In this document: positions 1-64,000 of the stretch, piece by piece | Numbering within the stretch: position 1 is the stretch's first letter | How the letters are laid out: each line of letters starts with the position of its first letter | From: Herbidospora sakaeratensis | GTDB lineage: Bacteria; Actinomycetota; Actinomycetes; Streptosporangiales; Streptosporangiaceae | Direction: 5' to 3' | Assembly: GCF_001570525.1 (NCBI RefSeq) | Contig: NZ_BBXC01000031.1 | Location: forward strand, 1-64,000 | Length of the DNA: 64,000 bases | Made by a program: the position numbers and the translations under genes | The notes under the pieces: generated by a model | Seen by the model: only the letters and a program-made list of their open reading frames with translations | The model's database searches: none | Told to the model about the DNA's origin: nothing

Positions 1-40
1 CGGGGCAGCTTCAAGCGGGGCAGCTCCAAACAGGACTGGT

Positions 41-1240
41 TCAGCGGGGTAGGACCGAGCGGACTCGGTGGAGGGCCTGCCTGCCGTGGTGGACAGCCGC
101 GGCCGCCGCGTGGAGTTCTTCTGGCGTTCGCGCCAGGTAGAGGGCCTGCTTGGCCGCCTCGTAGGCGTCCAGGGCCGCTCGCCAGTCGTGGCTGGGGCCG
201 CTGACCGCGTTGACCTTCATGTCGAAGTCGAGGGTGTCGATCTCCTCGCCGAAGCGGGTCACGTCTTCCTCGGCGACGCGGCGGGCCATCGCGAAGGTCG
301 CGTCGTGGCGGCGGTGGCGCTGGTGGCTGAGGCCCCAGACGATCAGGGTCAGGCTCAGGCCCAGGCCGCCGGCCAGGGCGATCAGCAGGGCGGGGGACAT
401 GCCCAGGACGCGCGAGGGGCCCTGGCGGCTGGTGGGCGCGGCCGTCGGGTCGCCGCCGGAGTCGGACGCGGGCTCCTCGGCCGGCGGTTCGAACGTCACG
501 CCCGTCGGCAGGTCGGCCGGGGTGCCCCGGGCGCCGGTCAGGTTCAGGTCGTCGGCCTGGACGAAGCTGGTCTTCTCGACGACCGCGCCGGTGAAGTCGG
601 CCCCCTGGAGCTCGGCCTGGGTGAACTGGGCCTCGGTGAGGTCGGTCTCCTTGAAGACCGCGTGCTGGAGCTGGGCCTGGCCGAACTCGGCCTCCTTCAT
701 CTTCGCCCGGGAGAAGTCGGCCGTTCGGCCCTTGACCTGGCCGAGCTCGGCCTCGTTGAGGTCGGCGCCGACGAGCTTGGCGTTGGTCAGCGTGACCTGG
801 GTCAGGTTGGCCCTGGTCATGACCGCGCCGGTGAGGTCGGCGTGGGGGAACTCGGCCTGGCCCGCCTCGACGTCGATGAGGGTCGCGCCGCGCAGGTCGG
901 CCTGCTTGGCCCGGAGCTGGCCCAGGTCGGCGGAGGTCAGGTCGGCGCCGCGGAGGTCGGCGTACTCGAGGTGGGCCTGGGTGAAGTCGGCCTCCTTCAT
1001 GGAGGCGTTGCGGAGGATCGCGCCCGTCAGGTCTTTCTGGGTGAAGTCGACCTCGTCGAGCTTGGCGCCGGTCAGGTCGGCGCAGCGGAGGTCGCTCGGG
1101 AGCTGGCGTCCGTTGGTGAAGTCGGCGCCGCGGAGTTTGGGGCCGGAGCCCTTCTGGCAGGGCGCGGCGGCCGCGTTCGCGGCGGTGGCCGGGACGAGGA
1201 CCAGGGACAGGGCGAAAGATAACGCGACGAGGGCACGCAC
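41..1240 (-). CDS. Secreted pentapeptide-repeat protein with membrane anchor and cytoplasmic tail
   Basis: The start is GTG 1240: AGGAGG lies nine bases upstream and the signal peptide (VRALVALSFALSLVLV..ANA) begins at once. The frame stays open to an ATG at 1315, which has no ribosome site and abuts a hairpin. The 399-residue product has about 200 residues of pentapeptide repeats (A-[DE]-[LF]-x-x), expected to fold as a right-handed beta-helix. A linker, one membrane segment (ALLIALAGGLGLSLTLIVWG) and a charged C-terminal segment of about 80 residues follow. That tail (EEDVTRFGEEI...HDWRAALDAYEAAK) resembles the tail of the upstream protein. Topology should place the repeats outside and the tail in the cytoplasm. 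The role is unknown; proximity to a WXG100/EccC pair only suggests a cell-envelope function. Confidence 0.85.
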   Translation of the reverse strand: MRALVALSFALSLVLVPATAANAAAAPCQKGSGPKLRGADFTNGRQLPSDLRCADLTGAKLDEVDFTQKDLTGAILRNASMKEADFTQAHLEYADLRGADLTSADLGQLRAKQADLRGATLIDVEAGQAEFPHADLTGAVMTRANLTQVTLTNAKLVGADLNEAELGQVKGRTADFSRAKMKEAEFGQAQLQHAVFKETDLTEAQFTQAELQGADFTGAVVEKTSFVQADDLNLTGARGTPADLPTGVTFEPPAEEPASDSGGDPTAAPTSRQGPSRVLGMSPALLIALAGGLGLSLTLIVWGLSHQRHRRHDATFAMARRVAEEDVTRFGEEIDTLDFDMKVNAVSGPSHDWRAALDAYEAAKQALYLARTPEELHAAAAAVHHGRQALHRVRSVLPR

Positions 1241-1323
1241 GGGAAACAGCCTCCTGAGGGGATGCTCCGAGTTTCTCACGCGCCCTTTCGCCCCGCTTGC
1301 AGTCACCTTGAACACATGAAAGA

Positions 1324-1356
1324 GCCCCGCGGAACCTCGTGAAAGGTCCGCGGGGC
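1324..1356. terminator. Hairpin terminator between two minus-strand genes
   Basis: GCCCCGCGGA and TCCGCGGGGC form a stem of about 12 bp with one bulge. It lies ten bases after the TAA of the upstream gene. TTTT follows the stem on the plus side and TCTTTC on the minus side. It probably separates the two genes transcriptionally. Confidence 0.65.
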
Positions 1357-1365
1357 CCGTGGGTT

Positions 1366-2733
1366 TTACCAGTCGCCGCCGAAGTCGCCGCCGCCGAAAT
1401 CGGAGCCGCCCCAGTCGCCGCCGCCGCCGAAGTCACCGCCGCCGCCGAGGTCGCCTCCGCCGTCGGCTGCCACGCCGTCGGCGTAGCCCGCGTCGTAGCC
1501 GTATCCGCCGTAGCCGAAGCCGCCGAAGGCGCTGCCGAGCATCGTGCCGACCAGCATGCCGGTCAGCAGGCCGTCGAAGCCGCCGTAGTAGCCGTTGGCG
1601 TAGGGCTGGTAGGCCGGGCCGGCCGCCCAGTAGGGCGCCCGCTGGCCGTTGGGCAGGACCACTTCGCGCATCTGCGGGTCGAAGCCGCGCTCGATCGCGT
1701 TGGCGTCCATGGCGCAGGCCGGGACGTCGCGGAGCGCGCCGCCGGGCGGGGCCCAGCGGACGTTGCGGACCGAGGGGCCGTGCTGGGGGTTGAAGAAGCA
1801 CGGGGGCAGCCGCTCGGGCAGCGGCAGCTGGTTGACCTTGGCCTTCACCACGGCCAGGGCGTAGCGGCCGTCTTCCAGGGTGGCGGTGACGTCGCGCAGT
1901 TCGTCGGCCCGCCTGACCTGGCCGAGCTGGACCTTCGCCTTCTCGTAGGAGTCGAGGGCGTGCTGCCAGTCGTGGTCGGTGCCGGCCGCCGGGAGCATCT
2001 TGGCGTCGAGGTCGAGCGAGGTGATCTCCTCGCCGAACTTGGTGACGTCTTCTTCGACCGTCTGCTTGACGGCCTTGAGCTCGGCGGCCTCCTTCTCCTC
2101 GCGCCGGCGCTTGTTCCGGCGGGAGATCAGCCAGATGCCGCCGCCGCCGACCACGGCGATGACGCCGAGGCCGATCCAGACACCCGCGTTGCCGCTGATC
2201 GTGTCGCCGGGGCCCTGCGCTCCCCGGGGGTTGCCCGAGAGCTGCATGTCGACCCGGTTCGTGAACTCCTGCATCACGGCGACCGGGTCCTTGACGTGGG
2301 CGTAGGCCGACTCGTTGGCGATCTTGCCGGCCGCGTTCTGCGGGAACGCGGTGCTCCCGGCGAACAGGCTGGTGCCGTCGAGGACCGCCACGGTCGCCGC
2401 GGAACGGCCCTCCTTGTCGAGCTGCGTGAGCAGGCCCGGGATGAACTGGGCGACGTTCGAGCGGGTCACGGTGCCCTCGGGCAGCGCGACGGCGTAGATC
2501 GGGAACTTCGAGTCCTCAAGCGCCTGGGTGATCTCGGACTGCTGGGCGCTCGTCAGGGGGGATCCGCTCACCGTGAACAGCGGGCTCGTCTTCCACGCAC
2601 CGACCACGGTCGCCGCGTCAGGAGGCGCGGCGGCGGCGCCCGCCGGGGGACTCACCAGGAAAAGGGCGGACAAGCCGACGAACAGGGCCGCGACGGCGGC
2701 CCCAAGGCGGCCTAGTGGGTGGGATTTTGTCAC
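1366..2733 (-). CDS. TPM-like membrane-anchored protein with Gly-rich tail
   Basis: GTG 2733 is the best start: GGAGGG lies seven bases upstream and a signal peptide (LGRLGAAVAALFVGLSALFLVS..AGA) follows. The frame extends to ATG 2796, but that part has no signal sequence. The product has 455 residues. An extracytoplasmic domain (about 40-160; QQSEITQALEDSKFPIYAVAL) resembles TPM-type domains. A membrane segment (VWIGLGVIAVVGGGGIWLI) and a basic stop-transfer (RRNKRRREEKE) follow. The cytoplasmic segment EEDVTKFGEEITSLDLD...HDWQHALDSYEKAK closely matches the tail of the pentapeptide protein downstream. The C-terminus is Gly/Asp/Trp-rich (DFGGGGDWGGSDFGG), as is common in TPM proteins. The function is not known. 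Confidence 0.8.
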   Translation of the reverse strand: MTKSHPLGRLGAAVAALFVGLSALFLVSPPAGAAAAPPDAATVVGAWKTSPLFTVSGSPLTSAQQSEITQALEDSKFPIYAVALPEGTVTRSNVAQFIPGLLTQLDKEGRSAATVAVLDGTSLFAGSTAFPQNAAGKIANESAYAHVKDPVAVMQEFTNRVDMQLSGNPRGAQGPGDTISGNAGVWIGLGVIAVVGGGGIWLISRRNKRRREEKEAAELKAVKQTVEEDVTKFGEEITSLDLDAKMLPAAGTDHDWQHALDSYEKAKVQLGQVRRADELRDVTATLEDGRYALAVVKAKVNQLPLPERLPPCFFNPQHGPSVRNVRWAPPGGALRDVPACAMDANAIERGFDPQMREVVLPNGQRAPYWAAGPAYQPYANGYYGGFDGLLTGMLVGTMLGSAFGGFGYGGYGYDAGYADGVAADGGGDLGGGGDFGGGGDWGGSDFGGGDFGGDW

Positions 2734-2854
2734 GATTCGGCCCTCCTTCGCCCATGAGGACGAACGGCGTTGCGCGATGGTTCCTCTGCACTCCACCGTA
2801 TCCGCCCGTGGACCGCGCCACGCGCGTGGATCGGCCTGCCCGGCAGGGGAAACG

Positions 2855-4600
2855 CTACGCGTCCTTGATCTCGCAGATCACCGACCCGGCGGTGACCGTC
2901 TGACCGACCCCGGCGGCCAGCCCGGTGATCACGCCGGCCTTGTGGGCGGTGAGCGGCTGCTCCATCTTCATGGCCTCCAGGACCACGATCGTGTCGCCGG
3001 GCGACACCGACTCGCCGTCTCCGGCGACGACCTTGACGATCGTCCCCTGCATCGGGCTCACCAGCGAGTCGCCGGACGCCGCCGCCTTCTTGGCCGCGCC
3101 GCCGGAGCGTTTGGGAGCCTTCTGTACGGATCTCGCCGTCCCCCCGCCCGAGAACCCCGACGGCAGGACCACCTCCAGCCGCTTGCCCCCGACCTCGACC
3201 GTGATCCGCTCACGGGCGGCCGGTTCGGCCGTCTCCTGGGCCCCGTCGTAGGGCGGGACGTCGTTCACGAACTCGGTCTCGATCCAGCGGGTGTGCACCG
3301 AGAACGGCTCGGAGACGAACGCCGGGTCGGTCACGACCTTCCGGTGGAACGGGATGACCGTGGGCATGCCCTCGACCTCGAACTCCGCCAGGGCCCGGCG
3401 GGCCCGCTCCAGCGCCTGGGCGCGCGTGGCGCCGGTGACGATCAGCTTCGCGACCAGCGAGTCGAACGACTGGGGGACCGTCATCCCGGCCTCGTACCCC
3501 GAGTCGAGCCGGACGCCCGGCCCCGACGGGGTGCGCAGCGCGGTCAGCGTGCCGGGGGCGGGCAGGAAGCCGCGCCCGGCGTCCTCGGCGTTCACGCGGA
3601 ACTCGAAGGAGTGGCCGCGCAGCTTGGGGTCGCCGTAGCCGAGGGTCTCGCCGTCGGCGATGCGGAACATCTCCCGCACCAGGTCGATGCCGGACACCTC
3701 CTCGGTCACCGGGTGCTCCACCTGGAGGCGGGTGTTGACCTCCAGGAAGGAGATCGTGCCGTCCTGGCCCACGAGGAACTCGCAGGTGCCGGCCCCCACG
3801 TAGCCCGCCTCGCGGAGGATGGCCTTCGAGCTGTCGTACAGGATGACCATCTGCTCCTCGGTGAGGAACGGCGCGGGGGCCTCCTCGACGAGCTTCTGGT
3901 GGCGGCGCTGGAGGGAGCAGTCGCGGGTCGAGACGACGACCACGTTGCCGTGGGAGTCGGCCAGGCACTGGGTCTCGACGTGGCGGGGGCGGTCGAGGTA
4001 ACGCTCGACGAAGCACTCGCCCCGGCCGAACGCGGTGACGGCCTCGCGCACCGCGGATTCGTACAGGTCGGGGATCTCCTCCGTGGTGCGGGCCACCTTG
4101 AGGCCGCGCCCGCCGCCGCCGAAGGCCGCCTTGATCGCGATCGGCAGGCCGTTCTCGGCGGCGAACGCGACGACCTCCTCCACGCCGGAGACGGGGTCGG
4201 GGGTGCCCGCCACGAGGGGGGCGCCGACCCGCTGGGCGATGTGCCGCGCCTGCACCTTGTCGCCGAGCGCCATGATCGCCGACGGGGGCGGGCCGATCCA
4301 GGTCAGCCCGGCGTCGATGACGGCCTGGGCGAAGCCCGCGTTCTCGGCGAGGAAGCCGTAACCGGGGTGCACCGCGTCGGCCCCGGTCTCGCGGGCCACC
4401 TTGAGCAGTTTCTCGATGTCCAGGTATGTCTCAGCGGGGCTCTGCCCGCCCAGCGCGTGGGCCTCGTCGGCCACTCTGACGTGCAGGGCGTCCAGATCCT
4501 GGTCCGCGTACACGGCGACGCTCGCCAGACCCGCGTCCGCGCACGCCCGGGCGATCCGAACGGCGATCTCGCCCCGATTGGCGATCAGGACCTTCTGCAC
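2855..4600 (-). CDS. accA: Acetyl-/propionyl-CoA carboxylase alpha subunit (biotin carboxylase + BCCP)
   Basis: This 581-residue subunit carboxylates its own biotin with ATP and bicarbonate, then passes the carboxyl group to a beta subunit to make malonyl-CoA or methylmalonyl-CoA. [20 protein letters not shown] is the standard biotin carboxylase start. The ATP-grasp domain holds the glycine-rich loop [13 protein letters not shown] and the catalytic region [17 protein letters not shown] linker leads to the C-terminal biotinyl domain, with the target lysine in EAMKMEQP near residue 545. The fused layout and length match actinobacterial AccA3/PccA/BccA. The partner beta and epsilon subunits lie at 24.6-26.4 kb and the biotin ligase at 32.9 kb. 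The exact acyl-CoA substrate cannot be read from this subunit. Confidence 0.95.
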
Positions 4601-4804
4601 CGGGAGCTCCTATCCCTCGACCTGAGACTGGAGTGTAAGGATCCTCGGCCGGTGACCAACTGCCGACCCGGGTTTGGGCCGGTTTTTCACCGTTGACCTC
4701 CCCAAAACAGCCCCGGCTTATAGCGACTGCGCATAACCGGTGCTCAGGACCGGTCCGGCGTCTACGGTGAGGGCGCCATATCGGTGTCCGTGAAGGGAAA
4801 AAAG

Positions 4805-5077
4805 ATGAGTCAGAGCTTGCTCGGCGGCGACCCGGCGGAGATGCAGACCATGGCCGCCCAGTTCACCCAGCAGGCCGACCAGGTCCGCGCGACGATGGCC
4901 ACCCTCGACCGCGAGGCCGCCAAGGTCGGCTCGGTCTGGACCGGCCCCGGAGCCGAACGGTTCCGCGACGCCTGGCAGAACTACCGGGCGGCCTTCCAGC
5001 GCATGTCGGAGGAGCTCAACGAGGCGTCCCGGACCATCAACACCTACCGGGGCAACATCGAGTCCGCCACCCGCTGA
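4805..5077 (+). CDS. WXG100 family type VII secretion substrate (ESAT-6-like)
   Basis: The start is ATG 4805, with AAGGGA seven bases upstream; a GTG at 4784 in the same frame is less likely. The 90-residue product has the size and helical hairpin character of WXG100 proteins, with W45-T46-G47 (SVWTGPGAERF) at the turn. Such proteins form dimers and leave through the FtsK/SpoIIIE-type EccC/EssC ATPase. The converging gene next door encodes exactly that ATPase. The C-terminus (TYRGNIESATR) has no exact YxxxD/E export signal. It may be a substrate or a structural co-secreted factor. Confidence 0.92.
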   Translation: MSQSLLGGDPAEMQTMAAQFTQQADQVRATMATLDREAAKVGSVWTGPGAERFRDAWQNYRAAFQRMSEELNEASRTINTYRGNIESATR

Positions 5078-5084
5078 ACCAGTG

Positions 5085-5115
5085 GGCGTGGTTCCCTCGC
5101 GCCGGGAACCACGCC
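5085..5115. terminator. Bidirectional terminator between WXG100 gene and EccC gene
   Basis: A perfect 12-bp stem (GGCGTGGTTCCC / GGGAACCACGCC) with a 7-nt loop is followed by TTT. It sits in the 47-bp gap between convergent stops, so it can serve both genes. Confidence 0.85.
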
Positions 5116-5124
5116 TTTCGTCCG

Positions 5125-8100
5125 TCAGGGGACGGCCGTCTGGATCGGGGTGGCCGTGCCCGAGACGATCAGCAGGCCCCGGCCCGCCGGGCCGCCGCCC
5201 GTCGCGCCCCTGGGGAGGCGCACGTTGAACAGGTCGCCGTCGGCCGGGCTCTGGACCGACAGCAGCAGGCCCGTGCGGGCCTTGCGGGCCTCGGCCACGA
5301 AGCCCCGGTACGCCGTCGCCAGGTCGCCCGTGGTGCCCGCGATCAGCAGGCCGTGGTCGCCGTCCCGCGCCGTGCGGAGGATCTCGTCGAGGGCCGTGCC
5401 GAGCGCCGAGTCGGGGGAGATGAGCTCGGCGTCGTCCACGATCACCACGTAGTTCTCCTGGCCCTCCAGCAGCTTCATCGGGTCGTGCGCCCCGGGCAGG
5501 CCCCCGAAGCCCCCGCCGGCCGCCGCCTGGTCGTCTTCCCGCACGCTGCGCGCGTTGCCGTCGAGCACCGCCAGCACGCCTCTCAGCTCCCGCAGCGGGC
5601 TCCGGCGCGGCGCGATCACGAGCACCGGCACGTCGCGGTCGAGCAGCGACTGCGCCGCCGTCAGCAACGTCGACGAACGCCCCGACCGCGACGGCCCGGC
5701 GATCACCGCCGCCGGGCCCTGGGCGAGCAGGTCGACGCCCATCGGGGCCAGCGCGTCGCCGCCCGCCCCCAGGAGGGCCCACAGGCGCGAGGGCGGCCGG
5801 AAGCCGCGGACGAGACCCATCGCCTGGTCGGCGGTGATGCGGGCGGGCAGCGCGTCGACCCGCAGCGGGCGGTTGACCGTCGCGGGGGCGGCCGCGCGGG
5901 CGAGCGACTGGAGCGCCGCGACCTGCGCCGGGCCCGAGGGGTCGTCGGCCAGCAGGGCGATCTGGCTCTCCACGATGCCGTGTTCGCTCATCGACAACGC
6001 CCGCCCGTTGGGCATCGCCGTCGGCACGTTCTTCGCCGGGAGCCCGGCCAGGCCGTAGTCGGCCGGGTCGGACAGCCGCAGCACCAGCCGGTCGTCGAAC
6101 ACCGTCGAGATCTGGCCGATCAGGCCCGACCGGTCGGAGGTCACCACGGCCCGCAGGCCCACGGCCGGGCCCTCGCGGAGGATCTGCATCACCCCGTCGA
6201 CCAGCCGGCCGTAGTCGTAGTTCTCGAAGGCCGCGACGAACCCCTCCCACCGGTCGATCATCAGCAGCAGCCACGGCTCCTTCAGCCCGGCCGCGCGGGC
6301 CTCGGCCAGCGACGCGAAACCGGCCTCGGCGAGCAACTGCTGCCGTCGCGCGATCTCGGCCCGCAACCGGGCCAGCAGCCGCTCGACCCGGTCGAGCTGG
6401 TCGCGGGTGACGACCGCGCCGCAGTGGGGCAGCGCGACCAGCGGCAGCAGCGCGCCCGAGCCGCAGTCGATCGCGTGCAGGTGCAGGTCGTCGGCGGTGA
6501 CCTGGCCGGCCAGCGAACCGGCGATGGTGCGCAGGGCGGTCGAGCGGCCGCTGCGGGCGGTGCCGGCGATCAGCAGGTGGCCGGGGCCCAGCGTCAGGGG
6601 GCGGCGCCGTTGCGCCCACGGCAGGTCGGTCACGCCGAACGCGATCGTCTCGCCGCCGACCTCGGGCAGCGCGACCTGGTCGGTGAGCGGGGGCAACCAG
6701 GGGCTCGGCTGCTTGGGCACCCCGCGCGACACCTCGATCACCCGGTCGACCAGGCGGGCCAGGTCGGTCGTCCCGGCCAGCTCGGAGACCAGGGTGCTCG
6801 CCGGCGGACGCCCCAGGGCCTCCCAGGGCAGGTCGGTCACCCGTACCTGCCCGGGCGGCCCGCCCCCGCCGGGCGCCCGCCCCCCGATGCGAGCGGCCTG
6901 GACGGCCACCGCCGGCCCCGCGCCCGACCGGACGTAACAACGCCCGGGGGTGGACTTGGGGATGTGGGCGGCCTCCGGCCCGTCGATGACGTCGGCCGAC
7001 TCGCGGGCGTCGGTGACCCGCAGCGCGATCCGGAGCGACGTGTTGGCCTGGATGTCGGCGGTCACCACACCGGCGGGACGCTGGGTGGCGAGGATGAGGT
7101 GGATGCCCAGCGACCGGCCCCGGCGGGCGATGTCGACCAGGCCCTCGACGAACTCGGGCAACTCCGCGACCAGGGCGGCGAACTCGTCGATGATCAGCAC
7201 CAGGCGCGGCATCGGCTCCCGGACGCCGGTCGTCCGCACGGCGGCCCGGCCGAAGATGCCGGGCGCGGTGGCCTGCCGGACGCCGGTGGCGCCCATGATC
7301 CAGGTCGTGCCGCGGTCGTCGAGGTAGTCGTCGACGTCCTTGGCCCCCGCGTCGAGCAGCAGCCGCTCCCGGCGGCGGATCTCGGCGGCCAGCGACGCCA
7401 GCGCACGCTGGGTGAGGTGGGCGTCGAGGTCGCTGACCATGCCGACCGTGTGGGGCAGCCGGACGCACTCCTTGAACGCCGCGCCGCCCTTGTAGTCGAC
7501 CAGCACGAACGTCATCTCGTCGGGCCGGTTGACCGCCGCCAGCGAACTGATCAGCGTCTGCAGCAGCTCCGACTTGCCGGCGCCGGTCGTGCCGGCGATC
7601 AGCGCGTGCGGGCCGTCGCGGCGCAGGTCGATGGCGAACGGCCCGTCGGGGCCCACGCCCAGGATCGCCCGGGTCGACCGGCCGGGGTTGTCGGGTACGT
7701 CGATCAGGTCGAGCAGCCGCGCCGAGTCGGGCAGCGCGGCCGACGGGTCGTCGCGGCTCACGTCGCGCAGGGGCGCCAGCGAGCGGGCCAGCCGGTCGGC
7801 CCACGCGGGGGAGACGTGGTCGGGGCGGATCGCGCCGAGGGCGTCGAGGCCGCCGCCGCGCAGCCGGATCGTGCCGTCGTCCTCGTCGCAGGCCACGACC
7901 GTGGCGCACTCCTCCGGCAGCAGCGATTGGGCGTCGTCGATCGCGATCGTGTAGACCCCCGCGGGCGGGCCCTGGCGCAGCACCTGCGGCATGCCGGGCA
8001 GCGCCCGCATCGCCTGGGCGCCGTCGAGCACGACCAGCACGTCGTAGGGCCGTTCGTCGTAGGTGCCGAACGACGGCTCGCTCTGCTTGGGGGCGCCCCG

Positions 8101-9618
8101 GCCCAGGTCGTTCCAGCTCGACGGGCCGCCGGTCAACCGGCCCGGCTTCAGCAGCGGGCCGCCCTCGTCGCCCTGGCGCTCGGTGATCAGGGCGGCCAGT
8201 TCGGCCACCCGCCGGGCGGCCGACTCCAGGTCGCCGCCGACTGAGGCCAGGCTGCCGGTCGCGTGGGTGACGCAGTGGGGCAACCAGCGCACCCAGCTCC
8301 ACTGCGACGCGCCGTCGGGGCTCGCCGACAACACCACGATCGCCAGGTCGCGCGGGCTGTGCAGGGTGGCGGCCTGGGCCACCAGCCAGCGGGCGACCGC
8401 GAGCGCGGCCGGCCGGGGGCCGGTCACGCCGGCGACGCCGAGCCGCCGCATCGCCAGCGCCACCGGGACGTCGCGGGCCGGCGGCACCCGCTCGGGGGCG
8501 GGCGGCTCGAAGGCGATCTCGGCGGGCAGGTCGGCCAGGCCCACGCGCAGCCGCAGCGCGTCGGGGTCGTGGGTGCGCCGCTCCCACAACCGCCGCCGGG
8601 GGCCGGTCGCGGTCAGCAGCAGCTCGGCCGGGTCGGGGGCGGCCGCCCGCCGGGCCGCCTCGTCGGCCGCGCGGGCCTTCTCGACCGCGCGGTGGAAGGA
8701 CTCCATGGCCGCCTTGTGGTCCTTGACGGCCTGGCGGTACTGCTTGCGGCCGTGCCGCCGGTCGCTGGCCCACTGGCCGATCATGATCATCGGGGTCATG
8801 AACGCGATCAGCAGGAAGTACCAGTTCTTGAACGCCCACGCCATGACCAGCCCGAACGCGGCCGGCAGGAACGCCGCCAGCAGTTGCAGCCGGGCCCCCT
8901 CGGCCCTGCGGGGCTCCTGCGGCACCTCGATCTTGGCCACCCGCTCGGGCGGCACCAGCCGGGGCGGCCGGTTGTACGCCAGCCCGCCGTCGGGCAGCGC
9001 GTCGAGGTGGGCGTCGGGCGGCTCGACGCGGCCGACCGTGAAGACCGAGTGGCCGATCGCCAGCACGGCGTCCTCAGGCCAGTCGACCGGCTCGGTCACC
9101 GGTTCGCCGGCCAGCCGCAGCGGCGCCTCGCCGACCGGCTCGACCGTGATCGCGGTCGGCCCCAGCCGCACCACCGCCGCCTCGGGCGGGAGAAGAGGGT
9201 CGGCCACCGCCACGGCGCACGCCGGATCGCCGCCGATCACGTGTGCGCCAAGCCCCAGGCGGTGGACCGACCCGGCTCCCGGGCCGCCGGCGACCCGCAA
9301 CTCGGCCGTGCCGCCGGGCTCCTCGACCACGGTCGCGGCCGCCCCGGCGGGGTCGAGCGCCACCCGGTCGCCGTCGCGCAGCAGGCCGAACACGCGGGCG
9401 TCGGCGGGCAGCGGACGCCCGTCGAGCCACAACACGCCGTCGGGGGCCTGCTCCCGGTCGATGCCGTACGGCGCCCGCGCTCGCGGGAGCCGCACGACGT
9501 TGCCCAGGTTGCGGGTGTCGAGGGCGGTGGCCAGGCCGGTGGCCGTGGTCGACTCGTCGCCGTCGACGATCACGTCACGGTGACCGGCGCCGCCGACGAC
9601 GGTGAGGGTGATCCGCAT
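5125..9618 (-). CDS. FHA-domain FtsK/SpoIIIE-type ATPase, type VII secretion EccC/EssC-like
   Basis: This 1497-residue protein should be the motor of a type VII secretion system. The N-terminal ~210 residues look like a ubiquitin/FHA-type region (MRITLTVVGGAGHRDVIVDG; later HVIGGDPACAVAVADPLL), as in Firmicute EssC. Two adjacent membrane segments lie near 250-290 (LPAAFGLVMAWAF, YFLLIAFMTPMIMIG), then a coiled-coil-like stretch rich in Ala, Lys and Glu. Three RecA-like ATPase modules follow. Module 1 has a canonical P-loop (GTTGAGKSELL, about 675) and Walker B (LVLIIDEFAAL). Modules 2 (GTARSGRSTAL, about 1020) and 3 (GPSRSGRSSTL, about 1310) have Arg in place of the P-loop Lys and may bind substrate rather than hydrolyse ATP. 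No EccB, EccD, EccE or mycosin gene lies in the window. Confidence 0.93.
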   Translation of the reverse strand: MRITLTVVGGAGHRDVIVDGDESTTATGLATALDTRNLGNVVRLPRARAPYGIDREQAPDGVLWLDGRPLPADARVFGLLRDGDRVALDPAGAAATVVEEPGGTAELRVAGGPGAGSVHRLGLGAHVIGGDPACAVAVADPLLPPEAAVVRLGPTAITVEPVGEAPLRLAGEPVTEPVDWPEDAVLAIGHSVFTVGRVEPPDAHLDALPDGGLAYNRPPRLVPPERVAKIEVPQEPRRAEGARLQLLAAFLPAAFGLVMAWAFKNWYFLLIAFMTPMIMIGQWASDRRHGRKQYRQAVKDHKAAMESFHRAVEKARAADEAARRAAAPDPAELLLTATGPRRRLWERRTHDPDALRLRVGLADLPAEIAFEPPAPERVPPARDVPVALAMRRLGVAGVTGPRPAALAVARWLVAQAATLHSPRDLAIVVLSASPDGASQWSWVRWLPHCVTHATGSLASVGGDLESAARRVAELAALITERQGDEGGPLLKPGRLTGGPSSWNDLGRGAPKQSEPSFGTYDERPYDVLVVLDGAQAMRALPGMPQVLRQGPPAGVYTIAIDDAQSLLPEECATVVACDEDDGTIRLRGGGLDALGAIRPDHVSPAWADRLARSLAPLRDVSRDDPSAALPDSARLLDLIDVPDNPGRSTRAILGVGPDGPFAIDLRRDGPHALIAGTTGAGKSELLQTLISSLAAVNRPDEMTFVLVDYKGGAAFKECVRLPHTVGMVSDLDAHLTQRALASLAAEIRRRERLLLDAGAKDVDDYLDDRGTTWIMGATGVRQATAPGIFGRAAVRTTGVREPMPRLVLIIDEFAALVAELPEFVEGLVDIARRGRSLGIHLILATQRPAGVVTADIQANTSLRIALRVTDARESADVIDGPEAAHIPKSTPGRCYVRSGAGPAVAVQAARIGGRAPGGGGPPGQVRVTDLPWEALGRPPASTLVSELAGTTDLARLVDRVIEVSRGVPKQPSPWLPPLTDQVALPEVGGETIAFGVTDLPWAQRRRPLTLGPGHLLIAGTARSGRSTALRTIAGSLAGQVTADDLHLHAIDCGSGALLPLVALPHCGAVVTRDQLDRVERLLARLRAEIARRQQLLAEAGFASLAEARAAGLKEPWLLLMIDRWEGFVAAFENYDYGRLVDGVMQILREGPAVGLRAVVTSDRSGLIGQISTVFDDRLVLRLSDPADYGLAGLPAKNVPTAMPNGRALSMSEHGIVESQIALLADDPSGPAQVAALQSLARAAAPATVNRPLRVDALPARITADQAMGLVRGFRPPSRLWALLGAGGDALAPMGVDLLAQGPAAVIAGPSRSGRSSTLLTAAQSLLDRDVPVLVIAPRRSPLRELRGVLAVLDGNARSVREDDQAAAGGGFGGLPGAHDPMKLLEGQENYVVIVDDAELISPDSALGTALDEILRTARDGDHGLLIAGTTGDLATAYRGFVAEARKARTGLLLSVQSPADGDLFNVRLPRGATGGGPAGRGLLIVSGTATPIQTAVP

Positions 9619-10167
9619 CGGCGGTACTCCAAGGGGATCGGTGGCGGGGTCACCGTACAGAGACGGCGTGTCACCACGGCGGTGTATGACCGAATCGGTT
9701 GGTCTGTGGACAAGCCCGCATCCCTGTGGGTAACCCTGTGGATAACTCGCGGGTGTTCAGGAAGGGCGTACAACGGCGCCGTGGCTGCCAAGTGGGGCCT
9801 TTGCCGGGTTCTCTCGCGCCGGATCCACCACGTTCACCTGGCGTTTCTGTGGAAAACCAGGAGGTTCGTCCACAGGGGCCGGGAGCTTCGGGCGACATAT
9901 ACCGAAATTCCATATCCGTTGTGGTTGTGACCGGCTCCAGTGTTATACGAAAGAGGCTGGGGTAATTGTGGCCTTTGTGGCCAGTGGGACTTGTCGACCC
10001 GTCTACCTGGGAAAACGGGAGATGATGCCGTTCTCTTTGACGGCGTGACCTATAACCGATAAGCATGGCTCGCCATTTTTCGGAACTCACGGGTTCGGCG
10101 ATGTCCATAATGGCGTGATATTTCGTCGCGAATCCTAAATTGCTTTTGATCTGGGAGTTCCCTGCCC
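9619..10167. other. 549-bp intergenic region holding a DnaA-box-like cluster
   Basis: No credible gene lies here; translations in all frames lack family features. It separates the divergent EccC gene and Tad operon, so it should hold both promoters. Five 9-mers like DnaA boxes lie at 9705-9874. A locally AT-richer stretch (ACATATACCGAAATTCCATA, 9893-9912) lies just beyond them. TATAACCGATAA near 10050 is a possible -10 area, but no confident promoter can be named. Confidence 0.6.
9705..9874. promoter_or_regulatory. Cluster of five DnaA-box-like sites
   Basis: On the minus strand: TTGTCCACA (9705-9713), TTACCCACA (9725-9733), TTATCCACA (9737-9745) and TTTTCCACA (9848-9856). On the plus strand: TCGTCCACA (9866-9874). 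The first is the preferred actinobacterial box, the third is the classical E. coli box, and the other two differ from the pattern by little. The first three lie within 41 bp. No dnaA, dnaN or other oriC-flanking gene is nearby, so a regulatory or titration site is more likely than the chromosomal origin. Confidence 0.55.
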
Positions 10168-10869
10168 ATGAGGACCAGCGAGAAGCCCGTCCGGGACGCC
10201 CCCCGTCCCGTCAACGGCTCCCCCGTCGATCGGCCCACCCTCTCCGGACCGGCCTCGCGCAAGCTGCCGGTGCCACCACGGGAGCGCAAACCCGCGCTCG
10301 CGGCCGTCGCCGTGCTCCTCATCATCGGCGGCGCCCTCACCAGCACCCTCCTCGTCATGCGCAGCGGCGACCGCGTCTCGGCCGTCGGCGTCGCCGAGCA
10401 GATCGGCGCCGGGCAGCAGATCCCGGTCGCCGCGCTGCGCGAGGTGCAGATCGCCGACACCGGGATCGCCTACGTCCCCTGGCGCCACCGCGACCAGGTC
10501 ACCAAGACCTTCGCCGCCGTCACCCTGCTGCCCGGCACGCTGCTGACCGAGACGATGGTCACCACCGACAGCGAGGAGGTCGGGCCCAACCGGGCCCGCG
10601 TCGGGCTCTCGCTCAAGGCGGGGCAGTATCCGTCGGGGCTGACCGCCGGCGACGTCGTCCAGGTCATCTACGTGCCGGGCAACGCGCGGGCCGGTGCCGT
10701 GCCGCAGAAGGTGCTGGTGCCCTCCGCGCGCGTGCACAGCGTCGGATCGTCGGAGCGCGGCGCGTCCGGGCTGGTGACCGTGATCGTCGACGCCTCGCTC
10801 TCGCCGCAGGTCGCGGCGTTCGCCTCGACCGGGGAGATCGCCCTGGCGGTGCTCCCGGGGGCCAGGTAG
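10168..10869 (+). CDS. cpaB: SAF-domain protein, CpaB/RcpC-like Flp pilus assembly factor
   Basis: The 233-residue product has a basic, Pro-rich cytoplasmic N-terminus and one membrane segment (ALAAVAVLLIIGGALTSTLLVM, about 44-65). An outward SAF domain follows (VGVAEQIGAGQQIPVAALREVQI...LLPGTLLTETMV). SAF proteins of the CpaB/RcpC family stand at the head of many Tad loci and are thought to act at the cell surface during pilus assembly. It is the first gene of a twelve-gene run, with the next gene four bases after its stop. GGGAG about eleven bases upstream of ATG 10168 supports the start. Confidence 0.85.
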   Translation: MRTSEKPVRDAPRPVNGSPVDRPTLSGPASRKLPVPPRERKPALAAVAVLLIIGGALTSTLLVMRSGDRVSAVGVAEQIGAGQQIPVAALREVQIADTGIAYVPWRHRDQVTKTFAAVTLLPGTLLTETMVTTDSEEVGPNRARVGLSLKAGQYPSGLTAGDVVQVIYVPGNARAGAVPQKVLVPSARVHSVGSSERGASGLVTVIVDASLSPQVAAFASTGEIALAVLPGAR

Positions 10870-10872
10870 CCG

Positions 10873-11613
10873 ATGGCGCTGATCGTGCTCGCCGCCGACA
10901 AGGGCGCGCCCGGGGTCACCACCGCGGCGACCGCCCTGGGGGCCGTGTGGCCGCGTCCGGTGCTGCTGGCCGAGTGCGACCCCTCCGGGGGAGACCTCGC
11001 CTACCGGCTGCCGGCGGCCGAGGGCGGGGTGCTCAACCCGGCCCGCGGCCTGCTCAGCCTCGGCGCGGTCGCCCGGCGCGGGCTCTATCCCGACCAGGTG
11101 TACGAACACACCCAGCGGCTCGTCGGCGGTCTCGACGTGCTGGCCGGGCTCACCAACGGCGAGCAGGCGGCCGGGCTGACCTGGCTCTGGGGGCCACTGG
11201 GGCGCTCGTTCGCCGCGCTCGACCACGCCGACGTGCTGGCCGACTGCGGGCGGCTGGGCGTACAGCCCGCGATCAACGAGCTGGTCGACGAGGCCGACCA
11301 GGTGATCCTGTTCACCCGGGCCAGCCTCGACCACGTCGCCCACCTGCGTGAACGCCTCACCCTGCTGAAACGCCGGGTGGGCGTGGTCGTGGTCGCCGAC
11401 CCGCGCAACTACCGGCCCTCCCTCGACGAGGTGCGGCGCATCGTGTCGGGCTGGGACGTCTCCTTCGTCGGCGGCATCGCCTACGACCCCAAGGGCGCCG
11501 AGTTGCTGCGCGGCGAATGGGGCGGCCGGCTGGAGCGCAGCCCGCTCATCCGGACCGCCCGCGAACTCGCCGGGCGGCTGGCCGGCCACCTCCAGAAGAA
11601 GGTGGCCCAGTGA
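10873..11613 (+). CDS. MinD/ParA-like ATPase, TadZ/CpaE-type pilus localisation factor (degenerate P-loop)
   Basis: The 246-residue product has the MinD/ParA fold start MALIVLAADKGAPGVTTAAT. The deviant Walker A keeps the first signature Lys, but the second Lys is Val (KGAPGVTT instead of KGGxGKTT). CDPSGGDLAYRLP gives the switch region and DCGRLG the Walker B-like site. Tad loci usually encode such a protein (TadZ/CpaE) to place the pilus machine at the pole. Without the P-loop Lys, ATP hydrolysis may be weak or absent, as in atypical TadZ proteins. The next gene begins at GTG 11610, overlapping this stop. Confidence 0.8.
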   Translation: MALIVLAADKGAPGVTTAATALGAVWPRPVLLAECDPSGGDLAYRLPAAEGGVLNPARGLLSLGAVARRGLYPDQVYEHTQRLVGGLDVLAGLTNGEQAAGLTWLWGPLGRSFAALDHADVLADCGRLGVQPAINELVDEADQVILFTRASLDHVAHLRERLTLLKRRVGVVVVADPRNYRPSLDEVRRIVSGWDVSFVGGIAYDPKGAELLRGEWGGRLERSPLIRTARELAGRLAGHLQKKVAQ

Positions 11614-12914
11614 TCGACCACACGCTCGTCAAACGGTTCCGCCAGGAGGTCGGCGACCGGCTGGCCCACCAGCGGCGGCTCGACCAGGCCGGCGGCGTCC
11701 CGCCGATGAGCGGCGAGGACGAACGCCAGTTCGCCCGCGCCCTGATCGCCCAGGTCCTCGAGGAGTTCGCGCGCGGCGAGATCGGCGTCGGCCGCACCCC
11801 GCCGACGGTCGACGAGGAGGAGGCCCTCGCGGCCGGCATCCACGCCGCCCTGTTCGGCGTCGGCCGCCTCCAGCCGCTCCTCGACGACCCCGAGGTCGAG
11901 AACATCGACATCAACGGCTGCGACCGGGTCTTCGTCAGCTACGCCGACGGCCAGGAGCTCAGCCACGAGCCGGTCGCCGAGTCCGACGAGGAGCTGATCG
12001 AGCTCATCCAGATCCTCGCGGCCTACTCGGGCCTGTCGTCGCGCCCCTTCGACACCGCCAACCCCCAGCTCGACCTGCGCCTGCCCGACGGGTCGCGGTT
12101 GTCGGCGGTCATGGACGTCGCCGTGCGGCCCGCGATCTCGATCCGGCGGGCCCGGCTGGGCAAGGTGTTCCTGACCGACCTGGTCGGCAACGGCACGCTG
12201 ACGCCCGACCTGGCCCGCTTCCTCGCGGCGGCCGTGCAGGCCCGCAAGAACATCATGATCGCCGGCTCGACCAACGCCGGGAAGACGACCCTGCTGCGGG
12301 CCATCGCCAACGAGATCCCCGTCCACGAACGCCTGATCACCGTCGAACGCGCCCTCGAACTCGGCCTCGACCAGTTCCCCGAGCTGCACCCCAACGTGGT
12401 CGCCTTCGAGCAGCGGCTGCCCAACTCCGAGGGCCAGGGCGAGATCACCATGGCCGAGCTGGTGCGCCGCTCGCTGCGCATGAACCCCTCGCGGGTCATC
12501 GTCGGCGAGGTCCTGGGCGACGAGATCGTGACCATGCTCAACGCGATGACCCAGGGCAACGACGGCTCGTTGTCGACCATCCACGCGAACTCCTCAATGG
12601 AGGTCTTCAACCGCATCGCGACCTACGCCCTGCAGGCCGAGGAGCGGCTGCCGATCGAGGCGTCGCACATGCTCATCGCCGGGGCGATCGACTTCGTGGT
12701 GTTCATCGAGAAGCGCAACGACTACCACCGGGGCGGGGCGCTGAAGCGCTTCGTGTCCTCCGTCCGCGAGGTCGCGGGCTGCGACGGCCGTGTCCTGTCG
12801 TCGGAGATCTTCACCGCCTCGGAGGCCGGGGTGGCCGTGGCCCACGCGCCGATCGCCTGCATCGACGAACTCGTGCACCACGGCTACGTGCCGTCGGGCG
12901 GTGGCTGGTCATGA
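11610..12914 (+). CDS. tadA: Tad pilus assembly ATPase TadA/CpaF
   Basis: This is the secretion-type hexameric ATPase that powers pilus assembly. GTG 11610 overlaps the preceding stop (GTGA) and gives 434 residues; an upstream extension to 11517 would run inside the cpaE-like gene and is rejected. Motifs: Walker A AGSTNAGKTTLLRAIANEIP near residue 220, Asp box ERALELGLDQFPE, Walker B PSRVIVGEVLGDEI and the His box GSLSTIHANSS. The N-terminal region (EVENIDINGCDRVFVSYADG) is the usual CpaF N-domain. The stop overlaps the start of tadB. Confidence 0.95.
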   Translation: MIDHTLVKRFRQEVGDRLAHQRRLDQAGGVPPMSGEDERQFARALIAQVLEEFARGEIGVGRTPPTVDEEEALAAGIHAALFGVGRLQPLLDDPEVENIDINGCDRVFVSYADGQELSHEPVAESDEELIELIQILAAYSGLSSRPFDTANPQLDLRLPDGSRLSAVMDVAVRPAISIRRARLGKVFLTDLVGNGTLTPDLARFLAAAVQARKNIMIAGSTNAGKTTLLRAIANEIPVHERLITVERALELGLDQFPELHPNVVAFEQRLPNSEGQGEITMAELVRRSLRMNPSRVIVGEVLGDEIVTMLNAMTQGNDGSLSTIHANSSMEVFNRIATYALQAEERLPIEASHMLIAGAIDFVVFIEKRNDYHRGGALKRFVSSVREVAGCDGRVLSSEIFTASEAGVAVAHAPIACIDELVHHGYVPSGGGWS

Positions 12915-13792
12915 TCCCCTTCGACCCGCTCGTGATCCTGGCCGGCGCGGCCGCCGGCGGCGGCCTGTTCCTGCTGTTCCTCTCCCTGTACGGTCTGCGC
13001 CCGCGCCCCGCCTCGCCCGACAGCGGCGCCGAGCGGCTCAAGTGGTTCCAGTCGCTGACCACGCGGGGAGCCGTCGCGGCCATCGCGGGCGGGCTGACGC
13101 TGGTGGTGACCGGCTGGCCGGTCGTGGCCGTCGGCGCGGTGCTTCTGGTGATCGCCTGGAAGGGCTTCACCGGCGGCGCGGCCGAGGAACGCGCCGCGAT
13201 GAAGCGCCTCGAAGGTCTGGCCGCCTGGGCCGAGTCGCTGCGTGACACCATCGCCGGCGCGGCCGGCCTCGAACAGGCCATCCCCGCCTCGATCCGGGCC
13301 GCCGCCCCCATGCTCCAGCCCCACCTGCGCGCCCTGGTCGACCGCCTGCGCGCCCGCATGGCCCTCGGCGACGCCCTGCGCATGTTCGCCGACGAACTCG
13401 ACGACCCCTCGGCCGACCTGGTCGTGGCGGCCCTGATCCTCAACTCCCGCCTCCGGGGCCCGGGCCTGCGCGACGTGCTCTCGGCCCTGGCCGTCTCGGC
13501 CCGCGAGGAACTCGACATGCGCCGCCGCGTGGAGGCCGAACGCCGCTCGACCAGGCGCAGCGTGCAGATCGTGGTCGGCACGGCGCTGGCGTTCGCGGCC
13601 TTCCTGGTCATCGCCAACCGCGACTACGTGGCCGAATACGACTCCCTGCTCGGCCAGGCCGTGCTCGTGGTCGTGGCGGCGCTGTTCGGCGCGGGCTTCG
13701 CCTGGATGCGCCGGTTGGCCCGCTTCGACAAGCCGGGCCGGATCCTGGCCCCCTACCGCCGCCCGGAACCAGCGGAAGCGGTGACCTCATGA
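12911..13792 (+). CDS. tadB: Tad pilus inner-membrane platform protein TadB
   Basis: The 293-residue product has a T2SSF domain. Two N-terminal membrane segments (LVILAGAAAGGGLFLLFLSL and AVAAIAGGLTLVVTGWPVVAVGAVLLVIAW) precede a cytoplasmic helical domain (MKRLEGLAAWAESLRDTIAGAAGLEQAIPAS). Two more segments follow near the end (VVGTALAFAAFLVIA and AVLVVVAALFGAGFAWM). TadB and TadC form the membrane platform on which the TadA ATPase acts. ATG 12911 overlaps the tadA stop by four bases. The gene ends 199 bp before tadC, the only real gap in the operon. Confidence 0.93.
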   Translation: MIPFDPLVILAGAAAGGGLFLLFLSLYGLRPRPASPDSGAERLKWFQSLTTRGAVAAIAGGLTLVVTGWPVVAVGAVLLVIAWKGFTGGAAEERAAMKRLEGLAAWAESLRDTIAGAAGLEQAIPASIRAAAPMLQPHLRALVDRLRARMALGDALRMFADELDDPSADLVVAALILNSRLRGPGLRDVLSALAVSAREELDMRRRVEAERRSTRRSVQIVVGTALAFAAFLVIANRDYVAEYDSLLGQAVLVVVAALFGAGFAWMRRLARFDKPGRILAPYRRPEPAEAVTS

Positions 13793-13817
13793 ACGTCCTG
13801 ACCTGCCCAGGGCCTGG

Positions 13818-13853
13818 CGATATGCCGAAATCCCGGGCGCGGAAGCGCCCGGG
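13818..13853 (+). repeat. REP-like palindromic element, copy 1
   Basis: Head CGATATGCCGAAAT is followed by CC and a perfect 9-bp stem (CCCGGGCGC / GCGCCCGGG) with loop GGAA. The same head plus a hairpin of different stem sequence occurs at 23452-23490 on the other strand. This copy sits in the tadB-tadC gap and could attenuate transcription or stabilise the upstream mRNA. Confidence 0.55.
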
Positions 13854-13991
13854 TGGGCCTGTTCCCGTCAGACCGATCAGGCATGACACGGCGTGCCGGT
13901 CCTCCCGCTTGGCGCCGGGAACGTCCTTCGAACAGGGGCCGGGCGTGGCTCTGCGGCATCAGGGCCGCGCCGTCCCTCTGGAGGTGATCGC

Positions 13992-14930
13992 GTGATCGCC
14001 ACCGCATTCGCCGGGGGCGTGCTCGGGCTCGGCATTCTGCTGCTGCTCCGGGCGCTGTTCCCGCCGCGCCCCGGGCTGGCGACGCGCCTCGCGGCGCTCG
14101 ACGTCGCGCGGACCGGTGAGGACGCGCCCAGGACGCCGCTCGTCGCGCCCGACGAGGAGGTCAGCGCCTTCCGGCAGGCCCTCGGGCAGCGGCTGGCCAA
14201 GTTCTATGCCGCGCGCGGGTGGGAGGCGCGGTCGATCCGGGCCGATCTCACATTGCTGGGCAAGTCGTTCGAGGGCTTCCTGGCGACCAAGGTGCTGCTC
14301 GCCGTCTCGGGATTGCTGGCCTTCCCGCTGCTCGTCGGGTGGCTGGCGGTCATGGGGTGGGGGGTGTCGTTCCAGATTCCGCTCTGGTCGGCGCTGCTGG
14401 TCAGCGTGATCTTCTTCTTCCTGCCCGACGTCCAGATCGGCAAGGACGCGGCCGTCCGCCGCCGCGACTTCCGGCACGCCGTCGGGGCGTTCCTCGACCT
14501 GGTCGCGATGAACCTGGCCGGCGGGCGCGGGGTGCCCGAGGCGCTCATGATGGCCGTCTCCGTCGGCACCGGCAACGAGGTGAACGCCCCCGGCTCCAAC
14601 TGGGCGATGGAGCGCATCCGCGAGGCGCTCGCCAACGCCCGGATCGTCGGCATCACCCCCTGGCAGGCCCTCGGCCAGCTCGGCGACGAGATCAACGTCG
14701 ACGAGCTGAGGGACCTGTCGGCCGCCCTCGGGCTCGTCGCCGACGACGGCGCCAAGGTGCGGTCGTCGCTGACGGCCCGCGCGGCCACGCTCCGCAGGCG
14801 GGAGCTGGCCGAGATCGAGGGCAAGGCGGGCGAACGTTCGCAGTCGATGCTCGTCGCGCAGCTGCTGCTGTGCGCGGGCTTCGTGATCTTTCTCAGTTAC
14901 CCGGCCGCGATGAAAATGTTGGGATCCTGA
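13992..14930 (+). CDS. tadC: Tad pilus inner-membrane platform protein TadC
   Basis: GTG 13992 is preceded by GGAGGTGATC, a near-perfect anti-16S match; the frame extends to 13893 but without such a site. The 312-residue product has an N-terminal membrane segment (VIATAFAGGVLGLGILLLLRALF) and a central pair (VLLAVSGLLAFPLLVGWLAV and SALLVSVIFFFLPDVQIG). A T2SSF cytoplasmic domain (RDFRHAVGAFLDLVAMNLAGGRGVPEALM) precedes a last helix (MLVAQLLLCAGFVIFLSYPAAM). It pairs with TadB. The strong ribosome site suits re-initiation after the 199-bp gap. Confidence 0.92.
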   Translation: MIATAFAGGVLGLGILLLLRALFPPRPGLATRLAALDVARTGEDAPRTPLVAPDEEVSAFRQALGQRLAKFYAARGWEARSIRADLTLLGKSFEGFLATKVLLAVSGLLAFPLLVGWLAVMGWGVSFQIPLWSALLVSVIFFFLPDVQIGKDAAVRRRDFRHAVGAFLDLVAMNLAGGRGVPEALMMAVSVGTGNEVNAPGSNWAMERIREALANARIVGITPWQALGQLGDEINVDELRDLSAALGLVADDGAKVRSSLTARAATLRRRELAEIEGKAGERSQSMLVAQLLLCAGFVIFLSYPAAMKMLGS

Positions 14931-14932
14931 AC

Positions 14933-15157
14933 ATGATCGATTACCTGGTGGCGATGATCAGCGTCCGCATCCACAAGGCCAGGACGGCCCCCTCACGGGG
15001 GGCGTCGGCGGTCGAGTGGGCCATCATCACGGCGATCATCGCCGGGGTGGCGCTGGGCCTGGCCGCGCTCATCCAAGGTCTCGTCGAGTCGCGCTCGGCC
15101 GAGATCACCACGAACTTCGGCGGCGGCGAATCCGGTGGCGGCGGCGGTGGTGAGTGA
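14933..15157 (+). CDS. flp: Flp-type major pilin
   Basis: This 74-residue prepilin starts two bases after the tadC stop. The Flp-class leader has a basic N-terminus ending in TAPSRG. Cleavage is expected between G23 and A24, with the mature end ASAVEWAIITAIIAGVALGL. The conserved Glu lies at mature position +5, followed by about 20 hydrophobic residues. The C-terminus is a flexible Gly/Ser tail (NFGGGESGGGGGGE). The mature pilin of about 51 residues matches Flp pilins. The subunit would be cut by a TadV/CpaA peptidase, which is not in this window. Confidence 0.9.
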   Translation: MIDYLVAMISVRIHKARTAPSRGASAVEWAIITAIIAGVALGLAALIQGLVESRSAEITTNFGGGESGGGGGGE

Positions 15158-15597
15158 GACGTCCTGACCGGCGGGCCCACCGGCCGGACGGCGACCGCGG
15201 CGCGACCGTCATCGAGCTCGCGCTGCTCATGCCGGTCGTCCTGGTCGTGGTGCTGCTGATCGTCCAGATGGCCCTGTGGTTCCACGGGCGGCAGGTCGCC
15301 GACGCGGCCGCGCGCGAAGGAGCCAGGATCGCGCGGGCCGGCGACGACGACTGGCAGGGCGCCGCCGAGGCCAAGGCCCGGCAGATCATCCAGGCCATCG
15401 GGCCGGAGATCCTGCAGTCGGCCACGGCCACCGCGTGGGAGGACGGCGACTCGCGCGGCGTGGAGGTGACGGGCAGCGCGGTGCAGGTCGTGCCGCTGCT
15501 GCCGGAGATCTCGTTCACGATCACGGCCCGCTTCGGCGGGCCGGTGGAGTGTTTCCGGCCCGACGACGGCAGCGGGGGGTGTGCGCCGGATGGATGA
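15154..15597 (+). CDS. tadE: TadE-like pseudopilin
   Basis: GTG 15154 overlaps the pilin stop (GTGA). The 147-residue product has a basic leader and a TadE-type segment (DRGATVIELALLMPVVLVVVLLIVQMALWFHGRQVADAAAREGARIAR). This includes the processing-like G-A junction and Glu at +5. TadE and TadF are minor pilins needed for Flp fibre assembly. The extracellular domain has two Cys, which could form a disulfide. The next gene starts within its last codons. Confidence 0.87.
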   Translation: MRRPDRRAHRPDGDRGATVIELALLMPVVLVVVLLIVQMALWFHGRQVADAAAREGARIARAGDDDWQGAAEAKARQIIQAIGPEILQSATATAWEDGDSRGVEVTGSAVQVVPLLPEISFTITARFGGPVECFRPDDGSGGCAPDG

Positions 15598-15982
15598 GCA
15601 GCTGACCGACCGGGGATCGATGTCGGTCGAGACGGTCATGCTGGCGCCCGTCCTGCTGCTCTTCCTGCTGTTCCTGGTCGGCGCCGGACGTGTCGTCGAA
15701 GCTCAGGGCGAGGTCAACGGCGCCGCCCGCGACGCCGCCCGGGCCGCCTCCGTGCAGCGCGACCGCGGCGCGGCCGAGGAGGCCGCCACGTCGGCGGCCG
15801 CCGGCGCGCTCGCCGACTGCCCGCCCGAGGTGTCGATGGGCGGCACCGACTGGCAGGAGGGCGGCCAGGTCGAGGTGACCGTGACCTGCACGCTCGACCT
15901 CGACTTCCTCGGCTTCGGCGCCGCCGTGACGATCACCGGCGACTCCGTCGTGCCGCTCGAACAGTTCCGGAGGGTCGAGTGA
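15590..15982 (+). CDS. TadE/TadF-like minor pilin
   Basis: ATG 15590 is chosen because GGGGGG lies about a dozen bases upstream; GTG 15581 in the same frame is possible. The 130-residue product has the TadE-like start DRGSMSVETVMLAPVLLLFLLFLVGAGRVVEAQGEVNGAARDAARAAS. Two extracellular Cys follow (ADCPPEV and VTCTLDL). It overlaps the stop of the preceding tadE gene and its own stop overlaps the following GTG. It is a second minor pseudopilin of the fibre. Confidence 0.85.
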   Translation: MDEQLTDRGSMSVETVMLAPVLLLFLLFLVGAGRVVEAQGEVNGAARDAARAASVQRDRGAAEEAATSAAAGALADCPPEVSMGGTDWQEGGQVEVTVTCTLDLDFLGFGAAVTITGDSVVPLEQFRRVE

Positions 15983-16464
15983 GAAGGGCCGACCGGGGTT
16001 CCATGTCCACCTTCGTGGTGCTCTTCTCGGTCGCCGTCTTCCTGCTCGCGGGCCTGCTCGTCGACGGGGGCGCGGCGATCAACGCCCGGTTGCGCGCCGC
16101 CGACATCGCCGAGCAGGGCGCACGGGCGGCGGCCGACCAGATCGACGTCGAGACGCTCCGGGCGACGGGGCAGCTGCGGCTGCTCGGCGACGCCGAGGTG
16201 TGCGGCCGGGCCGGCGAGATCGTGTCCGCGCACGACGCCGACGGGGTCGCGATGGGACGGTGCACGGTCGGTGCGGGCCAGACCGAGGTGACGGTGGAGG
16301 TGAGTGTCACATGGGAAGCGTTCTTCCTGGCCGCGATCGGGTTTCCGGGCTCGGAGATGACCGCGTCGGCGACGGCCGTTCCCGAGAGCGAGACGCTGGC
16401 GGCCGGAGGCCGGCTGTGGCTCGCGTCGATGAATCCGCCTCGAAGTCGGGGAGACGGCGCGTGA
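15979..16464 (+). CDS. TadG-like (Flp-N domain) pilus-associated protein
   Basis: GTG 15979 overlaps the previous stop. The 161-residue product begins RADRGSMSTFVVLFSVAVFLLAGLLVDGGAAINARLRAADIAEQGARAAADQID, the N-terminal helix of putative Flp pilus-assembly TadG proteins. It lacks the long von Willebrand domain of full TadG, so it is a short form. An extracellular domain with two Cys follows (EVCGRAGE and GRCTVGAG). It is probably an export-dependent accessory of the Tad fibre. Confidence 0.8.
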   Translation: MRRADRGSMSTFVVLFSVAVFLLAGLLVDGGAAINARLRAADIAEQGARAAADQIDVETLRATGQLRLLGDAEVCGRAGEIVSAHDADGVAMGRCTVGAGQTEVTVEVSVTWEAFFLAAIGFPGSEMTASATAVPESETLAAGGRLWLASMNPPRSRGDGA

Positions 16465-19400
16465 AACGGACCGCCGGCGACGTCTTCGCCGGTCTGGCGG
16501 CCCTGGTGGCGCTGGTCGCGCTGCTGGGCGGCGTCCCGTACGCCCTGATCCGGTTCGCCGGGCCGCCGATCCCCGCGGAACTGCTCGACCTCGACGCGCT
16601 GATGAGCCAGGTCGGCACCGAGACGATCATCGCCGTGCTGGTGCTGCTCGTGTGGGTCGCCTGGGCCCAGCTCGTGGTCTGCGTCCTGGTCGAGGTGTAC
16701 GCCGGCATCCGCCGCATCGGCATGCCCGCGCGTGTCCCGTTGTCGGGCGGCACCCAGGTGCTGGCCAACCGGCTGGTCTCGGCCGTGCTGGTGCTCTTCA
16801 CGGTCTCGGCCGTCGCCGTGCCGCTGATGAGGTTCGCGTCCACGCCCGTGATGCCCGTCAAGCCGACGCTGGTGAGCGCCGAGTCGGCGATCCCCGAGCG
16901 CGCCGCCCTGGTGCCGCGCGGCGAGGTCAAGAAGGTGTACGTCGTCCAGCCGCCCCACGGCCGGCACCACGAGAGCCTGTGGGAGATCGCCGAGAAGTGC
17001 CTCGGAGACGGCCGCCGCTACGGCGAGATCTACGAGCTCAACAAGCACAAGGAGCAGCCCGACGGGGCCCGCCTCCACATGGCCGACCTGATCCGCCCGG
17101 GCTGGGTGCTCGACATGCCGGGCGACTCCCGCAACACCCATGTGGTCCCCGCCGACGACAGCCGCACCGAGATCCTCGAAGACCACCCGGGCCCGCCCGG
17201 CGCGGACAAATCCGAACGAACCGCCCCCCAGCCCGACCGGACCACGCAACCCGACCGGACCACGCAACCCGACCGGACCACGCAACCCGACCGCGACACC
17301 ACCCGGCCGGGCGACGACACCCGCTTCGAGAACCGCGACAACACCCACGCCCAGCCCCCCGTGGAGCGGCCCACCGCCGACCCCACGCGGCCCCCTGCGG
17401 AGAACCGGCAGCCGACCGCCAAGCCGACCCCGCCGCCCGCCGCGGGGGAGGGCACCGCCACCCGCCCACCGGCTGTGAACGAGCCGACCCGCCCGCCGGT
17501 CGACGGCGACCTGACCCTTCCCGGGGATGCGAGCCGCCCCGGCCTGGACGACTCCACCAGGCCGCCCGCCACGGGAGACCAAACCCGACCCCCCGCGGAG
17601 GCCGACCGCAACCGCCCGACCGCCGACCCGACCCGCCCCGGCCAGACCGAGACCGGCAAGCCCGAGTCGGAACGGCCCCAGACAAGCAAGCCCGAGGCCA
17701 CCGCCGCCCCGGAACGTACACAACCCAGAAAACCGATCCCCACCGTCACCGCGACCACCCCCGCGGAAGAGGCCGGCATCGGGGACACCACGATCCCCCG
17801 GTCAGGCGTGGTCGCCGCCCCCGAAGGCGGCACCATCCTCACCACCCCGGCCGCCTCCCAGGGCTGGACCGAGCAGGTCGACCTGGCCGACTTCCTCGCC
17901 GGGGCCGGGCTGCTCTCGGCGGGCCTGCTCCTGCTGCTGGGCAGGAGGCGCAGGCGGCAACTCTGGACGCGGGCGTTCGGGCACCGGATCCAGCGGCCCA
18001 GGGGAGAGGCCGCCTCGGCGGAGGTCGCGATGCGGCTGGGGGCCGACGCCCCGGGCAGCCGCGTCCTCGACTCCGGGCTCCGGCTGCTCGGCCGGCTGCT
18101 GGCCGAGGCCGACCGGCGGCCGCCCGCGATCTACGCCCTGCACCTGTCGGCGCGCGGCATGGACCTGTGGGTGCACCCGCCGAGCCAGGACGCCCCGGCC
18201 CCCTTCGAAGCAGCCGACGGCGGGCAGATCTGGCGTTTGGCCGCCCACGAGGCGCGCCGGCTCGACGACCTGGCCCTGGCCGACGTCCCGGCCCCCTACC
18301 CGGGCCTGTTCTCGCTCGGCACCGCCGACACCGGCCGGGTGCTGGTCGACCTCGAAGCCGCGCACGGCGTCATCAGCGTCGTCGGGCCGCAGGCCGTCGC
18401 GGCCCTGTCGGCGCTGGCCGTCGAGCTGGTCACCAACCGCTGGTCGGACACGATGAAGGTCACCCTCGTCGGCTTCGGCCAGGAACTCCGCGCCATCGCC
18501 CCGGAACGGGTGCGGGTCGCGGCCTCGCTCGCCGAGGTCCTGCCGGAGTTCGAGAACGCCGCCCAGCCGCCCGACGTCCTCACCGGGCGCATCCACGGCC
18601 GGGCGCACGACCCCGTCCACCCGCCCCACTACCTGCTGAGCGCCGTCCAGCCGACCGCCGAGGAGGCGCGCAGGCTCGCGGTCCTGGCGAAGAACACCAG
18701 GTCGGCGGCCGGATACGTGATCGCCGCGCCGCTCCAGCACGCCACCTGGACGTGGGAGGTCACCGAAGACGGCCGCTCGGTCATCGACGCGCTGGGCTTC
18801 GACGTGCAGGCGCAGCTGCTGCCGCGCCGCCACTACCAGGCCATCGTCGACCTCTTCCGCACCGCCGACGACAAACAGGGCGAACCGCTGCCGCTGCCCG
18901 ACATCCGCCGCCACGACGAACCCCCGGCCATCGAGGTCCGCATCCTCGGCTCGATCGAGATCTCCCCGGTCAACGCCCTTGAGGAGGGCCGCGCCGCGCT
19001 GGCCAACGAGCTGGTCGTCTACCTGGCCACGCACCCGGGCGGGGTGCACCCCGTCGTGCTGGGCGGGGTGCTGTGGCCGCGCGGCGTGCAGCCGATGGTC
19101 CGCGACGCCACCCTGGCCCGCGTCGCCGAATGGCTCGGCGCCGACGACCGGGGCCGCCCCTACCTGTACGCCGACGCCTCCGGCCGCCTCAACCTCAGCG
19201 ACGAGGTCAGAACCGACTGGTCGATGTTCCAGGACCTGGTCAGACGAGGCGACCCGATGTCGCTGGAGAAGGCGCTGCAGCTGGTCAGGGGCCCGCTGCT
19301 GAACTCCAGGCCGGCCGGACGCTACGCGTGGCTGGCCGCCGACCCGCTGGAGTTCGACGTCACCGCGTCGGTCGCCGACGCCGCCCACCGGTTGTGCGAG

Positions 19401-19661
19401 TCGCGCCTCTACCGGGGCGACGCCGAGGCGGCCATCGCCGCCGCCAGGGCCGGGCTGCTGCTGGCCGCCGACGACGAAGGGCTCTGGCGCGACCTGCTCA
19501 GAGCCGCCCACGCCACCGGAGAACCGGCCCGGCTCCGCGCCGTCGTCGACGGCCTGCACCGCCGGGCGGCCTCCCATCCGTACGGAGGCGGCATGGCCCC
19601 CGAGACCGAAGCCCTCATCGACGAGCTGCTCCCCGTGTGGCGAGCGACGACCACGGCGTGA
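16461..19661 (+). CDS. Large membrane protein with LysM-like domain and C-terminal BTAD module
   Basis: GTG 16461 overlaps the previous stop and gives 1066 residues. Three membrane segments fill the first ~130 residues (VFAGLAALVALVALLGGVPYAL; IIAVLVLLVWVAWAQLVVCV; LVSAVLVLFTVSAVAVPLM). A LysM-like domain lies near 163-223 (HHESLWEIAEKCLGDGRRYGEIYELNK...IRPGWVLDMP). A Pro/Thr-rich, low-complexity stretch contains the repeat PDRTTQ. A fourth membrane segment lies near 475 (FLAGAGLLSAGLLLLLGRRRRR). The C-terminal ~240 residues resemble a bacterial transcriptional activation domain (IRILGSIEISP...LLAADDEGLWRDLLRAAHATGE), normally attached to SARP regulators. It may link cell-wall binding outside to a signalling or scaffold module inside. 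Confidence 0.85.
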   Translation: MKRTAGDVFAGLAALVALVALLGGVPYALIRFAGPPIPAELLDLDALMSQVGTETIIAVLVLLVWVAWAQLVVCVLVEVYAGIRRIGMPARVPLSGGTQVLANRLVSAVLVLFTVSAVAVPLMRFASTPVMPVKPTLVSAESAIPERAALVPRGEVKKVYVVQPPHGRHHESLWEIAEKCLGDGRRYGEIYELNKHKEQPDGARLHMADLIRPGWVLDMPGDSRNTHVVPADDSRTEILEDHPGPPGADKSERTAPQPDRTTQPDRTTQPDRTTQPDRDTTRPGDDTRFENRDNTHAQPPVERPTADPTRPPAENRQPTAKPTPPPAAGEGTATRPPAVNEPTRPPVDGDLTLPGDASRPGLDDSTRPPATGDQTRPPAEADRNRPTADPTRPGQTETGKPESERPQTSKPEATAAPERTQPRKPIPTVTATTPAEEAGIGDTTIPRSGVVAAPEGGTILTTPAASQGWTEQVDLADFLAGAGLLSAGLLLLLGRRRRRQLWTRAFGHRIQRPRGEAASAEVAMRLGADAPGSRVLDSGLRLLGRLLAEADRRPPAIYALHLSARGMDLWVHPPSQDAPAPFEAADGGQIWRLAAHEARRLDDLALADVPAPYPGLFSLGTADTGRVLVDLEAAHGVISVVGPQAVAALSALAVELVTNRWSDTMKVTLVGFGQELRAIAPERVRVAASLAEVLPEFENAAQPPDVLTGRIHGRAHDPVHPPHYLLSAVQPTAEEARRLAVLAKNTRSAAGYVIAAPLQHATWTWEVTEDGRSVIDALGFDVQAQLLPRRHYQAIVDLFRTADDKQGEPLPLPDIRRHDEPPAIEVRILGSIEISPVNALEEGRAALANELVVYLATHPGGVHPVVLGGVLWPRGVQPMVRDATLARVAEWLGADDRGRPYLYADASGRLNLSDEVRTDWSMFQDLVRRGDPMSLEKALQLVRGPLLNSRPAGRYAWLAADPLEFDVTASVADAAHRLCESRLYRGDAEAAIAAARAGLLLAADDEGLWRDLLRAAHATGEPARLRAVVDGLHRRAASHPYGGGMAPETEALIDELLPVWRATTTA
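17232..17293 (+). repeat. 18-bp tandem repeat inside the LysM-BTAD gene
   Basis: Three exact copies of CCCGACCGGACCACGCAA and a partial fourth encode PDRTTQ repeats in the extracytoplasmic linker. Each unit is six codons, so slippage would lengthen or shorten the linker without breaking the frame. Confidence 0.9.
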
Positions 19662-19666
19662 GAACC

Positions 19667-20335
19667 ATGCCGAAACACACACATCACTGGATCACGGTCC
19701 CGCCCGGTCGTTACGTTCACCCCGTGCGCTGGGTAGCCGTCATCGGGCTCGTCACCACCCTGACCGCCTGCGGAGCCCCGGCGGACAAGGGCTTCACGCC
19801 GCAGGGCGCGGGGCCGTCGAAGGCCGCGGTCGCGGCCCCGCCGGCGACCGCCGAGACCGTCGCGATCACCGATGGCCTGGCCGTCTCGATCGAGTGGCCC
19901 GACCGGCGCGACGACATGATCACCGCCTTCACCGACTCCTACGTGAACCAGTGGAAGGCGGTGGCCTCCGGCGGGGCCGACGAGACGTACCTGGGGAACG
20001 TCGAAGACGAGGCGAGCCGGGTCGCCTACGCCTGGGTGTCGGGCTTCGCCAAGACGAAGACCTCGGCGAAGGGCACCGCCAAGCTCTACTCGATCCGGGT
20101 CGCCGCGGTCGACGGCCGGGGCGCCGAGATCGACGCCTGCGTCGACACCTCGGGGGTGCGGGTGGTCGACGCCGCCGACACCCCCCTGGCCCAGCAGCCC
20201 AACTGGACCAAGCCTCCCAAATCCATCTACCTCCAGGTCGCCGCCGTACGGCGAGGGGACGACGGAACCTGGCGCGTCAAGCACTTCCAGCACGCCGCCT
20301 TTCCCGACCAAGCCGCGAAGGAGTGCCAACGGTGA
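19667..20335 (+). CDS. Tad-locus lipoprotein of unknown function
   Basis: The product has 222 residues from ATG 19667. GTG 19658 overlaps the preceding stop in the manner of this operon. GTG 19724 would give the shortest signal peptide (VRWVAVIGLVTTLTACG). The lipobox LTAC marks it as a lipoprotein. The mature part is mixed alpha/beta (IEWPDRRDDMITAFTDSYVNQWKAVASGG...SIRVAAVDGRGAEIDACVDTSGVRVVD). The pattern recalls small NTF2-like accessory domains, but the similarity is too weak to assert. It is co-transcribed with the pilus genes and overlaps the next start. Confidence 0.8.
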   Translation: MPKHTHHWITVPPGRYVHPVRWVAVIGLVTTLTACGAPADKGFTPQGAGPSKAAVAAPPATAETVAITDGLAVSIEWPDRRDDMITAFTDSYVNQWKAVASGGADETYLGNVEDEASRVAYAWVSGFAKTKTSAKGTAKLYSIRVAAVDGRGAEIDACVDTSGVRVVDAADTPLAQQPNWTKPPKSIYLQVAAVRRGDDGTWRVKHFQHAAFPDQAAKECQR

Positions 20336-21261
20336 AAGCCGCGCTCGCGTTGACACTGGCCCTGAACCTGGTCACCGCCGACCCCGCCCCGGGCGGCGCC
20401 CACGGCGAGGGTTTCCAGACGGGCCGGACCGTCGGGGTCCAGCTGACCAACTCCGCCATCATCATCAGCGGCAACGGCACCAGCGGCCGCGCCGACGGCT
20501 ACCGGATCAAGCGCCCGTGCTGGTACGAACCCGGCAGGTCCGCCGAAGACATGCTGCAGACCCAGGAGCAGCTGCGCAGCTGGTGGTTCCACACCAACCC
20601 GGGCGGCACCGAAGAGGACTTCCAGAAGTTCCTGGAGCAGTACAAGGACAAGGTCGGCCAAGACGGCCGCTGGTGGTCGCCGGCCTACAACGCCGCCGAC
20701 CCGGGCGGCATGGCCTGCTGGTCGAACCTCGAAGGCGCGTTGTGGGTGCCCGAGGGCGAGACCCCGGCCGGGGGCATCACCATGGAGGAACTCCTCCAGA
20801 TCGCCCGCGCCGCGCTGACCGTGCCCGAACCGACGATCCAGCTGAACCCCGACGCCAAGAGCTACGTCAACCTGGAGACCTGGGTCTGGCTGGGCAACCC
20901 CGGCGACACCGTCCGGTCTGTCACCGCCACCCTGCCGGGCGTGATGTCGGCGACGGTCACCGCGGAACTCGGCGGAATCAAGATCAATTCAGGTACCACC
21001 GACGACCGCGCCACGGTGGCGACGAACTGCGGCACGACCGGACATCCCTACGTCAAGAACGAGAAGTTCCGGTGCGGCGTCGTCTACAAGCGCGCCTCGG
21101 CCGATCAGCCGCGCAAGGTCTACACGATGACCGTGACGACGGTCTGGCCGGTGACGAGCAATGTCGACCAGTCTGTCGTGCCCTTCGTTTACGATCCGGT
21201 TGAGGCGACGGTGACCCGAGACGTGCCCGTGGGTGAGGTGCAAACCTCTGTCGAGGGGTAG
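20332..21261 (+). CDS. Exported protein of unknown function, end of Tad operon
   Basis: GTG 20332 overlaps the lipoprotein stop. The 309-residue product has a short signal sequence (VKAALALTLALNLVTADPAPGGA). The mature protein has four Cys (KRPCWYEPG, MACWSNLE, TNCGTTG, FRCGVVYK) and Trp-rich segments (LRSWWFHTNP, GRWWSPAYN). It looks like a beta-rich wall-exposed protein. I recognise no family. Its place at the end of the operon with overlapping stops suggests a role with the pilus or the preceding lipoprotein. Confidence 0.82.
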   Translation: MKAALALTLALNLVTADPAPGGAHGEGFQTGRTVGVQLTNSAIIISGNGTSGRADGYRIKRPCWYEPGRSAEDMLQTQEQLRSWWFHTNPGGTEEDFQKFLEQYKDKVGQDGRWWSPAYNAADPGGMACWSNLEGALWVPEGETPAGGITMEELLQIARAALTVPEPTIQLNPDAKSYVNLETWVWLGNPGDTVRSVTATLPGVMSATVTAELGGIKINSGTTDDRATVATNCGTTGHPYVKNEKFRCGVVYKRASADQPRKVYTMTVTTVWPVTSNVDQSVVPFVYDPVEATVTRDVPVGEVQTSVEG

Positions 21262-21271
21262 TCGTCTCATC

Positions 21272-21316
21272 CCGTGATCGTGCGTCCGTCACATCTCCTT
21301 CGGCGCACGATCACGG
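21272..21316. terminator. Hairpin between Tad operon and ogt
   Basis: CCGTGATCGTGCG and CGCACGATCACGG form a perfect 13-bp stem with a 19-nt loop between convergent stops. There is no T-run, which is common for actinobacterial terminators. Confidence 0.7.
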
Positions 21317-21323
21317 CCCTTGA

Positions 21324-21821
21324 TCACACGCTTGCGCCCTCGTGGGCGAGCAGCCACTCCTTGACCGGCGTGCCGTAGTAGTAGCCGCCGTAGCCGCCCG
21401 TCGACGGCAACACCCGGTGACACGGCACGAACGGCGCGACCAGGTTCTGCGCGCACGCGCCGCCCGCCGCGCGGGCCGCCGTCCGCGGCATGCCGGCCCG
21501 TTCGGCCAGCTCCGCGTAGCTCACCGTCGTCCCGGCCCTGACCCCGCGCAGCGCGGTCAGGAGCCGCTGCCGCCGGTCGCTGCCGGGCTGAGCGGCCGCG
21601 ATGCCGTCGAGGGCGTCGAGGCGTCCGTCCAGATATTCCTTTACGGCTCCCGCCGCCCCCGGCACCTCCCCGACGGTCAGGCCCAGCTGCCGCAGTTCCG
21701 GAGAGAGCCGCACGAACATGGCCTCGGGGTCGCCGGTGAAGCCGGCCGCCACCAGGACGTCGTCGTGGGCGAGCATGGCCAGCGGTCCCGCGGGCGTCTG
21801 CACGGTCTGAGCGATGATCAT
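21324..21821 (-). CDS. ogt: Methylated-DNA--[protein]-cysteine S-methyltransferase
   Basis: ATG 21821 overlaps the stop of the upstream Ada/AlkA gene (ATGA), giving 165 residues. The active-site motif PCHRVLPSTGGYGGYYYGTPVK holds the acceptor Cys, which takes the alkyl group from O6-alkylguanine in a suicide reaction. The upstream helix-turn-helix (TTVSYAELAERAGMPRTAARAAG) and the hinge GACAQN are present. Coupled to the Ada/AlkA gene, it completes an alkylation-damage operon. Confidence 0.95.
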   Translation of the reverse strand: MIIAQTVQTPAGPLAMLAHDDVLVAAGFTGDPEAMFVRLSPELRQLGLTVGEVPGAAGAVKEYLDGRLDALDGIAAAQPGSDRRQRLLTALRGVRAGTTVSYAELAERAGMPRTAARAAGGACAQNLVAPFVPCHRVLPSTGGYGGYYYGTPVKEWLLAHEGASV

Positions 21822-23203
21822 GATTTCTCCTCGGCGTTCCACAGATGCAGCGCGGCGTAGGCCCGCCAGGGCCGCCAGCGCTCGGTCTCACTCAGGGGGA
21901 TGGCCAGCGCGGCCATCGTGCGGCGCAGCCCGAGGTCGTCGTCGGGCCACGCGTCGGGGTCGCGCAGCGCCCGCAGGGCCACGTATCCGGCCGTCCACGG
22001 CCCGATCCCGGGCAGCTCCACCAGGGCCGCGACCGTCTCGGCCGGATCGCCGGCCTCCAGGTCGATCTCCCCGGACGCCACGGCCTCGGCGGCGGCCCGC
22101 AACGTGGTCACCCGCCGGTTCGTCAGGCCCAGCCCGTCGAGGTCGAGGCCGGCCAGTTCCCCGGCTGAGGGAAAGATCCCGGCCGACCGGGCGGCGATGC
22201 GCCCCAGGATCGTGCGGGCCCCGGCGACGGAGATCTGCTGGCCGACGATCGCCCGGACGAGCAGCTCGAAGGAGTCCCACGCCCCCGGCACCCGCAACCC
22301 CGGCCGGGCCGCCACCAGCGGCCCGAGCATGGTCGGTTCGAGCGCGGCGGCGATGGCGTGGGGATCGGCGTCGAGGTCGAGCAACCGGCGGCACCGGGCC
22401 ACGATCCGGGCCAGGTGGCGGGTGTCCCCGCCGGTCACGGTCAGCCGGACGTGGTCGGTGACCGGGGTCAGCGTGACCTCCCCGCCGGGGATGCGCCGTT
22501 TGTAGACGGCGTGGTCGACGACCTCCTCCACACCCGGCACGGCCCGCGCGGCGAGGAAGCCCAGCAGCGCCCGAGCCTCGAAGGGCTGCCGCACGCCCAG
22601 CCGCAGCGTCAACCCCCCGGCCGCCAACGGCCCGTCGGACCGGCGCAGGTCGCCGGGCGCGAACCGGTAGGACTCCTTCATGGCCGCGTTGAACTGACGG
22701 ACCGAGCCGAACCCGGCCGCGAAGGCCACGTCGGCCATCGGGAGAGAGGTCTCGGTCAGCAGCTGCTTGGCCAGCAGCAGCCGCCGGGTGCGCGCCACCG
22801 CGAGCGGCCCGGTGCCGAGCTCGGCCGAGAACAGGCGGTGCAGGTGGCGTTCGCTGACGTGCAGGCGGCGGGCCAGCTCGGCCACCCCGCCGTCGTCGGC
22901 GATCCCGTCGTCGATCAGCCGCAGCGCCCGCCCGACGAGGTCGGCCCGGACGTCCCACCCGGGCGCGCCGGGCGACAACTCGGGCCGGCACCGGCGGCAC
23001 GGCCGGAACCCGGCCGCCTCGGCGGAGGCGGCGTGGTCGTAGAACCGCACGTTCTTGCGGGCGGGGGTGCGCGCCGGGCAGATCGGCCGGCAGTAGATCC
23101 CGGTCGAGGTCACCGCCGTGTAGAACCGCCCGTCGAACCTGCGATCTCTGGCCGAGATCACCAGATAACGCTCTTCGAAGTCGAGTGTGTTCACGTCGAA
23201 CAC
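21818..23203 (-). CDS. alkA: Ada-type regulator fused to DNA-3-methyladenine glycosylase AlkA
   Basis: The 461-residue product starts at GTG 23203. Residues 1-80 form the Ada zinc domain with Cys38, Cys42, Cys69 and Cys72 (YCRPICPARTP...RPCRRCRPE). In the family Cys38 accepts methyl groups from DNA phosphotriesters, which switches on DNA binding. An AraC-type helix-turn-helix pair follows (DGGVAELARRLHVSERHLHRLF; LPMADVAFAAGFGSVRQFNAAM). The rest is AlkA: an N-terminal beta domain, then HhH-GPD (LVELPGIGPWTAGYVALRAL) with the catalytic Asp in PDDDLGL. It senses methylation damage, probably activates its own operon with ogt, and excises alkylated bases. Confidence 0.95.
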   Translation of the reverse strand: MFDVNTLDFEERYLVISARDRRFDGRFYTAVTSTGIYCRPICPARTPARKNVRFYDHAASAEAAGFRPCRRCRPELSPGAPGWDVRADLVGRALRLIDDGIADDGGVAELARRLHVSERHLHRLFSAELGTGPLAVARTRRLLLAKQLLTETSLPMADVAFAAGFGSVRQFNAAMKESYRFAPGDLRRSDGPLAAGGLTLRLGVRQPFEARALLGFLAARAVPGVEEVVDHAVYKRRIPGGEVTLTPVTDHVRLTVTGGDTRHLARIVARCRRLLDLDADPHAIAAALEPTMLGPLVAARPGLRVPGAWDSFELLVRAIVGQQISVAGARTILGRIAARSAGIFPSAGELAGLDLDGLGLTNRRVTTLRAAAEAVASGEIDLEAGDPAETVAALVELPGIGPWTAGYVALRALRDPDAWPDDDLGLRRTMAALAIPLSETERWRPWRAYAALHLWNAEEKS

Positions 23204-23388
23204 GCTACGCCCAGCTCACCGCCCCAAGCTGGCGGATTTCGGACGTCAGCGTGGCAAAGCCCTCTGACCAGGGACGACGTTACGACCGCCCCGCTTTCGC
23301 GGCCGGTTGGCGCCGGTTACGGCCGAGCCGGAGACCGGCGGCGGGGCCGGCCAGGCGGAGCCGTAACGGAAAAGCCCTTCGAAGAGCC

Positions 23389-23450
23389 GAGTCGGTGCCG
23401 CAGCTTCAAAGGGTGAGTCGGTGCCGCAGCTTCAAGGGCGAGTCGGCGCT
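23389..23450. repeat. 25-bp tandem repeat, about 2.4 copies
   Basis: GAGTCGGTGCCGCAGCTTCA plus AAGGG occurs at 23389-23413, again with one base lost at 23415-23438, and as a partial copy starting GAGTCGG at 23440. The unit begins GAGTCGG each time. No function is evident. Confidence 0.75.
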
Positions 23451-23451
23451 G

Positions 23452-23490
23452 TTTCGGGCGGCTTGCGCCGCCCGAAATTTCGGCATATCG
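23452..23490 (-). repeat. REP-like palindromic element, copy 2
   Basis: Read on the minus strand: head CGATATGCCGAAAT, then a hairpin of up to 11 bp (TTTCGGGCGGC / GCCGCCCGAAA, loop of four). The head is identical to that at 13818, while the stem differs with compensating changes. It lies 33 bp after the NYN gene stop and may act as its terminator. Confidence 0.55.
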
Positions 23491-23522
23491 ACCCGCCCGT
23501 GCCCGCACGGCCTCCGGGCGCG

Positions 23523-24461
23523 CTACTTCGACGAGATGCCGACGCCCAGGTCAAACTCGCGGTAGACCCGGGCCCAGAAGCCGTCGCGCAACCACACGCG
23601 GGCCTCCGGGTAGGGGCGCAGCGAGTGGCCGAGTTCCTTCTCGGCCTCGATCAGCAATTCGGTGTCGATGACCGTCGGCAGGAGCGGTCCCGGGAGCAGG
23701 TCGCGGATGTTGTCGCGGCCCCGCGTGAGGATCCACTTCTGGGCGACGTGCTCGCCCACCTCTTCGACGCGCGGGCGGCTGGGCCCCAGCTTGGGCTGGC
23801 CGGCCTGCTTCTGCGGCGGGGCGGCCGGTTTCGCGGTGCGGCCCGCGAAGACCTGGGCCGGGGAGGGCGGCGGGGTCACCGCCACCGGGATCGGCGCACG
23901 CGTGAAAAAGGCCCTCAGGAAATCAGCGGTGATGATCTCAACGGTGTCGGACTCCCAGACCAGCCGTTCGGCCTGGTTGGTGCCGAAAGGGGGCTCGACC
24001 CCCCACAGGTGCACCCTCACCCCGTAGGCCTGGGCGGCCTCCACCGCCGGCACCATGTCCTCATCGCCGGCGATCAAGACGGTGTCGCTGACGGCGTGGT
24101 GCCGGGCCAGCGCCTCCAGGTCACTGCGTATCTGCGCGTCGACGCCCTTCTGCTGGCCACGCGCGTTGAGGTTGCCAAGCCGCACCTTCACCCAGGGAAG
24201 CTGGGCGATCACCCGCTGGTCGACGGTGGGGACCCGGTCGCGGGCCGCGTCGTACCAATAGACACGCAGGAGCTCGCCGGGGAGGCGCTCCATCGCGTGC
24301 TTCTGCAGGGATTGGATCAGTTCGTCGGCGGAGACGCGATATTCCTTGCGTTCCTTCGCGCCCAGCAGAACCTCGCCGGCGGCGGCGTAGAGATAACCGA
24401 CGTCGACGAGAACCGCGTATTTCGCTGCCATGCTGTGCACTGCGAGGTCCGGGATGGCCAT
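23523..24461 (-). CDS. NYN (PIN-like) domain protein, putative ribonuclease
   Basis: ATG 24461 has GGAGG six bases upstream. The 312-residue product starts its NYN domain at KYAVLVDVGYLYAAAG, where an acidic residue of the PIN-like site is seen. KGVDAQIRSDLEALARHH and DTVLIAGDEDMVPAVEAAQAYG supply the other conserved acids. The pattern is that of NYN/LabA proteins, metal-dependent RNases of poorly known target. A Pro/Ala linker (APIPVAVTPPPSPAQVF) leads to a C-terminal domain of about 100 residues (HVAQKWILTRGRDNIRDLLPG...LRDGFWARVYREFDLGVG). A single-gene unit is likely. Confidence 0.87.
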   Translation of the reverse strand: MAIPDLAVHSMAAKYAVLVDVGYLYAAAGEVLLGAKERKEYRVSADELIQSLQKHAMERLPGELLRVYWYDAARDRVPTVDQRVIAQLPWVKVRLGNLNARGQQKGVDAQIRSDLEALARHHAVSDTVLIAGDEDMVPAVEAAQAYGVRVHLWGVEPPFGTNQAERLVWESDTVEIITADFLRAFFTRAPIPVAVTPPPSPAQVFAGRTAKPAAPPQKQAGQPKLGPSRPRVEEVGEHVAQKWILTRGRDNIRDLLPGPLLPTVIDTELLIEAEKELGHSLRPYPEARVWLRDGFWARVYREFDLGVGISSK

Positions 24462-24575
24462 CGCGTCCTCCAGGCCTCGTCTCCGTGTGTTGTTGGTCTA
24501 GCTGCTATTGCCCTTTTGGAGATACTCCCAACTCTTGGGCCACTTGACACCCGGTTCGGCCGATCTAATCCCTGT

Positions 24576-24775
24576 CTATTCGGGTAGTCCGCTGGCCCTC
24601 CAGGTTCCCTTACCGGGTCTTGGGGGGACGTTTCCCCGCATCCTTCGCGAAGGGGCCCGCCACCTGGGCGGACTCGGCTCACTTTTCTGCTCCGTCAGTG
24701 AAATGTCACGTAGTGCAACGACGAGCGCGGCCACCTCTTCGGGCGTCGCGTCGCCGCGCACGATCCTCAGGTGGG

Positions 24776-24779
<4 letters not shown>
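24576..24779 (-). CDS. accE: Acyl-CoA carboxylase epsilon subunit
   Basis: This 67-residue gene starts at ATG 24779, overlapping the beta-subunit stop by four bases. [21 protein letters not shown] is the hallmark segment of actinobacterial AccE/PccE subunits. A basic, Trp-containing tail ([13 protein letters not shown]...[10 protein letters not shown]) follows. Epsilon binds the alpha-beta complex and boosts its activity. Overlap with the beta gene fixes its identity. Confidence 0.93.
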
Positions 24780-26365
<1,586 letters not shown>

Positions 26366-26383
26366 GGCGCAAGGGTAATCCGG

Positions 26384-26410
26384 ACACCCCCTCCGACTTC
26401 CAGGGGGTGT
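26384..26410. promoter_or_regulatory. Perfect dyad between accB and APC permease
   Basis: ACACCCCCT and AGGGGGTGT form a perfect 9-bp inverted repeat around a 9-bp spacer. It lies 19 bp from the accB start and 39 bp from the permease start. The position suits an operator for one or both divergent promoters; an mRNA hairpin is the alternative. Confidence 0.5.
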
Positions 26411-26448
26411 TCAAGCGTGACCCGCGTGACGCTGGGTAGTCGCGTCGC

Positions 26449-27762
26449 ATGAGCCCGCAGGCCCCGAGTCTGAAGCGCGTCATCGGACGCCGCATGCTGC
26501 TGCTGTTCGTCGTCGGCGACATCCTGGGCGCCGGCATCTACGCCCTCGCCGGCAAGGTGGCCGGAGAGGTCGGCGGCGCCCTGTGGGTGCCGTTCCTCGT
26601 CGCGTTCGTGCTGGCGGCCCTGACCGCCACCGCCTACGCCGAACTGGTCGGCAAGTACCCGCAGGCGGCCGGCGCGGCCCTCTACACCAACCGCGCCTTC
26701 GGCATCCCGTTCCTGACCTTCATCGTGGCCTTCGCCGTGCTGATGAGCGGGGTCACCTCGGCCAGCGCGGCGGCCAGGGCCTTCGGCGGCACCTACCTCG
26801 CCGAGTTCGTCACCCTGCCCACGGTGGTCGGCGCGCTGATCTTCCTGGCCCTCGTGACCCTGGTGAACTTCGCCGGCATCTCCGAATCGGTCAAGGTCAA
26901 CGTGGTGCTGACCCTGATCGAGGCGTTCGGCCTCCTGGTCATCATCGCGATCGGCGTGTACGCCCTCCTCACCGGCGACGGCGACCCCTCGCGCGCCCTG
27001 GAGTTCCACCCCGAGAACGGCGCCTTCCTCGGCATCCTGGGCGGCACCGCCCTGGCCTTCTACGCCCTCCTCGGCTTCGAGGACTCGGTCAACCTGGCCG
27101 AGGAGGCCAAGGACCCGCAACGCTCCTTCCCCCGCGCCCTGTTCGGCGGCCTGGCCATCGCCGGCGTCATCTACCTGGCGGTGGCCTTCACCGCGACGAT
27201 GCTGGTCGACACCGAGACCCTGAGGAACTCCACCGGCCCCCTCCTCGAAGTGGTCAAGGTCGCCGGCCTGGAGTTCCCCCCTAAGCTGTTCGCCCTCATC
27301 GCCCTGCTGGCCGTCGGCAACACCGCCCTGATCAACATGCTGATGGCCTCACGCCTGGTCTACGGCATGGCCCGCGAGGGCATCGTCCCGAAGGTCTTCG
27401 GCGCGGTCCACCCGAGCCGCGCCACCCCATGGGTCGCCATCCTCTTCACCGTCGCCATCGCGGTCGTCCTGGTCTGCACCGGCGACGTGGGCGGCCTGGC
27501 CGACACGACGGTCCTGCTGCTGCTCTGCGTCTTCACGATCGTCAACATCGCCGTCCTGGTCCTGCGCCGCGAGACCGTCGACCACGCCCACTTCCACGCC
27601 CCGTCGTGGGCCCCGGTCCTGGGCGCGGTCGCCTGCGTGATCCTGATCCTCCCGATCACCGGCCGCGAGGGCTCGGTCTACCTGCGCGCCCTCATCCTGC
27701 TGGCCATCGGCGTGGTCCTGTGGGCGGTGAACCACCTCGCGGGCCGCCGGTCGAAATCGTGA
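26449..27762 (+). CDS. APC family amino acid permease
   Basis: The 437-residue protein has about twelve membrane segments. The family start LKRVIGRRMLLLFVVGDILGAGIYALAGKVAGEVGG holds the substrate-binding GAGIY loop of helix 1. Helix 6 (TALAFYALLGFEDSVNLAEEAKDPQRSFPRALF) carries the FEDSVNLAEE signature. It should import an amino acid with protons. The substrate cannot be read from sequence. It stands alone, divergent from accB. Confidence 0.92.
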   Translation: MSPQAPSLKRVIGRRMLLLFVVGDILGAGIYALAGKVAGEVGGALWVPFLVAFVLAALTATAYAELVGKYPQAAGAALYTNRAFGIPFLTFIVAFAVLMSGVTSASAAARAFGGTYLAEFVTLPTVVGALIFLALVTLVNFAGISESVKVNVVLTLIEAFGLLVIIAIGVYALLTGDGDPSRALEFHPENGAFLGILGGTALAFYALLGFEDSVNLAEEAKDPQRSFPRALFGGLAIAGVIYLAVAFTATMLVDTETLRNSTGPLLEVVKVAGLEFPPKLFALIALLAVGNTALINMLMASRLVYGMAREGIVPKVFGAVHPSRATPWVAILFTVAIAVVLVCTGDVGGLADTTVLLLLCVFTIVNIAVLVLRRETVDHAHFHAPSWAPVLGAVACVILILPITGREGSVYLRALILLAIGVVLWAVNHLAGRRSKS

Positions 27763-27790
27763 CCTCCGGGCAGGGCGGTGCCAGGGCAGA

Positions 27791-28564
27791 GTGGAGGGCA
27801 TGACAGAGGCGGTTCGGACGCGGGGCCTGGTGAAGGCCTTCGGGCAGCAGGTCGCGGTTGCCGGGGTGGATCTGGTCGTGCCGGCCGGGAGCTTCGCGGG
27901 GCTCGTGGGGCCCAACGGGGCCGGGAAGACGACCACGCTCAGCATGATCACGGGGCTGCTCAGGCCCGACGGCGGGCTGGTGGAGATCCACGGCGCCGAC
28001 GCCTGGGCCGAGCCCGTCAAGGTCAAGAGCTCGATCGGGGTGCTGCCCGAGGGGCTGCGGCTGTTCGAGCGGCTCAGCGGGCGGGAGCTGCTGCTCTACA
28101 ACGCCGAGTTGCGCGGCATCTCCCGGGAGGAGGGCGCCAAGCGGGCCGCCGAGCTGCTGAAGGTCATGGACCTCGTCGAGTCGCAGGACAAGCTCGTCGT
28201 CGACTACTCGACCGGCATGCGCAAGAAGATCGGCCTGGCCGCCGCGCTGCTGCACAACCCGGCCGTGTTGTTCCTCGACGAGCCGTTCGAGGGCGTCGAC
28301 CCGGTCAGCGCCAACACCCTCACCGAGGTGCTGCGCCGCTACACCGCCTCCGGGTCGACCGTGATCTTCTCCAGCCACGTCATGGACCTCGTCGAGCGGT
28401 TGTGCGACTGGGTCTCGGTCATGTCGCGGGGGCAGATCGTCGCGCAGGGGCCGACCGACGAGGTGCGGCGCGGGCGTTCGCTCAACGAGGCGTTCCTCGA
28501 CCTCGTCGGGGCCGGCGGTTCCGGAGAGGAGGGGCTGTCGTGGTTGGGCTCTTCGTCCGGCTGA
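27791..28564 (+). CDS. ABC transporter ATP-binding protein
   Basis: The start is GTG 27791, with AGGG five bases before it; ATG 27800 is possible but its GGAGG is only two bases away. The 257-residue ATPase has Walker A (VGPNGAGKTTTLSMITGLL), signature VDYSTGMRKKIGLAAALLHNP, Walker B AVLFLDEPFEGVDP and the switch His in FSSHVMD. It resembles ATPases of ABC-2 exporters. It overlaps the permease gene by 25 bp and must work with it. The transported compound is unknown. Confidence 0.9.
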   Translation: MEGMTEAVRTRGLVKAFGQQVAVAGVDLVVPAGSFAGLVGPNGAGKTTTLSMITGLLRPDGGLVEIHGADAWAEPVKVKSSIGVLPEGLRLFERLSGRELLLYNAELRGISREEGAKRAAELLKVMDLVESQDKLVVDYSTGMRKKIGLAAALLHNPAVLFLDEPFEGVDPVSANTLTEVLRRYTASGSTVIFSSHVMDLVERLCDWVSVMSRGQIVAQGPTDEVRRGRSLNEAFLDLVGAGGSGEEGLSWLGSSSG

Positions 28565-30093
28565 AGCTGCGGCTCCTCGCCGGGAGCCTCAAGGGCACCT
28601 CGCAGCAGCGGTTCGGGTTCGTCTTCTCGCTGATCGCCGGGCTGGTGGTCGCCGTCGCCGGGTTCTACCTGATGGCGGGGCTGCGGACGCTCGACCCCTC
28701 TATGGCCGCCGACGTCGGCGTGGTCTTCTTCTTCGCGATCCTGGTCATGTGGGTCGTCGGGCCGCTGCTGATGTTCGGGCTCGACGACACCCTCGACCCC
28801 GCCCGGCTGGCCCTGTTCCCGCTGACGACCGGGCAGCTCACCCGCGGCCTGCTGGCCTCCTCGGCCGTGGGCATCTGGCCGGTCGCCTCGTTGTTCGCCA
28901 TGACGGGCGTGATCTTCGGGCTGGCCCGCTCGGTCACCGGCGCGCTCATCGGGGTCGTCGCGGTGCCCGTGGCGTTCGCCTGCTGCCTGGTGGTGTCGCG
29001 GCTGGTCACCACCGCGTTGTCCGGCGCGCTCCGGACCCGGCGCGGGCGCGACCTGATGGCGGTCGCCGTCATCCTCCTCGTGGTGGGCTCGCAGCTGCCG
29101 GGCATGCTGCTCAACCAGGGCATCGGCAACGGTCTTGAGATCATCACCCAGACCGCCGGGGTGCTGCGCTGGTCGCCGACCGGGCTGGCCGCCCACGCCA
29201 TCGCCGACGGCGGGCTGGTGGGGGTCGCCGAGGTCGTGGCGGTGGCGTTGTTCACCGCCGTCTGCGCGTGGTTGTGGATCGTCGCCCTCAAGGCCGCCCT
29301 CACCAGGGCCGACTCCTCCAGCCAGGGCGGCGGGAGTGTGCGGCGGTCGCGGTTCGGCGGGCTGCTGCCCGAGGGCGTGCTCGGCGCGGTCGTCGCCAAG
29401 GAGCTCAAGTACGCCCGCCGCGACCCCCGCGGCCGCGTCACCTGGGTCAGCGCGCTGGCCGTCGTCATCATCATGATCTTCTCGACCCGGAACAACACCG
29501 GCGGGGAGCCGATCATCTGGATGGGCGTCTTCCCCGTCTGGCTGGGCGGCCTGGTGGTCTCGCTGCAGGCGACCAACTCCTTCGGCATCGACGGCCGGGC
29601 CCTGTGGATCAACGCCGTCGTGTACGCCAAACCCGCGGCCCTCCGCGCCGACCTGGCCGGCCGCCACCTGGCCATCACCCTGCTCGGCGCCCCGCTGCTC
29701 TGCTTCGCGGCCGTGGTCACCGGCGTGCTGACCAAGCCGGAGTGGATCGTCCCGGCGGCGCTGACCGGCGTGGGCGTGATGGGGCTGGTCTTCGCGGTCG
29801 GGTCGTTCACCAGCGTCTACGTCGCCTACACCCAGCCCGAGCGCATCAACGCCTTCACCGGCGCGGCCCCCGGTCAGGGCGGGCAGGCGTTCCTGTCGTC
29901 GATCGGGTCGCTGGTCGGCGGTGCGGTGCTCTCGCTGCCGGTGCTCATCCCGGTCATGGCCGGCCACGTGTGGGTGTCGGTGCTGATGCCGGTCCTCGGG
30001 TTCGGGCTCGCCTGGCTGGCCCGCGCGAAGGCGTCGGTGATCGGGTTGCGGCGTATGCCGGAGCTGATGGCCGACGTGTCGCGTCCCACCTGA
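28540..30093 (+). CDS. ABC-2-type transporter permease
   Basis: GTG 28540 is chosen for GGAGGGG five bases upstream; it overlaps the ATPase gene. The 517-residue protein has about twelve membrane segments. Examples are FVFSLIAGLVVAVAGFYLMAGL, VGVVFFFAILVMWVVGPLLMFGL, LIGVVAVPVAFACCLVVSRL and VLSLPVLIPVMAGHVWVSVLM. A charged middle loop (RRSRFGGLLPEG) separates the halves. It forms an exporter with the ATPase. No resistance or biosynthesis gene nearby points to a substrate. Confidence 0.87.
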   Translation: MVGLFVRLKLRLLAGSLKGTSQQRFGFVFSLIAGLVVAVAGFYLMAGLRTLDPSMAADVGVVFFFAILVMWVVGPLLMFGLDDTLDPARLALFPLTTGQLTRGLLASSAVGIWPVASLFAMTGVIFGLARSVTGALIGVVAVPVAFACCLVVSRLVTTALSGALRTRRGRDLMAVAVILLVVGSQLPGMLLNQGIGNGLEIITQTAGVLRWSPTGLAAHAIADGGLVGVAEVVAVALFTAVCAWLWIVALKAALTRADSSSQGGGSVRRSRFGGLLPEGVLGAVVAKELKYARRDPRGRVTWVSALAVVIIMIFSTRNNTGGEPIIWMGVFPVWLGGLVVSLQATNSFGIDGRALWINAVVYAKPAALRADLAGRHLAITLLGAPLLCFAAVVTGVLTKPEWIVPAALTGVGVMGLVFAVGSFTSVYVAYTQPERINAFTGAAPGQGGQAFLSSIGSLVGGAVLSLPVLIPVMAGHVWVSVLMPVLGFGLAWLARAKASVIGLRRMPELMADVSRPT

Positions 30094-30095
30094 CC

Positions 30096-30111
30096 ATTGG
30101 TCTAGTCCAAT
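30096..30111. promoter_or_regulatory. DasR-like operator (dre site) upstream of ppc
   Basis: ATTGGTCTAGTCCAAT matches 13 of 16 positions of the dre consensus ACTGGTCTAGACCACT and is nearly palindromic. It lies 50 bp before the ppc start. A second palindrome, AGACCGGTCT, follows at 30117-30126. DasR is the GntR-family sensor of glucosamine phosphates in actinomycetes; control of ppc by it is inference. Confidence 0.5.
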
Positions 30112-30161
30112 GGGTGAGACCGGTCTGAGGCGGTTCGAGACCACTCGCTAGTCTTCCAACC

Positions 30162-32810
<2,649 letters not shown>

Positions 32811-32944
32811 CGGAGGTCGCGCGGGCATCTGCCATTCCCCTCATAACGGTCAACCGGTGACCCTCACGGGTAGGGGTGACTACATGGGGTAGTAATCCCA
32901 GGTCATCGACTGTTCGTCGAACGGAACGGTGTTCGGAAGGGAGA

Positions 32945-33769
32945 ATGGCAGTCATGCCCGAACCTTCGTATCCCGATCTCGACCGACCCCAGTTGTCCCA
33001 GGCCGCCCTCCGGGCCGAGCTGGTCCGGCCCGGATCGTTGTGGTCGTCCCTCACCGTGGTCGAGCGCACCGGCTCCACCAACGCGGACCTCGGGCAGGCC
33101 GTCCGCGACGGCGTCCGCGAGGGCGCGGTCCTGGCGGCCGAGTCCCAGTACGCCGGGCGGGGTCGCCTCGGCCGGGTCTGGATCGCCCCGCCCCGGTCCG
33201 GGCTCACCTTCTCCGTGCTGCTGCGGCCCGAGGTCAGGGTCGCCTTCCAGGGGTGGTTGCCGCTGCTGTTCGGGCTGGCCGCCGCCACCGCGATCCGCCA
33301 GGTCGCCGAGGTCGACGTCCGGCTCAAATGGCCCAACGACCTGCTCCACGACGAACGCAAGCTGGCCGGCATCCTGGCCGAGCGCATCGACTCGGCCGTC
33401 GTCATCGGCATGGGCCTCAACGTCAGCCTCCGCGAGTCGGAGCTGCCCGTCGGCCACGCCACCTCGCTCGCGCTGGCCGGGGCGACCTGCCTCGACCGCG
33501 ACCGGCTGCTGGCCGGGGTGCTGCGGGAGCTCGAACGGCTCTACCGCGACTGGTGCCTGGCCGGCGGCGACGCCGAGGCGTCCGGCCTGCGGGCCGCCTA
33601 CCTGGCGGCGAGCGCGACGGTCGGGCAGGAGGTCCGGGTCGAACTGCCCGGCGAACGGCTGCTCGCCGGCCGGGCGACCGGCATCAGCGAGTCGGGTCAG
33701 CTGATCGTCACGAGCGGCGGAACCGACCATCCCCTGAGCGCGGGCGACGTCGTCCACGTTCGCAAGTAG
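32945..33769 (+). CDS. birA: Biotin--[acetyl-CoA-carboxylase] ligase
   Basis: The 274-residue enzyme makes biotinyl-AMP and biotinylates the carrier domain of acyl-CoA carboxylase. Motifs are VVERTGSTNADLGQAVRDG, the biotin loop ESQYAGRGRLGRVWIAPPRSGLTFSVLL, KWPNDLLHDERKLAGILAER and GMGLNVSL. The N-terminal helix-turn-helix of bifunctional BirA is absent, so it is a monofunctional ligase and not a repressor. GGAAGGGAG precedes two in-frame ATGs, at 32945 and 32954; the spacing does not decide between them. The carboxylase alpha chain at 2.9 kb is its obvious target. Confidence 0.94.
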   Translation: MAVMPEPSYPDLDRPQLSQAALRAELVRPGSLWSSLTVVERTGSTNADLGQAVRDGVREGAVLAAESQYAGRGRLGRVWIAPPRSGLTFSVLLRPEVRVAFQGWLPLLFGLAAATAIRQVAEVDVRLKWPNDLLHDERKLAGILAERIDSAVVIGMGLNVSLRESELPVGHATSLALAGATCLDRDRLLAGVLRELERLYRDWCLAGGDAEASGLRAAYLAASATVGQEVRVELPGERLLAGRATGISESGQLIVTSGGTDHPLSAGDVVHVRK

Positions 33770-33802
33770 AACCACGCCCGGAACGGACTGGTACGTGCCA
33801 CG

Positions 33803-34324
33803 ATGTGGCCCATGGGTCTCCCTGATCACCACCTGACCGACGGTGAGCGAGTCGTCCACTCGTTCCACCCGCACTGGAAGCGGCTCGTCGGTCCGTTCCT
33901 CGCGCTGGTTCTCGTCGTGGCCGCCTCGTCGGCCGCGATCTACTTCATACCGAACGACTACGAATACTCCGGCATCGCCCGCGTCGCGGTCGCGGTGGTC
34001 TCGGTGGTCGCGCTCGTCCTGCTCACCTTCGTGCCCTACCTGCGGTGGAAGACGACCGGTTACACCCTGACCACCCACCGGTTCACGATCAGCACCGGCG
34101 TCCTCAGCAAGTCCCAGGACGACATCCCGCTCGCCAAGGTCAACTCGGTCAGCTCCGACCAGTCGCTGATGGAGCGCGTCCTGGGCAGCGGGACCCTGAA
34201 GGTCGAGTCGGCGTCCGAACGCGGGGTCATCGACTACCGCGACATTCCCAAGATCCAGACCATCCGCGCCGACCTGTTCCGGCTGGTGGAGGACGCGTCC
34301 GACGGGGTCGTCGACGGTCACTGA
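33803..34324 (+). CDS. Bacterial PH-domain (YdbT-like) membrane protein
   Basis: The 173-residue protein begins with a short cytoplasmic stretch (LTDGERVVHSFHPHWKRLVGP). Two membrane segments follow (FLALVLVVAASSAAIYFI and IARVAVAVVSVVALVLLTFVPYL). The rest is a bPH2 domain (TTGYTLTTHRFTISTGVLSKSQDDIPLAKVNSVSSDQSLMERVLGSGTLKVESA). This layout is common next to birA in actinobacteria. The function is unknown. No ribosome site precedes ATG 33803 or 33812. Confidence 0.85.
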   Translation: MWPMGLPDHHLTDGERVVHSFHPHWKRLVGPFLALVLVVAASSAAIYFIPNDYEYSGIARVAVAVVSVVALVLLTFVPYLRWKTTGYTLTTHRFTISTGVLSKSQDDIPLAKVNSVSSDQSLMERVLGSGTLKVESASERGVIDYRDIPKIQTIRADLFRLVEDASDGVVDGH

Positions 34325-34341
34325 TCTGTGGCGGTCCTCAC

Positions 34342-34389
34342 ATAGGCAAGCCTTACCAAAGTCGGCTACCTTAGGAGAGCCTTACCTAT
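34342..34389. promoter_or_regulatory. Two tandem IdeR/DmdR-like iron boxes upstream of bfd-bfr
   Basis: Box 1 is ATAGGCAAGCCTTACCAAA (34342-34360) and box 2 is TTAGGAGAGCCTTACCTAT (34371-34389). They match 13 and 14 of 19 positions of TTAGGTTAGGCTAACCTAA, with centres 29 bp apart. Box 2 ends 21 bp before the bfd start. DtxR-family regulators bind such boxes when iron is plentiful; tandem boxes also precede mycobacterial bfrA, where IdeR activates. Confidence 0.8.
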
Positions 34390-34410
34390 GCATCTCCGAA
34401 GGGTCCCTGG

Positions 34411-34590
34411 ATGTACGCCTGTGTGTGCCGCGCCGTCACCGAGAACGAGGTGCACGACTGCATCGCCAACGGCGCCCGGACCGTCCGGCAGATCCGCGAC
34501 ACCACGGGCGCCGGGGGCGACTGCGCCTCTTGTGTCAGAAAGATCTGTGCCATTCTGAAGCGGTCAGAGAGTTTGATCACGACCGCTTAG
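34411..34590 (+). CDS. bfd: Bacterioferritin-associated ferredoxin
   Basis: This 59-residue [2Fe-2S] protein starts at ATG 34411, with GAAGGG eight bases upstream. Four Cys match the family: MYACVCRAVTENEV supplies C4 and C6, and GAGGDCASCVRK supplies C38 and C41. Bfd passes electrons to bacterioferritin so that stored ferric iron is reduced and released. The bacterioferritin gene starts 15 bp downstream, so they form one unit under the paired iron boxes. Confidence 0.95.
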   Translation: MYACVCRAVTENEVHDCIANGARTVRQIRDTTGAGGDCASCVRKICAILKRSESLITTA

Positions 34591-34605
34591 GCAAGGGGCC
34601 CCGGC

Positions 34606-35088
34606 ATGCAGGGCGACAAGGACATCATTGCGCTGCTCAACGAGCAGCTTACGTCTGAGCTGACGGCCATCAACCAGTACTTCCTCCATGCCAAGATGCA
34701 GGAGAACTGGGGCTTCACCAAGCTCGCCAGTTTCACCCGCGCCGAATCGATCGACGAGATGCGCCACGCCGAGGCGCTGACCGACCGCATCCTCTTCCTC
34801 GACGGCCTGCCCAACTACCAGAAGCTCTTCACCCTCCACGTCGGCCAGACCGTCAAGGAGCAGATCCAGAGCGACCTGGAGCTCGAGCTCGGCGTCGTCA
34901 AGCGCCTGAAGCCGGGCATCGCCCTGATGCGCGAGCGCGGCGACATCGTCTCGGCGCTGCTCTTCGAGGAGATCCTCAAGGACGAGGAACACCACATCGA
35001 CTACCTGGAGACCGAGTTGTCCCTCATGGAGACGCTTGGTGACGCTCTGTACCTCCAGCGGTACGCCGAGCCGCCGTCCGCGTCCTGA
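34606..35088 (+). CDS. bfr: Bacterioferritin
   Basis: The 160-residue subunit forms a 24-mer iron-storage shell with ferroxidase centres. MQGDKDIIALLNEQLTSELTAINQYFLHAKM supplies the first ferroxidase Glu. RAESIDEMRHAEALTDRIL supplies Glu, the haem-ligand Met (DEM, about 52) and His. LELELGVVKRLKPGI and LLFEEILKDEEHHIDYLETEL complete the di-iron site. The family length is 155-160. It is co-transcribed with bfd. Confidence 0.97.
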   Translation: MQGDKDIIALLNEQLTSELTAINQYFLHAKMQENWGFTKLASFTRAESIDEMRHAEALTDRILFLDGLPNYQKLFTLHVGQTVKEQIQSDLELELGVVKRLKPGIALMRERGDIVSALLFEEILKDEEHHIDYLETELSLMETLGDALYLQRYAEPPSAS

Positions 35089-35114
35089 CACAGCCGAGAC
35101 GCAGGGCCGCGAGA

Positions 35115-35142
35115 AACGCCCGCCGGGGTCCCGGCGGGCGTT
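35115..35142 (+). terminator. Terminator of bfd-bfr
   Basis: A perfect 12-bp stem (AACGCCCGCCGG / CCGGCGGGCGTT) with loop GGTC is followed by CGCTTTGTT, 26 bp after the bfr stop. Confidence 0.88.
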
Positions 35143-35169
35143 CGCTTTGTTGCCGGGCAGATTCCGGGC

Positions 35170-35206
35170 GCGAGACGCGGCCAGTCTTCGACCATCCGCG
35201 TCTCGC
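35170..35206. terminator. Second hairpin downstream of bfr
   Basis: GCGAGACGCGG and CCGCGTCTCGC form a perfect 11-bp stem with a 15-nt loop, then TTTC. It may be a back-up terminator or a leader hairpin of the two-component operon. Confidence 0.55.
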
Positions 35207-35270
35207 TTTCCTGGCCGCCAGGCCGCCCGGACATGCCGCTGCAAAAACGCCTTTGTCCGTGTTTGCCCAG

Positions 35271-35298
35271 GTCAATTGATGGGTCAACGTGGAGTCAA
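35271..35298 (+). promoter_or_regulatory. Three GTCAA direct repeats before the response-regulator gene
   Basis: GTCAA occurs at 35271, 35283 and 35294, spaced 12 and 11 bp, about one helical turn. OmpR/PhoB-family regulators bind head-to-tail on repeats of that period. The last repeat ends 51 bp before the regulator start, so autoregulation is plausible. Confidence 0.5.
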
Positions 35299-35349
35299 AC
35301 CGCGCGCTGTGCCCGGGAAACGATCGCCTAAGGTCCTACGATCGCTTCC

Positions 35350-36018
35350 ATGACCTGCGTACTTCTCGCCGAGGATGACACCTCGATCTCCGAGCCGCTT
35401 GCGCGCGCCCTGCGCCGGGAGGGCTACCAAGTCGAGGTGAGTCCCGACGGCCCGCAGGCCCTGGAAAGGGCACTCTCGGGAGGCGTCGACCTCATCGTTC
35501 TCGACCTCGGTCTCCCGGAGATGGACGGCCTGGAGGTCGCCCGCCGTATCAGGGCCGAGGGCCACGGCACTCCCGTTCTGATCCTGACCGCTCGCGTCGA
35601 CGAGGTCGACACCGTGGTCGGCCTCGACGCCGGGGCCGACGACTACGTCACCAAGCCGTTCCGGCTCGCCGAACTGCTCGCCCGCGTCCGGGCCCTGCTG
35701 CGGCGGGGCACCTCCGAGACGCCGGTGGTCCAGGGCGTCCGGATCGACGCCGACTCCCGCCGGGCCTGGATGGGCGACAAGGAACTCCACCTGACCACCA
35801 AGGAGTTCGACCTGCTCCGCGTGCTCGTGCGCGACGCCGGCAAGGTCGTGACCCGAGAGCAGATCATGCGGGAGGTCTGGGACACCAACTGGTGGGGTTC
35901 CACCAAGACCCTCGACATGCACATCTCCTGGCTGCGGCGCAAACTCGGTGACGACGCGGCGAAGCCGCGGTACATCACGACCGTCCGAGGGGTCGGCTTC
36001 CGCTTCGAACGCGAGTAA
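35350..36018 (+). CDS. OmpR-family response regulator
   Basis: The 222-residue protein has a receiver domain with acidic pocket E8-D9-D10, phospho-acceptor D52 (LIVLDLGLPEMDG), the TAR switch and the KPF Lys (DDYVTKPF). A winged-helix DNA-binding domain follows (LTTKEFDLLRVLVRDAGKVVTREQIMREVW...KTLDMHISWLRRKLGD...RGVGFRFE). It is the partner of the kinase five bases downstream. The stimulus is unknown. Confidence 0.95.
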   Translation: MTCVLLAEDDTSISEPLARALRREGYQVEVSPDGPQALERALSGGVDLIVLDLGLPEMDGLEVARRIRAEGHGTPVLILTARVDEVDTVVGLDAGADDYVTKPFRLAELLARVRALLRRGTSETPVVQGVRIDADSRRAWMGDKELHLTTKEFDLLRVLVRDAGKVVTREQIMREVWDTNWWGSTKTLDMHISWLRRKLGDDAAKPRYITTVRGVGFRFERE

Positions 36019-36023
36019 GGGGC

Positions 36024-37295
36024 ATGCGGAGGCGTCTGCTCTCCTCGATGCTGCTCGTCGCGGTCATCGCGGTGCTGCTGCTCGGAGTTCCCCTCGGTGT
36101 GGTCGTCGTACGTCTCATCAACGACGAAGCCGCGCAGGAGCTCCGAGCGGAGGCCACGCGCGTGCTGATCAGCGTTGAGTACGCCATCAGCCAGGAGCAG
36201 CCGGTCGATCCCAAACAACTGGAGCGGAACTACCCCAACCGGTTCATCCAGGTCGCGTTCCGCGGCATAGAGCCGATCACCGTCGGCGTCGAACCTCCCG
36301 TGAACCGGTCGCTGACCGAAGACGCGCGCTCCGAGAACGGCGTCGTCCGGCTCAGCCGCGACACCGCGGAGATCGACCGGGACATCCGGGCGCGGCTGCT
36401 GCTGACCATCGCCCTGGCGGTCGCCGCGCTGGTCGTGGCCATCGGGCTGGCGGTCGTGACGTCGCGCAGACTCACGCTGCCGCTCCTCGATCTGGCCAAG
36501 ATCGCGGAGCGGCTGGGCTCGGGCGACGCCCGTCCGAGCAAACACCGCTACGGCATCCCCGAGCTCGACCGGGTCGCCGAGGTGCTCGACCGCAGCGCGA
36601 TCCGCATCTCCGAGCTGCTCGGCCGGGAGCGCGAGTTCGCCACCGACGCGTCCCACCAGCTCCGCACGCCCCTGACCGGGCTCACCATGCGCCTGGAGGA
36701 GATCGTCGCGGCGGCGTCCCAGCCGGCCATCGTGCGCGAGGAGGGGGAGGCGGCGATCGTCCAGGCCGAACGCCTGACGGCGGTCATCGACGAACTGCTC
36801 AACGCGGCCCGCCGCCAGCGCCACTCCCAGGCCGAGCCGATCGACGTCGACGAGGTGCTGGTCCAGCAGATCACCGAGTGGGATCCGGCGTTCCGGCGCT
36901 CCCACCGGTCGATACAGCTCACCGGCAGCCGGGGCCTGCACGCGCTGGCCACCACGGGCGGGCTCAGCCAGGTCGTGGCCACGCTGCTCGACAACTCCCT
37001 GCACCACGGGGGCGGCATCGTGTCGATCACCACGACGAGCTCGGAGAAGTCGATCGTCATCGAGGTCTCCGACCAGGGCGAGGGGGTGCCCGAGAAGATC
37101 CGCACCCGGATCTTCGAACGGAGTGTGACCGGCGGCAGCGGCACCGGGCTCGGGCTCACGCTCGCCCGGTCGTTGGTCGCCGCCGACGGCGGCCGGCTGG
37201 AGCTGGTCAAACCCCGGCCGGCGACGTTCGCGATCTTCCTCCGGAAGGTCGGCGACGACGAAAAGGGCTACCGCGTGGTGAGCGGCCCCGCCTGA
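36024..37295 (+). CDS. Sensor histidine kinase
   Basis: The 423-residue kinase has two membrane segments (LLVAVIAVLLLGVPLGVVVV; LLLTIALAVAALVVAIGLAVV) around an extracellular sensor of about 90 residues. A HAMP-like region (SRRLTLPLLDLAKIAERLGSG) and the phospho-acceptor H211 (EFATDASHQLRTPLTGL) follow. The ATPase domain has the N box (ATLLDNSLHHGGG) and G boxes (VSDQGEGVPE; GGSGTGLGLTLARS). It phosphorylates the upstream regulator. Its last 28 bp overlap the end of the antisense gtrA-like gene. Confidence 0.95.
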   Translation: MRRRLLSSMLLVAVIAVLLLGVPLGVVVVRLINDEAAQELRAEATRVLISVEYAISQEQPVDPKQLERNYPNRFIQVAFRGIEPITVGVEPPVNRSLTEDARSENGVVRLSRDTAEIDRDIRARLLLTIALAVAALVVAIGLAVVTSRRLTLPLLDLAKIAERLGSGDARPSKHRYGIPELDRVAEVLDRSAIRISELLGREREFATDASHQLRTPLTGLTMRLEEIVAAASQPAIVREEGEAAIVQAERLTAVIDELLNAARRQRHSQAEPIDVDEVLVQQITEWDPAFRRSHRSIQLTGSRGLHALATTGGLSQVVATLLDNSLHHGGGIVSITTTSSEKSIVIEVSDQGEGVPEKIRTRIFERSVTGGSGTGLGLTLARSLVAADGGRLELVKPRPATFAIFLRKVGDDEKGYRVVSGPA

Positions 37296-37759
37296 CCTTC
37301 CTCCTGGACCACCGGCGGGGCCATGAACACCCAGCGCTTGTACGACCAGAAGCGGAACAGCGTGCCGAGACCGGTGCCGATCAGGGTGGCGATGTTGTTG
37401 GCCACGATGCTCTCGAGACCGAGGGTGTAGCGGCTCAGGCCGAGGCAGATCAGCTCGATCAGCAGGCCGACGCCGTTGAGCACGAAGAAGAGCACGTACT
37501 CCCGCGCGAGACCGCTCTGCTCGCGGTGGCGGAAGGTCCAGTAGCGGTTGCCGAAGTAGGCGAAGGTCGCGGCGACGACCGTCGCGATGACCTTGGCGGA
37601 CAGGGTGCCCTCGGAGCCCCACATGGCCCACAGGATGTTGACCACACCGAAGTTGATCACAAAGGCGATGGCCCCGACGGAGCCGAATTTGATCAACTCG
37701 TGGAGGAGGGTGGCGAATCGCGCGTATGCGCCGCGGATGAGTTGCTGCACGAGCCGCAC
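37268..37759 (-). CDS. GtrA family membrane protein
   Basis: The 163-residue protein has four membrane segments typical of GtrA: KFGSVGAIAFVINFGVVNILW, AKVIATVVAATFAYFGNRYWTF, EYVLFFVLNGVGLLIELICL and ESIVANNIATLIGTGLGTLFRFWSYKRWVF. The FGNRYWTF and FWSYKRWVF motifs are diagnostic. GtrA proteins are thought to flip polyprenyl-linked sugars in cell-surface glycosylation. It converges on the kinase gene and overlaps it by 28 bp. Confidence 0.92.
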   Translation of the reverse strand: MRLVQQLIRGAYARFATLLHELIKFGSVGAIAFVINFGVVNILWAMWGSEGTLSAKVIATVVAATFAYFGNRYWTFRHREQSGLAREYVLFFVLNGVGLLIELICLGLSRYTLGLESIVANNIATLIGTGLGTLFRFWSYKRWVFMAPPVVQEEGQAGPLTTR

Positions 37760-37968
37760 AGTCCTTCCTGGTGGGATGGGGTCGTCTCAGGCTACCGGTT
37801 GGGGCTGTTAGGCGGGCTGAAAGCTTCCTCTGAGTCCCTTTCTGCCCAGGTCGTCCAAGAACATTTCAAGAAATTTGAGACTTTGCGGCCCGATCGGGGT
37901 CGCCACGGGCTACGTTGGCGCCCGACGTCACACCCGCGCGCACATTTGAAAGAGGTGCGGGCATCTTC

Positions 37969-38919
37969 ATGGGCCGACTGAGCCGGATGGCGATCCTCGG
38001 TATCGTGCTGGGCCTCTCCGCCGCCTGCGGCGGGCTGCCCGCCGAGACCACGGCCCGGGAGTCTCCCTCCCGCGAGCCCGAGACCCTCACACTGGCCGCC
38101 GCCGAGGCCGCCTTCGCCGGGCTGGGCGAACTCGAGACCGCCTGGGGCGACAGCGACTGCGACGGCGTCGCCCGGCTGCTCGCCGCCCCCGCCTCCGAGC
38201 TGGGCGGCGCCGCCTGCACGGCCACCGCGCTCGGCCACGAGGGCGCCCGGTTCGACTACGCCGAGCCGGAGTTCTACCTGCCGCCCAGCCGGGGCGCGAA
38301 GGGCAAACCCTGGTTCGCCGCCCTGGCCAGGAAGCCCGATCCCGCCTACTTCGTGTTCACCCAGGCCAAGGACGGCTGGCGGCTGGCCCTGGGGCCGATC
38401 CCGGTGCCCGAGGGCGCCCCCGAGGTGTCCGTGACCGAGGCCGTGGTGCCCACCGGCGACGTCAACCCGCAGGTCACCGCGAGCCTGGTGGCGCAGCGCT
38501 GCCTGACCTATCTGACCGACCCGACGGGCGTCAACGGCATCCGCGTCTCCTCCGGTGACGCCATGCGCGGGCTGCGCGACTCGATCACCCGGGCCCCGGC
38601 CGCCCACCGCCCCGACAAGGTCGGCGTCGACGTGCGCCTGGTGCGCGGCGCGCCGGCCCACGCGCTGGCCCTGCCCGGCGGCGCGTCCCTCGTCTTCCAC
38701 ACCCTGCGCGTGGTCACCACCCAGACGCCCGGCCCCGGCCGGAGCGAGCTGGCCGAGCCCTCCTTCCCCGAGCGGGACCTGCGCGCCTTCGCCGGGGGCG
38801 GCCGGCTCGGCGAGGTGACCGCCGAGGAGCTGTTGTTCCTGGCCACGAAGGTCGACGCCGACGGCCGGATGACGACCGTGGGGATGGGCCGCAGGCTGGC
38901 CTCCGTGACGAACGCCTGA
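37969..38919 (+). CDS. Lipoprotein of unknown function
   Basis: ATG 37969 (MGRLSRMAILGIVLGLSAACGG) gives a lipoprotein signal with lipobox SAAC and AGAGGTG about twelve bases upstream; an ATG at 37915 would add a non-signal extension. The 316-residue product is Ala/Pro-rich. Paired Cys lie at GDSDCDGVAR and GGAACTATAL, and another at AQRCLTYL. I recognise no domain. It precedes purK but is not clearly in its operon. Confidence 0.8.
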   Translation: MGRLSRMAILGIVLGLSAACGGLPAETTARESPSREPETLTLAAAEAAFAGLGELETAWGDSDCDGVARLLAAPASELGGAACTATALGHEGARFDYAEPEFYLPPSRGAKGKPWFAALARKPDPAYFVFTQAKDGWRLALGPIPVPEGAPEVSVTEAVVPTGDVNPQVTASLVAQRCLTYLTDPTGVNGIRVSSGDAMRGLRDSITRAPAAHRPDKVGVDVRLVRGAPAHALALPGGASLVFHTLRVVTTQTPGPGRSELAEPSFPERDLRAFAGGGRLGEVTAEELLFLATKVDADGRMTTVGMGRRLASVTNA

Positions 38920-38944
38920 GCGAGGCTGGGTAAGCTTCCCGTTC

Positions 38945-40039
38945 GTGAACAGCCCCTTCATCGTCGGCATGGTCGGCGCCGGGCAGCTGGCCCGGATGAC
39001 CCAGCAGGCCGCCATCGCCCTCGGCGTCGAGCTCCGGGTGCTGGCCGGATCGCGCGACGAGAGCGCGGCCAAGGTCGTCGTCGACACCCGGCTCGGCGAC
39101 CACCGCGACCTCGACGACCTCATGGCGCTGGCCAAGGGCTGCGACGTGGTGACCTTCGACCACGAGCACGTGCCGACCGAGCTGATCGAGTCGCTCGGGG
39201 TGCCGGCCCGGCCGGGCGCCGCGGCGCTGGTCCACGCCCAGGACAAGCGGGTCATGCGCGAGCGGCTGACCGCTCTCGGGGTGCCGTGCCCCAAGTGGAG
39301 CTCGACCGATTTCACCGCCCCCGTCGTGCTGAAGGCCGTCAGGGGCGGCTATGACGGCCGGGGCGTGTGGGTGGCCCGCACCCAGGCCGAGGTCGACGAG
39401 GTGGTCTCCCACGGGGTCGACCTCATCGCCGAGGAGATCGTGCCGTTCGAGCGGGAGCTCGCGGTGCTGGTGGCGCGCTCGCCCCATGGGCAGGGGGTGG
39501 CCTACCCGGTCGTGGAGACCGTCCAGGAAGACGGGATCTGCGTCGAGGTGATCGCGCCCGCTCCGGGTCTCGACCCCGAGCTCGCCGCCGAGGCGCAGCG
39601 CATCGCCCTGACCATCGCCGAGGAGCTCGGCGTGACCGGCCTGCTGGCCGTCGAGATGTTCCAGACCGCCACGGGCCTGCTGGTGAACGAGCTGGCCATG
39701 CGCCCGCACAACTCCGGTCACTGGACGATCGAGGGCGCCCGCACCTCCCAGTTCGAGCAGCACCTGAGGGCGGTGCTCGACCTGCCGCTGGGCTCGCCCG
39801 AGATGGCCGCGCCGGTGGTCGTGATGGCCAACCTGCTGGGCGGCGACGACCCCGACGTCTACTCGCGCTACGAGCACGTGATGGCCAACGACCCCGGCAT
39901 CAAGATCCACTTCTACGGCAAGGACGTCCGTCCGGGCCGCAAGATCGGCCACGTGACCGCCCTGGGCGACGACCTCGACGAGGTCCGCGCCCGGGCGAGG
40001 CACGCGGTCACCTGTCTGAGAGGACCCATCAGTGCCTGA
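38945..40039 (+). CDS. purK: N5-carboxyaminoimidazole ribonucleotide synthase
   Basis: PurK is an ATP-grasp enzyme that carboxylates AIR to N5-CAIR in purine synthesis. The 364-residue protein starts at GTG 38945 with the family motif [65 protein letters not shown] and [30 protein letters not shown] are all PurK signatures. It overlaps purE by eight bases. Confidence 0.96.
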
Positions 40040-40535
40040 CGTCGGCGTCGTCATGGGCAGCGACTCGGACTGGCCCGTCATGGGCCAGGCCGCCGAGGCG
40101 CTCCGCGAGTTCGGCGTGTCCTTCGAGGCCGACGTGGTGTCGGCCCACCGCATGCCCGAGGAGATGATCGCCTACGGCAAGTCGGCCGCCTCCCGTGGCC
40201 TGAAGGTGATCGTGGCGGGCGCGGGCGGCGCGGCCCACCTGCCCGGCATGCTGGCCTCCGTGACCCCGCTGCCGGTCATCGGCGTGCCGGTGCCGCTGAA
40301 GTACCTCGACGGCATGGACTCGCTGTTGTCGATCGTCCAGATGCCGGCGGGGGTGCCGGTCGCGACGGTCGCGGTCGGCGGGGCACGCAACGCGGGTCTT
40401 CTGGCGGTACGGATCCTGGCGGCGTCCGACCCGGCGCTGCAGGAGCGCATGGTGGAGTTCCAGGCCGACCTGAAGAAGACGGCCTACGCGAAGGGCGAGG
40501 CACTCCGGAAGGCCGCGTCGGAGGGCGTCTCGTAG
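40032..40535 (+). CDS. purE: N5-carboxyaminoimidazole ribonucleotide mutase
   Basis: The 167-residue enzyme converts N5-CAIR to CAIR, the step after PurK. GTG 40032 overlaps the purK stop. The active-site region [50 protein letters not shown] and the [26 protein letters not shown] block are characteristic. Class I PurE of usual length. Confidence 0.97.
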
Positions 40536-40539
40536 GCGC

Positions 40540-40821
40540 CTACTTCTTCGGTGTTTGTCCGGTCCCTCCGCATTGGCGGCAGTTAACCCATTTTCGCGTG
40601 ACGACTGTGGCGCCGGATGACGTTTTGAACTCGACAACCTCGTGCCACCCGCCGACTCCTTGGCACCGAGTGCAGGTTTCGCCGTCGACGACGGTGTGGC
40701 CGCCTTTGGGGCCTGGATGGAGGGCGGCGACGACGGCGTTCCTCTGCTGCTCGCTGAGGAACGGGAGGGTGATCACACTTCCCCGTGGGGTGGTATACGT
40801 CACGAAGTGGTCGTTTGACAT
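40540..40821 (-). CDS. Small protein with DnaJ-type CxxCxGxG motifs
   Basis: The 93-residue product ends with two zinc-knuckle-like motifs, CTRCQGVGGW and CRQCGGTGQTP, resembling the central domain of DnaJ without the rest. The N-terminus (HFVTYTTPRGSVITLPFLSEQQRNAVVAAL) is not familiar. It converges on purE with a four-base gap. Base composition is lower in GC than its neighbours. It could bind zinc and nucleic acid or protein; this is inference. Confidence 0.75.
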   Translation of the reverse strand: MSNDHFVTYTTPRGSVITLPFLSEQQRNAVVAALHPGPKGGHTVVDGETCTRCQGVGGWHEVVEFKTSSGATVVTRKWVNCRQCGGTGQTPKK

Positions 40822-40875
40822 GACCGTGATCGTATGGAGTGGTCTAGTGTCCGTCTATCGCGGTTTGGTGATGGT

Positions 40876-42186
40876 CTACTGCGGGCGGCCCAGGGCTCGG
40901 TAGTTCCAGCCGGCCTCGCGCCAGACGGTGGCGTCGAGGGCGTTGCGGCCGTCGACGATGTTGCGGACGTTGACCACCCTGCCCAGGGTGTGGGGGTCGA
41001 GGTTGACGAACTCCTGCCATTCGGTCAGGAGCAGGACCACGTCGGCGTCGCGGGAGGCGTCCAGGGCCGATTCGGCGTAGCCCAAGGTCGGTTGGGCCTT
41101 GCGGGCGTTGTCGAGGGCCACCGGGTCGTAGACGGTGACGGAGCCGCCCTCGTGGCCGATGGTGGCGGCCACGTCGAGGGCGGGGGAGTCGCGGATGTCG
41201 TCGGAGTTGGGCTTGAAGGCGGCGCCGAGGACGCCGACGACGCGGTTGCGGAACGAGCCGCCGACCATGTCGCGGGCCAGGTCGACCATGCGGGCGCGGC
41301 GGCGCATGTTGATCGCGTCGACCTCGCGCAGGAAGGTCAGGGCCTGGTCGGCGCCCAGTTCCCCGGCGCGGGCCATGAAGGCGCGGATGTCCTTGGGCAG
41401 GCAGCCGCCGCCGAAGCCGAGGCCGGGGTTGAGGAAGCGGCCGCCGATGCGTTCGTCGTACGAGAGCGCCTTGGAGAGTAGTTTCACGTCGGCCTGGGTG
41501 GCCTCGCAGACCTCGGCCATGGCGTTGATGAACGAGATCTTGGTGGCCAGGAACGCGTTGGCGGCGGTCTTGACGAGTTCGGCGGTCGGGAAGTCGGTGA
41601 CCACGATGGGGATCTCGCCGAGGGGCGCGTACACCTCACGGAGGATCTGCTCGGCCCGGGGGGAGGCGACGCCGAGGACGATCCGGTCGGGGTGGAGGGT
41701 GTCGTCGACGGCGTAGCCCTCCCGGAGGAACTCGGGGTTCCAGGCCAGCTCGACGTGGTCGCCGGCCAGCCGCCGGAGCCGGGTCGCCAGGCGCTGGGCG
41801 GTGCCGACGGGCACGGTCGACTTGCCGACCACGACGCAGTCGCGGCGCAGGTGCGGGCCGAGGGAGTCGACGACCTGGTCGAGGTAGGAGACGTCGGCGG
41901 CGTACTCGCCCTTCTTCTGCGGGGTGCCGACGCAGACGAAGTGCACGTCGCCGAACTCGGCGACCTCCTCGTAGGAGGTGGTGAACCGGAGACGGCCGGT
42001 GGCCACGTGCTTCTTGAGCAGGGCCTCCAGGCCCGGTTCGTAGATCGGCGACTCGCCGCGCCGCAGCCGGGCGATCTTGTCGGGGTCGACGTCGAGGCCG
42101 AGCACGTCGAAGCCGAGCTCCGCCATGCACGCGGCATGCGTCGCGCCCAGATATCCGGTCCCCAGGACCGTCAGTCGGTGTGTCAC
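40876..42186 (-). CDS. ugd: UDP-glucose 6-dehydrogenase
   Basis: It oxidises UDP-glucose to UDP-glucuronate with two NAD+. GTG 42186 has GAGGGGAG upstream and begins the Rossmann motif THRLTVLGTGYLGATHAACM; an ATG at 42213 would add nine residues. The 436-residue enzyme has the catalytic Cys in NPGLGFGGGCLPKDIRAF, plus VGKSTVPVGT, WNPEFLREGYAV and GAAFKPNSDDIRDSPAL. The product feeds surface polysaccharide or nucleotide-sugar pathways; no such cluster adjoins it. Confidence 0.96.
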   Translation of the reverse strand: MTHRLTVLGTGYLGATHAACMAELGFDVLGLDVDPDKIARLRRGESPIYEPGLEALLKKHVATGRLRFTTSYEEVAEFGDVHFVCVGTPQKKGEYAADVSYLDQVVDSLGPHLRRDCVVVGKSTVPVGTAQRLATRLRRLAGDHVELAWNPEFLREGYAVDDTLHPDRIVLGVASPRAEQILREVYAPLGEIPIVVTDFPTAELVKTAANAFLATKISFINAMAEVCEATQADVKLLSKALSYDERIGGRFLNPGLGFGGGCLPKDIRAFMARAGELGADQALTFLREVDAINMRRRARMVDLARDMVGGSFRNRVVGVLGAAFKPNSDDIRDSPALDVAATIGHEGGSVTVYDPVALDNARKAQPTLGYAESALDASRDADVVLLLTEWQEFVNLDPHTLGRVVNVRNIVDGRNALDATVWREAGWNYRALGRPQ

Positions 42187-42284
42187 GCCGCCGCTCCCCT
42201 CGATGACCTGCATCTATCAGGGTGTGTGATGCTACATGAGACTATCCGGGGCAGATCGCCCACCGCTGTGATAGTTGGACGTCC

Positions 42285-42290
42285 TACAAT
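42285..42290 (+). promoter_or_regulatory. Candidate -10 element for a leaderless acyl-CoA dehydrogenase mRNA
   Basis: TACAAT ends six bases before the ATG at 42297, so transcription would start at or next to the first base of the start codon. No ribosome site lies between. Leaderless mRNAs are common in actinobacteria. The -35 region is not consensus. Confidence 0.4.
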
Positions 42291-42296
42291 CCGTAC

Positions 42297-43460
42297 ATGA
42301 GCTTTCCTCTGTACGCGCCGGCGGAGGAGCACGACATGCTCCGCGAGGCGGTCCGCGCCCTGGCAGAAGAGAAGATCGCCCCGCGGGCCGCCGCGGCCGA
42401 CGAGAACGAGGAGTTCCCCGAGGACTCCTACAAGGACCTCGTCGCGGCCGACTTCCACGCGGTCCACGTGCCCGAGGAATACGGCGGCGCGGGCGCCGAC
42501 GCGCTCGCCGCGGTGATCGTCATCGAGGAGGTGGCGCGCGTCTGCGCGTCGTCCTCGCTGATCCCGGCGGTCAACAAGCTCGGCACGGTGCCCCTGCTGC
42601 TGTCGGCGTCCAAGGAGCTCAAGGCGGCCTACCTGCCCGCCGTCGCCCGGGGCGAGGCGATGTTCTCCTACGCCCTGTCGGAGGCCGAGGCCGGCTCCGA
42701 CGCCGCCGCGATGCGCACCCGCGCCGTGGCCGACGGCGACTCCTACGTCCTCGACGGCGTGAAGACGTGGATCACCAACGCCGGGATCTCCGAGTTCTAC
42801 ACCGTCATGGCGGTGACCGACCCGTCGGCCGGCGCCCGGGGCATCTCCGCGTTCGTGGTCGAGAAGTCCGACGAGGGCGTCTCGTTCGGGCCGAAGGAGA
42901 AGAAGCTCGGCATCAAGGGCTCGCCGACCCGGCAGGTGATCCTCGAAGGCGTGCGCATCCCCGCCTCGCGGATGATCGGCGAACCCGGAACGGGCTTCAA
43001 GACCGCCCTGGCGACCCTCGACCACACCCGCATCACCATCGCGGCCCAGGCCCTCGGCATCGCCCAGGGGGCGCTCGACTTCGCGATCGGGTACGTCAAG
43101 GAGCGGCGGCAGTTCGGGAAGGCGATCGGCGACTTCCAGGGCGTCCAGTTCATGATCGCCGACATGGCGATGAAGCTGGAGGCGGCGCGGCAGCTGACGT
43201 ACGCGGCGGCGGCCAAGTCGGAGCTGGCCATGCACGGGACGCCGGTGAAGGATCTGACGTTCTTCTCTTCGGCTGCGAAGACGGCCGCTTCGGATGCGGC
43301 GATGGAGATCACTACTGACGCGGTGCAGCTGCTTGGCGGTTATGGGTACACGCGGGACTATCCGGTGGAGCGCATGATGCGCGACGCCAAGATCACCCAG
43401 ATCTATGAGGGGACCAACCAGATCCAGCGCATGGTGATGGCGCGTCAGTTGCTCAAGTAG
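42297..43460 (+). CDS. Acyl-CoA dehydrogenase
   Basis: The 387-residue flavoenzyme oxidises acyl-CoA to enoyl-CoA. Signatures: [91 protein letters not shown] and the C-terminal [37 protein letters not shown] with the catalytic Glu in YEGT. From roughly 43080 onward codon use shifts from C-ending to G/T-ending. The final 72 bp (43389-43460) recur in edited form at 50392-50442. The 3' end may thus have come with a mobile element. Confidence 0.95.
43389..43460 (+). repeat. Acyl-CoA dehydrogenase 3' end, proximal copy (putative attachment-site repeat)
   Basis: This encodes [24 protein letters not shown] and the stop. The distal copy at 50392-50442 matches it apart from a 21-bp gap and two substitutions. 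Confidence 0.75.
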
Positions 43461-43474
43461 GACTTGAACAGCGA

Positions 43475-43508
43475 AAACCCCGCCCGGGATGTACCTGTGG
43501 CGGGGTTT
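43475..43508 (+). terminator. Terminator after acyl-CoA dehydrogenase
   Basis: AAACCCCGCC and GGCGGGGTTT form a 10-bp stem with a 14-nt loop, followed by CGTGG. Confidence 0.75.
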
Positions 43509-43546
43509 CGTGGTTCGGCTCCAGCGACCTAAAGGATCACTGTTCC

Positions 43547-43774
43547 GTGAGAGATGAGAGGCGGATGGAACAGGCGGTCGTCGATCGCTTGACGAGCTCG
43601 ATCGTGGGAGCCGGGCATCAGGTGCGCATAGACACGGAGAGTGAACCCCGGGTCTCACCCCTCGGCTATAAGCACATCAACACGCTGGGCCGCTACAACT
43701 TCATCGCCTCCCAGCCCGGCGAAGGCCTTCGCCCGCTACGAGACCCCTCCCAGCACGAAGAAGACGAGGGCTGA
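43547..43774 (+). pseudogene. Tn3-family transposase C-terminal remnant
   Basis: A 75-codon frame ends in VSPLGYKHINTLGRYNFIASQPGEGLRPLRDP. The segment LSPL-x-HIN-x-LGRY-x-F...LRPLRDP is the conserved extreme C-terminus of Tn3-family transposases, which are about 1000 residues long. All catalytic parts are missing. It marks a decayed transposon just downstream of the acyl-CoA dehydrogenase gene. The first ~20 residues look unrelated or diverged. Confidence 0.8.
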
Positions 43775-44043
43775 TCGCAGGCCTTAACCCGCCCATGAGG
43801 GGTCGTAAGTAAGAGGCATGCGCCCAGCCGCCAAATTCGTGATCATGGCGACCCCGTCTGACCTTGTCCAAAATCGGGATTTCGTTCCAAATCACTCCGA
43901 CCCCCTCAACCGTGCGGGCAAGATCGATCGTCAAGCGCTCGCCAAGATGCTCGATCCCGCACTCCCCCTCCCAGACGCAACACGCAACCCTCACGTTGTG
44001 CCATTCACTGGCACAGGCGGGACGGATACGGGAAACTGTCCCG

Positions 44044-44808
44044 ATGCCTGCTGAGTACACCCAAAGTGACCAGTTCCGTGGTGCTCGTATCCACCTGAGC
44101 GACCTCTCCGGCCTCGAAATTCGCGATTGCGACGTCACCGGCCTGAAGATCGTGGACTGCTATGGGGGCAGCGTCTCCCTCGGTGGCGGCTTCGAGCGTG
44201 TCGTTGTCAACGACGTCGACGTGACCGCCTACGTCGAGGCCGAGCTCGACCGGCTGCATCCCAACCGGGTGCTGGCCCGTGAGGCCACGTCCGCCGCCGA
44301 ATACCGGGCCGCTTGGGATGCCATCGAGAGGCAATGGGAGGAGACGCTCGACCGCGCCAGGCGCCTACCCGAGGCGAAGCTGCACGAGCAGGTCGACGGC
44401 GAATGGTCGTTCGTCGAGACGCAGCGGCATCTGCTGATGGCCAGCGATGCCTGGATCGGCAACGCCGTGCTCGAGGAGGACGCGCCGTACCACCCGTTGG
44501 GCCTTCCTGCCGGCGGGATGCCGGCCGAAGCATCGGCGAAGCTCGGGCTCACCCTCGATGCCACCCCGACGCTCGACGAGGTACTCGCGCCGCGGCTCGC
44601 CCGCATGGCCACGATGCGCCGGGTCGTCGACGAGCTCACCGAGGCCGAGCTCGATCGGGTGTGTGGTCGCAAGCCGGCCGACCCCTACCCGGACAAGGAG
44701 TACGTCGTGCGCCGCTGCCTCACGGTGGTGTGCAAGGAAGAGGCCGAGCATCACCGGTATGCGGTCCGCGACCTCACCGTGCTCGAGGCCGGTGCGCGAA
44801 CCGAGTGA
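44044..44808 (+). CDS. DinB-like protein with short pentapeptide-type N-terminus
   Basis: ATG 44044 gives 254 residues; the frame runs further upstream to 43864, but that part has no recognisable sequence. Residues ~10-60 (FRGARIHLSDLSGLEIRDCDVTGLKIVDCYGGSVSLGGGFERVVVNDVDV) look like short repeats. The rest is a DinB four-helix bundle (AWDAIERQWEETLDRARRLPEAKLHEQVDGEWSFVETQRHLLMASDAWIG...CKEEAEHHRYAVRDL) with metal-ligand-like His in RHLLMA and EHHRY. DinB proteins include mycothiol-dependent transferases. A detoxification role is possible but unproven. Confidence 0.8.
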   Translation: MPAEYTQSDQFRGARIHLSDLSGLEIRDCDVTGLKIVDCYGGSVSLGGGFERVVVNDVDVTAYVEAELDRLHPNRVLAREATSAAEYRAAWDAIERQWEETLDRARRLPEAKLHEQVDGEWSFVETQRHLLMASDAWIGNAVLEEDAPYHPLGLPAGGMPAEASAKLGLTLDATPTLDEVLAPRLARMATMRRVVDELTEAELDRVCGRKPADPYPDKEYVVRRCLTVVCKEEAEHHRYAVRDLTVLEAGARTE

Positions 44809-45197
44809 AGGCGCGTCCCGGCGATGGACGGCGATCTCGGGATCCTGCGCTTGACCAGCCCATCTTGCTGTCGGAGCCCCTCATCGCACCCGCACTGCCC
44901 AGCCAGGGCGCGGTGCCGACCGGCGAGGTAGTCACGACCGGCTACGGAAAGACCAGCAATGCGGGCTTCCCCAACGAACGACGAGAGGTCTTCCTCAAGC
45001 CGATCACGCCCGGAATGAACTGCACCCGCAAATCCGGCCAGACGGCCGGAGCACGCGGCACTAAGTGATGTCGTCGTCGGAATCGTCTCCTGAAATATCT
45101 CTGGTCAGTGCGGCAACCCGACCTATCCCACCGTGAATAGGAATGTTTCTCAGCACCGAACCTGGATAAGCGGCAACGTGGGGAGGTAGCCGGCGGT
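44809..45197. other. Gene-free stretch in accessory region
   Basis: Short frames only. The plus-strand translation ILLSEPLIAPALPSQGAVPT...KPITPGMNCTRKSG at about 44860-45065 has no family resemblance that I can see. Confidence 0.5.
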
Positions 45198-45596
45198 TCA
45201 TCCACCTGCTTTCAGCCGGAACGCGAGGCGGCGGGGCGCCTGCACGCGATAGCTGTCCGTCACCAGCTCGGCAACCTCGACCCAGTCCGTCTCGTCGTCC
45301 AGCACCATTCCCACGACATTCACACCCCAGTCGGCCCGAAAGAACGGAGGGCCGGCATGCGCCAGCGCGGCCAACTCCCCGGGCGGCGCCCGGAAGGTCA
45401 TCAGGATGGCCGGATCGTCCGTTTCGATGTACGCCGACCCCCTCTCGTCGGTGGTGTAGACGTGCAGGAACGTCCCCCGGCGAATCCGCCACCGCAAGCC
45501 GATCCACGCCGGCTCCTCGTACGCCTCGGGCAGCTCCCCGCAGATCACCCGGAACCGGCCCACAACGGCGGGTGGAACGTCCGCGATGTCGCTCAT
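45198..45596 (-). CDS. MmcQ/YjbR family protein
   Basis: The 132-residue protein shows the YjbR fold pattern: an N-terminal helix (RFRVICGELPEAYEEPAWIGLRWRIRRGTFLHVYT), a central strand set (AILMTFRAPPGELAAL) and the C-terminal helix (DWVEVAELVTDSYRVQAPRRLAFRL). The family is a double-wing, possibly DNA-binding fold of unknown role. It starts at ATG 45596 and stands alone among gene remnants. Confidence 0.87.
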   Translation of the reverse strand: MSDIADVPPAVVGRFRVICGELPEAYEEPAWIGLRWRIRRGTFLHVYTTDERGSAYIETDDPAILMTFRAPPGELAALAHAGPPFFRADWGVNVVGMVLDDETDWVEVAELVTDSYRVQAPRRLAFRLKAGG

Positions 45597-45704
45597 CTGT
45601 ACCTCCCGCGCCCATCCTGCCCGCCGGGTAGGACATCAGCACCTCAGAGTCTGCGGGGTTGGCGGGGCCGCGCCGACGTCATAGGACTATCGGGCCCTGG
45701 ACGC

Positions 45705-45842
45705 GCGCTTCACGTGGCCGATCTTGACGCCCTGGATGGCACGCCGGTGCTGGACATCAAGCCGTACCTCCGCGAGTTCGCGCCGCAGGACGAGGTACGG
45801 CAAGCCCATTGGGCAACCAACCTGATGCATCAGTACTACTGA
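45705..45842 (+). pseudogene. TrmO (tRNA t6A37 methyltransferase) C-terminal remnant
   Basis: The plus-strand translation LHVADLDALDGTPVLDIKPYLREFAPQDEVRQAHW ends with a stop. DLDALDGTPVLDIKPY is the highly conserved C-terminal motif of TrmO/TsaA-family methyltransferases. The N-terminal ~120 residues, including the SAM site, are absent. It is a truncated gene fragment. Confidence 0.75.
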
Positions 45843-46162
45843 AACTGGATCGCGGGCCCCGGAAGATCTCGTCCCACAGAACCGGTCGGCTGAAGGCTGG
45901 GCCCGCGAGATCACTCCGGTCGATTCCGGCGGGCGTTTCATAGACGGACGCCTATGAAACACCGCCAGCCGTGGGGCGAAGGAACCAAAGCCGAGAGGTT
46001 GAGGCCGATCGACGGCCAGTGGCCAGAGTAATCAGGCTCTTCGCAGAGCCCACGCTGTCTATGTGTCCGGTGCTTGCTTCAGTCCTGGTTGGTGGAGGGA
46101 GGTTCCTTCATCCAGGGCGAACCTCCTGATCGGTGATCTGGGCCGATACTCGGGCGCGACGC
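45843..46162. other. Gene-free stretch with a 9-bp dyad
   Basis: No gene is evident. GTTTCATAG (45935-45943) and CTATGAAAC (45952-45960) form a perfect inverted repeat with an 8-bp spacer. It could be an operator or terminator left from the lost gene upstream. Confidence 0.5.
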
Positions 46163-46396
46163 TCAGGAGTCGCGGCGGGCATTCCTTCGCGGCGCGATGA
46201 AGACGGCCCAGGCGGCCACACCCAGGCCTGGACCGAAGAACGAACCTAGCCCGATTCCGTAAGTGAGGTTGTCGAAGACACCCCCGACGACGACGCCGAC
46301 GAGGAGGCCGAAGGCAGCGCCGAATGCGATCCAGATCCCGAGATTCGCCCAGATCCCGAGACCTGCGGCGGGCGGGGGCGTGTTGTTGTTCGTCAT
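46163..46396 (-). CDS. Small hypothetical membrane protein
   Basis: ATG 46396 with GGGAGAG six bases upstream gives 77 residues (MTNNNTPPPAAGLG...). Two hydrophobic segments (IWIAFGAAFGLLVGVVVGGVF and GSFFGPGLGVAAWAVFIA) precede a basic end (PRRNARRDS). It resembles the glycine-zipper-like small membrane proteins found often in actinobacteria, of unknown role. Confidence 0.7.
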   Translation of the reverse strand: MTNNNTPPPAAGLGIWANLGIWIAFGAAFGLLVGVVVGGVFDNLTYGIGLGSFFGPGLGVAAWAVFIAPRRNARRDS

Positions 46397-46507
46397 TGCG
46401 TCTCTCCCAAGGACGTGGGCGGACAGGGCTGACAATCTGGCGGCCCATCACGGCGGAGTTGGCGTTCGCGTTGTCCGGTGTCCGGAGCGGCCGAGTGCCC
46501 GCCGCGC

Positions 46508-47203
46508 CTACGCCGTGGCACGGCGGATGAGCCTGTACCCGCCGACCGCGAACGCGGCGGCCACCAGGACCGGCCAGCCGGCGAGCAGCGCCGTGGGGGA
46601 CTGGTCGAGCAACCAGCGGCCGATCGCGTGCCATTGCCGGGTCCACGTGATCAGCGTGGCGGCCAGCCCGAGCGCTGTGAACGTCAGGGTGAGGCTGGCG
46701 AGGACGCCGGTGGTGCCCCAGCGCAGGTACAACGTGCCGAGCAGGATCCCGAGGTGGGTCAGGACCAGCATGGGTACCGCGTACCCGAGCAGGAGCAGCA
46801 CCGGGTTGGCGTCATCCATGAACGGCAGGCCGAAGAAGCGCATCCCCCACCCCCAGTAGCCGGTGGCCTGTTCCACGGCGCGCAGCAGGCAGAGCACCAG
46901 CGCGTAGAGCACCGACTGGACGACCGCGAGCAGCGACCAGGCCAGGTAGAACTCCCGGCGGGTCACGCTCATGCCCAGCGCGTACGGGAAGATCTGGGTG
47001 ACCGAGACGGTGGCCATCCCGATCACGCCGCCGCACAGGCTGACCACGCCGCCGGTGGTCGTCACACCGTCGCCCGGGTCGTAGTTCGCCATGACGCTCA
47101 GCAGGTTGATGCCGAACGCGACGGCTGTGATGCTCCACGTCCAGCCCACGATCTGCGGCCAGGCCGGCATCTGGAGACGGGCCACCTGACGGATGCGGTT
47201 CAT
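46508..47203 (-). CDS. ABC transporter permease of YtrA-type operon
   Basis: ATG 47203 overlaps the ATPase stop by four bases, giving 231 residues with six membrane segments. Examples are IVGWTWSITAVAFGINLLSVM, VVSLCGGVIGMATVSVTQIF, LAWSLLAVVQSVLYALVLCLL and LLLLGYAVPMLVLTHLGILLGTLYL. It is an ABC-2-like permease that forms an exporter with the upstream ATPase. GntR-ABC units of this kind are often induced by wall-active antibiotics; the substrate here is unknown. Confidence 0.85.
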   Translation of the reverse strand: MNRIRQVARLQMPAWPQIVGWTWSITAVAFGINLLSVMANYDPGDGVTTTGGVVSLCGGVIGMATVSVTQIFPYALGMSVTRREFYLAWSLLAVVQSVLYALVLCLLRAVEQATGYWGWGMRFFGLPFMDDANPVLLLLGYAVPMLVLTHLGILLGTLYLRWGTTGVLASLTLTFTALGLAATLITWTRQWHAIGRWLLDQSPTALLAGWPVLVAAAFAVGGYRLIRRATA

Positions 47204-48105
47204 CGGGCGGCCTCCCGGTCCGCCGGCGCCGTCGTCGTCGGCGGTACGGTCAGGCGGACCACGAGTTGCTGCAGCGACAGCGGCTCCAGCTCGACGTTCA
47301 GCGTCTGCGCGAGCGCCTTCGCGTGCGGTCCCAGCCCATCGAGGACGGTCGCCCGGATCAGGCCGCTCAACCGCTCGCGGTGCAACTCGGTGCGTCCGGC
47401 GGCGAACCCGTCCACGGCCTCCGCCCGTCCGGTGGCCGCCACCGCTCGCCCGCGCAGGTCGTCGGCGTCCTCGTCGAGCAGCAGCCGGCCACGGTCGAGG
47501 AGCAGCACCCGCTCGACCAGATCGCTCACCTCGTCGATGAGATGGGTGGACAGCACCACGGTGCGGGGATGCTCGGCGTAGTCGGCGAGCAGGCGGTCGT
47601 AGAAAAGCTGCCGGGCGGCCGGGTCGAGCCCGAGGTACGGCTCGTCGAAGAACGTCAGGGGCGCCCGCGCGGCCAGCCCTACGGTCACGCCGAGGGCCGA
47701 CAGCATGCCCCGCGAGAGCCTGCGGACCAGCCGCCCGGCCGGTAGCTGGAAGTCCGCGGCGAGGCTGTGCGCGAACGTGTCGTCCCAGTTCGCGAACAGC
47801 CGGCGTGCGGTGCGAAAGACGTGGCGCACGGTGTAGACGTGGGGGTAGCGCTGGCTCTCCCGGACGAAACACACCTTCGACAGGACGGCCGGGTTCTCCA
47901 CCGGTGGCGCGTCGAAGACCGACACCTTCCCCGACGACGCGAACGCCTGCCCGGTGAGGATCTGCATCAGGGTGGTCTTGCCCGCCCCGTTGCGCCCGAG
48001 CAGGCCGTAGATCGTGTGCTCGGCCAGCTCGAAGCTCACGTCGTCGAGCGCCGTGACGTCACCAAAGCGCTTGGTCAGCCCGTGTGCGGTTGCCACCGCC
48101 GTCAT
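47200..48105 (-). CDS. ABC transporter ATP-binding protein of YtrA-type operon
   Basis: The 301-residue ATPase has Walker A (LLGRNGAGKTTLMQILTGQ), a variant signature (RRLSRGMLSALGVTVGLAA), Walker B (PLTFFDEPYLGLDP) and switch His (VVLSTHLIDE). A C-terminal extension (LLDEDADDLRGRAVAATGRAEAV...) is typical of YtrB/EcsA-like ATPases. It overlaps the GntR gene by four bases upstream and the permease by four downstream, so all three are co-translated. Confidence 0.92.
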   Translation of the reverse strand: MTAVATAHGLTKRFGDVTALDDVSFELAEHTIYGLLGRNGAGKTTLMQILTGQAFASSGKVSVFDAPPVENPAVLSKVCFVRESQRYPHVYTVRHVFRTARRLFANWDDTFAHSLAADFQLPAGRLVRRLSRGMLSALGVTVGLAARAPLTFFDEPYLGLDPAARQLFYDRLLADYAEHPRTVVLSTHLIDEVSDLVERVLLLDRGRLLLDEDADDLRGRAVAATGRAEAVDGFAAGRTELHRERLSGLIRATVLDGLGPHAKALAQTLNVELEPLSLQQLVVRLTVPPTTTAPADREAAR

Positions 48106-48476
48106 CCCAGGTCCCTTCCGACAACCGCACCGGATGAGTCGATCATCTTCATCAGCTCGTCGTGGCCGATGCCGAGCTTGCGGGCCTCGGCGAGCAGGGG
48201 TTCCACGTACTGTTCGGTGAACCGTTCCCGTCGCCGCTCGCGCAGCCTGGCCCGGGCGCCCTCGGCGACGAACATGCCGATGCCGCGCCGCTTGTAGAGC
48301 GTTCCCTCCGACACGAGTTGGTTGACGCCCTTGGCCGCGGTGGCCGGGTTGATCCGGTGAAAGGCGGCAAGCTCGTTGGTGGACGGGACTTGGGCCTCCT
48401 CCACCAGCGACCCGTCGATGATGGAGTTCTCGATCAGCTCGGCGATCTGAAGGAAGATCGGTCGGTCATCGTCCAT
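48102..48476 (-). CDS. GntR-family regulator, YtrA subfamily
   Basis: The 124-residue regulator has the GntR winged helix (IFLQIAELIENSIIDGSLVEEAQVPSTNELAAFHRINPATAAKGVNQLVSEGTLYKRRGIGMFV) and only a short two-helix C-terminus. That is the mark of the YtrA subfamily. Such regulators repress their own operon with the ABC genes. A near-perfect dyad lies 22 bp upstream of the start. It overlaps the ATPase gene. Confidence 0.93.
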   Translation of the reverse strand: MDDDRPIFLQIAELIENSIIDGSLVEEAQVPSTNELAAFHRINPATAAKGVNQLVSEGTLYKRRGIGMFVAEGARARLRERRRERFTEQYVEPLLAEARKLGIGHDELMKMIDSSGAVVGRDLG

Positions 48477-48497
48477 CGTTGGCTTAGCCGCCCAACT

Positions 48498-48521
48498 GGT
48501 TAGCTACATGTGTAACTAACC
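48498..48521. promoter_or_regulatory. Operator dyad of the YtrA-type operon
   Basis: GGTTAGCTA and TAACTAACC are inverted arms (8 of 9 pairs) around CATGTG, 22 bp before the regulator start. The position and symmetry fit a YtrA-type GntR operator. Confidence 0.65.
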
Positions 48522-48539
48522 ATGCAACCGCGCGCCGCG

Positions 48540-48590
48540 GCTGTCAAGCACACGCAGCTCCTTGTACGACTTCTCCAGACTGAGACAATC
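48540..48590 (-). pseudogene. Remnant of an ABC ATPase N-terminus
   Basis: The minus-strand translation LEKSYKELRVLDS matches LEKSYKDLKVLKG near the start of the ATPase at 51.2-52.0 kb. 23 of 24 bases are identical between 48555-48578 and 51952-51975. Nothing else of the gene remains. Confidence 0.55.
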
Positions 48591-49385
48591 ACGAAGCGTT
48601 ACCCCTACGGATACGACTCCCTCTGCCGGCCGTCCGGGCGGACCTCCGGCCGGTCACCAGGCCGGTCTCGGCACCGACTCGGGCCGGGCCGAGCGGGGAC
48701 CCGTGGCGGGACCACCACGGACCGGTGCTGATCCGCGGGCTCGGCCTGGGCGAGGCGGGTGAGGAACAAGGCGGGCGAGGAACACGGCATCGCCCTCACC
48801 ACCGGCCCGCGGGAAGCGCCGCGGCTGCGGCTCCGGCGCCACCGCGCTGACGGCCACCTGGCTACGCAGGCGTGTGACAGCTGCGGGTGCCTGGCGGTGA
48901 GCATCGACGCTCCGGCTCCCGGCGGGCAATCTTCACGATGGGCCTGGCCGGTGAACGCGAACGGCCCCGACACCGTGAAGGTGGCGGGGCCGCTGCGAGA
49001 CGTAGCCTCTACTTACGCGATCACCGGACCGACCAGCACGAGCACACGAGAACGAGATGCCGCCACGAGATCGACGAGATCGACAAGGTCAGCGAGATCG
49101 GCGAGGTGCTCGATCCCGTGCACCGTCCGGCGGCGCTGAGGAGGTGGTGGCGGATCTCGGCGTGCCCTCGATGCTCCCTGAAACGGGACGAACACGCATC
49201 GATTGGGCCTGCATCATCGGTTGTCGGCCGCTTGTGGGGTCGGCGCGTTCCTGATCACGATTTGCGCGCATGTGCTGCCGGTATGTGCGGTAGCGGCGAC
49301 GATGAGCGGGTGGGGAGCGGGAGAGGCTGGCGAATCGCGGCCGGGGTGGCCGCGCTGATCGTGGTGGTGTCCGGTCATCGCCCAA
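48591..49385. other. Gene-free, decayed stretch
   Basis: About 800 bp with only short, mutually overlapping frames lacking family features. GATCGACGAGATCGACAAGG-type short repeats occur near 49070. A possible membrane helix (IAAGVAALIVVVSG) at about 49335-49375 directly precedes the NB-ARC/TPR remnant and may belong to it. Confidence 0.5.
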
Positions 49386-50160
49386 GTCTGGACGATCACC
49401 CGCAGCCGGATCGCCACCCAGAACCCGCTGGCCCCCCGGCTACTGGCCCTGCTGGCCTGCTACGCCCCCGACCAGCTGCCCATCACCGTCCTGCGTCATC
49501 TGCCCGACGCCTGCCCGACGCCGATGAACTCCAGATCGGCCAGGCGCTGGGGCTGCCGGCCTCCTACAGCATGATCACCATTAGCCCGGATAGCGGCACC
49601 GGCTCCGACGCCGTCAGCGTCCATCGCCTGGTCCAGGCCGTTACCTTGAACGACCTCCCCCAACACGAGCGTCAGAGCGTCCGCGCCCTAGCCGCTGACC
49701 TGCTGACCGCCGAGCTGCCTGAGGATCCGAACGTGATCGGCAGGTGGCCGGCCTACCGGCGGCTGCTGGCCCACGCCCGCGCGGCCCTGCCCCCGCGATC
49801 GCCGGTGATGTACCAGGTGATCGACTACCTCAACGCCAGCGGGGACTACGCCCCGCCAAAACCCTGCGACACCAGCGCTACCAGGCCCAGCTCGACCACC
49901 ACGGCCCCGAACACCCCAACACCCTGACCGCCCAAGCCGACCTGGCCTTTTACACCGGGATGGCGGGGGACGCGGCCGGGGCGCGGGATCAGTTCGCCGC
50001 GCTGCTGCCCATCCGCGAACGCGTCCAGGGCGCTGAACACCCCGACACGCTGACCGACCGGGACAACCTCGCCTACTGGGCCCGCGTTGCCGGGAAACGG
50101 GCGCCGACGGCCGATCCCGAGACGACGCGGGAGTGTCCACCGAAATTCGGTCACTGCGGC
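49386..50160 (+). pseudogene. Frameshifted NB-ARC/tetratricopeptide-repeat protein remnant
   Basis: Three consecutive frames carry one protein. Frame 3 from 49389 has WTITRSRIATQNPLAPRLLA and LLACYAPDQLPITVLRHLPD. Frame 2, from about 49510, has ADELQIGQALGLPASYSMI...AVSVHRLVQAVTLNDLP and LLAHARAALPPRS. Frame 1, from about 49850, has LRHQRYQAQLDHHGPEHPNTLTAQADLAFYTGMAGDAAGARDQFAALLPIRERVQGAEHPDTLTDRDNLAYW. The GPEHPNTL and GAEHPDTL motifs are typical TPR_10/12 units of actinobacterial STAND proteins. At least two frameshifts and a missing NTPase N-terminus make it non-functional. Confidence 0.8.
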
Positions 50161-50391
50161 ATGAGTCGGGCCTACATGATCAGGTTTATGCAGGAAGATG
50201 ATCAGTGACTGAGGGGCGCTTTCGTTCGGCGCGGAACCGGACAGGGCGGTGGCGAGCTCGGCCCTCAGCTGGTCGTGGCCGTTCCGTGAGAGGCCGGACG
50301 ATGGTCAAAGAAGGTGGACGTCACCGACAAGCGTTTGCCCTGCTCAGGCGCTTGATCGAAACTTCTTGCCTGGTAGCCGGTTCCCAGCGAG

Positions 50392-50442
50392 AAGATCACC
50401 CAGATCCAGCGCATGGTGATGGCCCGGCAGTTGCTCAAGTAG
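50392..50442 (+). repeat. Acyl-CoA dehydrogenase 3' end, distal copy (putative attachment-site repeat)
   Basis: It encodes [16 protein letters not shown] and a stop, in frame with the gene's tail. It matches 43389-43460 except for a 21-bp in-frame deletion between two CCAGATC repeats and two substitutions (GCGCGTCAG versus GCCCGGCAG). It marks the far edge of the 43.5-50.4 kb accessory region. Confidence 0.75.
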
Positions 50443-50464
50443 GGCGTGGAGGGCGCGATCCTGT

Positions 50465-50484
50465 CGTCCTGGGCGCCCAGGACG
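50465..50484. terminator. Perfect 20-bp palindrome past the ABC permease stop
   Basis: CGTCCTGGGC and GCCCAGGACG are contiguous arms 17 bp downstream of the minus-strand permease stop and 23 bp downstream of the duplicated dehydrogenase tail. It is probably the ancestral bidirectional terminator. Confidence 0.6.
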
Positions 50485-50500
50485 ATGGGTCGTGTGCCGG

Positions 50501-51247
50501 CTAGGAGATCTTGCGGCGGTAGGTCGACATCGCGAAGAAGTACGTCACCACCAGGATCCCGACGCACCAGGCCAGGGCGATCCAGATGTCGTCGCCGACC
50601 GGCTGTTCGGTGAACAGGTTGCGGAGGGCGTTGGCGATAGAGGTCACCGGCTGGTTCTCGGCGAAGGCGCGGACCGGGCCGGGCATGCTGTCGGTCGGCA
50701 CGAAGGCCGAGCTGATGAACGGCAGGAAGATGAGCGGGTAGGAGAAGGCGCTCGCGCCGTCGATGGTCTTGGCGGTGAGGCCGGGGATGACGGCGAGCCA
50801 GGTCAGCGCGAGGGTGAACAGGATCAGGATGCCGGCGACGGCGAGCCACGACGCCAGTCCGGCCGACGAGCGGAAGCCCATGAGCAGGGCGACCAGCACG
50901 ACGACCACGAGCGAGATCATGTTGGCGACGAGCGAGGTCAGCACGTGGGCCCACAACACCGACGAGCGGGCGATCGGCATCGACTGGAAACGTTCGAAGA
51001 TGCCGTTCTGCATGTCCATGAACAGGCGGAACGCGGTGTAGGCGATGCCGGAGGCGACCGTGATGAGCAGGATGCCGGGCAGCAGGTAGTTCACGTAGGA
51101 CGCGGATCCGGTCTGGATCGCGCCGCCCAGGACGTACACGAACAACAACATGAACATGACCGGGGTGACGCAGGTCGTGATGATCGTGTCGGGGCTGCGG
51201 CTGATGTGGCGTAGAGAACGGCCCGTCAGGGTGAAGATGTCGGTCAT
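50501..51247 (-). CDS. ABC-2 permease (DrrB-like)
   Basis: ATG 51247 overlaps the ATPase stop by four bases and gives 248 residues. Six membrane segments are present: TIITTCVTPVMFMLLFVYVLGGAI, YLLPGILLITVASGIAYTAF, VLTSLVANMISLVVVVLVALLMGF, WLAVAGILILFTLALTWLAVI, YPLIFLPFISSAFVP and IALAWCVGILVVTYFFAM. The sequence is of the DrrB daunorubicin-exporter type. It exports an unknown compound with the ATPase upstream, under a PadR regulator. Confidence 0.93.
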   Translation of the reverse strand: MTDIFTLTGRSLRHISRSPDTIITTCVTPVMFMLLFVYVLGGAIQTGSASYVNYLLPGILLITVASGIAYTAFRLFMDMQNGIFERFQSMPIARSSVLWAHVLTSLVANMISLVVVVLVALLMGFRSSAGLASWLAVAGILILFTLALTWLAVIPGLTAKTIDGASAFSYPLIFLPFISSAFVPTDSMPGPVRAFAENQPVTSIANALRNLFTEQPVGDDIWIALAWCVGILVVTYFFAMSTYRRKIS

Positions 51248-52002
51248 TTCTGGTCCTTCGTGCCTACGAGGGTGAGGAAGACGTCTTCGAGAGTGGGCTG
51301 CTTCTCCACGTATTCGACCTTGGCGGGCGGGAGCAGCTGCTTGAGCTCGGCGAGGGTGCCGGTCACGATGATCTTTCCTTCGTGGAGGATGGCGATGCGG
51401 TCGGCGAGTTGCTCGGCCTCGTCGAGGTACTGCGTCGTGAGCAGGACCGTCGTGCCCTGGGCGGCGAGTTCCCTGACGGCGGCCCACACCTCGATGCGCG
51501 CCTGCGGGTCGAGGCCGGTGGTGGGCTCGTCGAGGAAGATGATCGGCGGGCTGCCGATGAGGCTCATCGCGATGTCGAGGCGGCGGCGCATGCCGCCCGA
51601 ATAGGTGGCCACCTTCCGGCCGCCCGCGTCGGTCAGCGAGAACCGTGCCAGCAGGTCGTCGGCGATCGTGCCGGCGTCTTTGAGGTGGCGCAGTCTGGCG
51701 ACCAGGACGAGGTTCTCCCGTCCGGTGAGGATCTCGTCGACGGCCGCGAACTGGCCGGTGAGGCTGATGGAGTTCCGCACGTCGGCCGGCTGCCTGGCGA
51801 CGTCGAAGCCGTTGACGCCGGCGCTGCCCGCGTCGGCCCTGAGCAGGGTGGACAGGATCTTCACGACCGTGGTCTTGCCGGCGCCGTTCGAGCCGAGCAG
51901 GGCGAAGATGCTGCCCGGCGCCACCTCGAAGTCGACGCCCTTCAGAACCTTCAGGTCCTTGTACGACTTCTCCAGGCCACGAACCTGGATCGCCTGACTC
52001 AT
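51244..52002 (-). CDS. ABC transporter ATPase (DrrA-like)
   Basis: ATG 52002 overlaps the DUF1048 stop and gives 252 residues. Motifs: LEKSYKDLKVLKGVDFEVAPG, Walker A LLGSNGAGKTTVVKILSTLL, signature ATYSGGMRRRLDIAMSLI, Walker B PIIFLDEPTTGLDPQ and switch LLTTQYLDEAEQLADRI. The C-terminal piece (VEYVEKQPTLEDVFLTLVG) is characteristic of DrrA. Its N-terminal coding sequence has a small decayed copy at 48.55 kb. Confidence 0.94.
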   Translation of the reverse strand: MSQAIQVRGLEKSYKDLKVLKGVDFEVAPGSIFALLGSNGAGKTTVVKILSTLLRADAGSAGVNGFDVARQPADVRNSISLTGQFAAVDEILTGRENLVLVARLRHLKDAGTIADDLLARFSLTDAGGRKVATYSGGMRRRLDIAMSLIGSPPIIFLDEPTTGLDPQARIEVWAAVRELAAQGTTVLLTTQYLDEAEQLADRIAILHEGKIIVTGTLAELKQLLPPAKVEYVEKQPTLEDVFLTLVGTKDQK

Positions 52003-52403
52003 CGGCTGGTCCCTTCTTCTTCTCCGGCCGCCCGGGCGACCGCGTTGGTGAACCGGTTGCGCTCGCGTCCCATCCATCTGCCGATCGGGTAGTTCTGGAT
52101 GAACGTCTCGACGAACTCGATGGGGTCGTCCCCGAAGATGTCGCGGATCGGCGTCCGGTCGGCGGCGCTCTGCTCGGCCAGGTCGGCGAGGTCCTCGTAC
52201 ATCTCCATCGCGCCGGGGCCGTCGGCCCGGCCGAAGAACATCAGGTAGCGCTCCATCGCCTCGAAGGCGGTGCGGTAGTCGTCGGGGAGCTTCGCGATTC
52301 GTGCCTTGTAGTGCCGGTAGCGCCTCTTGTCGTCGAACGATCCGGTGACCACCTCCAGGTACTTCAGGAAGCGGTTCTTGTCTTCGCCGGACTCTTCTGC
52401 CAT
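51999..52403 (-). CDS. DUF1048 family protein
   Basis: The 134-residue helical protein carries the DUF1048 pattern (KYLEVVTGSFDDKRRYRHYKARIAKLPDDYRTAFEAMERYLMFFG...FVETFIQNYPIGRWMGRERNRF). Genes of this family sit between PadR regulators and DrrAB-like exporters in many actinobacteria, exactly as here. The role is unknown, perhaps a co-regulator or adaptor. It starts two bases from the PadR stop and overlaps the ATPase start. Confidence 0.9.
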   Translation of the reverse strand: MAEESGEDKNRFLKYLEVVTGSFDDKRRYRHYKARIAKLPDDYRTAFEAMERYLMFFGRADGPGAMEMYEDLADLAEQSAADRTPIRDIFGDDPIEFVETFIQNYPIGRWMGRERNRFTNAVARAAGEEEGTSR

Positions 52404-52405
52404 GG

Positions 52406-52735
52406 CTAGTTGCCTCCTCTGTGGAGCTGTTCCAGTCGTTCGGAGAGGAAGCTCCAGGTCCTCCAGAACTCTTCGAGGTGGTCGCGTCCCTGTGTGTTGA
52501 GGGAGTAGACCTTGCGCGGGGGCCCCTTCTCGGAGGGGACCTTCTCGACGTCGACGAACCCGCGTTGCTCGATCCGGACGAGCAGGGCGTAGACGGTTCC
52601 TTCGGCGATGTCGGCGAAGCCCTGGTCGCGCAGCCAGGCGGTGATCTCGTAGCCGTACGCGGACCGCACGGCGAGGATCGCGAGCACGATGCCCTCCAGC
52701 GTTCCCTTGAGCATCTCCGTCATCTGCTTGCCCAT
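52406..52735 (-). CDS. PadR-family transcriptional regulator
   Basis: ATG 52735 (GTG 52741 is possible) gives 109 residues. The winged helix is clear: LKGTLEGIVLAILAVRSAYGYEITAWLRDQGFADIAEGTVYALLVRIEQRGFVDVEKVPSEKGPPRKVYSL. It ends in the dimerising helix FWRTWSFLSERLEQLHRG. It should repress the downstream DUF1048-ABC genes until a ligand binds. Repeats and dyads upstream are candidate operators. Confidence 0.94.
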   Translation of the reverse strand: MGKQMTEMLKGTLEGIVLAILAVRSAYGYEITAWLRDQGFADIAEGTVYALLVRIEQRGFVDVEKVPSEKGPPRKVYSLNTQGRDHLEEFWRTWSFLSERLEQLHRGGN

Positions 52736-52768
52736 GGACACCCCATCTGGCTATTCAGCGTCGCTAGC

Positions 52769-52801
52769 TACTGGTACAAAGTAACACTGACTACCGGTAC
52801 A
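52769..52801. promoter_or_regulatory. TACYGGTACA direct repeats before padR
   Basis: TACTGGTACA (52769-52778) and TACCGGTACA (52792-52801) are 23 bp apart, about two helical turns. They lie 34-66 bp upstream of the padR start. Each is itself near-palindromic. They are candidate PadR sites. Confidence 0.5.
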
Positions 52802-52826
52802 TAGCAATGCTGAATACCGCCGTCTT

Positions 52827-52852
52827 GGTATACGTATGAGCATACGTATACC
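52827..52852. promoter_or_regulatory. Perfect 26-bp inverted repeat
   Basis: Arms GGTATACGTATG and CATACGTATACC flank a 2-bp AG centre, in an AT-rich core within a GC-rich genome. It lies about 90 bp upstream of padR and 105 bp upstream of the small plus-strand gene. This is an operator for a dimeric regulator, of which PadR is the nearest candidate. Confidence 0.65.
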
Positions 52853-52956
52853 GGGGAATGGTTGACAAGAGACTCTCCGCCGACCCCGGAGTGAGGTGGG
52901 CTCGATCCGATGAGTAGTCTCTTGCGGATTCCCCGCCGGCTCGGAGGTCCCCACGA

Positions 52957-53199
52957 ATGACGAACGCGCCGAACGCCCTCTGCATCGGTGGGCCGTGCCA
53001 CGGAATGCTCACCCGTGTCGGGCAGCACATCGGCGTCGTCCACCTGCCGGCGGGAGAGCCCTACCGGATCACCAGACGGCGCAGTCACCACCCGTCGAGC
53101 GACATCCCGTTCGTCGTGCTGGAGTGGGCGGGGGGATCACGGGGGGATGAGCGAGAACCTGCGCGACTTGCTGCGATCCCTCCCGCTGTTCCCCGCTGA
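52957..53199 (+). CDS. Small hypothetical protein
   Basis: ATG 52957 is preceded by GGAGG with nine bases between. The 80-residue product (NAPNALCIGGPCHGMLTRVGQHIGVVHLP) has a CIGGPCHG motif and no recognised family. The C-terminal third overlaps a second short frame with its own G-rich start. It could be a genuine small gene or the surviving start of a larger one. Confidence 0.45.
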   Translation: MTNAPNALCIGGPCHGMLTRVGQHIGVVHLPAGEPYRITRRRSHHPSSDIPFVVLEWAGGSRGDEREPARLAAIPPAVPR

Positions 53200-53215
53200 C
53201 CTGCCAGCCGCCTGA
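53147..53215 (+). pseudogene. Possible N-terminal fragment of a pyridoxamine-phosphate-oxidase-like gene
   Basis: ATG 53147 directly after GGGGGG opens a 22-codon frame, MSENLRDLLRSLPLFPADLP, then a stop. LRxLLRSLPxFxxDLP resembles the start of some actinobacterial PNPOx-like oxidases. Nothing of the remaining protein follows. The assignment is weak. Confidence 0.3.
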
Positions 53216-53377
53216 CCGGGCAGGTGACGCGTGGCAGCGCACCCGTCTGTGGCCCTGGCGGGTTTCGTCGATGTGCCATCCGGTTGACATTCGAAACACC
53301 TCCTGACCCCCAGCCGTCACAACCCCGAAACGGGCATTTCATACGTTCGACGCGATCAGTCGTCGAGGGGGGACGCC

Positions 53378-56300
53378 GTGGCGCAGGTGCGGACGGTCTG
53401 TTCGTATTGCGGTGTCGGCTGCGGCATGGTCCTCGACGTCGCGACGGGGCCCGACGGGCGGCGTACGGTCCGGAAGGTCTCCGGCGACAAGGACCACCCG
53501 GCGAACTTCGGCCGCCTGTGCACCAAGGGCGCGACCACCGCCGACATGCTCGCCGCGCCCGGACGCCTGGACACCGCGCTGGTCCGCCGGGAACGCGGCC
53601 TGGAGCCCGCCCGGGTGGGACTGGACGAGGCCGTCGCCGAGACGGCCCGGCGGCTGCGCGCCGTCATCGACGAGCACGGACCCGACGCCGTCTCCCTGTA
53701 CGTCTCCGGGCAGATGAGCCTCGAAGCCCAGTACCTGGCCAACAAGCTGGCCAAGGGGTTCATCGGCACCAACCAGATCGAGTCGAACTCCCGGCTCTGC
53801 ATGGCCAGCGCGGGCACCGGATACAAGTTGTCGCTCGGGGCCGACGGGCCGCCCGGTTCGTACGACGACTTCGACCGGGCCGACGTCTTCTTCGTCATCG
53901 GGTCGAACATGGCCGACTGCCACCCGATCCTGTTCCTGCGCATGATGGACCGGATCAAGGCGGGCGCGAAGCTGATCGTGGTCGACCCCCGGCGCAGCGC
54001 CACGGCCGACAAGGCCGACCTGTTCCTCCAGATCAGGCCGGGCACCGACCTCGCCCTGCTCAACGGCCTGCTCCACCTGCTGGCCGAGAACGGGCACACC
54101 GACCCCGCCTTCATCGCCGCGCACACCGAGGGCTGGGAGGCGATGCCCGGCTTCCTGGACGACTACCCGCCCGCGACGGTCGCCGAGATCACCGGCCTCC
54201 CGGAGGCCGCAATCCGTCAGGCGGCCGAGTGGATCGGCACGGCGGGGGAGTGGATGAGCTGCTGGACCATGGGGCTCAACCAGAGCACCCACGGCACGTG
54301 GAACACCAACGCCCTGGTCAACCTGCATCTGGCGACGGGCGCGATCTGCCGTCCAGGAAGCGGGCCCTTCTCCCTGACCGGCCAGCCCAACGCCATGGGC
54401 GGCCGGGAGATGGGCTACATGGGGCCCGGCCTCCCGGGCCAGCGGTCCGTGCTCGTCGAGGAGGAGCGGGCGTTCGCCGAGGACCTGTGGGGGCTGCCGC
54501 CCGGCACGATCCGCCCGGACGGCGCGGGCCGGGGCACGATCGAGATGTTCGAGCGCATGGCCGCGGGCGAGATCAAGGCCTGCTGGATCATCTGCACCAA
54601 CCCGATCGCGTCGGTGGCCAACCGGCGCACCGTCATCGAGGCGCTGGAGGCGGCCGAGTTCGTCGTCACCCAGGACGTCTTCGCCGAGACCGAGACCAAC
54701 GCCTACGCCGACGTCGTGCTGCCGGGCGCGATGTGGGTCGAGGCCGAGGGCGTGCTGATCAACAGCGAGCGCAACCTCACCCTGGCCAGGCAGGCGGTCG
54801 ACCCGCCCGGCGAGGCCACCGCCGACTGGCGCATCATCGCCGCGGTCGCCCGTGCGATGGGCTACGAGCAGGGGTTCTCCTACGACAGCGCGGAGGAGAT
54901 CTTCGCGGAGATCAAGCGCGCCGCGAACCCGAAGACCGGCTACGACCTGCGGGGAGTCACCTACGACAGGCTACGGGCCACGCCCGTCCAGTGGCCGGCG
55001 GCCGTCGGCGGGCCCGACCGCAACCCGATCCGCTACCGCGAGCCCGACGGCGGTCTTCGTTTCCCGACGCCGAGCGGCCGGGCGGTGTTCCATCCCCGCC
55101 CGCACCTGCCGGCCAAGGAGATGCCCGACGACGACTTCCCGTTCGTCCTGAACACCGGCCGGGTGCAGCACCAGTGGCACACCCTCACCAAGACCGGCCG
55201 GGTCGGCAAGCTGAACAAGCTGAACCCGGCCCCGTTCCTGGAGATCCACCCGTCGGACGCGCGGGCCCTGGGCGTCGAGGAGGGCGACTCGGTCGAGGTG
55301 GCCTCACGGCGCGGGCGGGCCGTGCTCCCGGCGGTGCTCACCGACCGGGTGATGCCCGGCGCCTGCTTCGCGCCCTTCCACTGGAACGACCTGTTCGGCG
55401 AATATCTCAGCGTCAACGCGGTGACCAGCGACGCGGTCGACCCGATCTCGTTCCAGCCCGAGCTCAAGGTGTGCGCGGTGGCGCTCAGCCGGGTCGCCGC
55501 ACCGGCCGTTCCGGCCGACGTGTTCGGCCTGGCCGACACCGTGCCGCCGGTCCTGACCGACCAGGAACGCCGCTACCTGGCCGGGTTCCTCACCGGCCTG
55601 CGATCCGGTACGCCGGGCGTGCCGGTGCTGCCGCCGGGAGCGCCGTTCGCCGCCGACCACGCGTTGTGGGTCAACGGCGTGCTGGCCGGCATGTTCTCCC
55701 GTCTCCCCGAGCTCGCCGAAGAAGACACCGGGGCCCAGGTGGTCGTCCTGTGGGCGTCGCAGACAGGGAACGCGGAGGAGTTCGCCGCCGTCGCCGCGCA
55801 GCGCCTCACCGCCGCCGGCCACCGGGTGCGGCTCGTCGGCATGTCCGACACCGACCCGAAGGCCTTCCCCGGCGCCGACCTGCTGCTGATCACCAGCACC
55901 TTCGGCGACGGCGAGTCGCCCGACAACGGCGCCGGCTTCTGGGAGAGCCTGGCCGCCGCCGACGCCGCCCGGCTCGACGGCGTGCGGTTCGCGGTGCTGG
56001 CCTTCGGCGACTCCTCCTACGACGACTTCTGCGGCCACGGCCGCCGACTGGACGGGCGCCTGGAGGAACTCGGCGCCGTCCGCCTGGCCGACCGGACCGA
56101 CTGCGAACCCGACTACGAGGTCGCCGCGCAGGCGTGGTTGTCCGAGGTCCTCACCGTCCTGGGCTCCCGTCCGCCGGCGGCTCCGCCGCCCGCCCCCGTC
56201 GCATCGCCCGGCGTGTCGACGCCTCTTGTCGGCAACCAGTTGCTCAGCCGCCCCGGCGCGACCAAGGAGGTGCGCCGGTTCACCTTCGACCTGCGTGACA

Positions 56301-57313
56301 GCCCTCTCACCTATCGGGTGGGCGACGCCCTGGGCGTGCGTCCGGAGAACTGTCCCGACCTCGTGGCCGAGTGGCTCGCCGTCACCCGACTCGACGGCGC
56401 CGCCGAGATCGAGCTCGACGGCGTCGGAACCCTGCCACTGAGGGACGCCTTCCTCCGGCACCTGGACATCACGAAGATCACCACCGACCTGCTGCGCTTC
56501 GCCGCCGACCGCACCGGCGCCCGCGAGCTCAGGAAACTCCTGCGCCCCGACAACAAGAACGAGCTCGCGCAGTGGTCCTGGGGCCGCCAGGCCGTCGACG
56601 TCATCGGCGAACACCCGGTCAGGGCGACCCCGCAGGAGTGGGCCGGCACGCTCCGGCGACTGCAACCGCGCCTGTACTCGATCTCCTCCAGCCCGCTGGT
56701 CGACGACGGCGAGGTCTCCGTGACGGTGTCGGTCGTCCGGTACGACAACCTCCACGGCCGCCCCAGGAAGGGCGTCTGCTCGGCCTTCCTGGCCGACGCC
56801 GCCCCCGGCACCCCCATGCCGATCTTCGTGCGGGCCTCTCCGCACTTCCGCCCGCCGGCCGATCCCGCCACCCCCATGATCATGATCGGCCCGGGGACCG
56901 GGGTGGCGCCCTTCCTCGGCTTCCTGCAGGAGCGCCGCGCCCTGGGACATCGCGGCGCCAACTGGCTGTTCTTCGGCGAGCAGCACCGAGCCACCGACTT
57001 CTACTACGAGAACGAGCTCACCGAGCTCATCTCCGGCGGCACCCTCGACCGGCTCGACACCGCCTTCTCCCGGGACCAGCGGACCAAGATCTACGTCCAG
57101 GACCGCATGAGGGAACAGGGCCACCGGTTGTGGGCCTGGCTCCAGGACGGCGCCGGCCTGTACGTCTGCGGCGACGCCTCCCGCATGGCCAGGGACGTGG
57201 ACGAGGCGCTCCGCGACATCATCGCCACCCACGGGTCACTCGACCGGGAGGCCGCCGCCGCGTACGTGAAGCGGCTGGCCGCCGACAAACGCTACGTCCG
57301 CGACGTCTACTGA
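53378..57313 (+). CDS. Assimilatory nitrate reductase fused to CysJ-like flavoprotein reductase
   Basis: The 1311-residue fusion should reduce nitrate to nitrite with electrons from NAD(P)H. The N-terminal half is a NarB/NasA-type molybdopterin enzyme. Its 4Fe-4S site has Cys8, Cys11, Cys15 and Cys48 ([20 protein letters not shown]), and the likely Mo ligand is Cys141 in [16 protein letters not shown]. The molybdopterin-binding C-domain spans [24 protein letters not shown] to about 710. A flavodoxin domain starts near 787 ([28 protein letters not shown]). An FAD/NADP domain follows ([49 protein letters not shown]). It is thus self-sufficient for electron supply. No nitrite reductase gene adjoins it. 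Confidence 0.95.
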
Positions 57314-57325
57314 CCTCCGGCGCGA

Positions 57326-58048
57326 TCACCAGGGGATGACGCCGGCGTCCTCGAAGAAGCCGCCGGTCGGGCCGTCGTCGGGGAGGGTGGCGAGGCGGAT
57401 CGCGGTGGCGGCGCCCTCCTCCGGGGCCCGGCCGGTGAAGCCGGTGAAGTCGGTCGCGACCAGGCCGGGGCAGGCGGCGTTGATCAGGATGTTCGTCCCG
57501 GCGAACTGGCGGGCGTACTGCACGGTGACGGCGTTGAGGAACGACTTCGACGGCGAGTAGGCCGCCATGATCGGGCCGATCGCGATGTCCGGGTCGGCCT
57601 GGCGGGTCACCGAGGCGACGCTGCTGGAGACGTTCACGATGCGGGGCGAGGGCGACCGGCGCAGCAGCGGCAGCATCGCGTTGGTCACCCGGATGACGCC
57701 GAGGACGTTGGTCTCCACGACCGTCCTGACCACGTCGAGGTCGAGCGTCGTCGGGTCCTGGACCCAGCCCGGGCCGAACGGGCCGGAGATGCCGGCGTTG
57801 TTGACCAGGACGTCCAGCCGGTCGATCAGGGTGGTCGCGGTGGTGACGCTCTGGTCGTCGGTCACGTCCAGCGGCACGCCGAACGCGTCCACCCCCTGGG
57901 CCCGCAGCTTCTCCACCGCGGTCTCGCGGCGGGATCCGTCCCGCGCGCCCACGCCCACGCGGTAACCGAGGGCGCCCAGCCCGGCGGCGATCGCGTAGCC
58001 GATTCCCTTGTTCGCGCCCGTCACCAGGGCGGTCTTCGTCTCGTTCAT
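57326..58048 (-). CDS. Short-chain dehydrogenase/reductase
   Basis: The 240-residue oxidoreductase has the NAD(P) motif TALVTGANKGIGYAIAAGLG, NNAGISG, the catalytic Ser in IVNVSSSVAS and YSPSK (Tyr/Lys pair). The layout resembles plant-type carbonyl/menthone-like reductases often called (+)-neomenthol dehydrogenase. It is divergent from the LysR gene, which probably regulates it. The substrate is unknown. Confidence 0.93.
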   Translation of the reverse strand: MNETKTALVTGANKGIGYAIAAGLGALGYRVGVGARDGSRRETAVEKLRAQGVDAFGVPLDVTDDQSVTTATTLIDRLDVLVNNAGISGPFGPGWVQDPTTLDLDVVRTVVETNVLGVIRVTNAMLPLLRRSPSPRIVNVSSSVASVTRQADPDIAIGPIMAAYSPSKSFLNAVTVQYARQFAGTNILINAACPGLVATDFTGFTGRAPEEGAATAIRLATLPDDGPTGGFFEDAGVIPW

Positions 58049-58105
58049 GCCCTCGATGGTCGTCCGGGGGCGAACGGCGAAGCCAACACCGATGCGGTGC
58101 GCTGT

Positions 58106-58122
58106 GATACCCGGCAGGTATC
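58106..58122. promoter_or_regulatory. LysR box between SDR and LysR genes
   Basis: GATACC-CGGCA-GGTATC is a perfect dyad containing T-N11-A (T58108, A58120), the classical LysR-type motif. It lies eight bases before the LysR start and 57 bp from the SDR start. Confidence 0.7.
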
Positions 58123-58130
58123 GTCAAAGC

Positions 58131-58988
58131 GTGGACACGCGTGAGTTGCGCTACTTCGTGGCCGTGGCCGAGGAACTGCACTTCGGGCGGGCCGCCGAGC
58201 GGCTCGGGATGGCCCAGCCGCCGCTGTCGCGGGCGATCAAGCAACTCGAACGCCGTCTTGGCGTCTCGTTGTTCGAACGCAACCGCCGGGGCGTGGCCCT
58301 CACGGGTGCGGGCGAGGTGCTGCTGTACGAAGGCCGCGCCGCCCTCGACGCGACCGACGCGGCCGTTCGACGCACCCAGCGCGCCGGTGGCGTGGACGCC
58401 CCGAGCAGCCGGCTGGTGCTGGCCGTGAAGGCCGCCGGTTCCCACGAACTGCTGCAGCGGCTTCTCGCCGCGTACGCGGCCGTGCCCGGCGCCGCCGAGA
58501 TCGAGGTGCTGCTCTGCGGCTTCTGCGACCAGGAGGGACTGCTGCGGGACGGCCGTGCCGACGCGGCGCTGATGCACACGCCGTTCAATTCGCTCGCCGG
58601 GTTCGACAGCGAGGAACTGACCACCGAGGGGCAGATCGCCATCCTGCCAGCCCGGCACCCTCTCGCCGCCCGCGAGTCGCTGACCGTCGCCGACGTCGGC
58701 GACGTGCCCGATCTGCCGCTCGCCCGCTGGCCCAGCTACGGCGTCTACCCGCCCGGCCCGGGGCCCGAGATCCGCGACCAGACGCAGCTCGCGCAGCTGA
58801 TCGCACTCGGGCGCACCCTCGCGGTCATGCCCGACTCCGCCCGCGCCTGGTTGTGGTCGGAGCACGCCGCCATCCCGCTGACCGACGCGCCGCAGGTCGG
58901 CACGCACATCGCGTGGCCCGCCCACAGCCGGTCGCTCGCCCTGGCCGGGCTGATCCGCACGGCCACCGAGCTCCGGCGACGGGGGTAG
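58131..58988 (+). CDS. LysR-family transcriptional regulator
   Basis: GTG 58131 opens the canonical N-terminus VDTRELRYFVAVAEELHFGRAAERLGMAQPPLSRAIKQLERRLGVSLFERNRRGVALT, giving 285 residues. The winged helix is followed by the two-lobed effector domain. It is divergent from the SDR gene with a LysR box between, so it probably controls that gene and itself. Upstream frame extension to 58008 is unsupported. Confidence 0.94.
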   Translation: MDTRELRYFVAVAEELHFGRAAERLGMAQPPLSRAIKQLERRLGVSLFERNRRGVALTGAGEVLLYEGRAALDATDAAVRRTQRAGGVDAPSSRLVLAVKAAGSHELLQRLLAAYAAVPGAAEIEVLLCGFCDQEGLLRDGRADAALMHTPFNSLAGFDSEELTTEGQIAILPARHPLAARESLTVADVGDVPDLPLARWPSYGVYPPGPGPEIRDQTQLAQLIALGRTLAVMPDSARAWLWSEHAAIPLTDAPQVGTHIAWPAHSRSLALAGLIRTATELRRRG

Positions 58989-58989
58989 G

Positions 58990-59270
58990 TCAGATCACGG
59001 TGCAGGCCACGCCGTTGAGGGTGAACGCGCCCGGCTCGGCGGTGTTGCCGGTGTGGGTGGCCTGGAAGCCGACGCCGATCGTGGCCCGAGTAGGTGGCGT
59101 TCCAGCCGGAGGTGTTCGCCCTGCCCGGAGGGCAGGGCGAACACCAGCGTCCAGCCGTTGACCGGTGAGGTGCCGGCGTTGGTGATGTTGATGTTGGCGG
59201 TGAAGCCGTTGTTCCAGGCGTTCATCGTGTACGCCACCCGGAACTGCCCGGTGGGGGTGAGTGAGGGGAG
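58990..59270 (-). pseudogene. Decayed CBM2 (cellulose-binding module) fragment
   Basis: The minus-strand translation GQFRVAYTMNAWNNGFTANINITNAGTSPVNGWTLVFALPSGQ is nearly identical to the CBM2 of the GH30 gene at 62.6 kb. The frame is then lost. A 6-nt stretch is replaced by 7 nt that make a perfect palindrome (59111-59145), and about 60 bp of the module is missing before GVGFQATHTGNTAEPG. The catalytic gene it belonged to is gone. Confidence 0.85.
59111..59145. repeat. Perfect 16-bp inverted repeat at the CBM2 frameshift
   Basis: GGTGTTCGCCCTGCCC and its complement GGGCAGGGCGAACACC are separated by GGA. The functional CBM2 copy has only an imperfect palindrome here, so this looks like a template-switch mutation. 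Confidence 0.8.
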
Positions 59271-59425
59271 CGGGCCCCGAACAGCCGGTTGGCCATCGCC
59301 CGTGAGATCGCGCACGCTAACCGCGCGGCCCAGCCCGCTACGAGGCGTTGGCCGGCATGCTTCACCACGAGGTCGACCTGCTCAGGTCCGCCGAAGCCGG
59401 TGAGCGCGCAAAGCTCAAGAGCGCT
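59271..59425. other. Unidentified remnant between CBM2 fragment and GH5 gene
   Basis: Plus-strand translations NRLAIAREIAHANRAAQPA and, one frame over, YEALAGMLHHEVDLLRSAEAGERAKLK read like one helical protein with a frameshift near 59338. I cannot assign a family. It suggests a recombination joint within the glycosidase cluster. Confidence 0.4.
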
Positions 59426-60886
59426 TCAGTTCGCGGCGACGATCTTCCACTGCTGGTTGGTGCTGTTGGTGTTCTGGTATTGGCCTACTGTCGCGCCGTT
59501 GGATGTGCGACCCATGCCGTCCAGGTAGAGGCCGGTGACGCGGTTCTTGATACGCACGTTGTTCGCTTCGGTCAGTATTGACCACTGCTGGTTGGTGCTG
59601 TTGGTGGTCTGGTATTGGCCTACCGCCGCGCCGTTGGATGTGCGACCCATGCCGTCCAGGTAGAGGCCGGTGGCGCGGTTCTTGATACGCACGTAGTTGC
59701 CGGTGTTCTCGATGATCCATTGTGGGTTGGAGCCATCGGTGCCTGCCGACTGCGCGGCATTGGCCCCGTTGGTGGTGCTACCCGTTCCGTCGATGTGCAG
59801 GCCGGTGCTCGCGTTGCGGATCTGGACGTGGGTGCCGCCTCCGCTGCCCATGCCCCAGGCGTACTGCAGCCGGACCAGCCCTGATGGATTTTTCAGCGAC
59901 AGATTGATGTTCGCGCCATTTCCGCTTCTGCTGGTCAGGCTGTACCAGTCGCCGTCCCGCAGACCGGGCCAGTACACACTTCCCATGCCCAGGGTGCGGA
60001 GTTGGCTGCTGACCCCTCGGAGGTAGTCGGCGAAGTACGACCCGCTTGGGATGCTGTAGTCAATGGTGCTCCACTGGATGTCGTACTTACTTCCCGGGCT
60101 CATGGGTCCACCCCATTCGGTGGCGATGGTGCGGCTGGCGTACGGTCCGATGGAGCTGGCGATGTGGTTCGCCCACGCGGTTTCGTCGTCATAGGGCGGG
60201 GTCACGTTCATCGTGTAGTCGTGTACTGCGAGCAGGGTGCCGTTCAGGCGGCTGTCGTTGCCGACCACGGTGACGTTCGTGGCGAAGCCGGTGCCGTCCA
60301 GAATCACCCTGCCGCGCGGCACGTTGGGGTAGCGGGCCAGCCAGGCGGCGTACATGTTGTTCAGATCGGTGGCGCTGTAACCGAAAGGCTCGTTGATGAC
60401 CTCGAAGTAGGCGTTGGGGTTGCCGCCGTACTTGGCGACGACCTTGTCCCACATTTGGTTGAACGCGGTCATGGTGGCTGGCCTGCCGCCGCTGTGGGCC
60501 CAGTACGCCAGGATCACACTGCCCTTGCTGAGCGCGGTGTCGATCGCACCGGTGTAGGTTCCCCAGTAGGTGGACACAGTGGGTTCGTTGATCGGCATCC
60601 GGACCGTATTGGCACCGGTGATCGAATACAGCTGGCCGACCACCTGATCGGCCACCGTGGAGGCCGAGGAGTAGGTGTCGGAGGAACTGAGCCCGGACAC
60701 GTAGAGCACGCCGTTGACGAAGTTGTCTCTCGCGTCTGGCCAGTTGACACCCCTGAATTGGCTCGTGGACGCATGTGCCGAGCTTGCGGTGACGGTCACC
60801 GCGCTGGCGACCAGCCCGAACACCGTCAGTAGCCTGACCAGCGTAGACAGAGCTCTACGGCCCGCGGCGCGGCTAGATGATCCCAT
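59426..60886 (-). CDS. Secreted GH5-family glycoside hydrolase with ricin-type (CBM13) domain
   Basis: ATG 60886 with AAAGGA nine bases upstream gives 486 residues; the frame runs on to 61006 without a signal sequence. Signal peptide: TLVRLLTVFGLVASAVTVTASSAHA. The catalytic (beta/alpha)8 domain has the acid/base E166 in FEVINEP and nucleophile E257 in ATEWGGP, as in clan GH-A family 5. The C-terminal beta-trefoil has three units with QxW motifs (SNPQWII, TNQQWSI, TNQQWKI). Two of these come from a 135-bp near-exact duplication. It probably cuts beta-glucan, mannan or a related wall polysaccharide; the exact substrate is uncertain. Confidence 0.9.
   Translation of the reverse strand: MGSSSRAAGRRALSTLVRLLTVFGLVASAVTVTASSAHASTSQFRGVNWPDARDNFVNGVLYVSGLSSSDTYSSASTVADQVVGQLYSITGANTVRMPINEPTVSTYWGTYTGAIDTALSKGSVILAYWAHSGGRPATMTAFNQMWDKVVAKYGGNPNAYFEVINEPFGYSATDLNNMYAAWLARYPNVPRGRVILDGTGFATNVTVVGNDSRLNGTLLAVHDYTMNVTPPYDDETAWANHIASSIGPYASRTIATEWGGPMSPGSKYDIQWSTIDYSIPSGSYFADYLRGVSSQLRTLGMGSVYWPGLRDGDWYSLTSRSGNGANINLSLKNPSGLVRLQYAWGMGSGGGTHVQIRNASTGLHIDGTGSTTNGANAAQSAGTDGSNPQWIIENTGNYVRIKNRATGLYLDGMGRTSNGAAVGQYQTTNSTNQQWSILTEANNVRIKNRVTGLYLDGMGRTSNGATVGQYQNTNSTNQQWKIVAAN
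59449..59693 (-). repeat. 135-bp near-identical duplication in the ricin domain
   Basis: The segment encoding RIKNR[VA]TGLYLDGMGRTSNGA and NSTNQQW occurs twice, 135 bp (45 codons) apart, with a few substitutions across about 110 bp. This is a recent internal duplication of a trefoil unit. Confidence 0.85.
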
Positions 60887-61014
60887 CGATGGGGTCCTTT
60901 CTGTCTCGGCTCCCGCCTTGCTGGAGCCAGGAGGGGTTGCCGTGGCTGCCGTGGCATCCCCGCATGGAGTACGCGCCGATAACGTCCACTTCCCGGCGAA
61001 CTGCATCGCGTCGC

Positions 61015-61041
61015 ACCAGGGATGGAGGAGCCACCCCTGGT
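61015..61041. terminator. Hairpin past the esterase-CBM2 stop
   Basis: ACCAGGGATGG and CCACCCCTGGT pair at 10 of 11 positions around a 5-nt loop, 13 bp after the minus-strand stop. It lacks a T-run on that strand. Confidence 0.5.
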
Positions 61042-61053
61042 TTTCCCTGTTGG

Positions 61054-62340
61054 TTAGGCGATGGTGCAGGTCGTGCCGTTGAGGGTGAAGGAGGAGGGCT
61101 TGGCGGTGTTGCCGGTGTGGGCGGCCTGGAAGCCGATGTCAATGGAAGCGCCCGGCGGGAGCGTGCCGTTGTAGCTGAGGTTTCTGGCGGTGACCTGGCC
61201 GCTGATGGGGGCGTAGGTGGCGTTCCAGCCGCCGGTGATGTTCTGCCCGCCGGGAAGGGTGAAGACCAGCGACCAGCCGTTGATGTTGGCGTTGCCACTG
61301 TTGCTGATAGTGAGGTTCTCGGTGAGGCCGGTGTTCCAGGCATTGGTCGTCACGGTGACCCGGCAGGCAGCTGACCCTCCGGGAGACGGAGACGGAGACG
61401 GAGAGGGGGAGTTCGGAGGGTTGGTCGGGCCACCGAACTGGGTGAAGAAGTTCCAGACCACGCCGGGAACCCAGGTGCGTGAGCCGCTGTCGCCGCCGGC
61501 ACCGTCCTGCGGTGCGGCGATGTGGCCGCCGTCGAAGGCCGCCCAGACAACGGGATAACCACTGCGGCAGCCGGAATAGGTGGTAACGCGGTGGGTGAGG
61601 CTGCCCGCGGCCGGTTCTGGGGGATTCTGAGCGGTGCAGCCGTTGTTGGTCACGAACCTGTTGCGCAGTGAGCGGCCGGAGGCGATGTTGTCGCCGATGC
61701 CGTGCACGCCGAGGTAGGCGACCGGCTGGGTGCCGCCGCTGCAGCCGCTGAGAGTGCCGGGAGAGGACTGCACCGCGACGGCGCGGAAGACGTTGGGGCG
61801 GGCGCAGGCCAGAGCGAAGCTCATCGCGCCTCCGTAGCTGAACCCGACGGCGAAGCGCTGGGTGGTCTCCACGCAGAGGTCGGCTTCGATGCGCCGGAGC
61901 ATGTCGTCGACGAAGACGAGGTCCTCCCCGCCGGTGTTTGCCCAGCCGTTGCTGATGCCCTGGGGGGCCACGAAGATGGTGCTGTTGTTGGACAAGCGCA
62001 ACAGCCCGTAGTAGGACCACACGTCGCGTTGCACGGTCTGGCCGGTGGCCACGTCGGTTGCGGTGCCGCCCCACCAGTGGAAGCCGAAGACGATCCGGTA
62101 GGCCCGGTTAGGGTCGTAGTTGTCGGGGATCCGCAGGATATAACTGCGGGACTTGCCTCCGCTCTGGATCGTGTTGGTGCCGTTGACCAGTGTCGGGGCC
62201 TTGCCGCAGCCGGTGGTCGGCCCCAGCATGGCGGCGGTGGAGGAGGCGGAGGCGCTGCCGCTCAGCGCGGCGGGAATCGTGGCCAGGACGAGAATCGTGG
62301 CCGAGGCGATGGCAGCGAGAAAGGATTTGCGTCCGGGCAT
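61054..62340 (-). CDS. Secreted CE1/PHB-depolymerase-type esterase with CBM2
   Basis: ATG 62340 with GGAG about eight bases upstream gives 428 residues; ATG 62361 and 62439 are less likely. Signal peptide: FLAAIASATILVLATIPAALSGSASA. The alpha/beta-hydrolase domain has the oxyanion region FGFHWWGGTA, nucleophile S168 in VGFSYGGAM and a late His in DGGHIAAPQD. It resembles acetylxylan/feruloyl esterases of the PHB-depolymerase group. A Ser/Pro linker (NPPNSPSPSPSPSPGGS) leads to a C-terminal CBM2 (CRVTVTTNAWNTGLTENLTISN...INGWSLVFTLPGGQ...GTTCTIA). It would strip acyl side groups from xylan next to the GH30 enzyme. Confidence 0.9.
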   Translation of the reverse strand: MPGRKSFLAAIASATILVLATIPAALSGSASASSTAAMLGPTTGCGKAPTLVNGTNTIQSGGKSRSYILRIPDNYDPNRAYRIVFGFHWWGGTATDVATGQTVQRDVWSYYGLLRLSNNSTIFVAPQGISNGWANTGGEDLVFVDDMLRRIEADLCVETTQRFAVGFSYGGAMSFALACARPNVFRAVAVQSSPGTLSGCSGGTQPVAYLGVHGIGDNIASGRSLRNRFVTNNGCTAQNPPEPAAGSLTHRVTTYSGCRSGYPVVWAAFDGGHIAAPQDGAGGDSGSRTWVPGVVWNFFTQFGGPTNPPNSPSPSPSPSPGGSAACRVTVTTNAWNTGLTENLTISNSGNANINGWSLVFTLPGGQNITGGWNATYAPISGQVTARNLSYNGTLPPGASIDIGFQAAHTGNTAKPSSFTLNGTTCTIA

Positions 62341-62641
62341 CACGCGGCTCCGTCCTGACATTCGATTTTCAATTGGGATGGACGAGAGATCATGTACTCC
62401 TCCTCGGTCGGGGTTGGATCTGACCTGGCCGGAAGCCACAAGGCCGAGCCGATGTTTGCGTTAACAGCTGAAGCTCGCCAGAGTCGCTGGCGGGCGATCG
62501 GGATGTCCTATCTGGCACTCGCAAACACATTTGGAGACAGCACGGGCTGGCGCGCAGCTGGCCTCGAGTCGCTCTAAGCGCTTCTGTCCCGTGGTCCCCC
62601 AACCGGGCGCATCCGATCGGCGTGCCACGGATCACGCCAGA
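62341..62641. other. Intergenic region between GH30 and esterase genes
   Basis: About 300 bp without a gene. It should hold the esterase promoter. CGCCAG/CTGGCG near 62476-62491 forms a short hairpin. AAGCGCTT (62577-62584) is a palindrome of the kind LacI-family sugar regulators use, though too short to claim. Confidence 0.5.
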
Positions 62642-64000
62642 TCAAATCACGGTGCAGGGGACGCCGTTGAGGGTGAACGCCCCCGGTTCGGCGGTGTTGC
62701 CGGTGTGGTTGGCCTGGAAGCCGACGTCGATGGTCGCGCCGGGGGCGAGCGTGGCGTTGTGGCTGACATTGCGGGCGCTGACCTGGCCGCTCGTCGGAGA
62801 GTAGGTGGCGTTCCAGCCGGAGGTGATCGTCTGCCCGGAGGGCAGGGTGAAGACCAGCGTCCAGCCGTTGACCGGTGAGGTGCCGGTGTTGGTGATGCTG
62901 ATGTTGGCGGTGAAGCCGTTGTTCCAGGCGTTCATCGTGTACGCCACCCGGAACTGCCCCGTCCCGCCGCTGGGAGACGGCGTGGGCGTGGGCGATGGGA
63001 CGGGGCCCGCGTTGGTGACGAAGGTGGTGATGCTGCGGGCGGGCAGCGACACCGTCAGGGAGCCGTTCGTCATGGCCGTGGCGCCCTGCGGGGCGACGGT
63101 GCGGTTGGCGTCGGTGACCCAGGAGGAGGCGCTGGTGGCGGTGCTGCCGGAGATGGTGAACTGCTGGCTGACCACCGAGGTGTTCTTGTTGACGGCCACG
63201 ATCACGACCGTGGTGCCGTTGCGGTAGGCCGACACGTAGACGTTGGAGGCGGGGGTGGCGGTCGCGCCGATGCGGACCGAGCCGGGGCGGACGAAGCGGG
63301 CGTAGTGGGCCATCATCGCGCCGCGTTTGCTGACCGTGCCGTCTTCGCGCATGGGGCCGTAGCCGCGGCGGATGTACCACCAGACGTACATCTGGAACTC
63401 GGCGTCGACCATGGCGCGGTGGATGTGCTCGCCCACGTCCAGCGCTTGGGGCCACAGGTCGGCCGAGTCGCTGCTGTTGGGGTAATACACCTCGGTCATC
63501 CACAACTCCTTGCCCGCGCCGCGCTGCTGGAACAGCGGGTAGGGGAAGTTGGCGTAGGAGGTGCCATAGAGGTGGGCGCCGATGACGTCCACGTTCGCGA
63601 GCGCGGTGGCGTCGTTCAGGATCGGGTCGGACATGCTCTTGACGTACTGGAACGACTCGGGCGCGATGACCCGGGTGCTGATCGAGCCGGCGTTCTCGCG
63701 CAGGAAACGCAGCATCTCGGTGGAGGTCCACCAGGTCCAGTCGTGGGCGTAGTCGGGCTCGTTCTGCACCGAGATGGCGTACAGGTTCACGCCGTTGTTG
63801 CGCAGGTGGGTGGTGAAGTCGTTCAGGTGCTGGGCGTAGGCGGCGTAGGCGTTGTACCGCAGCCGTTTGGCGTTGGTCTGGCTGCCGCGCGTGAAGGTCT
63901 CGATCATCGAGGCGGGCGGGTTCCACGGTGAGGCGAACACCAGCACGCCCAGTTCGGCCGCGCGCCGGGCGGTGGCCAGGTCGCGGCTGAAGTCGGCCGA
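62642..64000 (-). CDS. GH30-family xylanase-like enzyme with CBM2 (partial, runs off window)
   Basis: The frame stays open to the window edge (SADFSRDLATARRAAELGVLVFASPWNPPASM), so the N-terminus lies outside. The catalytic barrel has the acid/base Glu in ISVQNEPDYAHDW and the nucleophile in LWMTEVYYPN. With GAHLYGTSYANFPYPLF and WWYIRRGYGPMREDG this matches GH30 glucuronoxylanases. The side beta-domain (VYVSAYRNGTTVVIVAVNKNT...LPARSITTFVTN) is typical of GH30. A Pro/Ser linker and a CBM2 (GQFRVAYTMNAWNNGFTANISI...NGVPCTVI) follow. It would cut glucuronoxylan bound near cellulose. Confidence 0.93.
   Translation of the reverse strand, partial: SADFSRDLATARRAAELGVLVFASPWNPPASMIETFTRGSQTNAKRLRYNAYAAYAQHLNDFTTHLRNNGVNLYAISVQNEPDYAHDWTWWTSTEMLRFLRENAGSISTRVIAPESFQYVKSMSDPILNDATALANVDVIGAHLYGTSYANFPYPLFQQRGAGKELWMTEVYYPNSSDSADLWPQALDVGEHIHRAMVDAEFQMYVWWYIRRGYGPMREDGTVSKRGAMMAHYARFVRPGSVRIGATATPASNVYVSAYRNGTTVVIVAVNKNTSVVSQQFTISGSTATSASSWVTDANRTVAPQGATAMTNGSLTVSLPARSITTFVTNAGPVPSPTPTPSPSGGTGQFRVAYTMNAWNNGFTANISITNTGTSPVNGWTLVFTLPSGQTITSGWNATYSPTSGQVSARNVSHNATLAPGATIDVGFQANHTGNTAEPGAFTLNGVPCTVI

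Follow-up and report, generated by a model that had tools for sequence, protein, structure and literature searches.

The DrrAB-like operon of the window (the whole stretch of DNA analysed, 64,000 nucleotides from the soil actinomycete genus Herbidospora), a putative drug exporter, is quite probably transcribed from a compound promoter under dual repression, by its own PadR regulator acting in cis and by a protein of the EXLDI family (TIGR04342) acting in trans. A predicted PadR operator and a predicted EXLDI site, the latter a 26-bp inverted repeat (IR), each overlap a sigma-70-like promoter. With one site fitting the operon's own PadR and the other matching the promoter of an EXLDI gene, two regulators probably govern the pump. 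More broadly, EXLDI proteins may well be DNA-binding repressors that control ABC exporters and their own genes by reading TACGTA-N6-TACGTA, a family that has so far gone unrecognised; in Herbidospora, they would have been uncoupled from cis to trans control beside a PadR operator toggling between two promoter geometries by means of one 23-bp unit. A database family without described function would thereby be assigned a precisely defined operator and a role open to experiment.

Organization of the exporter operon and its upstream region

The operon comprises four genes in the order PadR, DUF1048, ABC ATPase and ABC-2 permease, all on the minus strand:

52406..52735, minus strand: PadR regulator, LftR-like (PF03551, 66.6 bits, cut-off 27)
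51999..52403, minus strand: DUF1048 protein (PF06304, 71 bits)
51244..52002, minus strand: ABC transporter ATPase, DrrA-like (PF00005; TIGR01188, 286.3 bits, below the cut-off of 312.45)
50501..51235, minus strand: ABC-2 permease, DrrB-like (PF01061; TIGR00025, 70.3 bits, below the cut-off of 146.9)

The PadR gene has an alternative GTG start six bases upstream. Its product is 48% identical to LftR and, in the alignment, shares the contact residues K9, Y28, Y48 and R53 with it, with K56 replaced by Q57 and L69 by K70; the best match among PDB sequences is 4esf (E 2.2e-35), which we take to be bcPadR2. The whole genome contains 21 PadR-domain matches, 18 of them above cut-off, and only one PadR gene lies near the operators, as had been stated in the initial annotation. 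Judged by its domain scores, the ABC pair is DrrAB-like and not DrrAB, the cut-offs of the DrrAB exporter family being missed for TIGR01247 (45.9 bits, cut-off 223.05) as well as for TIGR01188. At 53378-57313 (plus strand), a 1311-aa chain is encoded in which flavodoxin, FAD and NAD domains are joined to a molybdopterin oxidoreductase, by resemblance an assimilatory nitrate-reductase-like fusion.

The region upstream of PadR contains the following elements:

52752..52816, minus strand: predicted PadR operator, long form, with TATTCAG...CTGAATA ends and two 23-bp units
52769..52778, plus strand: box TACTGGTACA, core of the second 23-bp unit
52792..52801, plus strand: box TACCGGTACA, core of the first 23-bp unit as read on the minus strand
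52827..52852, no strand: IR, predicted EXLDI-family operator with a TACGTA-N6-TACGTA core (from the sequence, genome search and matrix)
52863..52868, minus strand: predicted -35 box of the distal promoter, TTGTCA (CTTGnC in 6/6 aligned Herbidospora promoters)
52839..52844, minus strand: predicted -10 box of the distal promoter, TATGCT, inside the IR (18-nt spacer)
52802..52807, minus strand: predicted -35 box of the proximal promoter, TTGCTA, in the first operator unit
52778..52783, minus strand: predicted -10 box of the proximal promoter, TACTTT, in the second operator unit (18-nt spacer)

The initial annotation had described a perfect 26-bp inverted repeat and, 25 bp away, two TACYGGTACA boxes 23 bp apart in a short AT-rich region, and this description proved exact. 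The IR reads GGTATACGTATG-AG-CATACGTATACC, with arms complementary at 12/12 positions, the two boxes are spaced by 23 nt from start to start and end 25 nt before it, and the G+C content of positions 52769-52852 is 37/84 (44%), compared with 70.4% for the window. Perfect arms alone are not unique in the window, because four distinct places have them at spacers of 0-8 (seven repeats if nested ones are counted apart, versus 0.25 in Markov simulations); the IR is the only one with at least seven A/T per arm, a composition seen in none of 60 simulations. Upstream of the distal promoter, there is also a perfect inverted repeat of 9 bp (CAAGAGACT/AGTCTCTTG, 52866-52874 and 52916-52924) whose arms are 41 nt apart.

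The predicted PadR operator

Both direct-repeat boxes are enclosed by a larger inverted repeat (52752-52816) with 25-nt arms that are 80% complementary. By their sequence, the direct repeats are the duplicated core of a single predicted, dyad-symmetric PadR operator, not a separate operator type. The proposal of two operator architectures thus stands insofar as the two elements differ and separate regulators are predicted for them, whereas the larger dyad around the repeats had been missed.

For comparison, the best 80 of 448 PadR relatives (83-90% identical) were taken together with their upstream DNA. Across Actinobacteria, the putative operator is retained in front of orthologous PadR genes and occurs in two forms, a short one of 44 bp (for example CTATTCAGTGTTACTATGTACCAGTAGTCAGCAACACTGAGTAG) and a long one of 67 bp, which corresponds to the short form plus one more 23-bp unit. 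One of these forms fits 78/80 loci, 43 being long, 35 short and 2 neither (L074, which has Ns, and L091); the strict rule alone gave 40/38/2, and three loci (L029, L048 and L076) were re-filed by eye from short to long. Looser mismatch rules, with long/short/none counts of 69/10/1, 14/62/4 (due to an offset error in the rule) and 52/27/1, blurred the forms and were discarded; the link between form and promoter was weaker or absent under the first two and present under the third.

In the promoter counts, which share ancestry and for which Fisher p-values, overstating independence, were set aside, a TTG box (TTGCTA and variants) lies in the first unit of 42/43 long forms and a TANNNT box 18 nt past it, in the second unit, of 41/43, with an external TTG at the proper upstream distance in just 4/43. 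Short forms show a TTG in the first unit in 0/35 cases, a TANNNT there in 30/35 and an external TTG in 30/35. The extra 23-bp unit would therefore convert the short-form -10 box into the long-form -35 box, so that a single unit would provide two promoter layouts on one operator. Mapped onto a PadR tree, the two forms require a minimum of 13 switches. Across the five supported independent pairs, the internal TTG followed the form in four; the external -35 box differed in the expected direction in an average of only 0.8 of the five, and its switch is therefore unsupported on the tree.

The operator of the window is of the long form, and the PadR promoters of four other Herbidospora genomes (G001-G004) are of the short form. 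A pattern for the PadR core matched 12 places in the seven Herbidospora genomes, all at PadR or pump promoters; taken alone, it is not specific, because a reversed control pattern gave 16 matches. The core was also recognized before a Mesobacillus PadR (aligned by eye), and three further PadR promoters from Bacillaceae resemble it more loosely. Records named Devosia, Bradyrhizobium and Mesorhizobium (L034, L052 and L093) carry PadR proteins 88-89% identical to that of the window behind the same short operator, which suggests that the cassette was transferred along with its operator.

The inverted repeat and the EXLDI family

The initial annotation had proposed a search for further genomic copies of the 26-mer. 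Within three mismatches, no second copy was detected in the 8.6-Mb genome; a degenerate pattern (at most three mismatches), written to cover both sites after both had been seen, matched only the IR and an EXLDI promoter, and its reversed control gave no match in the same genome and three across all seven Herbidospora genomes. With two mismatches allowed, IR-like sites were present in 6/250 family genomes, namely 5/7 Herbidospora and G195, where the core lies 20 nt before an EXLDI-family gene. The EXLDI gene of the genome under study is located on another contig (G000:C7:1107822-1108223; 89.9 bits, cut-off 32). The sequence upstream of it, AACATACGTATACTTATGCGCATACG, was missed by the three-mismatch search because it differs from the IR at 8/26 positions, and it is far less symmetric, with 5/12 arm pairs broken.

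EXLDI loci outside Herbidospora were collected by protein family alone (n = 12; L110-L112, L114 and L148-L155). A TACGTA-N6-TACGTA site (at least 10/12 positions, at most 80 nt from the start) precedes the gene in 11 of them, L114 being the exception without a good site. The same test was positive in 0/80 cases for the last 80 nt of the PadR upstream regions, a stretch just outside which the Herbidospora IR would fall, and in 10/505 of the 80-nt tiles of the 12 EXLDI loci, site tiles included. A matrix derived from the 12 promoters ranked the IR first in the 64-kb window, with 34.6 bits compared to 4.0 for the best non-overlapping place. No Herbidospora site entered this matrix, nor did L109, which was left out because it had been found through the IR pattern itself; excluded from the promoter counts were also L156/L157 (pieces of further EXLDI matches, G547) and L120 (the EXLDI fragment of G001).

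In 13/13 loci from other genera (12 without L109) and also in Nocardia (L192), EXLDI is followed on its own strand by the Walker A motif of an ABC ATPase; within flanks of about 1.5 kb, such a motif was found at 0/6 Herbidospora EXLDI loci, and none was seen at a Leifsonia locus (L193). The latter, on a plasmid, encodes an EXLDI protein (82.5 bits); the start of the gene carries TGCGCATACTTATGCGCA, a variant palindrome (3460-3515), and an IS21 element lies nearby.

The TIGR04342 model, named for a motif and not for a function, begins at about residue 49 and omits the conserved MPNKTIYV N terminus. Searches of Pfam and PHROGs gave no significant match, hence no DNA-binding fold was recognized by sequence, and whole-length and N-terminal PDB profiles returned only spurious matches (designed repeat proteins, unrelated chains). 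An AlphaFold single-sequence model of the Antrihabitans protein (L087) is poor (mean pLDDT 45.5); in this low-confidence model, residues 1-9 are followed by helices 10-23 and 29-45, an N-terminal layout that, we presume, resembles a ribbon-helix-helix (RHH) protein. RHH membership was tried by sequence and failed in the Pfam, PHROGs and PDB profile comparisons. In viral contigs, only two distant N-terminal matches were obtained, to proteins (L190:2998-3333 and L191:3001-3387) that share the MPNKTIYV start and little else. No description of the family was found in open-licence full texts, in which the term EXLDI occurs in work on Parvimonas in colorectal cancer.

Proposed history of the cassette

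Antrihabitans stalagmiti (L087) carries, in one row, an EXLDI site, EXLDI, a short PadR operator, PadR, DUF1048, an ABC ATPase and an ABC permease, with each cassette protein scoring above its family cut-off. In the window, PadR and not EXLDI lies directly downstream of the IR, and there is no EXLDI gene between the two operators. The EXLDI gene is full-length and the pump operon carries a site in 6/7 Herbidospora genomes, a co-occurrence that rests on seven related genomes; the seventh (G001) has neither. G001 encodes a 66-aa C-terminal EXLDI fragment (L139:4521-4718, 75.8% identical) directly behind a transporter-like gene and right before the pump with its long PadR operator, and no IR is present there.

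The IR is situated upstream of PadR or DUF1048 in 5/7 Herbidospora species and before the ABC pair in a sixth. In the window, G002 and G003, the PadR gene is preceded by both the IR and the PadR operator. In G004, the IR and a long operator precede the ABC pair alone, with PadR-DUF1048 located elsewhere; in G005 and G006 (L141, L142), the IR and a short operator precede DUF1048-ABC, with no PadR gene between operator and DUF1048. The best PadR proteins elsewhere in the last two genomes are 53-55% identical and none exceeds 55%, and since the operator is nevertheless kept there, it may have another reader. Conservation in orthologous operons, on which the initial annotation had made its reading depend, was thus found for both elements, widely for the PadR operator and within the genus for the IR.

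The simplest history would be that EXLDI left its place between the two operators while its site stayed, and we infer this direction of movement from the arrangements described. Several stages in the parting of a regulator gene from an operon that retains its site would thereby be captured within one genus.

Promoters and proposed mechanism

Outside Herbidospora, the arrangement TTGNNN-16..18-TANNNT is found in the last 70 nt of 13/16 EXLDI upstream regions (shuffle rate 0.038), and by inspection the -10 box falls in the site. The TTG -35 box of this arrangement is lacking in 5/6 Herbidospora EXLDI upstream regions.

In the proposed mechanism, the proximal promoter (TTGCTA-18-TACTTT) would lie wholly within the 67-bp operator, to which PadR, the product of the first gene, would bind, repressing its own operon until released by an inducing compound or by DUF1048 signalling. 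The distal promoter (TTGTCA-18-TATGCT) has its predicted -10 box inside the IR, and EXLDI would repress this promoter as well as its own expression. Ancestrally, the EXLDI gene would have stood between the two sites, a place from which it is now absent in Herbidospora; because the gene is gone from the locus and the operator stayed, control would now be exerted in trans from another contig. Occupancy of the sites should block polymerase, which makes repression the natural reading; we infer that each protein binds its site, that the effect is repression and not activation, and that inducers act on it. As a distal transcript would cross the PadR operator, release may be of the AND type, with full expression only if both regulators let go. 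DUF1048-like HAAS proteins have been proposed to signal to their PadR partner (PMC11237479), which would fit a role of DUF1048 as co-sensor in the window operon.

Alternative explanations for the inverted repeat

The initial annotation had posed the alternative that PadR binds both elements or that a second regulator binds one of them. An auxiliary PadR site would explain the adjacency of the elements and their joint position upstream of PadR in the window, G002 and G003. However, when the 80 PadR loci (415,867 bases) were scanned with the matrix including L109, matches of at least 15 bits were confined to two of them, Herbidospora daliensis (L059, contig NZ_BBXF01000004) and L087, in which an EXLDI gene comes directly after the site. 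Moreover, the G004 IR stands at a lone ABC pair, the stretch with the G004 PadR gene has no such site, and the IR lacks the TACT..TACYRGTAG core. The IR is thus probably not a PadR site, binding of PadR to both elements is quite unlikely, and the second regulator is favoured, with EXLDI as the candidate. Another type of repressor might be envisaged, as regulators of the TetR, GntR and MarR families, for example, commonly have perfect palindromes of similar size; yet no further copy exists in the genome within three mismatches, the degenerate pattern adds only the EXLDI promoter and, across genera, the motif accompanies EXLDI genes, which leaves this option very improbable.

That the IR is a non-functional relic of the departure of the EXLDI gene is unlikely, although the fragment in G001 shows the ancestral arrangement in decay. 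The IR is kept in the six species listed above and, in the aligned Herbidospora promoters, is more strongly conserved than the DNA that separates it from the PadR operator; it has its own predicted -35 and -10 boxes, and the genomes with an IR still encode EXLDI. A role at the RNA level (hairpin, attenuator or terminator), which a perfect dyad upstream of a start codon might suggest, is extremely unlikely, given that no T-run follows the IR, that a terminator scan did not call it and that 2-3/12 arm pairs are broken in the five other Herbidospora pump copies, in which the left TACGTA is kept and the right one reads TGCGTA. Dual control by PadR and EXLDI remains the preferred reading.

Comparison with known systems

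The four-gene operon is already known from Bacillus cereus, where the bcPadR2 operon (BCE3449-BCE3448-BCE3447-BCE3446) comprises the same gene kinds, namely PadR, the 2O3L protein, a DrrA-like ATPase and a permease, according to the sections consulted (PMC3506622). The 2O3L protein is DUF1048-like (PMC11237479). The same sections of PMC3506622 propose only a degenerate, untried CTGT-N8-ATAT sequence, whereas the 44/67-bp operator of the window is defined by conservation, so that PadR-DUF1048 exporter operons would gain an operator in place of a degenerate guess; the EXLDI site, present at the window operon, is absent from that part of the account. Among the matches listed by wider searches of the open-licence literature, none dealt with PadR-DUF1048 exporter operators of this kind.

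LftR of Listeria monocytogenes likewise belongs to a PadR-DUF1048 pair (PMC4517056, PMC6457526, PMC6624303). It binds a 28-mer from its own promoter, OP-1, with a Kd of 6.2 nM, and its DNA-contact residues K9, Y28, Y48, R53, K56 and L69 were shown by mutation (PMC6457526); the 2015 paper found no shared LftR site. The lftR promoter contains a 44-bp element laid out as in the short PadR operator (aligned by eye). The exporter lieAB is unlinked to lftR, whereas the exporter and PadR of the window share one operon. LmrR-type PadR operators (ATGT-N8-ACAT; PMC4517056) are also dyad-symmetric sites, through which small PadR repressors control drug exporters; the predicted operator of the window exceeds them greatly in length and has TACTATGTACCRGTAG as its core and TATTCAG/CTGAATA at its ends.
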